A DNA stretch of 46,755 nucleotides, taken from assembly GCA_945906305.1 (NCBI GenBank), contig CAMDQT010000025.1, forward strand, positions 1-46,755, given 5' to 3'. Of the stretch, positions 1 through 46,755 are shown in pieces. This DNA is from Ferrithrix thermotolerans DSM 19514. GTDB taxonomy: Bacteria > Actinomycetota > Acidimicrobiia > Acidimicrobiales > CAIXPF01. Each line of letters begins with the position of its first letter. Position 1 is the first letter of the stretch. The notes beneath the pieces were generated by a model that had not been told where the DNA came from, made no database searches, and saw nothing but the letters and a program-made list of their open reading frames with translations. A program made the translations under genes and the position numbers.

Positions 1-2
1 AG

Positions 3-425
3 GGCCTCGTCGAGGAGGTCACCTTGCGGGTGACCCGCCTGCGTACCGTGCAGGGCGAGGTGGTGTTCATCCCCAACGGCGAGATCCGCCAACTGATCAA
101 CCTCAGCATGGACTGGGCACAGTTGGTGGTGGACGTGCCGCTGCGCGCCGTCGAGGAGGTCAATGCGGCCATCGCCCAGCTCAAGATCGTGGTCGCGGCG
201 ATGGTCGCCGATGAGCATTGGCAGGAACTGTTGCTTGAGGCGCCGCGGGTTCTGGGGGTACAGGCCATTGAGGTGGGCGCGGTTCGGGTGCGGGTCGTGG
301 CCCGCGTCCGTGCTGCTGACCAGGACGACGCCGGACTCGAGATGCGGCTGCGTATCACCTCGGGGCTAGCGGAGGCCGGCATCGCCACGGCAGGACCACT
401 GTTGATTCCGACGGTCGCCACGTGA
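3..425 (+). CDS. MscS-family mechanosensitive ion channel, C-terminal part (5' end outside window)
   Basis: The reading frame is open from the first bases of the window and ends at TGA 423-425, so only the last 140 residues are present. The visible part begins GLVEEVTLRVTRLRT and continues with GEVVFIPNGEI, the signature of the MscS beta domain: the G-x-V-E-x-I-x-L-R-x-T motif followed by an IPN loop. After it comes the alpha/beta C-terminal domain that lines the cytoplasmic vestibule. The pore helices must lie upstream. Such channels release osmolytes on hypo-osmotic shock from the inner membrane. The stop overlaps the GTG of a tiny ORF at 422. Family assignment is firm; substrate and gating class cannot be judged from the fragment. 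Confidence 0.9.
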   Translation, partial: GLVEEVTLRVTRLRTVQGEVVFIPNGEIRQLINLSMDWAQLVVDVPLRAVEEVNAAIAQLKIVVAAMVADEHWQELLLEAPRVLGVQAIEVGAVRVRVVARVRAADQDDAGLEMRLRITSGLAEAGIATAGPLLIPTVAT

Positions 426-511
426 GCCTCGATCGGATTCGCCTTTCCACCTGGTGGTGGTCTTTCGTCCTCGCGCTGTCTGTGTCGGCGTACTTGCTGC
501 TCGGACCGTAA
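422..511 (+). CDS. Candidate 29-residue single-span membrane peptide coupled to the MscS gene
   Basis: A GTG at 422 overlaps the mscS stop in a GTGA arrangement, the same coupling used elsewhere in this window. The 29-codon frame ends in TAA 509-511. The product starts with a short basic stretch (SLDRIRLST), then three tryptophans and a hydrophobic run, SFVLALSVSAYLLLG. That is enough for one membrane span with an inside-positive N terminus. A strong inverted repeat follows 11 bases after the stop, so this frame would be the last one on the mscS transcript. No known family is recognised. It could be a chance frame, but overlap, membrane character and downstream hairpin agree. Confidence 0.45.
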   Translation: MSLDRIRLSTWWWSFVLALSVSAYLLLGP

Positions 512-522
512 CGAACGTGTCC

Positions 523-545
523 CTGCGGCCAGAGCAGGGCCGCAG
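523..545 (+). terminator. Hairpin downstream of the mscS transcript
   Basis: CTGCGGCC at 523-530 is perfectly complementary to GGCCGCAG at 538-545, with a 7-base loop. It lies just after the small ORF and before the Rieske oxygenase gene. There is no U-tract, which is common for GC-rich actinobacterial terminators, so the role is inferred from position. Confidence 0.5.
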
Positions 546-603
546 ACCGGTCGCTCTAAGCTGGAGTTGCCGGGGCCGAGGTGGTCGAGGTGGGGGGTTG
601 CAG

Positions 604-1959
604 ATGTCCACACGAGGAACGCAACGTTCGGCGGGACCGAGTTACCAGTCAGTGATAGCCGCTGATCTCACACCGCCGCCGGTGTCGCTGCGGGTCGAGC
701 AGTTCGACTGGCCCGGTGACACCCGGGTCGATCCGCAGCGCTACACCTCTCGCGAGTTCGCCGCCCTCGAGGCCACCCATTTGTGGCCCAAGGTCTGGCA
801 GATGGCCTGTCGCCTGGAGCAGATCCCAGAGGTGGGCTCCTTCATCACCTATGAGGTGGCCGACGTCGGTCTGATCGTGGTACGCACCGCGGCGGATACC
901 ATCAAAGCGTTTCACAACTCCTGTTTGCACCGTGGGACGACCCTGGCCGAAGGTGAGGGCAGGGTTGGGCAGTTCCGATGCCCGTTCCATGCCTGGACCT
1001 GGAACCTCGACGGCACCTTTCGCATGATGGCCGCCGAGTGGGATTTCGGCCATGTCGATGTCGCCACGATGGCATTGCCCGAAGCGGCGGTGGCGCAGTG
1101 GGGTGGTTTTGTCTTCGTCAACCCCGACCCGCAGGCGGAACCCTTCGAGCAGTACAGCGCGCCGCTCGGGGAGCATTTTGTCGACCATCCACTCGATGAT
1201 CGTTACCTCTTCGCTCACGCCGGACGGATCATCGAAGCCAACTGGAAAGCCACCCTCGAGGCCTTCCTGGAGACCTACCACGTCGCCGCGACCCACCCCC
1301 ACACCGTGCGCTTCGCCAACGACACCGAATCGCAAACGGACACCCTCGGCCCCAACCTGACCCGCATGCTTGAGGCCACCGGCGTACCCATCGGTTCCCT
1401 TATCGGCAAGATCTCTGAGCGCGAGATCGCCGAAAAGGCCCAGCGGGTATTGCCCCGGGAGTTTCGCCGCGCGGTGCCCGAGAATGTCCAAGCCCGCCAT
1501 TTCCTCGCCGATCGCCTGCGCGACGGGCTCGGGTCGATGTGGGGGGTAGACCTGTCGGCGTTGTCCGAGGCCGAACTTCTCGACACCGACCAATACCACC
1601 TCTTCCCGAACTTCTTTCCGTGGTTGGGCGTGTACCTGCCCATCGCCTATCGGTTCCGCCCGTGGGGCGAAGATCCCCATCGCAGCCTGATGGAGATCAT
1701 GGTGTTGCATCCCAAGCCGACCGACGGCCGACCCTACGAAACCGCGGCGTTCCAATTGCTACAAGCAGATCAGAGTTGGTGCCAGGCGCGGGGGCTGGAA
1801 CAGCTCGGGATGGTTTTCGACCAGGACACCGACAACCTGGTGCGGGTCCAGCGGGGCCTCCGCTTCGGTCGGCAGTCCGAGGTGACCCTGGGCGATTACC
1901 TCGAGATTCGAATACGGCACTACCACCGCCGCCTAGACCAGCAACTCGGGCTGCACTGA
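604..1959 (+). CDS. Rieske [2Fe-2S] aromatic ring-hydroxylating oxygenase, alpha subunit
   Basis: 451 residues from ATG 604, which follows a G-rich stretch (GTGGGGGG); the frame is open further upstream but has no better start. The N-terminal Rieske domain has C107-x-H109 (CLHRG) and C126-x2-H129 (CPFHAW), the cluster ligands. The catalytic domain has the mononuclear iron histidines H226 and H231 in TYHVAATHPH. Length and layout match the alpha subunits that hydroxylate aromatic or choline/carnitine-like substrates using electrons from a reductase. No ferredoxin, reductase or beta subunit gene is nearby, so it is probably a one-component alpha-type enzyme served by a distant reductase. Substrate unknown. 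Confidence 0.9.
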   Translation: MSTRGTQRSAGPSYQSVIAADLTPPPVSLRVEQFDWPGDTRVDPQRYTSREFAALEATHLWPKVWQMACRLEQIPEVGSFITYEVADVGLIVVRTAADTIKAFHNSCLHRGTTLAEGEGRVGQFRCPFHAWTWNLDGTFRMMAAEWDFGHVDVATMALPEAAVAQWGGFVFVNPDPQAEPFEQYSAPLGEHFVDHPLDDRYLFAHAGRIIEANWKATLEAFLETYHVAATHPHTVRFANDTESQTDTLGPNLTRMLEATGVPIGSLIGKISEREIAEKAQRVLPREFRRAVPENVQARHFLADRLRDGLGSMWGVDLSALSEAELLDTDQYHLFPNFFPWLGVYLPIAYRFRPWGEDPHRSLMEIMVLHPKPTDGRPYETAAFQLLQADQSWCQARGLEQLGMVFDQDTDNLVRVQRGLRFGRQSEVTLGDYLEIRIRHYHRRLDQQLGLH

Positions 1960-1962
1960 GCC

Positions 1963-1993
1963 GCCCGGTAGGCGCGGTGTCCCGCGATCGGGC
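1963..1993. terminator. Hairpin between convergent genes
   Basis: CGCGG 1973-1977 pairs with CCGCG 1982-1986 around TGTC, and GCCCG 1963-1967 pairs with CGGGC 1989-1993 outside it. It lies between the ends of the Rieske gene (+) and the EamA gene (-), so it could terminate both. Confidence 0.45.
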
Positions 1994-2012
1994 TTCGGTC
2001 CCAGCCGTGAGC

Positions 2013-2927
2013 TCAGGTCGAGGCGGCGTCTTGCTCCGCGGCCCCCGGGGAAGTGGAAAGGCTCAGCACTACCAGTGCCCCGACGGTGACTGCCAGGCCC
2101 AGAACTTGTAGCGCCACCATCGATTCACCGAGAAAGATGACTCCCGCGAAGGCGGCGCCGACGGGTTCGCCCTGCAGGAGAATGCCCGCAGTGGACAGCG
2201 GCACGTGGGCCTGAGCCCAGGCCAGAAGGCCGTGTCCCAGGCAACCGGGTATGAGCGCCAGCGCTATCAGCCAGCCCCAGCCGTGGCTGGGAGGGGTGAG
2301 GCCCTCGTCGGTGAACAGCACCATGAATGGCACCAGGGAAAGTGCGGCGATGACGGCCATGCACAGCATGTACTCGATCGTGCCGACACCCTGGCGGGCG
2401 CGTTTGCTGACAAAGAGGTAACAGACCCAGATGAAGATGGCGGCGAGCGCCATGGCGAAGCCGAAGGCGGTGGTGGCACCGTTGGCGAAACCGAACGCGA
2501 CGAACACGGCGATACCCCCCACCGCTCCGCAGGCACACCACAGCGCCTTGGCGGTGATGGCCTCGCCCAGAACACGTGCGCCGATAACCAGCGTCATGAC
2601 GGGGGTCAGGGCGGAGGTGACCGTAGCGATGCCGACACTGGCATGGCGCAGGGCCTCGAACCATACGGCGAGGTTGACGCCGAACAGCAGTCCGCCGAGC
2701 AGGGAACGTCGCAGCATCGCCAGCGTGATGCGCTTGCGTGTCACTGCTGCGATCAGACCGAAGGTCCCCGAAACCAGCACCAGTCGCCAAAAGGCGATCA
2801 CCACCCCGGGGAGGTCGGCGTTCTTGGCAATAACGCCCGCCGAGGACCAACAGGCGGTGGCCGCCAGCACCGCTAAGACGCCCAGCGAGCTTTGCGAACG
2901 GACTTTCGTTGTGGTGTCCTCGGTCAC
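2013..2927 (-). CDS. EamA/DMT-superfamily transporter
   Basis: 304 residues, almost entirely hydrophobic, with about ten predicted membrane spans in two EamA halves (roughly residues 14-145 and 155-295). The first half begins with the typical LAATACWSSAGVIAK pattern, and the second contains the conserved late motif LLQGEPVGAAFAGVIFLGE. Family members export or exchange small metabolites such as amino acids, sugars or nucleotide derivatives; the substrate cannot be told from sequence. It faces the Rieske gene and stands alone. A second paralogue of the same superfamily lies at 40666-41610. Confidence 0.88.
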   Translation of the reverse strand: MTEDTTTKVRSQSSLGVLAVLAATACWSSAGVIAKNADLPGVVIAFWRLVLVSGTFGLIAAVTRKRITLAMLRRSLLGGLLFGVNLAVWFEALRHASVGIATVTSALTPVMTLVIGARVLGEAITAKALWCACGAVGGIAVFVAFGFANGATTAFGFAMALAAIFIWVCYLFVSKRARQGVGTIEYMLCMAVIAALSLVPFMVLFTDEGLTPPSHGWGWLIALALIPGCLGHGLLAWAQAHVPLSTAGILLQGEPVGAAFAGVIFLGESMVALQVLGLAVTVGALVVLSLSTSPGAAEQDAAST

Positions 2928-3000
2928 TTTCTGACGCTAACACCGCCGGGCCGAGGTGACCGCGACTTTGGCCCGGCGCGTTGGTCCTGCCGGCCGCGGT

Positions 3001-3753
3001 TCAATCGGTGAGCAGCAGGTCGCGCAGGGCCTCAACCGTGGTGGCGTCGATGCCGATGGCCGCCGCCGCCGCAATCCAGCCACCGTAGGTGCCGTGCACG
3101 GCGTCGACGAATCCGATCACGGCGTCGGGCGGAGCCTCGAAGGCGGCGAGGGGGCGGCCGGCCAGGATGCGTTCGGCATCGGGCCGGGCCTGGATCTTGG
3201 CCAGCGCCCGGGCCATGTTCTCCTGGGACAGCGCATAGTCGGCCACGATCGTGTCGTCATCCACACCAAGGACCCCGAGCAGAAGTGCCGCCGCCACGCC
3301 GGTGCGGTCCTTGCCCGCGGCGCAGTGAAACACGAGGGGATGGTTCTGCGGGTCGGCGAGCAGCCCGAAGAGTTCGACCAGGGCGGGAGCGCCCCTTTGC
3401 AGCATCTTCAGGTAGCCCTTCGCGGCCGGGGGCCGAATGTCGCTGGCATGACGGGCGACGCGGGTCTCGTCGATCATCGGCAGGTGGTGGCGGCGGGCGC
3501 CAACCTCGGCCAGACGGGCCACCTGAGTGGGGTTACCGCCGCCTTCCTGATGGCCGTATTCGAAGCCGGTTCTCAGGTCGACGGTGCTGCGTAGGCCGAG
3601 TTCGTCGCGCAACACCGCCACGTCGGCCGCGGTGAGTCGCAAGGCGTCGGAGCGGAACACCCGACGCCAGCGCACGTGAGTACCGTGCTCGGTCCGATAT
3701 CCACCGAGGTCGCGGAAATTGCTGGGTCCGCCAAGGCCGGGGTCACGCTCCAT
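3001..3753 (-). CDS. Tyrosine-protein-phosphatase-like protein (Tyr_phosphatase_3 type)
   Basis: 250 residues from ATG 3753; an in-frame TTG at 3789 is less likely. The N terminus SNFRDLGGYRT is the typical start of this bacterial family, and the catalytic P-loop HCAAGKDRTGV (nucleophile Cys about residue 144) fits C-x5-R. Members hydrolyse phosphotyrosine or phosphoinositides in the cytoplasm or at the cell surface. The Wzz/BY-kinase-like protein of the polysaccharide cluster 5 kb away is a tempting partner, but that protein seems to have lost its catalytic lysine, so no link is claimed. Confidence 0.88.
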   Translation of the reverse strand: MERDPGLGGPSNFRDLGGYRTEHGTHVRWRRVFRSDALRLTAADVAVLRDELGLRSTVDLRTGFEYGHQEGGGNPTQVARLAEVGARRHHLPMIDETRVARHASDIRPPAAKGYLKMLQRGAPALVELFGLLADPQNHPLVFHCAAGKDRTGVAAALLLGVLGVDDDTIVADYALSQENMARALAKIQARPDAERILAGRPLAAFEAPPDAVIGFVDAVHGTYGGWIAAAAAIGIDATTVEALRDLLLTD

Positions 3754-3896
3754 AGTCGAAGGCTGCCCGCGTTGGACCCTGAGGGGCAAGCCGCACGGTT
3801 GGGGGCGCCTCGGCTGGTGCCCGTCGCGTCGCTGCGGGCCGCGAGTGGACCGATCGTTGCGGCGCCGAGGCCGACGATGCGGCTAGAACGTCCGGC

Positions 3897-3912
3897 GCAC
3901 CGTCCACGGTGC
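3897..3912 (+). promoter_or_regulatory. Hairpin in the leader of the carboxylase gene
   Basis: GCACCG 3897-3902 pairs perfectly with CGGTGC 3907-3912 around a TCCA loop. It sits 23 bases before the candidate leader ORF and 73 before the carboxylase ATG, in the region between two divergent genes. Role inferred from position only. Confidence 0.35.
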
Positions 3913-3935
3913 CAACGTTGTTTGAGGAGCATGAG

Positions 3936-3989
3936 ATGTCCCATTGCGTCGTGGTGGTGCCGCCGGGTCTAACCGAGGCCGTTCGATGA
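3936..3989 (+). CDS. Candidate 17-codon leader ORF before the carboxylase gene
   Basis: ATG 3936 is preceded by GAGGAGC at 3924-3930, a good ribosome binding site with 5-base spacing. The frame encodes MSHCVVVVPPGLTEAVR and its TGA (3987-3989) overlaps the carboxylase ATG (3986) as ATGA. The carboxylase start itself has no clear binding site, so its translation may depend on ribosomes finishing this short frame. The upstream hairpin adds to a leader-like layout. The run of valines and prolines is notable. It may equally be fortuitous. Confidence 0.35.
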   Translation: MSHCVVVVPPGLTEAVR

Positions 3990-5554
3990 GTGAGCACACC
4001 ACGGGTGCCGATCACGATCCCGTGGCCGAACTGCACGAACGAGCCCGTCGGGTCCGCACCGATTTGGGTGGCGCAGCCAAGGTCGCCCAAATGCGGGCCG
4101 AGGGCATCCCGACTGTCCGCGACCACATCGAAGCGATGCTCGACCCGGGAAGTTTCCGCGAGCTAGGCACGTTCAGTCGATCGATGCGCCTCGAGGACCG
4201 CGCCAACACCCCCGGTGACGGCAAGATCGGTGGCGAGGGCACCATCGAAGGCCGCCCGGTGGCCATCGGCGGCGATGACATCACGGTGAAGAAGGGTTCG
4301 AGTGCCATTGTCGGCAGTCGCCGGATGGAACGGCTGTTCCAGCGGGCCCATGAACGCGGGATGCCCTATGTGTACCTCGGGGAGACCGGTGGCGGCCGCA
4401 TTCCCGACCTGATCGGCGCCGAAGGGATCTCCGACGTCGCCCCCTCGCCTGCACTGGCCCGCCGTCGCCGCAAGATCCCCATGGCCGCCATGATTGTGGG
4501 CCAAAGCTTTGGTGGTTCGTCCTTCCAGGCCGCGTTCTCCGACTTCGTGGTGCAGGTCCGTGGTTCGGTCATGGCGGTGACATCGCCGCGGGTGTTCGAA
4601 ATCGCCACCGGTGAAATTGTGGGCTTCGAGGAACTCGGCGGCGTCGACGTGCACGCTCGCCACACCGGCCAGATCGACGTCGGGGTCGACACCTTCGCCG
4701 AGGGATACGAGGCGCTACGACGCTGGCTGTCCTACCTGCCACCCAACGCCTGGACGGCGGCACCGCGCGGCGAGCACCGAGCCGATCTCGCGCCCGATTC
4801 GTCCTTGGCTGCGCTCGTTCCAGCCTCGCGGCGTCGGGGCTACGACATGCGGCGGTTCTCTCAGGCGCTGCTCGATCCCGGCTCCTTTTTTGAACTCCAG
4901 GCGCAGTACGCCCGTAACCTCACCGTCGGACTGGGACGACTCGACGGCTTCTCGGTGGGGATTGTGGCCAACAACCCGATGTTCAATGCCGGAGTGCTCG
5001 ATTCCCAAGCCTGTCGCAAGGCCATTCGGCTGATGTGCCTGTGCGACGCTTTCAACCTGCCGGTGATCTTTCTGATGGACGTCCCTGGCTTCATGGTGGG
5101 CAAGGCTGTGGAGCACGACCGCATCCTGTCTCTCGCCATCCGCCTGGTCGAAGCCCTCGCCAACCTCTCTAGTCCCAGCCTCACCGTGACCATCCGCAAG
5201 GGTTTCGGCCTGGCGTTTCCGGCCATGAACGGCTCAGGTATGGGCGCCTCGGGGCTGTACTCGTGGCCGGGGGCGGAGATCGGCTTCATGGACCCCGAGG
5301 TGGGCGTCAACGTGGCGTTCGCGGCCCGACTGGCGGGGCTCTCAGCCGAAGACGCCCAGTCCGAGCGAGCCCGTCTGGTGGCCGAAGTGGCCGGGGCCAC
5401 CACCCCCTACGAAGCGGCCGGAACGATGCGCATCGACGAGGTGATTGACCCCGCGGATACCCGGCGGATACTCGTGGAGGATCTCCGTCGGCTCGAGGGC
5501 CGGCGGATACCGCCGCCCGAACAGCGGCCCCTCAGCTACTGGCCCACGGTCTGA
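3986..5554 (+). CDS. Acyl-CoA carboxylase, carboxyltransferase (beta) subunit
   Basis: 522 residues, the usual size for PccB/AccD-type subunits. Features include the N-terminal helix LHERARRVRTDLGG, the first crotonase-like half with YLGETGGGRIPDL, and the second half with the acyl-CoA-binding and oxyanion region (LMDVPGFMVG, AFPAMNGSGMGASG and AEIGFMDPEVGVNVAF). The protein would transfer CO2 from carboxybiotin on a partner subunit to an acyl-CoA. No biotin carboxylase/BCCP subunit is encoded nearby, so its partner must be elsewhere. The IRKGFGLAFPAMNG stretch departs from the common propionyl-CoA carboxylase form, so the acyl substrate is left open. Its start overlaps a candidate leader ORF. 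Confidence 0.9.
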   Translation: MSEHTTGADHDPVAELHERARRVRTDLGGAAKVAQMRAEGIPTVRDHIEAMLDPGSFRELGTFSRSMRLEDRANTPGDGKIGGEGTIEGRPVAIGGDDITVKKGSSAIVGSRRMERLFQRAHERGMPYVYLGETGGGRIPDLIGAEGISDVAPSPALARRRRKIPMAAMIVGQSFGGSSFQAAFSDFVVQVRGSVMAVTSPRVFEIATGEIVGFEELGGVDVHARHTGQIDVGVDTFAEGYEALRRWLSYLPPNAWTAAPRGEHRADLAPDSSLAALVPASRRRGYDMRRFSQALLDPGSFFELQAQYARNLTVGLGRLDGFSVGIVANNPMFNAGVLDSQACRKAIRLMCLCDAFNLPVIFLMDVPGFMVGKAVEHDRILSLAIRLVEALANLSSPSLTVTIRKGFGLAFPAMNGSGMGASGLYSWPGAEIGFMDPEVGVNVAFAARLAGLSAEDAQSERARLVAEVAGATTPYEAAGTMRIDEVIDPADTRRILVEDLRRLEGRRIPPPEQRPLSYWPTV

Positions 5555-5590
5555 GCGCGGCGGGCCGTGGCGTCTGGCCGATGAGCGGCC

Positions 5591-6064
5591 TCATGCCTCG
5601 CGGGGGGCGACGATGGTGGAAGTGCCCTGGGCGACGGCCACCAGACGACGCCTCGCGCCCGAGTCGCCTTGTCCCGCGACGATGTTCTCCACCTCGATGC
5701 GGATCACGGCCAGACGTTTGCTCATCGACACGATCTGCGCCGTGGCTTCCACTCGACCGGAGGTGACCGGGGCCAGCAGGTTGATCTTGAATTCGGTGGT
5801 TGCCGCCCAAGACCCCGGTGCCATCACCGGGTACATCACCACGCCAAGGACGTGATCCACCAATGCGCTGATGCAGCCACCGTGGAGGTTCCCAATCATG
5901 GTGAGAACCTCGTCGGTCACCTCGAAGCCAGCCACGAGCCGACCGGCGCTGAACTCGGTGGCGACGATGCCGAGGTAGGCGTCGATGCCCTTGCGGCCGC
6001 GTTTGCCCAGGACCTTCTCTGTCCAGGCTTGGTCGAAGTGTTCGAAGCTCAGCGGGTCAGCCAT
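5591..6064 (-). CDS. Hotdog-fold thioesterase (PaaI-like)
   Basis: 157 residues. The core motif NLHGGCISALVDHVLG (near residues 58-73) is the PaaI/4HBT signature, in which the HGG loop and following helix form the acyl-CoA site. The segment KINLLAPVTSGRVEATAQIV is the conserved central strand. Such proteins cleave acyl-CoA thioesters, often phenylacetyl- or hydroxybenzoyl-like ones. The gene converges with the acyl-CoA carboxylase gene 36 bases away, which suits a setting of CoA-ester metabolism but proves no common role. ATG 6064 is the only good start. Confidence 0.85.
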   Translation of the reverse strand: MADPLSFEHFDQAWTEKVLGKRGRKGIDAYLGIVATEFSAGRLVAGFEVTDEVLTMIGNLHGGCISALVDHVLGVVMYPVMAPGSWAATTEFKINLLAPVTSGRVEATAQIVSMSKRLAVIRIEVENIVAGQGDSGARRRLVAVAQGTSTIVAPREA

Positions 6065-6112
6065 GGCGGCAGGTTATCCGTGTCCCCCCTGCCCCAAAAC
6101 CCTGGGGTGCGG

Positions 6113-7222
6113 TTAGCCGTTCGGTAGGACCACCCCGTGCACCGGCACGGCACCCTCGGCCTCGCCCGCCAAACGGGCGATGAGTTCCTCGGCCCCGTCG
6201 AGATCGACGGTCTCGCGGGGAAGTTGCTCGAAGGGGAAGCGCCGCGACTCCAAAAGACGAAGGGCCTGTTGGTAGGCGGGAAAGTCCACGCCGAGGGTGC
6301 CGAGCACGGTGAGTTCTTTGTAGACGATGTGATCGGGGTCGAATCCCGGCGTTTGCGCCCCGGCCCCTCGGGTGCCGGCGAGCACCACCCGGCCACCTGT
6401 AGTGGCCAGCTTCACCGCCTGGGCGAACGCCGCGGGTGCCTTGGCGGTCACATCGACCACCACGTCTGCGCCGCGTAGGCCTGCCTGACGCAAGGCGCGC
6501 ACGGGGTCAGTTGTGGACACGTCTACGGCGAGGTCCACCCCGAATGCCTTGGCCTGGTCGAGACGCGGCAGGTCGCGTGGTCCGAGGCCGGTCATGAGCA
6601 CAAAAGAGGCCCCCGCATCCTTGGCCGCCGCGGCCACCGACAAGCCCCTTATGCCCGGTCCGAGCACCGCCACTACCTCGCCGGGCTGCAGATCCGGGAC
6701 GGTGACGCCCCACCGAATGCCCGCACCGAGCGGGTTGAAGGCGGTGGCCACCGCCGGGTCGAGCCCGGCGGGTACCGGCAGCACCAACGCATCGGGATGC
6801 AGATAGAGGTGGGTGGCGTAGCCTCCCCACAGGTGGGGCGCCTCCTCGGAGGAGATGAACCCGTAGAAGTGGCGGACGCCGTGGCGCACGCAACGCCGGT
6901 ATTGCCCGGCGAGACAGGCCTCACATATCCGGCAAGACATGAAGACCTCAACCGCAACCCGGTCGCCGACCGTGACACCCCAGCGGGCGGCGGCGGTCGT
7001 TCCCACCGCCTCGATGATGCCGACGATCTCATGACCAGGGATGTAGGGGTAGGCCGCGCTGATATGGCCGGACCACTGCTCGTGGTCGGTGCCGCACAGC
7101 CCGCAGGCCTCGATGCGCAGGATGCCGTCGTCATCGCCGATGCTCGGCAGTTCGAACGTGGTGGCTTCAAGGCGGCGGGCCTGGCGCAAAACCAGGGCCC
7201 GAGCCGTGCCGGTCGGGGTCAT
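6113..7222 (-). CDS. Zinc-dependent medium-chain alcohol dehydrogenase
   Basis: 369 residues from ATG 7222; the longer open frame upstream is low-quality sequence. Catalytic zinc ligands are visible as C43 (GLCGTDH) and H64-E65 (PGHEIVG), and the structural zinc site as C97, C100, C103 and C111 (CRICEACLAGQYRRC). The cofactor domain carries VVAVLGPGIRGLSVAAAA, a variant of the usual GxGxxG/A Rossmann turn. The enzyme oxidises alcohols or reduces aldehydes/ketones with NAD(P). It is divergent from the polysaccharide operon across a 187-base gap and is probably independent of it. Confidence 0.88.
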   Translation of the reverse strand: MTPTGTARALVLRQARRLEATTFELPSIGDDDGILRIEACGLCGTDHEQWSGHISAAYPYIPGHEIVGIIEAVGTTAAARWGVTVGDRVAVEVFMSCRICEACLAGQYRRCVRHGVRHFYGFISSEEAPHLWGGYATHLYLHPDALVLPVPAGLDPAVATAFNPLGAGIRWGVTVPDLQPGEVVAVLGPGIRGLSVAAAAKDAGASFVLMTGLGPRDLPRLDQAKAFGVDLAVDVSTTDPVRALRQAGLRGADVVVDVTAKAPAAFAQAVKLATTGGRVVLAGTRGAGAQTPGFDPDHIVYKELTVLGTLGVDFPAYQQALRLLESRRFPFEQLPRETVDLDGAEELIARLAGEAEGAVPVHGVVLPNG

Positions 7223-7305
7223 GGCAGCGACCCTACCGGGGTCGCGGCGCGTCGCGCCGGGGTCGCGAGAGGTGCCGCGCCCCCGACATCCCCCCGATGG
7301 GGTAG

Positions 7306-7334
7306 TTGACGCCAACCGCGACGTTGGCGCTAAT
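7306..7334 (+). promoter_or_regulatory. Candidate promoter with inverted repeat before the polysaccharide operon
   Basis: TTGACG (7306-7311) resembles a -35 box, and GCTAAT/TAATCC about 17-19 bases later is a weak -10 candidate. Between them lies an inverted repeat, CGCCAAC (7310-7316) and GTTGGCG (7323-7329), with a 6-base spacer, a layout typical of an operator. It lies 76 bases before the sugar transferase ATG, in the gap between divergent genes. The repeat is plain; the promoter reading is tentative. Confidence 0.4.
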
Positions 7335-7409
7335 CCACCGATCCAGCCAGGCCGATAACCCAGGTATGGGTCTCCCCGCGTTGCCGGCACTTACCTCCTT
7401 GGCGATCTC

Positions 7410-8123
7410 ATGTTGAGCTGGCAGCATGACGTCGCTGACGATGTCCTTGTCGAGGCCGGCCCAGGGCAAGTGGAATTGCGGGTCGTTCCGTGGTCCCCAC
7501 CGTGCCCGCCGCGCTGGCAGCGGGCGCTGCGCCGAGCAATCAGCCTGGCCGTCGCCGTACCGGCTGCGATCATGCTTACGCCGCTGGTGATCGCCATCGC
7601 GACGCTGGTGAAGCTCACGAGCGATGGACCGGTGCTGTTCCGTCACGTGCGGGTGTCACGTGGCGGTTCGACGTTCACGATGCTGAAGTTCCGCACGATG
7701 CGCGAGGGCACCGTGGAATGGATCCGCCAGGATCCTCAGCGTTGGGCGGCGTATACCGCCAACGGGTACAAGGCCCCGCCCGAGTTCCGCTGTGTCACCC
7801 CGCTGGGCAAGGTCTTGCGCAAGACGAGCCTGGACGAGATTCCCCAGTTGTACAACGTGCTGCGCGGTGAGATGAGCATTGTCGGAGTCCGTCCCCGGGT
7901 GCCGAGCGAGTACCGGGCGCTGCCTGAGCGCAGTCGGGTCCTGTACGCGCTTTTCGAACCCGGCATGACGGGTCTGTGGCAGGTCAAAGGACGTTCGACT
8001 CTCGCCCGTGATGACCGCCTGTCCCTCGAGGACCATTACGTCGCGCACTGGAACCCGTGGCGTGACGTGGTTCTGATCGCCCGGACCCCCGCCGCCGTGG
8101 CCCGGATTCATGAGGCCGCCTAA
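7410..8123 (+). CDS. Polyprenyl-phosphate sugar-1-phosphate transferase (initiating exopolysaccharide enzyme)
   Basis: 237 residues. Only one N-terminal hydrophobic segment is present (about residues 45-68), followed by the catalytic bacterial sugar-transferase domain: GPVLFRHVRVSRGG, FTMLKFRTM, LRKTSLDEIPQLYNVLRGEM, SIVGVRPRVP and FEPGMTGLWQVKGRS. This is the minimal monotopic form, without the five-span N-terminal module of WbaP/WcaJ. It would move a sugar phosphate from a UDP-sugar to undecaprenyl phosphate at the inner membrane face and so start the repeat unit. It is the first gene of the cluster running to 15423. There is no clear ribosome binding site. Confidence 0.9.
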   Translation: MLSWQHDVADDVLVEAGPGQVELRVVPWSPPCPPRWQRALRRAISLAVAVPAAIMLTPLVIAIATLVKLTSDGPVLFRHVRVSRGGSTFTMLKFRTMREGTVEWIRQDPQRWAAYTANGYKAPPEFRCVTPLGKVLRKTSLDEIPQLYNVLRGEMSIVGVRPRVPSEYRALPERSRVLYALFEPGMTGLWQVKGRSTLARDDRLSLEDHYVAHWNPWRDVVLIARTPAAVARIHEAA

Positions 8124-8127
8124 TCCG

Positions 8128-8991
8128 ATGCGACACGCACTGTTCATTGGTCCCGACAAAACCGGATCGACGTGGCTGCAACGTTTCGCCCAGGCACATC
8201 CACAGATCCAGGCCGCTCAGAGCAAGGAATTGTTCTACTTCTTGCAGTCGGACGGCGACCGTAACCTCGAGTGGTATCGGCGTAAGTTCGAGCCGGTCCG
8301 GCCCGAACATCTTGTCGCCTTCGAGGTCTGCCACGAATACCTCTTCTCCCCCTCGGCCGCGGCTGGCATTGCCGCGGATCTACCTGAGGCCACGGTGATC
8401 GCGGGGGTTCGCCATCCGGTCGAACGGGCGTACTCCTCGTACCGATACATGCTGCGCCAAGGTCGCACCACGCTGGGCTTCGCCGCTGCGGTGGCACAGA
8501 TCGACGAACTCGTCGATCACAGCAGGCTGGCCACCCATCTCGAGCCGTTCCTGCACCATCTGGGTGCGGACCGAGTAGCCCTGCTGGATTTCGATCTCCT
8601 TGGCGTGGATGCTCAAGGGTATGGTGACGCCGCGTCGAGTCATCTCGGACTGGGTTCATGGTCGATACCGGACGAACTGCACGACAAGGTGCTCGCCGCG
8701 GCAACCGCCCGTTCGGCGCGGTTGGTGCGGACCCTTCGGTTCACCGCGTCGGCCTTGCGGCGCTGCGGCCTGTACCGACCGGTCGAAGCGGCCAAACGCC
8801 GCCTTGTCGAATCGCCGCTGCTCTTCGAGCCCGCAGCCCCGGTCTCGGCCCAGTCCACGGTCCTAGACCAGGAGGCTTCAGCGTTCATTCTCGATCAGCT
8901 CGCCGATGACATCGCCCGGCTGGACGAATGGTTCGGCACCTCCTTCGGCGCACGGTGGGGGCTCAACTCACCCGTGCGGGCATCGGTCTGA
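8128..8991 (+). CDS. PAPS-dependent sulfotransferase
   Basis: 287 residues from ATG 8128; an in-frame ATG at 8110 overlapping the previous gene is an alternative. The 5'-phosphosulfate loop FIGPDKTGSTWLQ is right at the N terminus, and the 3'-phosphate site appears as GVRHPVERAYSSYRYM, matching the R-x6-S pattern. It would transfer sulfate from PAPS to a hydroxyl of a sugar or similar acceptor. Placed second in a Wzx/Wzy operon, its likely acceptor is the lipid-linked repeat unit, so the polymer may be sulfated. That is inference from context; PAPS synthesis genes are not in the window. Confidence 0.85.
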   Translation: MRHALFIGPDKTGSTWLQRFAQAHPQIQAAQSKELFYFLQSDGDRNLEWYRRKFEPVRPEHLVAFEVCHEYLFSPSAAAGIAADLPEATVIAGVRHPVERAYSSYRYMLRQGRTTLGFAAAVAQIDELVDHSRLATHLEPFLHHLGADRVALLDFDLLGVDAQGYGDAASSHLGLGSWSIPDELHDKVLAAATARSARLVRTLRFTASALRRCGLYRPVEAAKRRLVESPLLFEPAAPVSAQSTVLDQEASAFILDQLADDIARLDEWFGTSFGARWGLNSPVRASV

Positions 8992-8998
8992 TGTCGAT

Positions 8999-10663
8999 AT
9001 GAGACCCACTGGCGGCGACGAACCCGGCCTGAAGGACTATCTGGAGATCATTTGGCGCCGTCGCCTCGTGGTCGTGGCGAGCTTGATCGCGCTCGTCGGT
9101 GTGGCGACGCTGACGGCGACACTCAGGAGCCCGAAGTACCGTGCCGAGGCCACCGTTCTGGGCCGGTTGGCTATGAGCGACCGAATCCGTTTGCTGTCCT
9201 CGACCAAGGTGAGCGCGCCGGTGATCGACCGCCTGCTCGCCAATGAGGTGGTGTTCGCCGGCTCCGACGTGGTTGCCGCGGCCGCCGCGGGGGCCTACGG
9301 CAAGGCCTTCGCGGTCACAATCGAGGCTGGCGCCGCCAGCGACACGATGGTGGTGTCCGCCGTTGCCGCCTCCGCCTCCGCCGCCGCCGAGCGAGCCAAC
9401 GTCTACGCCGAGACTTACATCAAGGCCCGCTCGGCGATGATGACCGCCGAACTGACCTCTGCCCTCGCGGTGGTCGAGGAGGAACAGGCCGCCATTGTGG
9501 GTGAGATCGACGGCGGTGCTGATGCAGGGCGTTTCGCCAACCGGCTGCTGACCTTGGAAAGCGAAGCGGGCACGTACCGCTCCGCGATGCGTCAGATGCG
9601 GGTCAGCGCCAGCCCGGGATCAAACTGGAACCAGCTGGTTCATGCGGCCAAAGAGCCCGATCACCCCTTCGAGCCGGCCTGGGCGCGCACCCTGATGATC
9701 GCCGTCTTGCTCGGTTTCACCTTTGGCACGGGGGTGGTCTTTGTCCTCGAGGCCCTCGATGACACGGTGCACACTGAACGCGATGCAGCCGCGGCAGTCG
9801 GCGTGAGCGCCCTGGACGCGAGGCGCCGCCCGGCGGGTGCGCGACGCGCGGTGCGGCGACCACCGCTTCACCCTGCCCCACCACTCCCAGCGAGCGATCG
9901 CGACCCCAGCCTCGTCGGCGACCCGGTCGGAGGGGACCGCAGTGGGGCCGATTCAGAGGAACGTCCGAGCGAGCTGTGCCTTGAGATCGACTCCCGGCTC
10001 GGTGACCTAGCGAGCCCCCGGATCATTGCGCTCGCGGGTGCTCGGCACCCGGCGGGCACCTCCGAGGTCGCGGTGCAGCTCGCCTTTGACTTGGCGCTCC
10101 TCGGCCGCAAGGTCCTCCTAGTCGACGCCGATCATCATGCCAGTGGACGCAGTTCAGCGGCATTGTGCGGCCTGGGTGCGGATGAGCCGGGAATGGGCGA
10201 TGCCCTTAACGCCCCGCAGATGGGCCTCCCGGTGCACGCCGAGCGGCGCTCTGGCTTGGAGCTGTTTTCGGTCATGACCGCGGGAATGCGGACACCGGAG
10301 CCAGCCGAACTCGCTGTCGGTGGTCGGTTCACCCAACTGCTCCGACGCGCCGCGCCGCACTTCGACCTGGTCCTCATCGACGTGGGTCCGCTCGTTGGGG
10401 TGGGCAACGGGCCGCAGATCGCGGCCTGTGCGACAGCCACGGTCGTGGTGGCCATGGCCGGGTCGACGACGGGCCGAAACCTCGACGCGGCGGCGGTCCG
10501 GCTTCGCCGTGCCGGTGGCACCATCCTGCTCAGCGCGGTGTGTAAGGCTGATGAGCCGTTCCGCTCACGATGGACTTCGGGCAGAGGCCGCTTTCTGAGA
10601 CATGAGCGGGCCGAAAGAATCCCGCCCGCGGCGGTGCCGTTCGACGTGGGCGCGGCGCGATGA
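8999..10663 (+). CDS. Wzz-type chain-length protein fused to a BY-kinase-like domain with degenerate P-loop
   Basis: 554 residues from ATG 8999. The N-terminal Wzz domain begins KDYLEIIWRRR, with span 1 at about 22-41, a periplasmic helical stretch rich in Ala (about 90-215) and span 2 at about 230-252. A Pro/Arg-rich linker (about 275-320) leads to a ParA/BY-kinase fold. Its Walker A position reads ARHPAGTSE: the lysine of GKS/T is replaced by Thr354. Walker A' (LLVDADH, D376/D378) and Walker B (LVLIDVG, D461) remain. No tyrosine cluster exists at the C terminus. It probably sets polymer length without normal autokinase activity. The end overlaps the next gene as ATGA. Confidence 0.85.
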   Translation: MRPTGGDEPGLKDYLEIIWRRRLVVVASLIALVGVATLTATLRSPKYRAEATVLGRLAMSDRIRLLSSTKVSAPVIDRLLANEVVFAGSDVVAAAAAGAYGKAFAVTIEAGAASDTMVVSAVAASASAAAERANVYAETYIKARSAMMTAELTSALAVVEEEQAAIVGEIDGGADAGRFANRLLTLESEAGTYRSAMRQMRVSASPGSNWNQLVHAAKEPDHPFEPAWARTLMIAVLLGFTFGTGVVFVLEALDDTVHTERDAAAAVGVSALDARRRPAGARRAVRRPPLHPAPPLPASDRDPSLVGDPVGGDRSGADSEERPSELCLEIDSRLGDLASPRIIALAGARHPAGTSEVAVQLAFDLALLGRKVLLVDADHHASGRSSAALCGLGADEPGMGDALNAPQMGLPVHAERRSGLELFSVMTAGMRTPEPAELAVGGRFTQLLRRAAPHFDLVLIDVGPLVGVGNGPQIAACATATVVVAMAGSTTGRNLDAAAVRLRRAGGTILLSAVCKADEPFRSRWTSGRGRFLRHERAERIPPAAVPFDVGAAR

Positions 10664-11898
10664 CCCGACGGCGTCGCCTGCTGGTCAACGATCAGGCGGG
10701 TCATCCATTCCAGATCGACCTCTCGGCCGAATTGGCCGCGCAGGGCTATGACGTGCACCACGCCTGGAGTGTCACGACCGTTACCCCCCACGCCGCGTTC
10801 AGGCCAGAGGCCAACTTGACGCTGCACCCAATTGACATCGGTCATCCGTTCGAGAAATACGACATCCGGCGGCGTCTCGCCGACGAAGTCCGCTACGGCT
10901 GGGCGTCGGTGCGCCTCGCCGGCCGGGTCAAGCCCGATGAGGTCCTGACCAGCAATGTACCTTTGGTGTCGCTGCTGCTGATTTGGGCCGCGTGCCGGGT
11001 GCGACGGACACGCTGGACCTTGTGGCTCCAGGACATCCAGGCTGGCTTGGTTGGTCATTGCCTCGGCGGCCGAACCACGGCCGCTCGCGTCGCCGTCGGG
11101 CTGGAACGCTTTCTGATCCGGCGGGCAGACACGGTGGTGGCGATCTCCGAGGAGTTTCGCCAAGACGCCGTTCGCCTCGGCGCTGATCCGGCCAACGTCG
11201 TGGTCATCGAGAATTGGGCGCCGCTGGAGGAGTTGCCCCCTCGGCCGAGGCAGAACGCCTGGGCCGTGCGTCAGGGCCTAACTGATCGTTTCCGCTTTGT
11301 GTACAGCGGCACCCTGGGCCGTAAGCACTCGCCCGAACTGCTCTTCGCCATTGCCGATGGTCTCCCCAACGCCACCGTCGTGGTGGTCAGCGAGGGGGAA
11401 GGTATGGACTGGCTCACCGGGCAGCAGGAGCACGCGCCGCGCCAAAACGTCGTGTTGTTACCCTTTCAGCCCTTTGACGAGCTCCCCGATGTGCTCGGAT
11501 CGGCCGACGTGCTCGTCACCTTGCTCGACCCGGCCGCGGGGCGTTACAGCGTGCCTTCCAAGACGCTGAGCTATCTGTGCGCCGGTCGTGCGGTCCTGGC
11601 GTCGGTTCCTGCCGACAATGCCGCCGCCCGCCTGGTGGCGGAACGGGCCAAGGCGGGCATCGTGGTCGAACCGGGTGACGCGCCGGCGATTGTCGCCGCC
11701 GCCCACCGCCTTTTCAACGATGGTGCGTCACGGTCCGCATTTGGGGTGCGGGCACGACGTTATGCGGAGCAGACCTTTGATCGCGCTCGCATCGCCGAGC
11801 GATTTATCGCCGCGATGGAGCTCGCCCCGCTGCAGCCCCCGGTCTCAGTGGGCTCGTCTGGGACCGCGGTGAGCGACGTTGTTGCTGGTGCCGCGTGA
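10660..11898 (+). CDS. Glycosyltransferase of the GT4 type (WcaI-like)
   Basis: 412 residues, GT-B fold. The N-terminal half holds the acceptor domain. The second half starts at FRFVYSGTLGRKHSPELL and continues with VVVVSEGEGMDWL, then PSKTLSYLCAGRAVLASV, the nucleotide-sugar-binding region found in GT4 enzymes of colanic-acid type. It would add a sugar to the lipid-linked repeat unit at the cytoplasmic face. Its start overlaps the stop of the Wzz gene, and its own stop overlaps the flippase GTG, so the genes are translationally linked. It is the only glycosyltransferase inside this cluster; a family 2 enzyme lies separately at 32973. Donor sugar unknown. Confidence 0.87.
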   Translation: MTRRRRLLVNDQAGHPFQIDLSAELAAQGYDVHHAWSVTTVTPHAAFRPEANLTLHPIDIGHPFEKYDIRRRLADEVRYGWASVRLAGRVKPDEVLTSNVPLVSLLLIWAACRVRRTRWTLWLQDIQAGLVGHCLGGRTTAARVAVGLERFLIRRADTVVAISEEFRQDAVRLGADPANVVVIENWAPLEELPPRPRQNAWAVRQGLTDRFRFVYSGTLGRKHSPELLFAIADGLPNATVVVVSEGEGMDWLTGQQEHAPRQNVVLLPFQPFDELPDVLGSADVLVTLLDPAAGRYSVPSKTLSYLCAGRAVLASVPADNAAARLVAERAKAGIVVEPGDAPAIVAAAHRLFNDGASRSAFGVRARRYAEQTFDRARIAERFIAAMELAPLQPPVSVGSSGTAVSDVVAGAA

Positions 11899-13184
11899 CC
11901 GTGATGCGGAGCGGCCCTGCCTCCACCACCCGACCCGGCCGCCTCCGGCGCGCCCCGGCGATGCTCGGGCCGTTGTCCCAGGCCATCACCAGCGTGTCGA
12001 ACGTGGTCATGATGCTCGCGGCAGCGAGCGCTCTCACCCCTGCTCTGTTCGGTGTTTTCGCCCTGGTCCAGTCCGCTGCGCTGGTGGTCGAAGGCCTCAT
12101 CCGCGCCGCGTTGGGTGAGACGATGGCCGTAGCCGGTGCGACACAGTCCAGGGCACGTCGCCATGGCATCGTCACGGTGGCGCTGAGCTTGGCCCTTGTC
12201 GCTGCCGCGGTCGGGGTGTTGGTTGCGGGGCTCTTCCTGAACGGAAGAATCGCAGGCCTCACCATCGCCGTGGCCGTGGGCATTGTTCCCCGCGTCGCCG
12301 CTGACTGCGCACGACTCGTGGCCTTCGCGGTGCATACCCCCGCGACGGCGGTGGCCATCGACGCCGTCTGGTTCGGGGTGCAGGTGGCTTTCATGGCGGT
12401 GGCACTGGCGTTGGGTATGGCACGGCCGGAGGCCGCGGTATGGGCCTGGGCTGTCGGTGCGGGCGTGGCCGCGCTGGTCGGGGCCCGCCTGCTGCACCTC
12501 ACCCCGGTCATCGGCGCCGGACGGGACGGCTGGGCCTGGTTGGCCGAGCACCGGACGCTGGCCAAGGCCTACGCCGGGGAGTTCTTAATGGTCAGCGCGT
12601 CGACCCAGGCTGTCCTGTGGCCCGTGGCCCTGATCACCACCACCGAAACCGTTGCAACCTTGCGGGGAGCGCAGCTGATCTTTGGTCCGGTTGCCACGCT
12701 CGTGCTCGGCCTGCGTAACGCACTGACTCCACAGGCGACCTCACTGCTTGGTCGGGGCGACGAAACGGGCTTCGCCCGACTCGCCATCGGGGCGTCAGGG
12801 GGGGCGGGATTGGTGGCCCTGGTCAACGTCGTGGTGTTCTTGGTGCTGCCCGACGCTTACGGGCGGGCCATTCTCGGCCAGTCGTGGCCTCTTGTGGCGG
12901 CGATCGTGGTGCCATACGGCCTGTCGCGGGTGTTGTTCTCGGGTTATATCGGGCCGCTTATCGTGCTGCGAGTGAGAACCATGACCGCAGCAGGGATTCG
13001 CCTTCGCACGGTTGCATCGCTCTTGGGTATGGGCGCCATGTTGGGTGGGGTGGCCCTCGGTGGGGCCCAAACCGCGGCCTGGTTGCTTCTTTTTGCCGCA
13101 GCGATCACCCTCGTTCTTTACTCCGCTGCTGCGGTGCCGACGTTCCGCTCGGCCGGGCAGCTTCTCCCCGAAGGGGTGCACTGA
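11895..13184 (+). CDS. Wzx-like polysaccharide flippase (MATE/MOP superfamily)
   Basis: 429 residues with about twelve hydrophobic segments spread over the whole length, the arrangement of polysaccharide flippases. GTG 11895 overlaps the preceding stop as GTGA. There is no soluble domain. Proteins of this type move the undecaprenyl-linked repeat unit across the inner membrane for polymerisation. The assignment rests on topology and on its place between a glycosyltransferase, an FkbM methyltransferase and a Wzy-like polymerase; primary sequence of flippases is weakly conserved. The stop shares one base with the next ATG. Confidence 0.75.
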   Translation: MTVMRSGPASTTRPGRLRRAPAMLGPLSQAITSVSNVVMMLAAASALTPALFGVFALVQSAALVVEGLIRAALGETMAVAGATQSRARRHGIVTVALSLALVAAAVGVLVAGLFLNGRIAGLTIAVAVGIVPRVAADCARLVAFAVHTPATAVAIDAVWFGVQVAFMAVALALGMARPEAAVWAWAVGAGVAALVGARLLHLTPVIGAGRDGWAWLAEHRTLAKAYAGEFLMVSASTQAVLWPVALITTTETVATLRGAQLIFGPVATLVLGLRNALTPQATSLLGRGDETGFARLAIGASGGAGLVALVNVVVFLVLPDAYGRAILGQSWPLVAAIVVPYGLSRVLFSGYIGPLIVLRVRTMTAAGIRLRTVASLLGMGAMLGGVALGGAQTAAWLLLFAAAITLVLYSAAAVPTFRSAGQLLPEGVH

Positions 13185-13987
13185 TGTCAAGGTCTCGACG
13201 GAGTGCTGGCGGTCTCATGACCGGCCGTGGGTCCAGCCGGGTGTTACTCGCAGCCGGTCAGCAAGCTCGCAGGGTGTCCAAGGCGGTGCGCTCGGCGCAG
13301 AACCCGTTGTCTCGTCACGCACTGCGCTATGGCCTGAGCCCATCATTTGTCCATCAGCCGATGCTCAGTCGTCTCGCACCGCGCACGGTCATCGACGTCG
13401 GTGCCAACCGCGGGCAGTTCGCCCTCGACGCGCTCATTGCCGTCCCCGGAGTGTCGGTGATTTCCTTCGAACCGCTCGAAAGTGCCGCCGCGAAATACCG
13501 CAAGGTACTGGGACATCGGCCCGATGTCGTGTTGCATCAGGTCGCACTGTCCGATTCGGTCGGCGAGCGAGAGATGCACATCGCCCGCCAGGATGACTGT
13601 TCGTCCTTGCTGCCGATCGGGCGCTTGCAGGAGTCCTACTTTCCCGCCAGCGGACTGTCCCATGTGACGACGGTGCCGGTGACGACCCTGGACACTGTGC
13701 TGGCTGACTCGCTATGGCCCGGTAGCGTGCTGCTCAAGCTCGATGTACAGGGCGCCGAACTCGACGTGCTGCGCGGTGCGGCCATGCTGCTGGCCAAGCT
13801 CGACTGGGTGTACCTCGAGGTATCCTTCGTGGAGCTCTACGAAGGACAGCCGCTCGCAGCGGAAGTGGACGAATGGCTGAAGGAGCGAGGCTTCGTCCTC
13901 GGTGGCATTGGCCATGTCTGTCGCGAATCGGGGCATGTGCTGCAGGCCGACCTGTTGTACCGCTCGACTGCGGTGCCGTGTCGCTAG
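13184..13987 (+). CDS. FkbM-family methyltransferase
   Basis: 267 residues from ATG 13184, in a TGATG junction with the flippase gene; the frame is open upstream inside the flippase, but that is a shadow. The SAM motif is TVIDVGANRGQFALDAL, followed by VSVISFEPLESAAAKY (motif II acidic residue) and KLDVQGAELDVLRGA, all diagnostic of FkbM methyltransferases. These O-methylate sugars or polyketides. In this cluster it would methylate a hydroxyl of the polysaccharide repeat or its terminal sugar, adding a second decoration beside the sulfotransferase. A basic, low-complexity stretch of about 40 residues precedes the fold. Confidence 0.9.
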   Translation: MSRSRRSAGGLMTGRGSSRVLLAAGQQARRVSKAVRSAQNPLSRHALRYGLSPSFVHQPMLSRLAPRTVIDVGANRGQFALDALIAVPGVSVISFEPLESAAAKYRKVLGHRPDVVLHQVALSDSVGEREMHIARQDDCSSLLPIGRLQESYFPASGLSHVTTVPVTTLDTVLADSLWPGSVLLKLDVQGAELDVLRGAAMLLAKLDWVYLEVSFVELYEGQPLAAEVDEWLKERGFVLGGIGHVCRESGHVLQADLLYRSTAVPCR

Positions 13988-15423
13988 TCGATGCCTCTCG
14001 CGACGCGCTCGACGCCGCCGCGGGTCCCGGTGGTCGACGGGCGACGTCAGAATTCCAGCTCGGCCGGTTCGCCGCCTTGGCGGCAGGGGTTCTGGTACTG
14101 CCGGTTTTCCTGCACGTGAACGGTTGGCACGTTGGTCTCGGACAGTCGAACCGGCTGGGCTTGCGTACCCCTGGGGTGACCCTGCCGCTCAACGTTGTGG
14201 CCATCGCGGCGCTTCTCGGTCTGGCCACGGTCTGGCCGGGTGGGCACCTGGCCCGCGTCCCGAGGCGGATGGTTGGCCTTCTCGCCGCCTTTGTCGCGGT
14301 GCAGCTCGCGGCCTTTGGCTGGGGTGCGATGCGGCCGGTATCGGGTGCGGGATCCTCGCTCGGAGCGATGTACTTGGCTCAGAGTTTGCTGCCCTTGTGC
14401 GCCTTCGTACTCTTCTACCGCCTGGCCGCGACCGAAGGTCTGGCCGTGGTTGCATGGGTGGCAAGGTCCGCAGGGGTGGTTCTTGGGGTGGTATGTGCCC
14501 TGTTGCTGGTAGCCACGGTGGTGTCCGGGACGGATCCGCTCAGCGGCTTCCACGATTCATTGGGTCCGATCGTGATCTCCAAGGCCGCCCGGTTCTTCCC
14601 CACGGCGGTCAGCGTGTTCACTGCTTGGCTGCTGAGCTTTGGCTGGCGGCAACGAAGCGTCGCTCACGCGGTGTTCGGGCTGTGTGCGTTGGGGGTGTTG
14701 GCGATCAGCCACTCCCGTACTGCGCTGCTCATCGGGGTGGTCTTGAGCGCAGTGGTAACGGTGCGGATGCTCTCGGGGCGGCGGCGTTTGGCGCTGGCGG
14801 GCGCGTTGTTGTTGTCGGCGAGCGTGATGTTGGTTGCGTTGTCCCAGCTCGAGCCGACTACCGACGGTGAGGGCAACAGCCTGTGGCGTTCGGCGAGCCG
14901 AATGGCCGATGTGCTGCATGACACCTCCGACAACGACAACCGTCTCGCGGCGATCACCGGAAGCCTGCGCAGTGGTCTGGGGCGGCCCTTCGGCAACGCC
15001 TACCGGGCGACGGAAGAACTTGGCACCAACGGGAGACGGACCATGGTGGCCCGGGTGGCCGTGTCGGAGAACCTCTACGGCGAGTTCGCCGCTCGGTCGG
15101 GGCCGCTGGGACTAGCGACGTTCATGGCGATCATGGTGGTGGCAGTACGCAGTGCGGTTTCGTTGCGAGCCCGACGCGACAGCGAGCGCTTATCGGTGGC
15201 CTGGCTGATGCCCGCGCTGGTGCTTTTGGTCCCCCTCGGAGGCCTCACGCAGCTCAACGCCACCGAGTTCTACATCGCCCCGCTGTCTTGGGCGTTGATG
15301 GGTCTGGCCATCGGGGTTGCCGACCACGTTCGACGCGTCGAACGGACGGTCGCGGTTGGGGAGGGCGACGGCCACTCCAACCGCTCGGCGGGGGCCACGC
15401 GGGCGATGATCGCCTCGTCATAG
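13978..15423 (+). CDS. Wzy-like polysaccharide polymerase / O-antigen ligase family
   Basis: 481 residues from GTG 13978, which overlaps the FkbM end by 10 bases; codons before it are read inside FkbM. Around ten to twelve hydrophobic segments are present, with a large hydrophilic loop at about residues 290-370 (after LALSQLEPTTDGEGNS) as in the Wzy_C/O-antigen-ligase family. Such proteins join repeat units in the periplasm. It closes the operon. The last few dozen bases overlap the decayed CoA-transferase read on the other strand, so the polar C-terminal tail (after HVRRVERTVAVGEGDG) may be derived from invading or neighbouring sequence and not from the original gene. Confidence 0.8.
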   Translation: MSLVDASRDALDAAAGPGGRRATSEFQLGRFAALAAGVLVLPVFLHVNGWHVGLGQSNRLGLRTPGVTLPLNVVAIAALLGLATVWPGGHLARVPRRMVGLLAAFVAVQLAAFGWGAMRPVSGAGSSLGAMYLAQSLLPLCAFVLFYRLAATEGLAVVAWVARSAGVVLGVVCALLLVATVVSGTDPLSGFHDSLGPIVISKAARFFPTAVSVFTAWLLSFGWRQRSVAHAVFGLCALGVLAISHSRTALLIGVVLSAVVTVRMLSGRRRLALAGALLLSASVMLVALSQLEPTTDGEGNSLWRSASRMADVLHDTSDNDNRLAAITGSLRSGLGRPFGNAYRATEELGTNGRRTMVARVAVSENLYGEFAARSGPLGLATFMAIMVVAVRSAVSLRARRDSERLSVAWLMPALVLLVPLGGLTQLNATEFYIAPLSWALMGLAIGVADHVRRVERTVAVGEGDGHSNRSAGATRAMIASS

Positions 15424-15640
15424 CCCACCAGACCGTGCCGCACCTCATGGAGGTGCTGGCCGTAGGTCGGCCCGGCCCATCATGGCGCTCGACAGCATGA
15501 TGATCGACGGGTCAAGCCGGGCAAGGTCGGCCTATCCGAAGCCCGGCGCTGCCATGGTGCCGGGCGTGAAGGCCAGCGCCGCGACATCGGCCCCGTGTTG
15601 GGCCAGCAGGAACCGCGCTAGTCGACCGCGGTGGTCGCAC
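15400..15640 (-). pseudogene. Decayed CaiB/BaiF-type CoA-transferase fragment
   Basis: Read on the minus strand from about 15621, one frame gives LARFLLAQHGADV, then FTPGTMAAPGFG, an in-frame TAG (15532-15534), and ADLARLDPSIIMLSSAMMG. These align without gaps to the segment of the intact CaiB-type protein at 38050-39252 that contains VDIVVENFGPGVLERRGLDY and SRLHPRLVMASISAFG. After a frameshift, VGYDEAI matches VGYDQVA of the same protein. The N- and C-terminal thirds are missing. It fills most of the 342 bases between the polymerase gene and the LLM oxidoreductase gene; the remainder, to 15739, shows nothing recognisable. Confidence 0.65.
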
Positions 15641-15739
15641 CGATCCAAAACCCGTTATGGCCCTGGCATTGTCCCCCCTGCCGGGTCCTCGCCTTGGCTG
15701 CTCGGTGCGGAGTGGCGAGGCCTATGACGTCGTTCACAC

Positions 15740-15762
15740 CGCGGTGCCGCGATAGCACCGCG
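15740..15762 (-). terminator. Hairpin after the LLM oxidoreductase gene
   Basis: CGCGGTGC 15740-15747 is perfectly complementary to GCACCGCG 15755-15762 with a 7-base loop. It starts 4 bases beyond the stop of the minus-strand LLM gene, the right position for a terminator; no U-tract is seen. Confidence 0.5.
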
Positions 15763-15765
15763 ACG

Positions 15766-16623
15766 TCAGTCCTTGGTGGCAAACTCCTCGACAAGAGCCT
15801 GGTGGCGGTCGAGGAACCGGTGGTGACTGTCGGCGTCGTCGGGGGCGGAGAACACGACGCGGTGGACGCCGAGTTCGGCATAGCGCGCCATCACCTCGCC
15901 CGAGGGCGGCTGGAAGCAGTACATGGTGATGGCGACGGTGTCTGGGTCGCGCTCCGCCGCGGTGACGGCATCGCGGAACCATCCCACGCCCTTGGCCACG
16001 TCACGGAAGCCGATATCGAGCGGGCACCACTCGTCGGCGTACTCGGCGGCGTGGCGCAGGCCGACTCGGCCTTGGCAGCCCATCAGCACCGGGGGTCCTT
16101 GGGGCAGAGTCGGCTTGGGGTACACCCACGACGGCGCGACGTTGACGAAGCTTCCCTCGTAGCCGGACTCCTCCTCCGCCCACATCACCCGCAATGCTGC
16201 GATCGTCTCGCGCATAGCGTTGTAACGCTGGGACCATGACACCGAGGACACGTTTGCCAGTTCCTCTTTGTTCCAGCCGACGCCGACGCCAAACAGCAGC
16301 CTGCCGTTGGAGCATTCATCGAGCGTGGCGACGGACTTGGCCAGATCGATGATCTCGTGCTCGAGCACCAGACAGACGCCGGTGGCCAGCTTCAACTCGG
16401 TGGTTGCGGCGGCGGCGAGGGCCAACGATACGAACGGGTCACGCATGTGCCAGTAGAACTTGGGCAGATCGGCGCCGCTGGGGTGAGGCGTCTCCCGGCT
16501 GGCCGGGATGTGGCTGTGTTCGCCCACCCAAAGCGAGTCGTAGCCGCGCTGTTCGAGATCACGAGCCATCTCGCCGGGGGCCACGCCGTAGTCGCTGTTG
16601 GGTGATGCTAGGCCGATTTTCAC
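15766..16623 (-). CDS. LLM-class flavin/F420-dependent oxidoreductase
   Basis: 285 residues from GTG 16623, preceded by GAGGGGGA at good distance; a longer open frame to 16683 lacks this support. The fold is the luciferase-like TIM barrel, with VKIGLASPNSDYG at the N terminus, YDSLWVGEHSHIPASR, the conserved strand ATGVCLVLEHEIIDLAKSVATLDECSNGRLLFGVGVGW and PVLMGCQG. The pattern matches the F420-dependent group common in actinobacteria, but flavin use cannot be excluded. Substrate unknown. The gene is divergent from the flavin monooxygenase at 16846 and may share its control region. Confidence 0.88.
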   Translation of the reverse strand: MKIGLASPNSDYGVAPGEMARDLEQRGYDSLWVGEHSHIPASRETPHPSGADLPKFYWHMRDPFVSLALAAAATTELKLATGVCLVLEHEIIDLAKSVATLDECSNGRLLFGVGVGWNKEELANVSSVSWSQRYNAMRETIAALRVMWAEEESGYEGSFVNVAPSWVYPKPTLPQGPPVLMGCQGRVGLRHAAEYADEWCPLDIGFRDVAKGVGWFRDAVTAAERDPDTVAITMYCFQPPSGEVMARYAELGVHRVVFSAPDDADSHHRFLDRHQALVEEFATKD

Positions 16624-16789
16624 AGGGTCCCCCTCGGGTCCATCGTGTGTGCGCCATGCTGCGAGCCGGTTTCGGCCATCCAATTCGTGTCTGGGAACTG
16701 CCTGTCCGGCTGTGTCAGCGAAGACTTTCTAGCCGCGTCGGGCCGTACGCACACGCGCCGTGGCGATCAGGCAGAGCTCCGATCATGTA

Positions 16790-16802
16790 GAGATGACATC
16801 TC
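16790..16802. promoter_or_regulatory. 13-bp palindrome, candidate operator
   Basis: GAGATGACATCTC is a perfect palindrome around a central A. It lies 43 bases before the flavin monooxygenase ATG and 167 bases from the divergent LLM gene start. Length and symmetry suit a dimeric regulator such as a TetR or GntR protein, but no regulator gene is next to it. Confidence 0.4.
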
Positions 16803-16845
16803 CAGTGCTCGGGTAGGCCCGACCACGGCTGCGCTCAGGCGGTGA

Positions 16846-18324
16846 ATGAAGATGCAACAAGCACCTGACCCCATGATCGGCGTGCTCGGCGCGGGTATCA
16901 GCGGGGTGCTGATGGGCATGCAGCTTCGTCGAGCCGGCATCGAGGACTTCGTCATCTACGACAAGCAGCCCGATGTCGGTGGGACCTGGCTGCGCAACAC
17001 CTACCCCGGGCTGCATTGCGATATCCCGTCGCTGCTGTACAGCTACTCCTTCGAGCACAACCCGAAATGGTCGACGGTGTACGCCGGCCAAGCGGAGATC
17101 CAAGCCTACGTGCGAGCCTGTGCGCAGAAGTACGGCCTCATCGACCGACTGCGCATGGGCACCGAGGTCGAGGCCGCTCGCTACGACGAGGACGGCGCCC
17201 AGTGGACCGTGGAATTCTCCCAGGGTCCGACGCGCACCCACCGAATGTTGGTCTCCGCCACCGGAGGGCTGAGCGACGCTCGCCTGCCGCGCATCGACGG
17301 TTTGAAGACCTTTCGCGGCCCGTGGTGGCACAGCGCGGACTGGCGCCACGATGTCGACCTGGCCGGGTTGCGGGTGGCCGTGGTGGGCAGCGCCGCCAGC
17401 GCCGTCCAGGTCGTCCCCGAGGTGGCCAAAACCGCGGCTCAGGTGGTGGTGTTCTCGCGGACACCGAACTGGGTAATGCCACGCAACAACCGCTCCTACG
17501 ACGAGGACGAGTGGAGCGTCATGCAGACACCGCAAGGTTTGCGCCAGGCCCGACGGCCTCTCTACCGCGACGCCTTGCGTTGGTACAGGGCCTTCCGGAA
17601 GGAGGCCACGGGAACCGCAGAGCTGCGTCAGATCTGTCTGGCGAATCTCACCGGCAGCCTTGATGACCCGGAGTTGGTAGCCGCGCTCACCCCTGACTAC
17701 GAGCCGGGATGTAAGCGCATCTTGGTCTCAGATGAGTACTACCCGGCCCTGGGCTTGGATCACGTCGTGCTCGTGACCCAAGGGGTGGCGGCCCTCAGCG
17801 AGGATGCGGTCGTGGCGGCGGACGGATCGCACCATCAGGTTGACGTGGTGATCTTTTGTACCGGGTACCGTCTCGGTGGTCGGGCCGATGGTTCTCCGGC
17901 GCTTGAGGTGTACGGGCGGGCTGGACGAAGGCTGGTGGACCACCTCGCGGACAAGGTGGAGGCCTACCGGGGGATCGCCTTGCCCGGCTTCCCGAACTAC
18001 TTCACGGTGTGCGGCATCAACGGCACCGTCGGCTACGGCTCGGTGACTGCGTCGGCCGAGCTGCAAACCGAGGCCATCGCCAGCTTGGCGCGCCGCATGT
18101 CCCGCGGCGAGTTCCGCTCGATTGAGGTGCGAAACGACGCGACGAGTCGGTGGAGCGACGCGGTGCAACAAGAGCTGTCCCAGATGAGCTGGTCTGGCCG
18201 CTGTCCCAACTTTTATCGCGATGCAAAGGGCCGCATCGTGTCGTTCTTCCCCGGCACGGTCGGGCGTATGCGCCGTGAGCTGCGGGCCCTCGATGATGCC
18301 GATTTCGTCCTTGAGGCCCCCTGA
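16846..18324 (+). CDS. FAD-dependent monooxygenase, Baeyer-Villiger-like
   Basis: 492 residues. The FAD fold starts at G15-A-G17-I-S-G20 and is followed by YDKQPDVGGTWLRNTYPGLHCD, very typical of Baeyer-Villiger monooxygenases. The NADPH fold is VAVVGSAASAVQVVPEVA. The fingerprint F-x-G-x3-H-x3-W-P is present as F156-R-G158-P-W-W-H162-S-A-D-W166-R: the last proline is arginine, a departure from the canonical form, so activity may be atypical. Enzymes of the group insert oxygen next to ketones or N/S-hydroxylate small molecules. It is followed after 70 bases by a VOC gene on the same strand and preceded by a palindrome that may be an operator. Confidence 0.88.
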   Translation: MKMQQAPDPMIGVLGAGISGVLMGMQLRRAGIEDFVIYDKQPDVGGTWLRNTYPGLHCDIPSLLYSYSFEHNPKWSTVYAGQAEIQAYVRACAQKYGLIDRLRMGTEVEAARYDEDGAQWTVEFSQGPTRTHRMLVSATGGLSDARLPRIDGLKTFRGPWWHSADWRHDVDLAGLRVAVVGSAASAVQVVPEVAKTAAQVVVFSRTPNWVMPRNNRSYDEDEWSVMQTPQGLRQARRPLYRDALRWYRAFRKEATGTAELRQICLANLTGSLDDPELVAALTPDYEPGCKRILVSDEYYPALGLDHVVLVTQGVAALSEDAVVAADGSHHQVDVVIFCTGYRLGGRADGSPALEVYGRAGRRLVDHLADKVEAYRGIALPGFPNYFTVCGINGTVGYGSVTASAELQTEAIASLARRMSRGEFRSIEVRNDATSRWSDAVQQELSQMSWSGRCPNFYRDAKGRIVSFFPGTVGRMRRELRALDDADFVLEAP

Positions 18325-18394
18325 GCCCGCGCCCTGAGCCGTCGGGCGCTACCGTACCGAAGGGTCCAGTACCGTTCCTGAGAGTGGAGTAGCC

Positions 18395-18949
18395 ATGGTC
18401 GCACCGTCGAAGTTCGCGCATGTCGTATACAACACCCACCGCTACCAGGAAATGATCGAGTGGTACGGGGCGGTGTTCGAGGCCCGAATTCAGCATGGTG
18501 ACGACCGGCTGACTTTCATGACCTACGACGACGAGCATCATCGCTTCGCGTTTCTCAACCTCGGCCCGATGCCCGAACAGCCGCCAACCCCGAAGATGGG
18601 CAAGGGGCCGGGGGTCAACCATGTGGCCTACACCTGGCGCGATCTCGGCGAGTTCGTGCAGCTGTACAAGCGTTTGAAGGCCTGTGGGGTGCTACCGGTG
18701 CGGCCGATTCGGCACGGGCTGACGTTGTCGATGTACTACGCGGACCCCGACGGCAACCTGATGGAGTTTCAAATCGACGTACTTGAACCCGAGGCGGCCA
18801 ACGCCTTCATGGCTGGTCCGGCATTTGAGGCCAACCCAGTGGGTGAACTGTTCGATCCCGAGGAGTTGCTCCGCCGCTACGAATCGAATGCGTCGCTCGA
18901 CGAGGTGGTCTTCCGGTCCGATCAGACCCCGGTGCCGCTCGCTCGCTGA
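18395..18949 (+). CDS. VOC-superfamily protein (glyoxalase / extradiol-dioxygenase-like)
   Basis: 184 residues from ATG 18395, with GGAG about 5 bases before it. Two VOC half-modules are visible, and the metal ligands of the 2-His-1-Glu type can be placed at H9 (FAHVVYNT), H76 (VNHVAYT) and E124 (NLMEFQ). The DPDGNLMEF motif is diagnostic. The family includes biphenyl-diol dioxygenases, glyoxalases and resistance proteins; a ring-cleavage or isomerase role would suit the neighbouring monooxygenase, but it is not demonstrated. About 40 extra residues follow the second module. It converges with the nitroreductase gene 25 bases on. Confidence 0.85.
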   Translation: MVAPSKFAHVVYNTHRYQEMIEWYGAVFEARIQHGDDRLTFMTYDDEHHRFAFLNLGPMPEQPPTPKMGKGPGVNHVAYTWRDLGEFVQLYKRLKACGVLPVRPIRHGLTLSMYYADPDGNLMEFQIDVLEPEAANAFMAGPAFEANPVGELFDPEELLRRYESNASLDEVVFRSDQTPVPLAR

Positions 18950-18974
18950 GGGCGCGGCACCCGTCGGTCGCTCC

Positions 18975-19649
18975 TCAGCGGTCGAAACCGACGAAGCTGA
19001 CCAACTGGGGGGCGGGCACACGCGGCGCCTTGACGTCGTTGGCAGCAAAATCATCGAGCGGGTAGCCCATGGCGACACACGTCATGATGACCTCGTTCTC
19101 GGGGATGTTGGCGTGGGCCCGTACGACGTCGGACTGCATGATGCCTTGGCCATTGATGACCGTACCGAGGCCGCGGTCCCAGGCGGCCAGGCACAGTCCG
19201 TACGTCACGGCTCCGCAGTCGAAGTGACCGATTGTGGCGAGCTGCAGGCTCTTGTCGTAGGTGACCACAATGGATACCGGAGCGTCGAACTGGCGAAATC
19301 CCCGCATCATCCAGTCGGTCCGCATGGCCTTGTCCTCCCGGATGCCCATGGCGTCGAAGAGCTGGAAGGCGATTTGGACCTGCCGTTCGCGGTGCACGCC
19401 GTCGTAGGCGCCCTCGACGGGAATTTCCCTCTGGGGCTTGGCCCCCGCCATCATCCGCTCGGTATTTCCGGCGCGAATGCGGTCGAGCGGTTCGCCGGTC
19501 ACCACATGGAAATGCCACGGCTGGGTGTTCATCGAGGACGGGGCGCCGGAGGCAAGCTCGACGATCTCCAAAATGAGCTCGCGGGCAACGGGATCGGGCT
19601 TGTAACCGCGTATGGAGCGCCGCTCGCGTACCAGATGTCCGTGTTCCAC
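18975..19649 (-). CDS. Nitroreductase-family oxidoreductase
   Basis: 224 residues from GTG 19649, with GAAAGG upstream; TTG 19652 is the in-frame alternative. The FMN-binding N terminus RERRSIRGYKPDPV, the SSMNTQPWHFHVV motif (residues about 40-52) and the late GLGTVINGQG segment define the nitroreductase fold. Members reduce nitro groups, quinones or enones with NAD(P)H. The family is broad and substrate is not predicted. It is downstream of the CMD gene on the same strand but separated by 193 bases containing two hairpins, so it probably has its own promoter. Confidence 0.87.
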   Translation of the reverse strand: MEHGHLVRERRSIRGYKPDPVARELILEIVELASGAPSSMNTQPWHFHVVTGEPLDRIRAGNTERMMAGAKPQREIPVEGAYDGVHRERQVQIAFQLFDAMGIREDKAMRTDWMMRGFRQFDAPVSIVVTYDKSLQLATIGHFDCGAVTYGLCLAAWDRGLGTVINGQGIMQSDVVRAHANIPENEVIMTCVAMGYPLDDFAANDVKAPRVPAPQLVSFVGFDR

Positions 19650-19751
19650 CAAGTGCCTTTCGTCCGAACGTTGCGGCGCACATCCTACGCGCTACGGGGC
19701 ACGCGACCCCGCGCCTGGCGGGATGCTGCGGTGTGACCCTTGGGCGGTGTG

Positions 19752-19788
19752 GCCCCTGTCGGCCCAGGGCCAGGGTGACGACAGGGGC
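19752..19788 (-). terminator. Hairpins between the CMD and nitroreductase genes
   Basis: GCCCCTGTC 19752-19760 pairs perfectly over 9 bases with GACAGGGGC 19780-19788, loop 19. A smaller stem, GACCAC 19798-19803 with GTGGTC 19809-19814, lies nearer the CMD stop. Either could end the CMD transcript on the minus strand. No U-tract follows. Confidence 0.4.
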
Positions 19789-19842
19789 GGATCATTTGAC
19801 CACGGTTTGTGGTCTCACCACTGTCGAGCGTGGTCGGAGCCC

Positions 19843-20694
19843 TCAGCGGGCGGCGCGGGCGTCGATTTTGGCAAAAGCGGCCCTAGTGGCCAGCATGCCG
19901 TCCACGGCGCGGGGGAAACCGGCGTAGACACACATCTGCACCATGACCTCCTCGATTTCGGTGCGGCTCAGTCCATGGTTGAGGCCACCCGGCACGTGCA
20001 CGCCGAGTTCGTGGGCCTGACCGAGTGCGGCGAGGATGGCGATGACACACAAGGAGCGATCTCGGCGGCTGAGTTGTGGTCGCGACCAGATCTCGCCGAA
20101 GGCGAAGCGGAAGGCCAACACGCCGACATCACCGAGCAGGCCAACCATGTTGGCCATGTCGGTGGCCGGGTCTGCCGCGGCGCGGCCCGCGGTGAGCGTG
20201 CGGCGAACGTCAGCGGCACGCTCGTCACGGGTCGCATCATCGAGGTGCTCGGCCGCCTCGCGCTCGCGTCGGGTGCCAGCGGGGTTGCCATCGATCTTGT
20301 TGTACGCGTTGTCCACGTGTCGCACTGAGTTCATGGCGGCGGGAAACCCGGCGTAGGCGGCGACATGCAGCAGCAATTCGTCGATCTCGATGCGGCTCAT
20401 ACCGTGGTTGAGGGCATTGGCGACGTGCAACTCGAGCTCTTCGTCGCGGGCGTGGGCCATGAGGACGGACACCACAATCAGGCTGCGGTCGCGGCGCGAC
20501 AGCTGCGGGCGGGCCCATAGGTCGCCCATGACCGCACTCGACGCGAAGGTGCCCAGCGCTCCCAGTCGGCGTTCCATGCCGTTGGCGATTTTCTCCGCCG
20601 TTGAATCGTCGACCCCGATCATGGTGCTCAGCACCTCGCGGGCATCGGCCCGACGCTCTTGCCAGTTCCGTGTGCTCGACACGCCGTCGCTCAT
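19843..20694 (-). CDS. Carboxymuconolactone-decarboxylase-family protein with two tandem domains
   Basis: 283 residues from ATG 20694 with GGGGGAA before it. Two similar CMD domains occur: residues about 45-130 and about 170-265. Each carries a near-identical block (WARPQLSRRDRSLIVVSVL and WSRPQLSRRDRSLCVIAIL), then HVANALNHGMSRIEIDELL or HVPGGLNHGLSRTEIEEVM, and AYAGFP or VYAGFP. The C-x2-C pair of AhpD-type peroxidase reductases is missing, so a redox role is unlikely. The form resembles gamma-carboxymuconolactone decarboxylase of aromatic catabolism, duplicated by internal repetition. Function within the pathway unknown. Confidence 0.87.
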   Translation of the reverse strand: MSDGVSSTRNWQERRADAREVLSTMIGVDDSTAEKIANGMERRLGALGTFASSAVMGDLWARPQLSRRDRSLIVVSVLMAHARDEELELHVANALNHGMSRIEIDELLLHVAAYAGFPAAMNSVRHVDNAYNKIDGNPAGTRREREAAEHLDDATRDERAADVRRTLTAGRAAADPATDMANMVGLLGDVGVLAFRFAFGEIWSRPQLSRRDRSLCVIAILAALGQAHELGVHVPGGLNHGLSRTEIEEVMVQMCVYAGFPRAVDGMLATRAAFAKIDARAAR

Positions 20695-20802
20695 GGTTCC
20701 CCCTTCGAGCGCCGGCCTAGCCGGCGATAGCTGTTCAGTGTGTGCTGTTGAAACGGACCGCTAGCGGCCGTCACGGCGGCCGTATCGTAGGGCGCGGGAG
20801 GC

Positions 20803-21714
20803 TCAGGCGCGCTCCGGCCGCATCACCTCAGCCGCGAAGTGCTCGAGTTGGTCCACGAGTCGGGAAGGGCCGGCCTGCAGGGCTGCGGGGGACATGGCCG
20901 ACAGCACGAGGTCGGTGACACCGATCTCGCGGTACTGCCCGACGGTGTCGCGCAGCTGTTCGGTCGTTCCGTGCATTGGGGCCCGTGGTGGACGGTCCCG
21001 TGGCTGTGGCCACAGATCGAGGTCGAGACAGGCATGGACCCGGAAGCCGTCCTCGCGCGAGCGGCCCGCTGCGGCGAGTTCGGCGTCCACCAACACCAGA
21101 CGCGTGGCCATGCTCTGCGGTGGAAGGCGCATCGGGTGCCATCCCTGCCAGCGGGCGGCCCGACGCAGGGCGGGAGGTCGGTTGCCACCGATCAGGATGG
21201 GGGGATGCGGAGAGCGGAACGGCTTTGGGGAGGACACCACGTCATGCATAGGCCAGCGCGTCCCGTTCACGGTGGTCGCACCGGGTGCCCACAGTGCAGT
21301 CATCACCGCGAGGAACTCGTCGGTGAGCGGACCGCGGTCCTCATAGGTGACGCCCAACGCGGCGTTTTCCTCCGGCAGGCTGCCAACGCCCACGCCAACG
21401 AGCAGGCGGCCCTGGCTGAGATGGTCGATGGTGGCGAGCTGTTTGGCCAGCGTCGCGGGGTGCAGGTAAGGCAGTACCAGCACGCTGGTGCCGAGTTCCA
21501 CTCGGTGGGTCTTGGCCGCCGCCCACGTGAGGATGGTGAGGGCGTCGTGGTAGGGCCGCTCGCCGAGTCGCTCGCGTACGTAACCGATGTTCAGCACGTG
21601 ATGGGCCACCCATACCGAGTCGAAACCCAGCCGTTCGCAGTCCACGGCCACCCCGGCGACTTCGTCGGGGTCGGTGACGCCCATGTTGTTGGGAAGGGTG
21701 AAGCCGAATCTCAT
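20803..21714 (-). CDS. LLM-class flavin/F420-dependent oxidoreductase
   Basis: 303 residues from ATG 21714; the frame runs further upstream without merit. It begins MRFGFTLPNNMGV, has the LGFDSVWVAHHVL motif, the bulge strand VELGTSVLVLPYLHP, the conserved IDHLSQGRLLVGVGVGSLPEE and PHPPILIGGNR, all of the luciferase-like monooxygenase superfamily. It is a paralogue of the gene at 15766 but distinct in length and N terminus. It stands directly downstream of cbiZ on the same strand (41-base gap), so it may be read from the same transcript, although no functional link to corrinoids is evident. Confidence 0.88.
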   Translation of the reverse strand: MRFGFTLPNNMGVTDPDEVAGVAVDCERLGFDSVWVAHHVLNIGYVRERLGERPYHDALTILTWAAAKTHRVELGTSVLVLPYLHPATLAKQLATIDHLSQGRLLVGVGVGSLPEENAALGVTYEDRGPLTDEFLAVMTALWAPGATTVNGTRWPMHDVVSSPKPFRSPHPPILIGGNRPPALRRAARWQGWHPMRLPPQSMATRLVLVDAELAAAGRSREDGFRVHACLDLDLWPQPRDRPPRAPMHGTTEQLRDTVGQYREIGVTDLVLSAMSPAALQAGPSRLVDQLEHFAAEVMRPERA

Positions 21715-21755
21715 CGGCCAATCATCGCGCGCCGTGGACAAACCTCGAGACGGGC

Positions 21756-22490
21756 TCAGCCTGAGTGGAGGGACGGACGGGGCCAACCGCGGGCGATGGC
21801 TCGCTCCGTGTCCGCGACTGCGCCGCGCCGTACTACGCGGTATACAGCGCGTGCCGTACGAGAGCCCCAGTAGGACCGGGGCCCGCCGAAGGATTCGCGT
21901 CCGTCGCCGAACCCGCGGTGTTGGACTTGCATTGGGTATCCGGCCACGCAGATGGCATCGGACGCGGTGCCCGTTGCGGGCACTCCGGCGTCGAAGAGAG
22001 CTTGCACCTTGGCCTCGGTGGCGGTGGCCAGCAGGTTCACCAGACACCCATCGTCGAGTTGGTCGGGGATGACCACAAGCAGGTTGATGGTGCCGATCGG
22101 TGTCGGGCCATGGGAGCCGCGACCATCAGCGCCGGGCGAAATTCGCTCCGGCGGCGCGGCGGCCCAGGTGGGTTGACCCAGGCCCACGGTGCCAACCACG
22201 CACACGCCGCCATCCTCGTCGCATTCGGCGGTGGCCACATCAACGGCGGTGAGCATGCCCACACCAGCACCATTCAGCCCCGCCGTCTGCGCTAGCTCCA
22301 TGACGTGCTGCGCGGGGTCGAGCCGGTCGTAGCCGGGATGCACCTGGGCATTGAGGAACCAGCCCAGCGGACCGATCCCGCCGCCGACGAGTGCGCTGGA
22401 CACCGACCGTAATGGCGCATCCGGACGCCACCATAGAAAGGAGAGGTCATGACCATCTTCCCGACGCCGCCCGTGCACGGGGTCGATCAC
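21756..22490 (-). CDS. cbiZ: Adenosylcobinamide amidohydrolase
   Basis: 244 residues from GTG 22490, preceded by a perfect AGGAGG and overlapping the btuD stop (GTGA). Diagnostic CbiZ segments are GGGIGPLGWFLNAQV (about 36-50), GLNGAGVGMLTAVDV, VVGTVGLGQPTWAA, IGTINLLVVIP, LVNLLATATEAKVQAL and PATGTASDAICVA. The enzyme cleaves the aminopropanol side chain of adenosylcobinamide (and in some species of pseudocobalamin) to give adenosylcobyric acid, allowing the cell to rebuild the lower ligand. Being the last gene after btuF-C-D behind a cobalamin riboswitch, it marks the operon as corrinoid import plus remodelling. Confidence 0.92.
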   Translation of the reverse strand: MIDPVHGRRREDGHDLSFLWWRPDAPLRSVSSALVGGGIGPLGWFLNAQVHPGYDRLDPAQHVMELAQTAGLNGAGVGMLTAVDVATAECDEDGGVCVVGTVGLGQPTWAAAPPERISPGADGRGSHGPTPIGTINLLVVIPDQLDDGCLVNLLATATEAKVQALFDAGVPATGTASDAICVAGYPMQVQHRGFGDGRESFGGPRSYWGSRTARAVYRVVRRGAVADTERAIARGWPRPSLHSG

Positions 22491-23350
22491 GTGTCCTCCT
22501 GGTCGGCCGGCGCCTCGTGGGCGGTGCCGCAGTGCCCCACACGGCTGCGGATGGGCACCACGATGAGCCGATCGCCGTCGTGCAGCACTCGTACTGTGGC
22601 CCGGTAATGCTTCGACAGGGTGGCCTCGGTCAAGACCTCTGCCGGGGTACCGAATGCGGCCACTTCGCCGTCCGCCAGCAGCAGCATCTGGTCGGCGTAC
22701 TGGCCGGCCAAGGTCAGGTCGTGCATGGTGCACAGCACGGTCAGGCCGACTTCGTGGCGCAACTCTTCCACCAGGTCGAGCACCTCGAGTTGGTGGCCGA
22801 TATCGAGCGAACCGGTCGGCTCGTCGAGCAGGAGCACAGGGGCATGTTGCGCCAGCGCCCTGGCTATGACCACCCGCTGGGCCTCGCCTCCGGACAGAGT
22901 GGTGAGCTGGCGCGGGGCGAGTTCGGTCGCTCCGAGCCGTTGGAGCACGCCGGTCACCGCCCGCAGGTCGGTGGAACTTTCCCGGGCGAAAGGACCCATA
23001 TGGGCCATGCGGCCGAGCAGCACATAGGTGCCTACGGTCATGCCCGGTGCCAGGACCGGCGTCTGGGGCACCAGCGCCAGTCGGCGGGCGCGTTCCCGCG
23101 GGGACAACGCCGAACTTGGCGTGCCGTGCACGCTCACCGATCCTTCATGGGCCACCAAACCCATCACCGCTCGCAGCAGCGTCGACTTGCCCGCCCCGTT
23201 CGCACCGACCACGGTCATCCAGCAGCCCGCGGGCACGGTGGTCGTGACGTGGCGCAGCACGCTGCGCCCGCCGAGTCTGACCGACACGTCGCGCAGTACG
23301 ACCGCGGCCGCACCACCCCCGTCGGGTGGCACCGATGTCGGCGTCCTCAT
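22487..23350 (-). CDS. btuD: Corrinoid ABC importer, ATP-binding protein
   Basis: 287 residues from ATG 23350, overlapping the permease stop by ATGA. Walker A is GANGAGKST, the signature LSGGEAQRVVIARAL, Walker B LLLDEPTGSLD, and the switch histidine lies in CTMHDL. The set is that of FecE/BtuD-type ATPases of iron-siderophore, heme and cobalamin uptake. It would power the permease encoded upstream. The cobalamin riboswitch and cbiZ favour corrinoids as cargo. The final 35 residues beyond the ATPase core are polar and end at the cbiZ start. Confidence 0.9.
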   Translation of the reverse strand: MRTPTSVPPDGGGAAAVVLRDVSVRLGGRSVLRHVTTTVPAGCWMTVVGANGAGKSTLLRAVMGLVAHEGSVSVHGTPSSALSPRERARRLALVPQTPVLAPGMTVGTYVLLGRMAHMGPFARESSTDLRAVTGVLQRLGATELAPRQLTTLSGGEAQRVVIARALAQHAPVLLLDEPTGSLDIGHQLEVLDLVEELRHEVGLTVLCTMHDLTLAGQYADQMLLLADGEVAAFGTPAEVLTEATLSKHYRATVRVLHDGDRLIVVPIRSRVGHCGTAHEAPADQEDT

Positions 23351-24402
23351 CGGTCCCGCTGGTGACTCGAGCGCAGCACCAGCACGAAGAACGGTGCCCC
23401 GAGAAACGCGGTCACCACCCCGATAGGCAGTTCGGCCGGGGCCAGAATGGTACGGGCGACAAGATCGGTCAGGGCCAAGAAGGCGGCCCCGAAGAGCAGC
23501 GAGAGCGGCAGAACTATGCGGGCGCTCGCTCCCACCATCATGCGGACCAGGTGCGGGACGATGATGCCGACGAACACGATGAGGCCGCTTACCGCCACTG
23601 CGGCTGCGGTGCCGAGGGTGGCGGCGAGCACGACCACAAGTCTGATGCGGCGGGGGTCCGCGCCTAGAGACAGCGCCTCCTCGTCGCCGACGGCAAGGAC
23701 GTCGAGTCGCCGCCGGTACGCCAGCAGGACGGCGAGGGAAACCACGGCGTAGGGCGCAAGCAAGGCCACGTCGTGCCATCCCGACGTGGAGAGGCGACCC
23801 AGGATCCACGAGTACACGCGGCGAATGTCATCCTGGTTGCGCTGCTGCAAGTACGTCTGCATGGCGGTGAAGAAGGCGGAGACCGCCACCCCGGCCAGGA
23901 CCAGGGAGACCGTCGCGCCGCCGTAGTTTGCGGCACGGCCAAGTAGATAGGTGAGCGCCATGGCCACAATGGCTCCGGCGAAAGCCCCGAGGGGAACCAT
24001 CGCCGGCGAACTCCAGGCGCCGTCGGACACCAACACCAGCGTGGCGCCGAAACCGGCGCCACCAGCCACGCCGAGGAGGTACGGATCGGCGAGGGGATTG
24101 CGGAAGGTGGCCTGATACGCGCCACCGCCTGTGGCGAGCACGGCGCCCACCATGAGGCCCAGCACCACCCGGGGCAGTCGAAACTGCCACACGATGGTGG
24201 ATTCGGTATCGGACAGTCCTGATCGCAGTTGAACTAACTCGCGTATTACCGGTCCCGGCCCGAGGCGCACCGGTCCGATCATGACCCCGGCCACCACCGC
24301 CACCGCCACCGCCACCAACCCGGCGCCAAGCCATCGGCCGGCGAGCCGCTGCGGCCCGGTGGCCTGCTCACTACGGCCCGCAGCGGTGCCGGTCGGGTTC
24401 AC
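23347..24402 (-). CDS. btuC: Corrinoid ABC importer, permease (FecCD family)
   Basis: 351 residues, about ten membrane spans, no soluble domain. FecCD family landmarks are LPRVVLGLMVGAVLATGGGAYQ, NPLADPYLLGVAGGAGFGAT, the coupling-helix region LGADPRRIRLVVV and GLIVFVGIIVPHLVRMMVG, which contacts the ATPase. ATG 24402 overlaps the btuF stop. The polypeptide would form the homodimeric inner-membrane channel with BtuD. Family members carry cobalamin, heme or iron-siderophores; context selects corrinoids. Confidence 0.9.
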   Translation of the reverse strand: MNPTGTAAGRSEQATGPQRLAGRWLGAGLVAVAVAVVAGVMIGPVRLGPGPVIRELVQLRSGLSDTESTIVWQFRLPRVVLGLMVGAVLATGGGAYQATFRNPLADPYLLGVAGGAGFGATLVLVSDGAWSSPAMVPLGAFAGAIVAMALTYLLGRAANYGGATVSLVLAGVAVSAFFTAMQTYLQQRNQDDIRRVYSWILGRLSTSGWHDVALLAPYAVVSLAVLLAYRRRLDVLAVGDEEALSLGADPRRIRLVVVLAATLGTAAAVAVSGLIVFVGIIVPHLVRMMVGASARIVLPLSLLFGAAFLALTDLVARTILAPAELPIGVVTAFLGAPFFVLVLRSSHQRDR

Positions 24403-25349
24403 TTGGCGATGGGCTGCTTGGCTATTGCGGCCGCGACCGCGCGGAGGAAATCGACGATGCGTGGGCCCCAGCGGCTGGTGATGTCGTCATTGAGTTCCAC
24501 CACTGATCCCGACGCTACGGCCTTCAACTTCGACCATCCTGGCCGCGCTGCCAGCGTGGTCTTGTTCTGGCCGCAGCAGATGGTGTCAGCGAGGAAGATC
24601 AGGTCAGGATTGGCGCTCAGCAGGTATTCCTGGGACAGCTGCGGATAGCCCGAACCGTCTTTGTCGGCTGAATCGGCGATATTGGTCAGTCCCACCAGGG
24701 AATACAGCGAACCGATGAAGGTGTGCGAGGTGACGCTGTAGAGCGTGTCATCGAGCTCGTGGTAGTAGGTCGGCTTGCTGGTGCGGTTGGTGACACCGGC
24801 CAGGATGGCCTCGATGTCGCGCTTCATGGTGGCCACGACCTTTTCGGCGCCCACCGTGTATCCGGTGGCCCGGCCCAGCAGCTCGAGTTGGTCGTAGCTG
24901 TCCGCGATGTCCACCGCCGCCGGAAGGACCAGCAGGGTTACCTTTGCTTTCGCTAGCCCGGTAACCAACTCCGTCACAGCATCCGAGACGATAACCAGAT
25001 CGGGTGCCATGCCGATGATCGCCTCGATATTCGGGGTGAACCCGGAGAGGTCAGTTTTGGGCGCCTCGGGTGGGAAGTTGGATTGGTCATCGACCGCTTT
25101 GACCGCTGCTCCGGCTCCGATGGCGAAGAGCATCTCGGTGGCGGTGGCGGAAAGCGAGACGATGTGGCGGGGGGCGGCCTTGATGGTGAGGGTTCCCTCG
25201 GCGGTTTCCAGGGTCACCGGGAAGGTACCGGTGACGCTGGCGGCGGCCGACGTGTCCTTCTCGCTGTCGCCGGCAGAGCCGCACGCCGTGGCGAGCAGAC
25301 TCGCGGCGACGGTCGCGGCTAGGGCAAGCCTTCGAATGGGCGATGTCAT
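24399..25349 (-). CDS. btuF: Corrinoid-binding lipoprotein of ABC importer
   Basis: 316 residues. The N terminus IRRLALAATVAASLL with LATAC is a lipoprotein signal (lipobox Cys about residue 23), so the mature protein is anchored on the outer face of the membrane. The body matches class III substrate-binding proteins: PRHIVSLSATATEMLFAIGAG, then FTPNIEAIIGMAPDLVIV, a long linking helix and LLSANPDLIFL. It delivers substrate to BtuC. AGGAGG lies 4 bases before ATG 25349 and may be hidden by the riboswitch platform. First gene of the btuFCD-cbiZ operon. Confidence 0.9.
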   Translation of the reverse strand: MTSPIRRLALAATVAASLLATACGSAGDSEKDTSAAASVTGTFPVTLETAEGTLTIKAAPRHIVSLSATATEMLFAIGAGAAVKAVDDQSNFPPEAPKTDLSGFTPNIEAIIGMAPDLVIVSDAVTELVTGLAKAKVTLLVLPAAVDIADSYDQLELLGRATGYTVGAEKVVATMKRDIEAILAGVTNRTSKPTYYHELDDTLYSVTSHTFIGSLYSLVGLTNIADSADKDGSGYPQLSQEYLLSANPDLIFLADTICCGQNKTTLAARPGWSKLKAVASGSVVELNDDITSRWGPRIVDFLRAVAAAIAKQPIAK

Positions 25350-25353
25350 GTAT

Positions 25354-25425
25354 GCCTCCTGTCAGTCGAGGATCCCGCTCGACGACAGGTCGCATGGCCC
25401 GTCGTACGAATCGCTCCATCCTCGA
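25354..25425 (-). promoter_or_regulatory. Riboswitch expression platform and btuF ribosome binding site
   Basis: On the minus strand the ribosome binding site GACAGGAGG (complement of 25355-25363) can pair through GACAGG with CCTGTC (complement of 25384-25389). Around it, TCGAGGAT (complement of 25418-25425) is complementary to ATCCTCGA (complement of 25366-25373), with an inner ACGAC/GTCGT stem (25382-25386, 25401-25405). The mutually exclusive pairings suit translational control by masking of the binding site. Pairing is seen; the mechanism is inferred. Confidence 0.6.
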
Positions 25426-25439
25426 GAGCGTTTTTCGTC

Positions 25440-25560
25440 GAAACTGGCTCGGCAGGCGACCTGGCTTGTCTCTCACCCTGGGTTGGGAGGGAGAACCACA
25501 GTTGCGGGACAGCACCGGGTTCGCACCGGATTTCGCTGACCGATCAGTCAGCCGACACGG
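25440..25560 (-). promoter_or_regulatory. Cobalamin (adenosylcobalamin) riboswitch
   Basis: Read on the minus strand, CCGGTGCGAACCCGG (complement of about 25516-25530) is followed by TGCTGTCCCGCAACTGTGG and then by the B12 box AAGCCAGGTCGCCTGCC (complement of about 25451-25467). These are the conserved core blocks of the class I cobalamin riboswitch in the correct order. A GCTGAC/GTCAGC hairpin lies at the 5' side (25534-25551). It lies 90 bases before btuF, so high cobalamin should lower expression of the importer and cbiZ. Confidence 0.93.
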
Positions 25561-25568
25561 TAGTGCAC

Positions 25569-25619
25569 CACCGGCCGGTGAGACCAGCCCAGGGGAGCCG
25601 CGTGGGGGCGACCACGGCT
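25569..25619 (-). other. Palindrome and stem between TauD gene and riboswitch
   Basis: CACCGGCCGGTG at 25569-25580 is a perfect 12-bp palindrome. An imperfect stem built from AGCCG-TGG and CCA-CGCGGCT occupies about 25596-25619, directly after the TauD stop. The first could be an operator or part of the btu promoter, the second a terminator of the TauD transcript. Together with the riboswitch they fill the 270-base gap between btuF and the TauD gene. Confidence 0.35.
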
Positions 25620-26492
25620 TCAGGCGTAGTTGACTGCCAACTCCGAGGCGCGCTCACCGGCGATACGGGTGTGCCACATCCGACGCGGCTCGGTCAGGTC
25701 GAACTCGGTGGCGCAATGCAGCAACCGCCGGTTGTCCCACACGATGGCATCGCCTTCGGTCCAACGGTGGTAATGGATGCGCGGCGCCTGGCAGGCCTGC
25801 TGCACCAAGCGATCGAGTAGCGCCTCGGACTCGATGGGGTCCATGCCGATGATGCCGTACGCATGTCGGCCGATGCACAAGTTCGGGCGACCGGTCTCGG
25901 GGTGGATCTTCACCAGCGGCCGCAGGGACGGCTCGCCGTCGTGGTACCCGTACGCGTCGTACCCGCCACGGTCGTTCGTCTTGGACGGCATGTAGCCCGC
26001 CCGGGCTTGGCTGTAGAACAGCGAGTGGTAGGCCAAAAGGTGCCCGAGATGGTGCTGGGTGGCGGGGTCGAGCGCCTCGTAGGCGGCGCGCATGTCGGCG
26101 AACCCGGTGGGCGCTCCGTTGCTGGGCACGGTCTCGGCGGTGAACACGGCGCCCTTGGCCTGCAGAGGCATGTAGGTGCTGTCGTGGTGCCAGCCCTCGT
26201 TGCCGCGGATGGCCTTGACGACATCGTCGGCGGGGTCGCTGTGGATGGTGCCGCTTCGGCCGATGTTGGAGATCGGCGCTGCCGCAAACTCAAGCTCACC
26301 GAAGCGGCGCGCGAAGTCGTTCTGCTCGTCGCGGGAGAGGTACTGGCCGGGGAAGATCAGTAGGCCGTACTCCAACCAGGCCCGGTGCAGTACTTGCCAG
26401 GTTGGCTCATCCAGTGAGCGCACCTGCACGCCACTCACGGTGGCGCCGAAGCTGGCGTCGACGGGATCGATCTGCACGCTGTTGTGCCCCAT
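25620..26492 (-). CDS. TauD/TfdA-family Fe(II)/2-oxoglutarate-dependent dioxygenase
   Basis: 290 residues. The facial triad is complete: H102-x-D104 (GWHHDSTY) and H259 (RRLLHCATEFD), with the spacing of TauD (99/101/255). Arginines in EPRRMWHTR would bind 2-oxoglutarate. The N terminus contains GATVSGVQVRSL, the usual start of the family. Enzymes of the group hydroxylate taurine, sulfonates, phenoxyacetates or sulfate esters to release the side group. Genes for sulfur assimilation (cysK-cysE) lie next upstream, so a sulfonate or alkylsulfate substrate is a fair guess but only that. Single gene; ATG 26492. Confidence 0.9.
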   Translation of the reverse strand: MGHNSVQIDPVDASFGATVSGVQVRSLDEPTWQVLHRAWLEYGLLIFPGQYLSRDEQNDFARRFGELEFAAAPISNIGRSGTIHSDPADDVVKAIRGNEGWHHDSTYMPLQAKGAVFTAETVPSNGAPTGFADMRAAYEALDPATQHHLGHLLAYHSLFYSQARAGYMPSKTNDRGGYDAYGYHDGEPSLRPLVKIHPETGRPNLCIGRHAYGIIGMDPIESEALLDRLVQQACQAPRIHYHRWTEGDAIVWDNRRLLHCATEFDLTEPRRMWHTRIAGERASELAVNYA

Positions 26493-26573
26493 GGCCGAAG
26501 CGTAGGGCTAGGACCGGTCCAGGACAAGGAGCATCCTGGCCACGACCATGATCTCGCGGTGCCAGGAGCTCGC

Positions 26574-27272
26574 TCAGATCGAGAAGTCCTCACCCGACCA
26601 CACGCCCTCGGCCGATGGCCGAAGGGAGGTCAGGACTGGCGTTCCGCCGAGGGAGGTCTCGAGCCGGTCGAGTCGTTGGGTGAGCGACGCCAGACTGGTA
26701 GCCACCAGGTCGGGCATATGGCTGCCGTTGAGATCGGGCTGCACTCCGCTCGGGCGAGACTTTGGGCGCGAGATGACCTGGCCGGGTACGCCGACCACCA
26801 CCGAGTTCGGTGGCACGGGCCGTACGACGACGGCGTTGGCACCCACGCGGCAGTCTGAACCGACCTCGATCGGCCCGAGAATTTTGGCGCCTGCGCCGAT
26901 CGTCACGCGGTCGCCGATGGTGGGGTGGCGTTTGCCTTTGGCGAGGCTGGTGCCGCCGAGCGTGACCCCGTGATACATCATCACGTCCGCGCCGATCTCG
27001 GCGGTCTCACCGATGACGACTCCCATGCCGTGGTCGATGAACAACCCGGGGCCGATACGCGCTCCGGGGTGGATCTCGATACCGGTGAACCATCGGGAAA
27101 ACTGTGACAGGGCCCGGGCCGGAAAACGCAGACCCCGCCTCCACATGGCGTGCGCGACGCGATGCATCCACACGGCGTGTAGGCCCGGGTAGAGCAGCGC
27201 CACCTCGATCGAGGAGCGCGCCGCGGGGTCTTGTCGCCGGGCCGACTGGAGGTCGTGTCGCAGGCTGGACAC
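26574..27272 (-). CDS. cysE: Serine O-acetyltransferase
   Basis: 232 residues from GTG 27272. The left-handed beta-helix hexapeptide repeats are visible from [18 protein letters not shown] through [32 protein letters not shown] and [24 protein letters not shown]. The catalytic His-Asp pair lies in [10 protein letters not shown]. It acetylates serine with acetyl-CoA for cysteine synthesis. It follows cysK on the same strand with a single base between the cysK stop codon and this GTG, so the two enzymes are co-translated. It is the short, N-terminally reduced form, lacking the long helical domain of the enterobacterial enzyme, with a variable C-terminal tail of about 60 residues. Confidence 0.93.
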
Positions 27273-27273
27273 G

Positions 27274-28206
<933 letters not shown>

Positions 28207-28235
28207 GCTTCGCTTCCCCCGGGTCGACGATGACT

Positions 28236-28246
28236 GGGTGTCACCC
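28236..28246 (-). promoter_or_regulatory. Palindrome upstream of cysK
   Basis: GGGTGTCACCC is perfect around a central T and sits 30 bases before the cysK ATG. On the minus strand it overlaps TAGGGT, an actinobacterial -10-like hexamer, so a regulator bound here could block transcription of cysK-cysE. No binding protein can be named. Confidence 0.35.
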
Positions 28247-28317
28247 TAATAGGCAGTGTCATGCGGGGGGAGATTGTTCGAGGTAGACCCGGGTGGTTGA
28301 TGGCCAGCCCGCCGTGC

Positions 28318-29124
28318 TCAGGCGACGAGCGATTCGAGTTCGATCGCCACGCCATCGTCGTCGTTGGAGCCGACGATGGCGTCCGCGGCGGCTCTGATGG
28401 CCTCGTGGGCATTGGCCACCGCCAGCCCCCTGCCCGCCCAGCGGAGCATCTCGAGGTCGTTTGGCATGTCGCCGAAGGCGACGACTTCAGCGGCGGGGAT
28501 GTGTAGCTGGGCGGCCAGTTCGGCCAGGGTCGCACCTTTGTTCACCCCGGGCGCGCTCAACTCCAACAGGTGCTGACCACCGGACCAGGTGACCTCGGCC
28601 AGATGGGCAAGTTCGCGCCCTTTGGTGCTGAGCGCAGCCTGCACGTCATGGCCGTCTATCCGGGCGAGGAGTTTGACCGCCGGCACCTGAACCAACTCGA
28701 GCGCGTCCGCGAAGCGGGTCCCTTCGGGTGGGGTCCATGCGGTTTTCCAGCCCGGCTCGAGTCCGAGGTGATCAACGGTTTCCACGGCGAAGAGCACCCC
28801 GGGGAAGGCGAAGCGGAGCCGTTGGACGATCTCACCCATGGCCTCGGGTGACAGCGGATGGCTGGATACAACCCTGCGGGCATCGAGGTCATAGACCAGG
28901 GCACCGTTGGCGCAAACCGCTATGCCGCGCTGGCCGAGTTGGTCGCCGATGGACTCAATCCATCGGGGTGGCCGGCCGGTGGCCAGCACCATGGTCATGC
29001 CAGCCCGTTCGCACGCCGTCACGGCCGTCACCGTGCGTGGGCTGACGCTGCCGTCGCTACGCAGCAGGGTGCCGTCGAGGTCCGACGCGATCAGCCGGGG
29101 CCGGACTGGGTGCGCACCGTGCAT
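28318..29124 (-). CDS. Cof-type HAD-superfamily phosphatase
   Basis: 268 residues. Motif I is IASDLDGTLL (nucleophile Asp near residue 15), motif II lies at TMVLATGRPP, motif III supplies the lysine in SAPGVNKGATL, and motif IV is VVAFGDMPNDLEMLRWAG. The cap is the C2B type of the Cof/YbjI group, inserted between motifs II and III. Members dephosphorylate sugar phosphates, nucleotides or pyridoxal phosphate. It is placed between the ABC exporter pair and cysK, with gaps of 84 and 111 bases, and is probably an independent housekeeping gene. Confidence 0.88.
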   Translation of the reverse strand: MHGAHPVRPRLIASDLDGTLLRSDGSVSPRTVTAVTACERAGMTMVLATGRPPRWIESIGDQLGQRGIAVCANGALVYDLDARRVVSSHPLSPEAMGEIVQRLRFAFPGVLFAVETVDHLGLEPGWKTAWTPPEGTRFADALELVQVPAVKLLARIDGHDVQAALSTKGRELAHLAEVTWSGGQHLLELSAPGVNKGATLAELAAQLHIPAAEVVAFGDMPNDLEMLRWAGRGLAVANAHEAIRAAADAIVGSNDDDGVAIELESLVA

Positions 29125-29208
29125 GGCGAAGACGCTAGTGCTGTCGGTACGTCGCTGGTTCCGTCGCTCGCACTGAACGGGCCTGGCCGCCAGTCTGGCG
29201 CGGCGCGT

Positions 29209-31134
29209 TCAGGCCAGGTCGCTGGCGGCGGCGGCGAATTGGGTCTGATAGAGCGAGTAGTAGGCCCCCCCGGCGGCGATGAGTTGTTCGTGGGTGCCTT
29301 GCTCGAAGATCCGTCCCGCCTGCATGACCACAATCACGTCCGCGTTGCGGATTGTGGAGAGCCGGTGAGCGATGACGAAGCTGGTCCGCTCGGCCCGCAG
29401 TCGGGCCATCGCGCGCTGCACTAATACCTCGGTGCGGGTGTCCACCGAACTGGTTGCCTCATCGAGCACCAGAATGGTCGGGTCGGCGAGAAAGGCCCTG
29501 GCAATGGTCAGAAGCTGTTTCTCGCCCGCACTTACCGTGCCACCCTCGTTGTCTATTCTCGTGTCGTACCCGTCGGGCAGAGCGTGCACGAAGCGATCCA
29601 CGTAGGCCGCCCGTGCCGCCGCCATGATCTCTTCCTCGCTGGCACCGGGACGGCCGTAGGCGATGTTCTCGCGGATGGTGCCGCCGAAGAGCCAGGTGTC
29701 CTGCAGGACCATGCCGAGATGGCTGCGCAGGACTCGGCGTGGCATCTCGGCGATGTCACGCCCGTCGAGGGTGATACGACCCCCATCGAGTTCGTAAAAG
29801 CGCATCAGGAGATTCACCAGCGTGGTTTTGCCGGCGCCGGTTGGTCCGACGATGGCTACCACGGTGCCCGGTTCGGCCACCAGCGAGAGGTTCTCGATCA
29901 GCGGGGTGGCTGGGTGGTAGGAGAAGCTCACCGACTCGAACGCGACCCGTCCCCGTGTCGGCTCGAAAGGTGCAGTTGTACCGACAGGTTCGGGGGAGAG
30001 CTCTTCCGCGTCGAGCAACTCGAAGACCCGTTCGGTGGAGGCGATGCCGGACTGCAACACGTTCACCATCGACGCAGTGTGGGTGAGCGGCTGGGTGAAC
30101 TGCCGGGTGTACTGGATGATGGCTTGGACGTCACCGAGGCTGATGGCGCCGCTGGCCACCCGAAGGGCACCTATCACGGCGAGGGCGAGGTAGCTGAGGT
30201 TGCCGACCAACGCCATGGCCGGCTGGATGGCACCAGACATGAACTGGGCACCGAAACTGGCGTCGAACAGTTCGTCATTGTTCTTCTTGAACCTGGCCTC
30301 TACCTGGTGTTGGCGGCCGAAGGCCTTGACGATGGCGTGCCCGGTGAATGCCTCCTCGACCAGGCCGTTGAGTTGGCCGGTGCGCTTCCACTGGGCGATG
30401 AACCGTGCTTTGGATCGGCCGGCGATCTGTTTCAGCGCCACGATGGACAGAGGAACGCTCAAGGCTGCCACCATTGCTAGCAACGGTGAGACCACGAACA
30501 TCATGGCCAACACCGCGATGACGGTGAGCAGAGAGGTCAAGAGTTGGCTCAGCGTCTGTTGCAAGCTCTGCGCGACGTTGTCGATGTCGTTGGTGACCCG
30601 GCTGAGTAGATCGCCGCGGGCGGCACGGTCGAGGTAGCTCAGTGGCAGCCGGTGCAGCTTGTCCTCCACCTCGGCCCGCAGCGCGAGCATGGTCCGTTGT
30701 ACGACACCGGCGAGAACGAAGGACTGCAGGTAGGACAGCACGAAGGAGCCGGCGTAGAGCCCAAGCGCCAGTCCCAGCGTCGAGTGCAGCCGTCTGAATT
30801 CGACGCCGTCGGTGGTTGCCAGTCCGTCGAACACGATATCGGTGGCCTGCCCGAGCACCCGTGGCCCTGCCGCCACCAGGCCCACGCTCAGCAGGGCCAA
30901 GGCCAGCACGGCGACGAGCCTTGAGCGGTCCGGTGCCATGCGCCGAGCGAGACGGCGAGCCGTTGTTCTGAAGTGCTTGGAGCGTTCCGCCGGCGCTCCA
31001 AAACTGGATATCCGGCCGCTTCCGGGCCCGCCGCGCAGCTCACTGGCGGGGGGACGGGCCACCGTGGCCTGCTCGTCGGTCTCTGCGGGCCCATCGGTGG
31101 GGCGCGCCGCATTCGTTGCCGGGTCGGGTGTCAC
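29209..31134 (-). CDS. Heterodimeric ABC exporter, subunit with canonical Walker B
   Basis: 641 residues from GTG 31134, overlapping the partner stop (GTGA). A polar N-terminal extension of about 80 residues precedes six membrane spans (about 75-370) and an ATPase domain. Walker A is VGPTGAGKTT and Walker B TILVLDEATSS with the catalytic Glu; the switch His is in VIAHRLST. The signature, however, reads TVSAGEKQ in place of LSGGQ. This altered signature would complete the ATP site whose Walker B is altered in the partner. The pair resembles LmrCD/BmrCD-type exporters of drugs or lipids; substrate unknown. Confidence 0.88.
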   Translation of the reverse strand: MTPDPATNAARPTDGPAETDEQATVARPPASELRGGPGSGRISSFGAPAERSKHFRTTARRLARRMAPDRSRLVAVLALALLSVGLVAAGPRVLGQATDIVFDGLATTDGVEFRRLHSTLGLALGLYAGSFVLSYLQSFVLAGVVQRTMLALRAEVEDKLHRLPLSYLDRAARGDLLSRVTNDIDNVAQSLQQTLSQLLTSLLTVIAVLAMMFVVSPLLAMVAALSVPLSIVALKQIAGRSKARFIAQWKRTGQLNGLVEEAFTGHAIVKAFGRQHQVEARFKKNNDELFDASFGAQFMSGAIQPAMALVGNLSYLALAVIGALRVASGAISLGDVQAIIQYTRQFTQPLTHTASMVNVLQSGIASTERVFELLDAEELSPEPVGTTAPFEPTRGRVAFESVSFSYHPATPLIENLSLVAEPGTVVAIVGPTGAGKTTLVNLLMRFYELDGGRITLDGRDIAEMPRRVLRSHLGMVLQDTWLFGGTIRENIAYGRPGASEEEIMAAARAAYVDRFVHALPDGYDTRIDNEGGTVSAGEKQLLTIARAFLADPTILVLDEATSSVDTRTEVLVQRAMARLRAERTSFVIAHRLSTIRNADVIVVMQAGRIFEQGTHEQLIAAGGAYYSLYQTQFAAAASDLA

Positions 31135-32867
31135 GCCGCGGCCTCGTCCACCGAGGCCTGGGAGGCGACGATCTCCTGGTAGGTCACGCAGGTGTGCAGA
31201 AGCTCATCGTGGGTGCCTACTGCCGCGGGGCGACCGTCATCGAGCACCAAGATGCGGGTGGCGTGGCGGATGGTCGAGGCTCGCTGAGCAACGATGAGGA
31301 CTGCGGCATCTGCGGTGGCGGGGGCCAAGGCGGCGCGCAGGCGGGCGTCGGTGGCCAGGTCGAGAGCGGAGAAGGAGTCGTCGAAGATGTAGACCTCCGG
31401 CTTGGCGATGAGCGCCCGGGCGATGGCTAGGCGCTGGCGTTGCCCGCCCGACACGTTGGTTCCTCCCTGGGTGATGGTGGCGTCAAGGCCTCCCGGCATG
31501 GCCGACACGAAATCTGCCGCCTGCGCTATGCGTAGCGCCTCCCACATCTCCTCCTCGTTGGCGTTGGGTTTGCCGTATCCCAGGTTGGAGGCCACAGTTC
31601 CGGAGAAGAGGTACGGCTGCTGGGGGACAAGTCCGATCCGTGAGCACAGCACCGACGAGTCGATCAGGCGGATGTCGACACCATCGAGCAGGACCGAGCC
31701 CTCGGTGACGTCGATGAGTCGGGGGATCAGGTTCACCAGCGTCGTCTTGCCCGCCCCGGTACTGCCGATCACCGCGAGGGTTTCGCCTGCCCGGCAGCTG
31801 GCGGTGACGCCGCTCAGAACGGCCTCCTCGGCTCCGGGGTATCGGAAGGCCACGTCGCGCAATTCGATGGAAGCGAGCCGGGGCAGCTCCCGGACAGGGT
31901 TGGCCGCGATCACCACCGAACTGGCGGTGTCGAGAACCGTCTGGATCCGCTCCGCGCTCACTGCGGCACGCGGTACCAGCGAGGCCATGAAGGTGGCCAT
32001 CATGACCGCGATCAGGATTTGGGTGAGATAGGTAAGGAAGGCGATCAGTGCGCCGACGCTCATTTCTCCGGCGGCGACGCGCTCGGCCCCGAACCACAGC
32101 ACCGCCACGCTGGAGAAGTTGACGACGGCCATGACGACGGGGAACATCAACGCCTGGATCCGACCTGCCCGCAGGGCAGTCGTGGCCAGCGACTGGTTGA
32201 CCCGGCCGAAACGCTCGGTCTCTTCCGGTTCACGAACGAACGCCCGGAGGACCCGAACCCCGCTGAGTTGCTCGCGGAGAACCTCGTTGATGCGGTCGAT
32301 CTGGTCCTGCATCCGTCGGAATTGGGGGACCATCTTGGCGATGGCCAAGCCCACAGTTGCCACCAGCACCGGAATGGCGACGAGCAGGACCCATGACAGC
32401 CCGACATCTTGTTGCAGAGCGGCCACGACGCCGCCTACGGCAGTGATTGGGGCAGCCACGAGCATGGTGCAGGTCATCAACACCAGCATCTGCACCTGCT
32501 GCACGTCGTTGGTGATACGGGTGATGAGCGAGGGCGCGCCGAATAGGGCCACCTCGCGGGCAGAGAACTGGTTGATCTGGTGGAACAGGGCGGCGCGCAC
32601 ATCACGGCCGAAGGCCATTGAGGCCCGGGCGCCGCAGTACAGCGCCACCATGGCGAAGCCGATCTGCACGAGCGTGGTGAGCGCCATCATGGCGCCCATC
32701 CGCCATATGTAGCCACGGTCACCCTGGGTGACGCCTTGGTCGATCAGGCGGGCGTTGAGCGCAGGCAGATACAGCGACGCCAGCGCTTGGACGGCTTGGA
32801 AGAACACGACTAGGCCGAGCAGGACCCGGTAGCGGCGCAGCCTTTCGCGGAGAAGGTGCCACAGCAT
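31131..32867 (-). CDS. Heterodimeric ABC exporter, subunit with degenerate Walker B and switch loop
   Basis: 578 residues from ATG 32867; a TTG at 32891 is a weaker start. Six membrane spans are followed by an ATPase domain with Walker A IGSTGAGKTT and a normal signature NVSGGQRQ. Walker B reads EVYIFDDSFSALD, with Asp replacing the catalytic Glu, and the switch-loop His is Gln (IVAQRAST). With the altered signature of the partner at 29209 these changes fall in one composite site, leaving the other intact. That is the typical asymmetric exporter pattern. It is the first gene of the pair. Confidence 0.88.
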   Translation of the reverse strand: MLWHLLRERLRRYRVLLGLVVFFQAVQALASLYLPALNARLIDQGVTQGDRGYIWRMGAMMALTTLVQIGFAMVALYCGARASMAFGRDVRAALFHQINQFSAREVALFGAPSLITRITNDVQQVQMLVLMTCTMLVAAPITAVGGVVAALQQDVGLSWVLLVAIPVLVATVGLAIAKMVPQFRRMQDQIDRINEVLREQLSGVRVLRAFVREPEETERFGRVNQSLATTALRAGRIQALMFPVVMAVVNFSSVAVLWFGAERVAAGEMSVGALIAFLTYLTQILIAVMMATFMASLVPRAAVSAERIQTVLDTASSVVIAANPVRELPRLASIELRDVAFRYPGAEEAVLSGVTASCRAGETLAVIGSTGAGKTTLVNLIPRLIDVTEGSVLLDGVDIRLIDSSVLCSRIGLVPQQPYLFSGTVASNLGYGKPNANEEEMWEALRIAQAADFVSAMPGGLDATITQGGTNVSGGQRQRLAIARALIAKPEVYIFDDSFSALDLATDARLRAALAPATADAAVLIVAQRASTIRHATRILVLDDGRPAAVGTHDELLHTCVTYQEIVASQASVDEAAA

Positions 32868-32972
32868 GGCGGAGATCCTGCCATGCGCCAAGGCCGATTT
32901 CGGAGCCCGCTGCCCTTAGGGGCGCGCCAAAGTCCTGTCGTGCCCGATGTCGAAATACGGATCTGAGAGAGA

Positions 32973-33983
32973 TTGCCTACTGTCAACGATGGTCGCTTCG
33001 ATCACGATCTCCGGGTGGGTCCTGGGTCGCGCTCGGTGAGCATCGTCATCACTTGCTACAACTATGAACAGTTCGTGGGTGAGGCCGTACGTTCGGCACT
33101 CGCTCAGAGCTACGCTCCTGTCGAGGTCATCGTGGTCGATGACGCTTCGACTGATACCAGCGTCGAAGTGGTAAGTGCCATACCCGGTGTCCGGCTGATC
33201 GGCGTTCCGCACGGGGGCCAGATCGCGGCCATGAACGTGGGTTTCGCCGCCTCAACCGGCGACGTCGTGCTTTTCCTCGACGCCGACGATGTGCTCGAAC
33301 CGACCGCGCTGGCGCAGTGCGTCGCGGCCATGGCCGATGGGGTGTCCAAGGTGCAGTTTCGGCTGCGAATGGTGGACGCGGCCGGTTGCCCGACGGGACC
33401 GATCCTTCCCCGCCACAAGCGGATCGATGCGACGAAGTTCCGTCGTTCCTCGCAGCGGCAGGGCTCCTATCCGACTCCACCAACAACGGGCAACGCTTTC
33501 GCTCGCTGGTACCTCGAGTCGATCATGCCGCAGCCCGAGGTGAATCGGGGGGACGGCGAGGGCCTGCCGGTACTCTTGGCACCGTCCTTCGGTGGGGTCA
33601 TTCACCTACCTGCGATCCTGGGCCGCTACCGCGTTCACGGCAGTAATTCCGTGGGCGGCCGCAGTGGGGTCATGATGTTTCAGGACCGAATCGACAAAGG
33701 AGCCGTCAAGGCCGGCGTCGCCGAGCGATTGATGGCTGACCTCCTCGGCATCGAATGGGTCGCAGAGCACATCCTCCGACGGAATCCGATCTATCTCGGT
33801 TGGATGTCGAGCTTGAAGGCGCTCGCGCCTGATGACGAGCGGGTGGCGGATTATTCGCTGTCGATATTGCGTCTCCGACTGGCGTGGGCGCGACTCTGCG
33901 ATGTGCACGACTCGCCTGGGACTCGTGCTCGTGGTGCCCTCGGCGCGCTGTACGGCAGGAGCACACGGGGGCAGCTGCCGTGA
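32973..33983 (+). CDS. Family 2 glycosyltransferase
   Basis: 336 residues from TTG 32973, preceded by GAGAGA; a GTG at 33036 just before SIVITCYN is the alternative. The GT-A core shows VSIVITCYNYEQF, VIVVDDASTDTS and the DxD-type motif LFLDADDVLEP. The C-terminal part with GVIHLPAILGRYRVHGSN and predicted helices would bind the acceptor. Enzymes of this type add a sugar to cell-surface glycans. It is 17 kb from the polysaccharide cluster and divergent from the ABC exporter, so it may act on another glycan. Confidence 0.82.
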   Translation: MPTVNDGRFDHDLRVGPGSRSVSIVITCYNYEQFVGEAVRSALAQSYAPVEVIVVDDASTDTSVEVVSAIPGVRLIGVPHGGQIAAMNVGFAASTGDVVLFLDADDVLEPTALAQCVAAMADGVSKVQFRLRMVDAAGCPTGPILPRHKRIDATKFRRSSQRQGSYPTPPTTGNAFARWYLESIMPQPEVNRGDGEGLPVLLAPSFGGVIHLPAILGRYRVHGSNSVGGRSGVMMFQDRIDKGAVKAGVAERLMADLLGIEWVAEHILRRNPIYLGWMSSLKALAPDDERVADYSLSILRLRLAWARLCDVHDSPGTRARGALGALYGRSTRGQLP

Positions 33984-34023
33984 CCGGCACGCCCTGAGGT
34001 GGCCTCGAGTCCAAGGATTCGAG

Positions 34024-34812
34024 TCAGCGGCCTCTGAAACGGGGCGGCCGCTTTTCGTTGAACGCGACGACCGCCTCAAGGTGGTCCTCGGTATTGAAGG
34101 CCACACCCATCGGGCCGCTGACCAGGTCGAGTGCTGCGGGTAGGTCGCAATTGACTGACTGGCGGGCAACCTGCTTGATGAGGCGAATTGCTACCCGCGG
34201 GCCGCGGGCGAGTTGGGCCGCAAACTCGGCCATTTCCCCCACCAATGCCGCATCGTCACACACCCGAGACACGATGCCGAGGTGCTGCGCAGTGTTCGCG
34301 TCGATGAATTCGCCGGTCCAGAGCAACTCCAACGCTTTGGACATGCCAATCAATCGAGGCAGCAGGAACGCACCGCCGTCACCGGGGATCAGGCCCAGTC
34401 TCACGTAGCTCTCACAAAACTGTGCCCGACGCGCCGCCCAGCGGATGTCGGCCATGAGGGCCATGTCCATGCCGGCGCCAGTCGCGGCACCGTTGACCGC
34501 ACACAGATAGGGCTTCTGCAGGGCGCTGACCGCCCGGCCGACGGGGTGTACGTGGGTGCGTAGGTAATCGCCGATATGCAGCGCGGCATTGCCTTCAACG
34601 GCACCGAGGGTCGACACGTCGCCACCGGCGCAAAATGCCCGCCCGGCCCCAGTGAGGAGCACCGCGCCGATCTCGTCATCGAGTTGGCATTCGTGCAGCG
34701 CCGCCGCCCAGTCGGCGAGCATCGTGTTGTGGAAGGCATTGAGCGCTTCCGGCCGGTTCAGCGTGATGGTGGCCACTCCGTCGGACTTCTCAAAGCGTAG
34801 TTCGTCACCCAT
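34024..34812 (-). CDS. Enoyl-CoA hydratase/isomerase (crotonase superfamily)
   Basis: 262 residues from ATG 34812; the longer frame to 34860 is less likely. It shows ATITLNRPEALNAFHNTML, the oxyanion-hole segment GAGRAFCAGGDV, VNGAATGAGMDMALMADI and GLIPGDGGAFLLPRLIG. The position of the first catalytic Glu (Glu144 of rat hydratase) reads Met-Asp here, and the second lies in the IPGDGG segment as Asp. It could hydrate enoyl-CoAs or act as an isomerase. It converges with the GT2 gene, and its start is 53 bases beyond the end of the Lin0512-family gene. Confidence 0.88.
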   Translation of the reverse strand: MGDELRFEKSDGVATITLNRPEALNAFHNTMLADWAAALHECQLDDEIGAVLLTGAGRAFCAGGDVSTLGAVEGNAALHIGDYLRTHVHPVGRAVSALQKPYLCAVNGAATGAGMDMALMADIRWAARRAQFCESYVRLGLIPGDGGAFLLPRLIGMSKALELLWTGEFIDANTAQHLGIVSRVCDDAALVGEMAEFAAQLARGPRVAIRLIKQVARQSVNCDLPAALDLVSGPMGVAFNTEDHLEAVVAFNEKRPPRFRGR

Positions 34813-34864
34813 GAAAACCGATCCTGGCACGTCGGCGCCGGCGGGGGCGGCTCGCGCCACTCGG

Positions 34865-35224
34865 TCAGCCGGCTTCGAAGCTCACCAGAATGGCCGCATT
34901 GGCGATGACGAGCACGTCGTCGCCGCTGGGGGAGGCAACGTCCAACCCCCCACTGACCGCGGTCACCGTAACCGTACCGTACGGTATTGCAGCGGCGATG
35001 GCCTTGACATCGAGCTCCGCCGGATGGGTGACGGCGATTCGAACTTCGACATGCATGTCCCGATGGGACTTTCCCGCCGCCTCGAAGAAGCTGAGGCTGC
35101 TGTGGCGCAGGGCGTCGGACACCGCCTTGCACGCTGCGTTGGTGTAATCGCGTCCGTGGACGTCGACGCCCATACCCAGTTCTGTTATCCATCGAACCAG
35201 TTTTATGGGCCAAACGTAATCCAC
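34865..35224 (-). CDS. Lin0512-family protein
   Basis: 119 residues from GTG 35224; the frame extends to a TTG at 35281. The family pattern is clear: ITELGMGVDVHGRDYTNAA, then KAVSDALRHSSLSFF, a central HVEVRIAVTHPAELDVKAI and a C-terminal GDDVLVIANAAILV. The Lin0512 family is small, widespread and uncharacterised; no catalytic residues are known. It lies directly upstream of an enoyl-CoA hydratase gene on the same strand, so a shared transcript is possible. Confidence 0.75.
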   Translation of the reverse strand: MDYVWPIKLVRWITELGMGVDVHGRDYTNAACKAVSDALRHSSLSFFEAAGKSHRDMHVEVRIAVTHPAELDVKAIAAAIPYGTVTVTAVSGGLDVASPSGDDVLVIANAAILVSFEAG

Positions 35225-35291
35225 CTGCCCGGAGCGACCTGCGCTGCTGTACCCGAGTGCATGTTCATCAGGTGAGGCCAAGCGTGGTGGC

Positions 35292-36827
35292 TTAGATCGG
35301 AGCTACGGGCTCGCTCGGAGGGGTCTCTGTTGGTACTTCGGTGGTGGTGGTGGTTGGTGCTTCGGTGGTGGTGGTGGTGGTTGGTGCTTCGGTGGTGGTG
35401 GTGGTGGTTTCTGGTTCGGTGGTGGTGGTGGTGGTTTCTGGTTCGGTGGTGGTGGTGGTGGTTTCTGGTTCGGTGGTGGTGGTGGTTGCTGGTTCGGTGG
35501 TGGTTGGTGGTTCGGTCGTGGTGGTTGGTGGTCTAGTGGTCGTTGGGCGGGGAGGAGCGGTGGTGACGACTGGTCGGGTGGTGACGACTGGTCGGGTGGT
35601 AACGGGCGGGGTCGTGGTTCCAGTCGGGACCGTGATGTAAGGCGGCATCGTGGTGTGAGGTGGGACTGTGGTGTTGGGGGGGACGGTGAACAACGGTGGT
35701 GCGACGGTGTCGACCGGAGCCGGCGGCCGCGTGGTTACCGTGATCACGATGCCGGCCCACGGGGGTGCGTTGGTGGTGCTGGGAAAGGCCGCCGACACCG
35801 CCTGAAAAGCCGGCCCCTGAGCGGTCGCCGGGGTCGTGCCCACCTGGCCGGTCGTGCTGATGCCGATGGTGGCACTGGTGCGGGGGGGCAACGAGTTGGC
35901 CGTCGAGGCGAGGGCCGCGCCAGCCGTTTCGGTGGGCCGGGTATCGGATGGCTTTGTCCGGGCCGGATCGCCGATTGCCTCGATGGCGAGAATGGACGCC
36001 GTGGGCTCACCCACGGGGGTCAGCGCGGCGGCCAGCGTGCCCAGGCCGAACACCGTGGTCGCGCCCGCCGCGCTCATCGCCGCGATCCGACGGCGTTGTC
36101 GGCTGGAACGGGGGACTCGGGCTGGGGGCAGGGGGATTGGCCCCGTGCCCAGCGGGTAGGACGCCGCGACGGTCACCTCGTGCGGCGGGCGGATGGGGGG
36201 CCTGTCCCCGCCGGCAGCGGGCCAGGGTGCAATGACATCGGCCGCGGCGACAAGCAGGGCTCGAAGGCCGGGAACCCTTTCAAGGGGCTGGTCGGGTCGA
36301 AGGGTGTCCGCAAGTTCACCGACCAGCCAGGCGAGGTCTACGGTGCCCGCCGGGTTTCGGCGCAGCGCATCGAGGTGGTCGGTGAGGCTGTGGTAGAGCA
36401 CCAGTTCTGCGCCGCGAACCAGGGCGTGACAGGTTCGGTGATCGGTACGTTCGATAATGCACAGCTCATCGACGTCGAGGTCGCAGAGGTAGGTTAAGGC
36501 GAGTGCCGAGCGGAACTGCGGGGGCAGCATCGCCAAGGCGGTCAGCGTCCGGCGGACCGGTCCCTCGCTGAGTGAGAACGGGCGGAGCTCGCCCGATGCC
36601 AGTAGCCGCAGTGCCCGTTCGCGGGTGGCGGCGAGGTCCTGGAGGGCTTCACGGGGCGAACTCGGTGCCGGGCCGGTGCCTTGACCCAAGGGCGAGCTGA
36701 ACGCGGCGGGGGCAAACTCGCGGTCGAGGGTGACGAGGGCGCCATAGCGAAAACGAGTACGCGCCAATGCGTCAGGTGAACCGGGCGCGGAGCCACGCGC
36801 AGAGCCAGGAACCATCGCTGAATCCAT
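35292..36827 (-). CDS. Membrane protein with sigma-region-4-like domain and Thr/Pro-rich outer tail
   Basis: 511 residues. Residues about 93-150 resemble region 4 of ECF sigma factors: LAMLPPQFRSALALTYLCDL followed by a helix-turn-helix-like stretch ending HALVRGAELVLYHSL. A helical segment with Leu and Ala continues to about 200. A basic stretch (SSRQRRR) precedes one membrane span at about 249-270. The remainder to the C terminus is outside the cell: low-complexity Ser/Thr/Pro, then perfect 9-residue repeats of Thr with Glu-Pro. No region 2 is seen. It may be a membrane-tethered regulator or a wall-spanning sensor. ATG 36827 follows AGGA. Confidence 0.7.
   Translation of the reverse strand: MDSAMVPGSARGSAPGSPDALARTRFRYGALVTLDREFAPAAFSSPLGQGTGPAPSSPREALQDLAATRERALRLLASGELRPFSLSEGPVRRTLTALAMLPPQFRSALALTYLCDLDVDELCIIERTDHRTCHALVRGAELVLYHSLTDHLDALRRNPAGTVDLAWLVGELADTLRPDQPLERVPGLRALLVAAADVIAPWPAAGGDRPPIRPPHEVTVAASYPLGTGPIPLPPARVPRSSRQRRRIAAMSAAGATTVFGLGTLAAALTPVGEPTASILAIEAIGDPARTKPSDTRPTETAGAALASTANSLPPRTSATIGISTTGQVGTTPATAQGPAFQAVSAAFPSTTNAPPWAGIVITVTTRPPAPVDTVAPPLFTVPPNTTVPPHTTMPPYITVPTGTTTPPVTTRPVVTTRPVVTTAPPRPTTTRPPTTTTEPPTTTEPATTTTTEPETTTTTTEPETTTTTTEPETTTTTTEAPTTTTTTEAPTTTTTEVPTETPPSEPVAPI
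35336..35496 (-). repeat. 27-bp tandem repeats encoding Thr-rich units
   Basis: About six units of 27 bases, built on GTGGTGGTG followed by TTCTGGTTCG or TTGGTGCTTCG (plus-strand reading), encode TTTTTTEPE and TTTTTTEAP units of the Thr-rich tail. The period is exact over most copies, so recent slippage or gene conversion is likely. Confidence 0.9.
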
Positions 36828-36944
36828 TCCTGGCCTTCGTCCCGCCCGCCGCGAGAGACCGCTCGTGCCAGGACGCGAGCCGTGTCGTCAGCGTAGTGCG
36901 ACCGCGGAGCCCCTCGCCCGCCGGTGGCGCTTGGATTCGCGAAC

Positions 36945-36950
36945 TATTCT
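36945..36950 (+). promoter_or_regulatory. -10 element suggesting a leaderless transcript
   Basis: TATTCT at 36945-36950 ends 7 bases before the amidohydrolase ATG (36958), and no ribosome binding site precedes that ATG. This is the spacing seen when transcription starts at the A of the start codon, as is common in actinobacteria. Confidence 0.4.
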
Positions 36951-36957
36951 GCGCCTC

Positions 36958-37971
36958 ATGGCCCGACGCCACGCGACTGAACACGAACAGTGGCTCGGCG
37001 CCACGCACGAGGATCCGCTCGAGCCCGACATTGCTATTGTCGATCCTCACCATCATCTGTGGACCCACGTGGAGCCCCCCTACCTTCTGGAAGAACTCCA
37101 CCGCGACACCGGATCGGGCCACCGCGTGACCGCCACGGTGTTCGTTGAATGTGGTTGGGCCTGGGATCTACAGGCGGCCGATCCGGTGATGGTCCCGGTG
37201 GCGGAGGTGGCGGCGGTGGCAGAGCTGGCCCGCCAGAGCGACCAAGGCCGCGGTTCTCCTATCGCCGCCATCGTCGGGCACGCCGACCTACGCCACGGGT
37301 CCGATGTCGGCCGTGCGCTCGACGCGTTGGCCGAGGCCGGCGACGGCCGCTTCGTCGGCATCCGCCACGCCACCGCCTGGGACGCGGATCCGGCCATCCC
37401 GAACCACCGGACCAACCCGGCACCGGGCTTGATGGGTGACCCTACCTGGCGTCGTGGGTTCGCTGAACTCGCCGTTCGGGGCCTGACCTACGACGCGTGG
37501 CTCTACCATCCGCAGATTCCCGAGTTGGTCGAGTTGGCCCGGGCGTTTCCCGACGTCACGATGGTCTGTGATCATCTGGGCGGCCCCCTCGGTGCGCGGT
37601 CCTATGCGGGTCGTCGCGAGGAGGTGCTCGATGCCACTCGGGCGTCGTTGGAGCAGCTTGCGAGCTGCCCGAACGTGGCCCTCAAGCTGGGCGGGATCGG
37701 CATGGCGCTGCTGGGCGACGGCTGGCATCGTCGCGAGCGTCCGCCGACCTCGGCCGAGATCGCCGCGAGCTGGGGACCGTTCGTGCGCTGGTGCATCGAC
37801 ACGTTTGGCCCCCATCGCTGCATGTTCGAATCGAACTTTCCTGTCGACCGGGAGTCCTGCTCCTACGTCGTGCTGTGGAACGCCTTCAAACGCATGACGC
37901 AAGACCTTCCCGAGCACGGGCGCGCTGCGGTGTTCAGCGACACGGCCCGGCGGGTGTACCGGTTGGCCTGA
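36958..37971 (+). CDS. Amidohydrolase (2-pyrone-4,6-dicarboxylate-hydrolase-like)
   Basis: 337 residues from ATG 36958, at a leaderless-type promoter; the upstream open frame lacks family character. The metal-site motif D29-P-H31-H-H33-L-W35 is near the N terminus, followed by a TIM-barrel core with GIRHATAWD, YHPQIPELVELAR, VCDHLGGPLG and the catalytic aspartate in FESNFPVDR. Such enzymes open lactones or hydrolyse ring-cleavage products of aromatic compounds, often with Rieske oxygenases. The CaiB-type gene 78 bases downstream on the same strand may belong to the same catabolic route. Substrate not predicted. Confidence 0.87.
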   Translation: MARRHATEHEQWLGATHEDPLEPDIAIVDPHHHLWTHVEPPYLLEELHRDTGSGHRVTATVFVECGWAWDLQAADPVMVPVAEVAAVAELARQSDQGRGSPIAAIVGHADLRHGSDVGRALDALAEAGDGRFVGIRHATAWDADPAIPNHRTNPAPGLMGDPTWRRGFAELAVRGLTYDAWLYHPQIPELVELARAFPDVTMVCDHLGGPLGARSYAGRREEVLDATRASLEQLASCPNVALKLGGIGMALLGDGWHRRERPPTSAEIAASWGPFVRWCIDTFGPHRCMFESNFPVDRESCSYVVLWNAFKRMTQDLPEHGRAAVFSDTARRVYRLA

Positions 37972-38037
37972 TCGAGGCCGTGTCCGCACCGCGGGGCGCC
38001 TGGCGACGCCCGCGAGATCGGTCGGTGGGCCGGGCGC

Positions 38038-38043
38038 TACCCT
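38038..38043 (+). promoter_or_regulatory. -10 element before the CaiB-type gene
   Basis: TACCCT ends 6 bases before ATG 38050, again the leaderless spacing, and no ribosome binding site precedes the ATG. A consensus -35 box is not evident, so the call is tentative. Confidence 0.3.
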
Positions 38044-38049
38044 CCTGCG

Positions 38050-39252
38050 ATGCTCGACGGGATCAAGGTGCTCGACCTGACGCAGTACTTCGCCGGCCCA
38101 TCAGCCACGCGGCTGCTGGCTGAACTCGGAGCCGACGTCATCAAAGTCGAGTTGGCCCCTGACGGTGACCCGTCGCGGATGCTGCCCATAGGCCGCGACG
38201 GGAGAAGCGGCTACTACGTGCAGCAGAACCGGGGAAAGCGGGCGATCTGCATCGACTTCGACCGGCCGGAGTCCTGGGCGCTACTGACCCGGCTCGCGGG
38301 TGAGGTCGACATTGTGGTGGAGAACTTCGGCCCTGGCGTACTGGAGCGGCGCGGCTTGGACTACGCCACCTTGAGTCGGCTTCATCCGCGGCTGGTTATG
38401 GCTTCGATTTCGGCTTTCGGACGTAGCGGTCCGTGGTCACACAAGGTGGGCTATGACCAGGTTGCCCAGGCGGTGTCAGGGTTGATGGCGCTGACGGGAG
38501 AGCCGGATGGCACGCCGCTGTTTGCCGGGTTACCGGTGGCGGACGGCTCATCTGGCATTCACGCCTTCGCTGGGTTGGGCTGGGCGCTGTTCCATCGTGA
38601 GCGCAGCGGACGCGGCCAACACGTGGACGTTGCCATGGTTGATTCGCTGTTCTGCTGGAATGTCTTTGCCATCCAGGCTCACACCCTTACGGGCGGTACC
38701 TACCGACAGCAGCGCACCGGGGCCAATGCCCTCGCCGCCGCGCCGTCGGGGGTGTTTCGCGGGCCTCAGGGCTGGATTGTGGTGTTGGTGCTCGACCGAC
38801 AGTGGCCCAAGTTCTGCGAGGCCATCGGCCGTCCAGAACTCGTCACCCATCCTCGGTATCTGACCGCGGCCGATCGGGTGGCACACCGTGGCGAGATGAA
38901 CGCCCTGCTCGAGGGCTGGATGGCCGAGTTTCCCACCGACGAGGCGGTCATCGCGGCGCTGGACCGCCATCGGGTTCCCGCCGCTCCGGTGCTGGCCCCC
39001 GAGGAGGCCTTCGGCCACGAATACTACGAGGACCGCGGTCTCATCGTGACCGTACCGGACCCAATCCTGGGCGAGGTAGCGGTGCCTGGGCTGCCGATCA
39101 AGTTCTCCGACCTCGCCCCGCGAGAACCCGTCTCGGCGCCGCTGCTGGGTCAGCACAACGCGGCGGTGCTGTCGGACCTCCTCGGTCTTGACGACGCCGC
39201 GGTGGCCAAGCTGGTGTCCGACGGGGTGCTGCACCATGCAACGGACCGTTGA
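38050..39252 (+). CDS. CaiB/BaiF-type CoA-transferase
   Basis: 400 residues. It shows LDLTQYFAGPSATRLLAELGADVIKVE at the N terminus (split here as LDLTQYFAGPSATRLL and AELGADVIKVE), then QQNRGKRAICIDF, VENFGPGVLERRGLDY and RLHPRLVMASISAFG. The catalytic aspartate is D165 in LPVADGSSGIHAF, and the C-terminal domain contains RHRVPAAPVLAPEEAF. Family III transferases move CoA between carboxylic acids through an aspartyl-CoA intermediate. It follows the amidohydrolase gene on the same strand. A broken paralogous fragment lies at 15400-15640. Confidence 0.92.
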   Translation: MLDGIKVLDLTQYFAGPSATRLLAELGADVIKVELAPDGDPSRMLPIGRDGRSGYYVQQNRGKRAICIDFDRPESWALLTRLAGEVDIVVENFGPGVLERRGLDYATLSRLHPRLVMASISAFGRSGPWSHKVGYDQVAQAVSGLMALTGEPDGTPLFAGLPVADGSSGIHAFAGLGWALFHRERSGRGQHVDVAMVDSLFCWNVFAIQAHTLTGGTYRQQRTGANALAAAPSGVFRGPQGWIVVLVLDRQWPKFCEAIGRPELVTHPRYLTAADRVAHRGEMNALLEGWMAEFPTDEAVIAALDRHRVPAAPVLAPEEAFGHEYYEDRGLIVTVPDPILGEVAVPGLPIKFSDLAPREPVSAPLLGQHNAAVLSDLLGLDDAAVAKLVSDGVLHHATDR

Positions 39253-39382
39253 GGCCTCCAGGCCGAGCGTCAGGCTCGACTGGCGTGATGGTGGCCGCGA
39301 ACACGGCCCGTCCTCGGCAATAGGGGCTGGGTTGGCAACCTATGCTGCGGCTCACCCGTCCCAATGAGCCCGAGGAGGCCTC

Positions 39383-40123
39383 ATGTCGGCCACGAATGTC
39401 ACGCCAACCGCGGGAGCCAAGATGATGTACCTCATCAGGGCACGTCCGACCGCTTCGCGCGAAGAACTGGTGGCCCATTGGTTCGCCAACCATATGCCGC
39501 TGGTGATCGCCGCCCAACAAGACGCCGCTGCTGCGGGTCGGCTGCATGCGCGTCGCTACCTGGCGACAATCTTCGATGCCGACCGGGATGGGACGAGGGT
39601 GTGGGACGGAGTGGCCCAATTGTGGTGGGATCGGCCGCTGCCCCGTCCCGAGCAGCCCCATGGCAGTGTTCCCACTGATTCCTTCCAGGAGAAGGCCGAA
39701 CCGTACCTGCCGTGGGCGACGACGGAATACGTGGTGCTTGAAGGCAGCGAGCGGCTGGCGGTCGCGCCGCTCACCCTGAACGCACCATTCCCCTGCACCC
39801 GCAGTGGGTTCCTGAAGATGACCTTTCTGGTTGGTGCTCAACCGGGAGCGGACTGTGCCGCGCTGTTCGCGCATTGGATTGAGGTGCACATCCCCAACGT
39901 TCGCAACGTCATGGCGAAGGTCGGCGGCTTCCGCTACGTGGTGAGCCACAGCTTGCGTCCCGACATCGAGCCCTACGCCGGCATGGCCGAGTTGTACTTC
40001 CCCGATGCGGCCGGGTGGTCTGCTTTCCGTGACACCATCAAACCTGACGGTATGGAACGCTGGACGGACACCTCGCGTACGGTGGTGTTGCGATCCGGAA
40101 CAGAGATGATCGGAATGCCCTGA
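39383..40123 (+). CDS. EthD-family protein with two domains
   Basis: 246 residues from ATG 39383, preceded by GAGGAGG. Two ferredoxin-like EthD modules are recognisable: MMYLIRARPTASREELVAHW with NHMPLVIAA and HARRYLATIF, and FLKMTFLVGAQPGADCAALF with AHWIEVHIPNVRNVM and GFRYVVSHSL. EthD proteins occur with P450s and other oxygenases in ether and aromatic degradation, with a proposed scavenging or accessory role. A P450 gene lies 2.7 kb away on the other strand. The doubling of the domain fits its dimeric beta-barrel habit. Confidence 0.8.
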   Translation: MSATNVTPTAGAKMMYLIRARPTASREELVAHWFANHMPLVIAAQQDAAAAGRLHARRYLATIFDADRDGTRVWDGVAQLWWDRPLPRPEQPHGSVPTDSFQEKAEPYLPWATTEYVVLEGSERLAVAPLTLNAPFPCTRSGFLKMTFLVGAQPGADCAALFAHWIEVHIPNVRNVMAKVGGFRYVVSHSLRPDIEPYAGMAELYFPDAAGWSAFRDTIKPDGMERWTDTSRTVVLRSGTEMIGMP

Positions 40124-40267
40124 CGGGGTTCGAACAACAACAATTTCGTGACGTTCGGCCCGGCGGACCTGAGAGATAGCGCGCTGGGTGCCATCTAGGG
40201 TGGGGGGGACAGGTCTCTTGTGGCCGCTGGCCTCGGGGCCGAAAGTCGAAGCGAGGGAGATGGGGTC

Positions 40268-40372
40268 ATGGTCCGGATTGTCATCGCTGTACATGGATCC
40301 TCAGTGGGCGCCCAAGGCGGGCACCACGCCCATTGTCCGCTGACGGTGGTCCGTCCCGAGTCGAAGGTCTGA
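40268..40372 (+). pseudogene. Collapsed universal-stress-protein remnant
   Basis: The 34-codon frame from ATG 40268, with a good GAGGGAGA site before it, starts MVRIVIAVHGSS, the classic N terminus of UspA proteins. It continues directly with GGHHAHCPLTVVRPESKV, the classic C terminus (the HHAHCPV-VVRP motif). About 110 middle residues with the ATP-binding loops are absent, so an internal in-frame deletion has joined the two ends. It may be a dead relic or, less likely, a small expressed peptide. The surrounding stretch 40124-40267 shows nothing else. Confidence 0.7.
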
Positions 40373-40429
40373 CCGATTCACCCGCCGGCGTTACTCCGTT
40401 GCCTGGTGTGTGCTCGGCCGACACAGGCG

Positions 40430-40585
40430 ATGTGCTCCTTCGCGGAGCGCGTGGCGGTGATCGAGTCGCCCAGCGGAGCGATCACGACCAGCACCGAACA
40501 GCATCTCGAACGTCGCTGTGGGTGGTGCGGTGCACATTTGTCGGAGTCCCGCGCGGTGGTGGTCGAGGACCTTCCATCGCTCTAA
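40430..40585 (+). CDS. Possible 51-residue protein with CxxC motif
   Basis: An ATG at 40430 opens 51 codons ending at TAA 40583-40585, in the same frame as the stress-protein remnant and without an intervening stop. It encodes CSFAERVAVIESPSGAITT, then HLERRCGWCGAHLSES and a final acidic VVVEDLPSL. The CGWCG pair could bind a metal as half of a zinc ribbon, but a second pair is lacking. The ribosome binding site is weak (CAGG close to the ATG). It is a possible small gene or a fragment of a larger one. Confidence 0.35.
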   Translation: MCSFAERVAVIESPSGAITTSTEQHLERRCGWCGAHLSESRAVVVEDLPSL

Positions 40586-40665
40586 ACGGCTAGGGATGCA
40601 CCGAGTTTTGCCCCTTGACGCGGTGGCAGTTGATCCCCCAACGGCGCACCTGCCAACCTTGGGCA

Positions 40666-41610
40666 GTGACTAATCCCGTGGCCGGCCCCTCGACTGGGCC
40701 CAACCCCTTGGGGGCCACGGTTCAAACCGTCGCGCCCGTCGACCGTTCGGAGGCTGCTCCCGGAGCCCTCCCGTATGTGGGACTGGCCGTCGTGCTGTTG
40801 CTGTGGGGGTTTGGTCCTCCGGTCTCCAAGCTGCTCACCGCTCCACCCTTGACCGCGAGCTTTGCCCGCCTCTGGACGTCCTCGTTGGCCATGTTGTTGC
40901 TGGGCCTGCTGGCGCGACACCGGCCGAGCTGGGCGACGATGCGGGGCAGTTTCATTGCTGGGGTGGCCTTTGGCCTGAACTCCCTGGTGTTCTTTACCGC
41001 TTTGTCGAACGCCTCGATCGCTACCATCACCGTGATCGGCTCATTGCAGCCCGCGGTGGTGATGCTCGGTGCCTCCCGGATCTTCGGCGAGCGCCTCAAT
41101 CGACGAGTACTCACGTGGACGGGTGTGGCCATCGGCGGCGCGGTTCTCGCGGTGCTCGGCGCTGGCGCATCGGTGCATACCAACGCCCTTGGCGTCATGT
41201 GCGCCATCGGCTCGCTACTGGCTATGGGCGTGTATTTCTTGGCCTCCAAGCATGCCCGCAAGAGCCTTGGGGCGTGGGAATACGTCACCGGGGTCATGCT
41301 CTGGGCGTCGATCCTGGTCACCCCGGTGGTGGCACTCGGTGGTGGGCTCAACCATCTTGACGCCATCGACCGCGTCGACTGGTTCTGGTTGTTCGTCATG
41401 CTGATCGGTCCGGGTGTGGGCGGCCAACTGATCATGGGCTGGTCGGTGCGCTGGGTGCCCGTCTCGCTGTCCGCGATGATCCTGCTTGGTTCGACGGTGG
41501 TGGCCATCGTGGCGGCGTGGCCGATCCACGGCGAGCAGCCGACGCTGGTTCAGCTAGTGGGCTGTGTGGTCACTCTGGGCGCGGTCGGTCTGATCCTTCA
41601 GGGTCGCTGA
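40666..41610 (+). CDS. EamA/DMT-superfamily transporter
   Basis: 314 residues from GTG 40666; a TTG at 40615 is the longer alternative. After a polar N terminus of about 30 residues, about ten membrane spans make two EamA halves: GLAVVLLLWGFGPPVSK and FARLWTSSLAMLLLG in the first, GVMCAIGSLLAMGVYFLASK and LMGWSVRW-like segments (here IMGWSVRWVPVSLSAMILL) in the second. It would export or exchange small metabolites; the substrate cannot be predicted. It shares the superfamily with the gene at 2013 but has a different N terminus. It converges with the MBL gene. Confidence 0.85.
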   Translation: MTNPVAGPSTGPNPLGATVQTVAPVDRSEAAPGALPYVGLAVVLLLWGFGPPVSKLLTAPPLTASFARLWTSSLAMLLLGLLARHRPSWATMRGSFIAGVAFGLNSLVFFTALSNASIATITVIGSLQPAVVMLGASRIFGERLNRRVLTWTGVAIGGAVLAVLGAGASVHTNALGVMCAIGSLLAMGVYFLASKHARKSLGAWEYVTGVMLWASILVTPVVALGGGLNHLDAIDRVDWFWLFVMLIGPGVGGQLIMGWSVRWVPVSLSAMILLGSTVVAIVAAWPIHGEQPTLVQLVGCVVTLGAVGLILQGR

Positions 41611-41645
41611 CGTTCCGGCGGCTGTGACACCGGCTGGGGGCCACT

Positions 41646-42755
41646 TCACTCCGAGATGCGGTAGCGCAGTTGGCCCTCGACAGTGCGGGTGGTGGCCCGA
41701 CCGTTCTGGCGCAGGTACTCGAGGTGGGCGAAGGTCTCGCTGTCCGCCATCGGGCCCCATGAGCGCGGCTTGAACAACTGCTGGGAATACTCCGGGACCG
41801 TCATTTCGCACTCCGGGGCATGCACCGCGGCGTTGGTGAGCGTGGCGAATCGCATCTGGTGATGGTCGAAGATTTCCCGCGCTCGACCGGCGAGGTCGTG
41901 GAACTCGAGCCCGTGAGCGGGCAACACCGTGCGGACATCGTCGAAGGTGTACATCCGCTCGAGGGACGTCAAGAAGTCACCCATCGGTCGCCGTTGGGTG
42001 GTGAGCCCCGAGATGTGCGGTGTGATGGTGGGCAGCAGATGGTCCCCAGAAATGAAGGTGCCCCCGGCGGGGTCGAACAGACAGAGATGGTCCGCGGTGT
42101 GCCCGGGTGTATGCACCGACACCCATTCGCGCTCTCCGAGGTTGAGAATCTGACCGTCCACGACGCGGGTCGACGGTTTCGGTGGCTGCCAGACCTTGCT
42201 CAGTAGTAAAGGAAGGACCCGCCAGCGGAACCGGGCCCGCCATTCGTTGTCGGGCGGGGACCCACCCCATGGCACCGGCCGGTCCCACGGCGAGTGGCGT
42301 TCACGTCCGGTCACCTTGAGCAGGGAGCGCTCGATGGCGTTGAACTGCACCTCGTAGTCGGTGACGACGGCGACCTCGTGGACCAGGTCGGATTCCTCGT
42401 GAGGGTCCCAGTAGGTCTTGAAGTTGGCGTGGGTGACCAACTCGGCGCCGGAAACCTCGCGGATGCGTTGCGCGGCCCCGTAGTGGTCGGGATGAGAATG
42501 GGTGACGACCACGGTGTGCACCCGGCGCATCGGCAGGCCGACCTCGTCGAGTTTCTTGCGTAGGACCTGCCAGGAGCGCAGGCTGGGTGTGCCGGGGTCC
42601 ACCAGCGACACCCCGTTGCGGTCCTCAAGGACATAGCAGTTGACATGGCCCAGGCCTGGGATGTTCATCGGCAGCTGGATGCGCAGCACGCCGGGGGCGA
42701 CCTCCTTGACCTCTTTTTCCGGTGGCCGAACTTCCTCGCGAACGACGGCGGTCAT
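41646..42755 (-). CDS. MBL-fold metallo-hydrolase
   Basis: 369 residues from ATG 42755; a TTG at 42791 is the alternative. The metal motif VVVTHSHPDHYG supplies H86, H88, D90 and H91, and further ligands lie in HTPGHTADHL and FISGDHLLP, with a late histidine in VLPAHGLEF. The N-terminal segment GLGHVNCYVLED is the usual first strand. A C-terminal helical domain of about 100 residues follows. The family covers hydroxyacylglutathione hydrolases, lactonases and RNases; this one resembles the glyoxalase II-like type with a helical tail. Upstream in the same direction is the P450 gene. Confidence 0.87.
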   Translation of the reverse strand: MTAVVREEVRPPEKEVKEVAPGVLRIQLPMNIPGLGHVNCYVLEDRNGVSLVDPGTPSLRSWQVLRKKLDEVGLPMRRVHTVVVTHSHPDHYGAAQRIREVSGAELVTHANFKTYWDPHEESDLVHEVAVVTDYEVQFNAIERSLLKVTGRERHSPWDRPVPWGGSPPDNEWRARFRWRVLPLLLSKVWQPPKPSTRVVDGQILNLGEREWVSVHTPGHTADHLCLFDPAGGTFISGDHLLPTITPHISGLTTQRRPMGDFLTSLERMYTFDDVRTVLPAHGLEFHDLAGRAREIFDHHQMRFATLTNAAVHAPECEMTVPEYSQQLFKPRSWGPMADSETFAHLEYLRQNGRATTRTVEGQLRYRISE

Positions 42756-42832
42756 GCGGTTCCCATGAACCAATTTGTCCCCATGGGCCAATACGGTAGG
42801 TAAGGCGCACGGTGCGGAGCGAACCGACCGAT

Positions 42833-44158
42833 TCAGGCCAGCATCCGCCTACGGATTCGGGTGAGGAATGAGGACCGGCCGGTTGGCTTGGGGGTGATGG
42901 TGGCCGCGCTGCGAGCCGGGGGGTCAACCCGCGCCAGGATCCGGGCGGGAATGCATCGGGGACCTCGCACCTGTCCCGCCGAAAAAACAATCGCCTCGGG
43001 GTCTCGGAGCTCGAAGTCGGGGAACCGGGCCAGGAACTCCTCAATGGCGACGCCCATCTCCATCCGGGCCAGGTTGGAGCCGAGGCAGCGGTGGATGCCG
43101 AGTCCGAAGGAGGTATGACGGTTGGCTTGGCGGTCGATGATCAACCTCTCTGGCCGGTCGAACATCTCTGGATCGCGGTTTGCGGCGGGCAACCCGAGCA
43201 AGACCCACTCCCCGGCGGCGATCGGGCGTCCGCCGATTTCAGTGTTCGTCTGGGCAATGCGGGCCGGATAGCCCGGTGGATAGAAGCGCAGAAACTCCTC
43301 CACCGCACCGGGGATCAATTCGGGCTGCGCGCCGAGGCGCCAACAGTCGGGGGCGTTGCCGGCGAGGTGCATCAGTGAGGAGCCGATACCAGACCAGGTG
43401 GTGTCAATCCCGGCTACGAGAATCGTGACCAGCATTTTGACGATCTCGTTATCGGGGACCGGCTGGTTCTCGATGCGTTGGTCGATCAGGTAGCTCACCA
43501 GGTCATCGCCCGGGTGCTGTCGGCGCTGTTCGAGTTGGCCCCGCAAGTAGTCGAGTATTTTGGTGGTTGTCCGTCGGGCAACGGCGACGTCGGTGGGGCC
43601 AACCTCGAGCAGATCGTGCAGCCAAACCCGGAACTGCGGTACATCCGTTGTTGGGACGCCGAGCATCATGGCGGTCAGTTCGCCTGGGATGACCTGGGCG
43701 TAGTCAACCGCGAGATCGACATCGACTCGCTCGCCCATGGCATCGAGCGCCTGGCGGCAGATCTCCCGGACCGGTTGCTCCCATCGTTCGGTGGCCACCG
43801 CGTTGAAGAAGGGCAGCAAGACCCGCCGTTGGGCAGCGTGTTCCGGGGGGTCGATGTTGAGCGGAGGCAACGGCAGGAGCCGACGACTGGTCGGCACCTC
43901 ATCGACGATGGTGCGTCGGCTGCTGAACAGGCTGGGGTTTGCGGCGACGGCCGCCACGTCCTGCCAGCGGGTTAGTACGGTCAACCCGCCGTAGCGGTCG
44001 CTGTGCGCCACCGGGGTGGTGGTGCGTAGATCGGCCCAGATGACGTCCGGGTCTGCGACGAAGGCCGTGTCGAAGTGGTCGAAGTCCGTACGCCAGTCCT
44101 TGACGGTGGCACGAGTTCTCAGTTCGTCCATTGGCCGCGAATCCTCCTGGGTGGGCAT
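42833..44158 (-). CDS. Cytochrome P450
   Basis: 441 residues from ATG 44158; ATG 44131, with AGGAGG 11 bases ahead, is an alternative. The heme-binding loop is TSFGLGIHRCLGSNLAR (Cys about residue 358), the I-helix oxygen groove GIDTTWSGI, and the ExxR of helix K lies in AVEEFLRF. The protein is soluble, the class I bacterial type served by ferredoxin and reductase. No redox partner gene is nearby. Bacterial members of this type hydroxylate terpenes, fatty acids or steroids. It is divergent from the kinase gene at 44267. Confidence 0.93.
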   Translation of the reverse strand: MPTQEDSRPMDELRTRATVKDWRTDFDHFDTAFVADPDVIWADLRTTTPVAHSDRYGGLTVLTRWQDVAAVAANPSLFSSRRTIVDEVPTSRRLLPLPPLNIDPPEHAAQRRVLLPFFNAVATERWEQPVREICRQALDAMGERVDVDLAVDYAQVIPGELTAMMLGVPTTDVPQFRVWLHDLLEVGPTDVAVARRTTTKILDYLRGQLEQRRQHPGDDLVSYLIDQRIENQPVPDNEIVKMLVTILVAGIDTTWSGIGSSLMHLAGNAPDCWRLGAQPELIPGAVEEFLRFYPPGYPARIAQTNTEIGGRPIAAGEWVLLGLPAANRDPEMFDRPERLIIDRQANRHTSFGLGIHRCLGSNLARMEMGVAIEEFLARFPDFELRDPEAIVFSAGQVRGPRCIPARILARVDPPARSAATITPKPTGRSSFLTRIRRRMLA

Positions 44159-44266
44159 ACGGCCGTCCTTGGCCCCGCCTCGTGGAGCGTAGCGAGCCCG
44201 TCAAGAATGCGGTCGGTGTGGAGCTGTGTTAGAACCCAGCGGGCGTGCTCGGAGGAGGTCCGACTG

Positions 44267-45277
44267 GTGAGCGAAGGCGAGATCAGCAGTCGGTTGGAGT
44301 CCTTCCTGGGTGAGCGTCTTGGCCCCAGCTCGCGGCCCCGGGTCGACAACGTCGAACGGGTTGCTGTGGGCCGGTCGCGGGAGAACTGGCTGTTCGACGC
44401 GTCCTGGCAGCAGGACGGCGTCGAAGTACGCGAGTCGCTCATCGTGCGCCGTGATCCGCTCGGCGGACTGTTGGAGACCGACCGGGCAGTTGAGTACGCG
44501 GTGCTGGCCGCATTGGAGCACACGGCCGTGCCAGCCCCTGCGGTGCGCTGGCTCGATGCGCATGGCGTCGAACTGGGTCGACCGTCGCTGGTGATGGTCC
44601 GAGAGGCTGGCGAGTGCGACTATTTCGTCCTCAACGGCGACTGGGCCCTGAGCAAACGGGTCGAGCTTGCCCGGCGCCTGTGCGCCCTGTTGGCGACGGT
44701 ACACCAGGCCGATTGGCGACGTGCAGGCCTTGGTGAGGTGTTTGAGGACCCTGGGCTCGATGCGGCAACGATCGAGCTCGCTCGCTGGGAATCGATCCTG
44801 CGCCGTGACCAACTCGAGCCCTACCCGGAGCTTGAACTTGCGCTGCGAGGGCTTCGGGCGACGGCCCCGGCGGCGGCACGCACGGTGTTGGTGCACGGCG
44901 ACTTCAAGGTCGGCAACGTTTTGCTGCAGGGGGACATCCCGACCACGCTGCTCGATTGGGAGTTAGCCCACCTCGGCGATCCGCACGAGGACCTGGGATG
45001 GATTACCCAGCCGTTGCGGACCCGCGAGCACCTCATCGCGGGCGCTTGGCAACGCCAGGACCTTCTGGCGTACTACGAGGAACTCACCGGCTGGACAGTT
45101 GACCATCGGGCGGTCCGCTGGTGGAACGCGCTGGCCTGTTTCAAGACCGCGGTGATGCAGGCCAGCGGCCTACGCGCCTACGTCGAGGGCCGCTGCGACG
45201 AGCTCTACCAGCCCACGGCCGTGGTGCTGAGCACCTTGGCCGATCTCGTCGACGAGTTGGTCGGGGAGGCGGGCTGA
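44267..45277 (+). CDS. Aminoglycoside-phosphotransferase-like kinase (ACAD10/APH family)
   Basis: 336 residues from GTG 44267, preceded by GGAGGAGG. The ATP-binding lobe has VAVGRSRENWLFDA. The catalytic loop is LVHGDFKVGNVLL, with the metal Asp in LLDWELAHLGDPHEDLGW. The group includes homologues fused to acyl-CoA dehydrogenases in animals (ACAD10/11), which phosphorylate 4-hydroxyacyl-CoAs, so a role in hydroxy-acid degradation is possible. It shares a base with the next ATG, forming the start of a three-gene operon. Divergent from the P450 gene across 108 bases. Confidence 0.88.
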   Translation: MSEGEISSRLESFLGERLGPSSRPRVDNVERVAVGRSRENWLFDASWQQDGVEVRESLIVRRDPLGGLLETDRAVEYAVLAALEHTAVPAPAVRWLDAHGVELGRPSLVMVREAGECDYFVLNGDWALSKRVELARRLCALLATVHQADWRRAGLGEVFEDPGLDAATIELARWESILRRDQLEPYPELELALRGLRATAPAAARTVLVHGDFKVGNVLLQGDIPTTLLDWELAHLGDPHEDLGWITQPLRTREHLIAGAWQRQDLLAYYEELTGWTVDHRAVRWWNALACFKTAVMQASGLRAYVEGRCDELYQPTAVVLSTLADLVDELVGEAG

Positions 45278-45741
45278 TGCAGCCTACGGTTGCGGCCCAA
45301 CTGCGTGCCATCCAGCGACTCGTGCAAGAGGCCCGGGCCGATCCCGTCCTCGGTGTGGCGGCGGCGCAGGCGTTGACGCTGGCCGCGGCGCAACTGCGCC
45401 GTCTGGAGGGGGCCGAAGCAACGAGGTTGCCCTTCTTGGTCGAAGACAACGTTGCTATGGCCGCGTTGCTGGCCGACCTCGCCGTTCTCGTGCCCGACCT
45501 CGCCCCTCCCGATCCGCCGCTGCTGTCGCCTGAAGCTGTGACTTCGGAGGCTGCCGCCGCCCGCCGCAACGTCGAATTGCGTCAGCTGTTGGCCCAGGCG
45601 GTCTACCTCCTGCCCGATGATGACGCCGGTGACGCCGGCCGGACCAGGGTGGCGCAGCTGCTGCGGGCCCGTCTCGGGCGCAACCCGGCCCTCAACCGCA
45701 TCCCGCGCCCCGGCGCCGACCAACGGGAATCCCATGACTGA
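45277..45741 (+). CDS. Unknown helical protein of the kinase operon
   Basis: 154 residues; ATG 45277 overlaps the kinase stop and its own end overlaps the next gene by 8 bases. The protein is rich in Ala, Leu and Arg, with long predicted helices (VAAQLRAIQRLVQEARAD and RNVELRQLLAQAVYLL), no membrane span and no signal peptide. No family is recognised. Tight coupling with the kinase and with the downstream lipocalin-like protein suggests a common function. Confidence 0.75.
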   Translation: MQPTVAAQLRAIQRLVQEARADPVLGVAAAQALTLAAAQLRRLEGAEATRLPFLVEDNVAMAALLADLAVLVPDLAPPDPPLLSPEAVTSEAAAARRNVELRQLLAQAVYLLPDDDAGDAGRTRVAQLLRARLGRNPALNRIPRPGADQRESHD

Positions 45742-46755
45742 CAACGAGCCGATCCCGCAGCTGACCATCAGCGATGAGCACTTCGCAGAGCAGTTCCCGC
45801 TGTCGCCACTCGACGACTACCTCATCCACCAGACTCCCGACCCGATCCGGGTGATGTGGACGGGAGACCCCCGGGCCTACGAGCGGTACTGGATGGTGTG
45901 CCACGACCCCGCGGGCGAGGTGTTGGTGGCGGTGGGTGGCAGCTTTTATCCCAACCTAGATCGGGCCGAGGCCTATGCCATCGTCAACCATCAGGGCCGC
46001 CACAGCACCGTGCGGGGCTTTCGTCGGCTCGGAGCGGACCGGGCCGACCTGCGTATCGGGCCCATCAACCCACAGATCATCGCGGGCATGCGCTGGTGGC
46101 GCTATGTGCTCGAACCAAACGAGTGGGGCATCAGCTTCCAGCTCGACTTCCGTGACACCACCCGCCAGGTTTTTCGCGAACCTTTGTCGAACTCGGCTGG
46201 CGGCAGCCCGCCCGGACGGCGCAACGATGTGACGACGGGGTTCGAGAGCTTCGGCGAGGTCGAAGGGTGGGTACAGGTGGGCGACACCCGCATCGAGGTC
46301 CCGGCCGGCTCGCCCGGTACCCGCGACCGCCATTGGGGTGTCGGCCGAGGCGTCGGCGGTCCGGAAATGTCTTTGGGTGGCCGTCTGCACGTTGGAGTCT
46401 CCGGGAACGCCTTCGTGGCCTTTCCGAGCTGGACGCTGTGGGGCGACCGGGTCTTCCATCGCTTTGGCGACCCCAAGGCGGGCATGGGCCGGGTTGGTAA
46501 GCCGTCTCGTCGTCTGCGTTTCGAGCCGGATACGAACATCTTCCTCGAGGGCATCGTGGACTACCCGCTCGACACCGGTGAGATCAAGCAGGTCCATTAC
46601 GAACGAATCGGTTTCCAGACGGCGTACTTGCGCTGTGGCATGTATGGCGGAACGCCCGATCGTGGTATCCACTCCGGCGGTTACGCCGGCGTTGATCTCA
46701 TCGAGGGCGAGACCTATGACGTGACGCGTCCCGAGGTCCGTCGGGCGATCGCCGG
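45734..46755 (+). CDS. Lipocalin-like (DUF7064/AttH-type) protein, 3' end outside window
   Basis: ATG 45734 opens a frame with no stop to the window end (340 codons visible). The N-terminal part, EQFPLSPLDDYLIHQTPDPI, leads into a beta-rich region, and a second part has the RDRHWGVGRG motif. This is close to the DRSWGVR pattern of two-barrel lipocalin-like proteins annotated as DUF7064/AttH or tocopherol-cyclase-like. Such proteins bind or hydrate hydrophobic molecules; the function is unclear. It is the third gene of the kinase operon. Confidence 0.7.
   Translation, partial: MTDNEPIPQLTISDEHFAEQFPLSPLDDYLIHQTPDPIRVMWTGDPRAYERYWMVCHDPAGEVLVAVGGSFYPNLDRAEAYAIVNHQGRHSTVRGFRRLGADRADLRIGPINPQIIAGMRWWRYVLEPNEWGISFQLDFRDTTRQVFREPLSNSAGGSPPGRRNDVTTGFESFGEVEGWVQVGDTRIEVPAGSPGTRDRHWGVGRGVGGPEMSLGGRLHVGVSGNAFVAFPSWTLWGDRVFHRFGDPKAGMGRVGKPSRRLRFEPDTNIFLEGIVDYPLDTGEIKQVHYERIGFQTAYLRCGMYGGTPDRGIHSGGYAGVDLIEGETYDVTRPEVRRAIA

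Follow-up and report, generated by a model that had tools for sequence, protein, structure and literature searches.

A predicted riboswitch-controlled operon for corrinoid import and CbiZ-dependent remodelling in a freshwater member of the Acidimicrobiia

The window, i.e., the whole stretch of 46,755 nucleotides that was analysed, was all of contig C25 of a draft genome (3.1 Mb in 52 contigs; completeness 97.9%). On its minus strand, between positions 25571 and 21756, a cobalamin riboswitch was followed by genes for a binding lipoprotein, a FecCD permease, an ABC ATPase and CbiZ (Table 1). Adjoining gene pairs shared 4 nt at each of the three junctions (GTGA, ATGA and GTGA, as read from the sequence), and the families assigned to the proteins (Peripla_BP_2, FecCD, ABC_tran and CbiZ) confirmed the original prediction of four overlapping genes behind the riboswitch. 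An LLM oxidoreductase gene downstream of cbiZ was unsupported as a fifth member of the operon; a plus-strand monooxygenase gene intervenes in the related genome G003.

Table 1. Features of the operon and its leader in the window, in order of transcription.
Feature	Position	Strand	Remarks
Cobalamin riboswitch aptamer (RF00174)	25434..25571	-	full-length match, 36.6 bits; single copy in genome
L5, UCCCG	25509-25505	-	fits consensus of PMC10653944
B12 box, GCCAGGTCGCCTGCC	25465-25451	-	within aptamer
P13 hairpin, CGCUCU-CGAGGAU-GGAGCG	25403..25440	-	in all 20 riboswitch-btuF leaders
L13 region, UCGAGGAU	25425-25418	-	perfectly complementary to AUCCUCGA
Loop L13, CGAGGAU	25424-25418	-	loop of P13
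Sequestor hairpin, CCUGUCGUCGAG / CUCGAC-U-GACAGG (CUCGACUGACAGG)	25358..25389	-	OFF state (proposed); pairing beats shuffles
AUCCUCGA, candidate partner of L13 region	25366..25373	-	ON state (proposed), excludes sequestor
Shine-Dalgarno site of first gene, AGGAGG	25355..25360	-	read from sequence
BtuF-like substrate-binding lipoprotein	24399..25349	-	PF01497 (Peripla_BP_2) 1.8e-27; lipobox LATAC
BtuC-like permease	23347..24402	-	FecCD 3.2e-90
BtuD-like ATPase	22487..23350	-	ABC_tran 3e-29
CbiZ, adenosylcobinamide/cobamide amidohydrolase (putative)	21756..22490	-	PF01955 7.1e-45

The aptamer match extended over model positions 1–189 and exceeded the gathering score of 31.5 bits (E = 8.4e-6 in the window search, 1.3e-7 in the whole-genome search). 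It was the only cobalamin riboswitch match in the genome and lay upstream of the binding-lipoprotein gene. The score of 36.6 bits is modest, yet the match is not due to chance, because 19 other genomes of the order have riboswitch matches before the same first gene. A cobalamin riboswitch with a B12 box had been read from the minus strand at 25440–25560, and the covariance model matched there above its cut-off; the location stood, while the outer end proved to be 25571 rather than 25560. The sequence of L5 is that published as the consensus for corrinoid riboswitches, UCCCG (PMC10653944). The element is predicted to bind corrinoids and to change expression in response, with repression by corrinoid as the presumed direction of regulation.

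The protein encoded by the last gene, for which a CbiZ had been predicted, matched the CbiZ profile PF01955 with residues 24–220 on positions 3–191 of 191 (153.8 bits, cut-off 27; E = 7.1e-45), and it retained the positions conserved among 19 aligned CbiZ sequences. It was not of the fused CbiS form, as the match to NF038002 (residues 24–226 on positions 8–194 of 335) reached 95 bits, below the cut-off of 250. The protein is predicted to hydrolyse its substrate to adenosylcobyric acid. No sequence relatives were found in the PDB up to E = 1. A structure model made from a two-sequence alignment had a mean pLDDT of 44, too low a quality for use.

The related genomes G002, G003 and G004 had the riboswitch, binding protein, permease, ATPase and CbiZ in the same order, and so did G005, where a contig break splits the unit. 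The closest named relative was an uncultured Acidimicrobiia metagenome genome (isolate ErkenSummer_bin-0525, locus L089), from Lake Erken by its isolate name, with the same operon and a CbiZ 64% identical over its full length. G001, a member of the same genus, encoded CbiB, CobS and PduO and had neither CbiZ nor a riboswitch match. Elsewhere in the order, cbiZ often lay directly downstream of a riboswitch and upstream of cobU-cobS-cbiB, and in two genomes (G049 and G018) one cluster held cbiZ together with the genes for import and rebuilding. The rarity first ascribed to CbiZ was overstated: among 59 relatives 16 had it, as did 23 of 396 genomes drawn evenly from the phylum, and it is annotated in 1041 of ~11,000 bacterial species, or 9.1% (PMC6461909). 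In a CbiZ tree built from phylum sequences only, the copies of the genus and of G004 formed a clade (93/86). The G005 copy fell outside this clade and grouped with other lineages (100/98), so that cbiZ has probably been exchanged to some extent between lineages.

Enzymes of cobamide rebuilding were encoded on other contigs of the genome. CobT, a threonine-phosphate decarboxylase-like protein and CbiB were consecutive on contig C46 (locus L057), as were CobU and CobS on contig C7 (locus L058), and a PduO adenosyltransferase adjoined MetH on contig C1. With NCBIfam models, CobT scored above the cut-off and CobU, CobS and the threonine-phosphate decarboxylase below it; with Pfam models, CobS and CbiB scored above. 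The CobU-type protein carried the P-loop GGARSGKS and reached 136 bits with the bifunctional kinase model, slightly below the cut-off of 161. Users of B12, named from B12-binding matches and sequence reading rather than from a full family scan, were MetH (L133, 317–3832) and two mutases, one a methylmalonyl-CoA mutase with a MeaB-like gene after it (L134) and the other at L136.

Neither CbiC/CobH nor CbiJ/CobK gave a match above the cut-off in any of the four genomes of the genus, an absence that is not absolute for the present genome, a draft in 52 contigs, and no match above the cut-off was obtained for CbiH/CobJ in the genus genomes. CbiJ is a weak marker, since the CbiC-bearing genomes of the order are mostly without it too. 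BluB had no match above the cut-off in this genome or in the family, which for a draft genome is again not an absolute absence. Two candidates for BluB were rejected, namely a nitroreductase near the operon (18975–19652; 39.5 bits, cut-off 150) and, as a divergent form, the protein at C2:68473–69060, which had neither the RRDVR nor the SVGxSQPW motif of scoring BluBs. Because the rebuilding enzymes are present and the corrin-ring markers and BluB are absent, the host most likely relies on salvage: it would remodel the corrinoids that it takes up and rebuild the cobamide from cobyric acid, with the lower ligand obtained from elsewhere or recycled. The cell had been expected to attach its own lower ligand; the presence of CobT agrees with the attachment, while in the absence of BluB the base would be supplied externally or by recycling of nucleotide.

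The leader was compared among 20 genomes of the order in which the riboswitch lies directly before the same binding-protein gene. The P13 hairpin was found in 20/20 leaders, with compensatory changes at the third (CG/UA), fourth (CG/GC) and fifth (GC/AU/UA) pair from the loop. A 3-bp pairing of L13 with L5 was possible in 15 of them, and was GGA:UCC in the window. Another form of this kiss, UUCGUAC with GUGCGAA in the P5 region, was dropped, as relatives do not keep the pairing and the published L5 is UCCCG. Further downstream, the Shine-Dalgarno stretch paired better with the sequence ahead of it than in dinucleotide shuffles, with a combined p of 8e-8 for the 20 leaders and of 9e-7 with one leader per family.

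The mode of control and the cargo of the importer each admit a second explanation. The riboswitch might act by transcription termination rather than by masking of the ribosome-binding site, as each of the five cobalamin riboswitches in Dehalobacter restrictus ends in a predicted terminator (PMC4285132). However, no terminator-like site was found on the minus strand from 21500 to 25800, and the last leader hairpin includes the first half of AGGAGG in the window, and in most of the 20 leaders it pairs with the Shine-Dalgarno site. Termination is thus very unlikely, and the conserved masking hairpin together with the lack of a terminator-like site makes translational repression the best reading of the switch. 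As for the importer, the binding protein, FecCD permease and ABC ATPase are encoded together, and none of the three reached the curated equivalog cut-offs of the NCBIfam models for BtuC, BtuD and BtuF. The top NCBIfam models were BtuC for the permease and a corrinoid ABC transporter ATPase for the ATPase, both with scores below the cut-off. As the name rests on context, “BtuFCD-like” is the safe label. The FecCD and Peripla_BP_2 families include importers of heme and siderophores, and the PDB sequence matches of the binding protein include heme-binding as well as B12-binding proteins, so some other iron- or tetrapyrrole-like compound might be carried while the riboswitch merely signals corrinoid status. 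That explanation is highly improbable, given that 20 genomes of the order have the riboswitch directly ahead of this binding protein, a link between the importer and corrinoids, that corrinoid transporters are the best models for both permease and ATPase, and that cbiZ belongs to the same operon, whose genes overlap by 4 nt. Corrinoids are the cargo predicted from this context.

The substrate of CbiZ can be judged against the rest of the pathway. A CobU kinase lets bacteria salvage cobinamide without CbiZ, as with CobU of Salmonella, whereas archaea with CobY cannot do so, and it is this enzyme, non-homologous to CobU, that the CbiZ-requiring archaea have. The CobU-type P-loop protein of the present genome could phosphorylate cobinamide directly, so that remodelling of complete cobamides whose lower ligand is unsuitable is the likelier main role of CbiZ. 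Cobinamide salvage alone, in the archaeal fashion, would agree with the name of PF01955, adenosylcobinamide amidohydrolase, and with the substrate of archaeal CbiZ, adenosylcobinamide in the work to which PMC3541065 refers. Nevertheless, such a restricted role is unlikely, since the bacterial CbiZ of Rhodobacter sphaeroides, which like the present one occurs together with CobU, hydrolyses pseudocobalamin but not cobalamin according to the account of this enzyme in PMC7733943. Import of incomplete or foreign corrinoids had been proposed; foreign complete cobamides are now favoured, and incomplete corrinoids are less likely as the main substrate.

The loop of P13 may have a second function. The L13 region UCGAGGAU could form 8 bp with AUCCUCGA in the window and in three relatives, and because AUCCUCGA overlaps the 3' half of the inner stem of the sequestor, this pairing and the sequestor are mutually exclusive. 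Both sides covary in G004 (UCGAGGAA with UUCCUCGA, a compensatory change), and in G048 and G049 the loop is CGGAGGA and the partner UCCUCC. The best partner of L13 ended 3–8 nt upstream of the Shine-Dalgarno site in 17 of the 20 leaders. The combined p for this pairing was 3e-6 over the 20 leaders and only 0.005 with one leader per family, related sequences being non-independent, and a swap test of own versus foreign L13 loops was not significant (p = 0.09). We tentatively propose an order-wide platform variant in Acidimicrobiia in which the kissing loop L13 might double as an antisequestor: with ligand bound its bases would pair with L5 and the gene would be off, and without ligand they would pair with the strand ahead of the Shine-Dalgarno site and the gene would be on. 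The riboswitches of E. coli btuB and Priestia megaterium metE have in common with this leader the L5 sequence UCCCG, the P13/L13 hairpin and a downstream sequestor or terminator; in the metE riboswitch of P. megaterium the antisequestor is formed by the 3' strand of P13, whereas here the L13 loop complements the strand by the Shine-Dalgarno site and may take that part (PMC10653944). The evidence is suggestive, and this is the sole possibly new detail of the system. If true, sensing and switching would compete directly for one loop, and the 20 leaders with their covarying platform offer a ready set to probe the coupling of L13 to masking of the ribosome site.

The genes in their order, the riboswitch, the remaining pathway enzymes, the lack of de novo markers and the conserved leader helices, all read directly from sequence, are best explained by a B12-repressed unit for corrinoid scavenging and remodelling (probability about 0.86). 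The reading as a riboswitch-controlled operon for import and remodelling is supported by the gene identities, the conservation of the operon at family level and the rebuilding branch in the genome. At low intracellular cobamide the Shine-Dalgarno site would be free, and binding protein, permease, ATPase and CbiZ would be made together. The imported corrinoid would be adenosylated by PduO, and CbiZ would cut the amide bond bearing the nucleotide loop to give adenosylcobyric acid. CbiB could then re-add aminopropanol phosphate, made via the threonine-phosphate decarboxylase, CobU would activate the product with GTP, and CobS would join it to the alpha-ribazole phosphate made by CobT, yielding a cobamide usable by MetH and the methylmalonyl-CoA mutases. 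As adenosylated cobamide accumulates, it would bind the aptamer and the L5-L13 kiss would hold P13; with P13 held and the hairpin masking the Shine-Dalgarno site, translation would be turned off.

Rhodobacter sphaeroides makes corrinoids de novo, in contrast to this genome, which lacks BluB as well as the markers CbiC and CbiJ. It likewise combines a bacterial CbiZ with nucleotide-loop assembly genes, the basis of its pseudocobalamin remodelling as summarised in the CbiZ passages of PMC7733943 and PMC6461909 (citing Gray and Escalante-Semerena 2009). In many bacteria, Chlorobium included, cbiZ lies beside cobalamin transporter genes (PMC8620254). By the statements on cbiZ in that source, Chlorobium, a lake organism that may use cyanobacterial pseudocobalamin, has its cbiZ by btu transporter genes as here, but it also has cobalamin biosynthesis genes, and a single operon opening with a riboswitch is not described in those statements. 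The one paper found to name both CbiZ and Acidimicrobiia treats them separately and draws no link between them. The operon thus documents riboswitch-controlled import together with CbiZ remodelling in freshwater Acidimicrobiia, and suggests use of corrinoids such as cyanobacterial pseudocobalamin by cells that make neither the corrin ring nor dimethylbenzimidazole. Within its phylum the genus is a little out of the ordinary, because precursor salvage is predicted for very few Actinobacteria (PMC6461909). The same layout is known from operon-4 of Dehalobacter restrictus (Cbl-RS, BtuFCD and cbiZ, Dehre_2538), a bacterium dependent on external corrinoids; it differs as a Firmicute with transcriptional riboswitches with terminators and several cbiZ copies, against a single cbiZ and a leader of the translational type in the window (PMC4285132). 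With this layout already published and CbiZ occurring in ~9% of bacteria, the operon is a well-founded instance of a strategy already known and not categorically new.

In the window, the gene downstream of cbiZ encoded an F420-dependent LLM oxidoreductase that started about 40 nt past cbiZ. In G003, a genome of the same family, a plus-strand flavin monooxygenase gene separated the two, so the LLM oxidoreductase is not a fixed member of the operon. The neighbourhood upstream of the operon, possibly sulphur-related, is conserved with G003, where the gene order was the same.

Features at and around the cobamide loci
Feature	Location	Position	Remark
LLM oxidoreductase (TIGR03619)	window	20803-21717	same strand as cbiZ
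TauD-like dioxygenase, hexapeptide transferase (serine acetyltransferase-like), PLP-dependent (cysteine synthase-like) genes	window	25620-28206	
PF01261 TIM-barrel gene	L057	8476-9216	own genome, C46
PF01261 TIM-barrel gene	L064	6700-7482	other genome of genus
PF01261 TIM-barrel gene	L065	7640-8416	other genome of genus
PF01261 TIM-barrel gene	L066	4106-4891	G002
Second cobalamin riboswitch	L066	~9813-9937	G002, C409; 79.9 bits
Second CbiZ copy	L018	7-465	G019, C10

Neither CbiZ nor an RF00174 match was found in G001, a 99% complete genome of the genus, which retained CbiB, CobS and PduO; the import-remodelling operon was apparently lost there. The second, stronger riboswitch of G002, also of the genus, lay upstream of cobT, a position at which our own genome, unlike G002, had no cobalamin riboswitch.

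Within the same family, G005 is likely a cobamide producer, since both CbiC and CbiJ were present (loci L062 and L063), and its CbiZ clustered with those of G022 and G376, apart from the genus copies. The second CbiZ copy of genome G019, located at a contig end downstream of a riboswitch, carried an in-frame TGA and is possibly decaying.

Immediately 3′ of cbiB, all four genomes of the genus carried a xylose-isomerase-like TIM-barrel gene, whose closest models, 2-oxo-tetronate/hydroxypyruvate isomerase, scored below their cut-offs. CbiR, the other known hydrolase for cobamide remodelling, belongs to the same superfamily as this gene.
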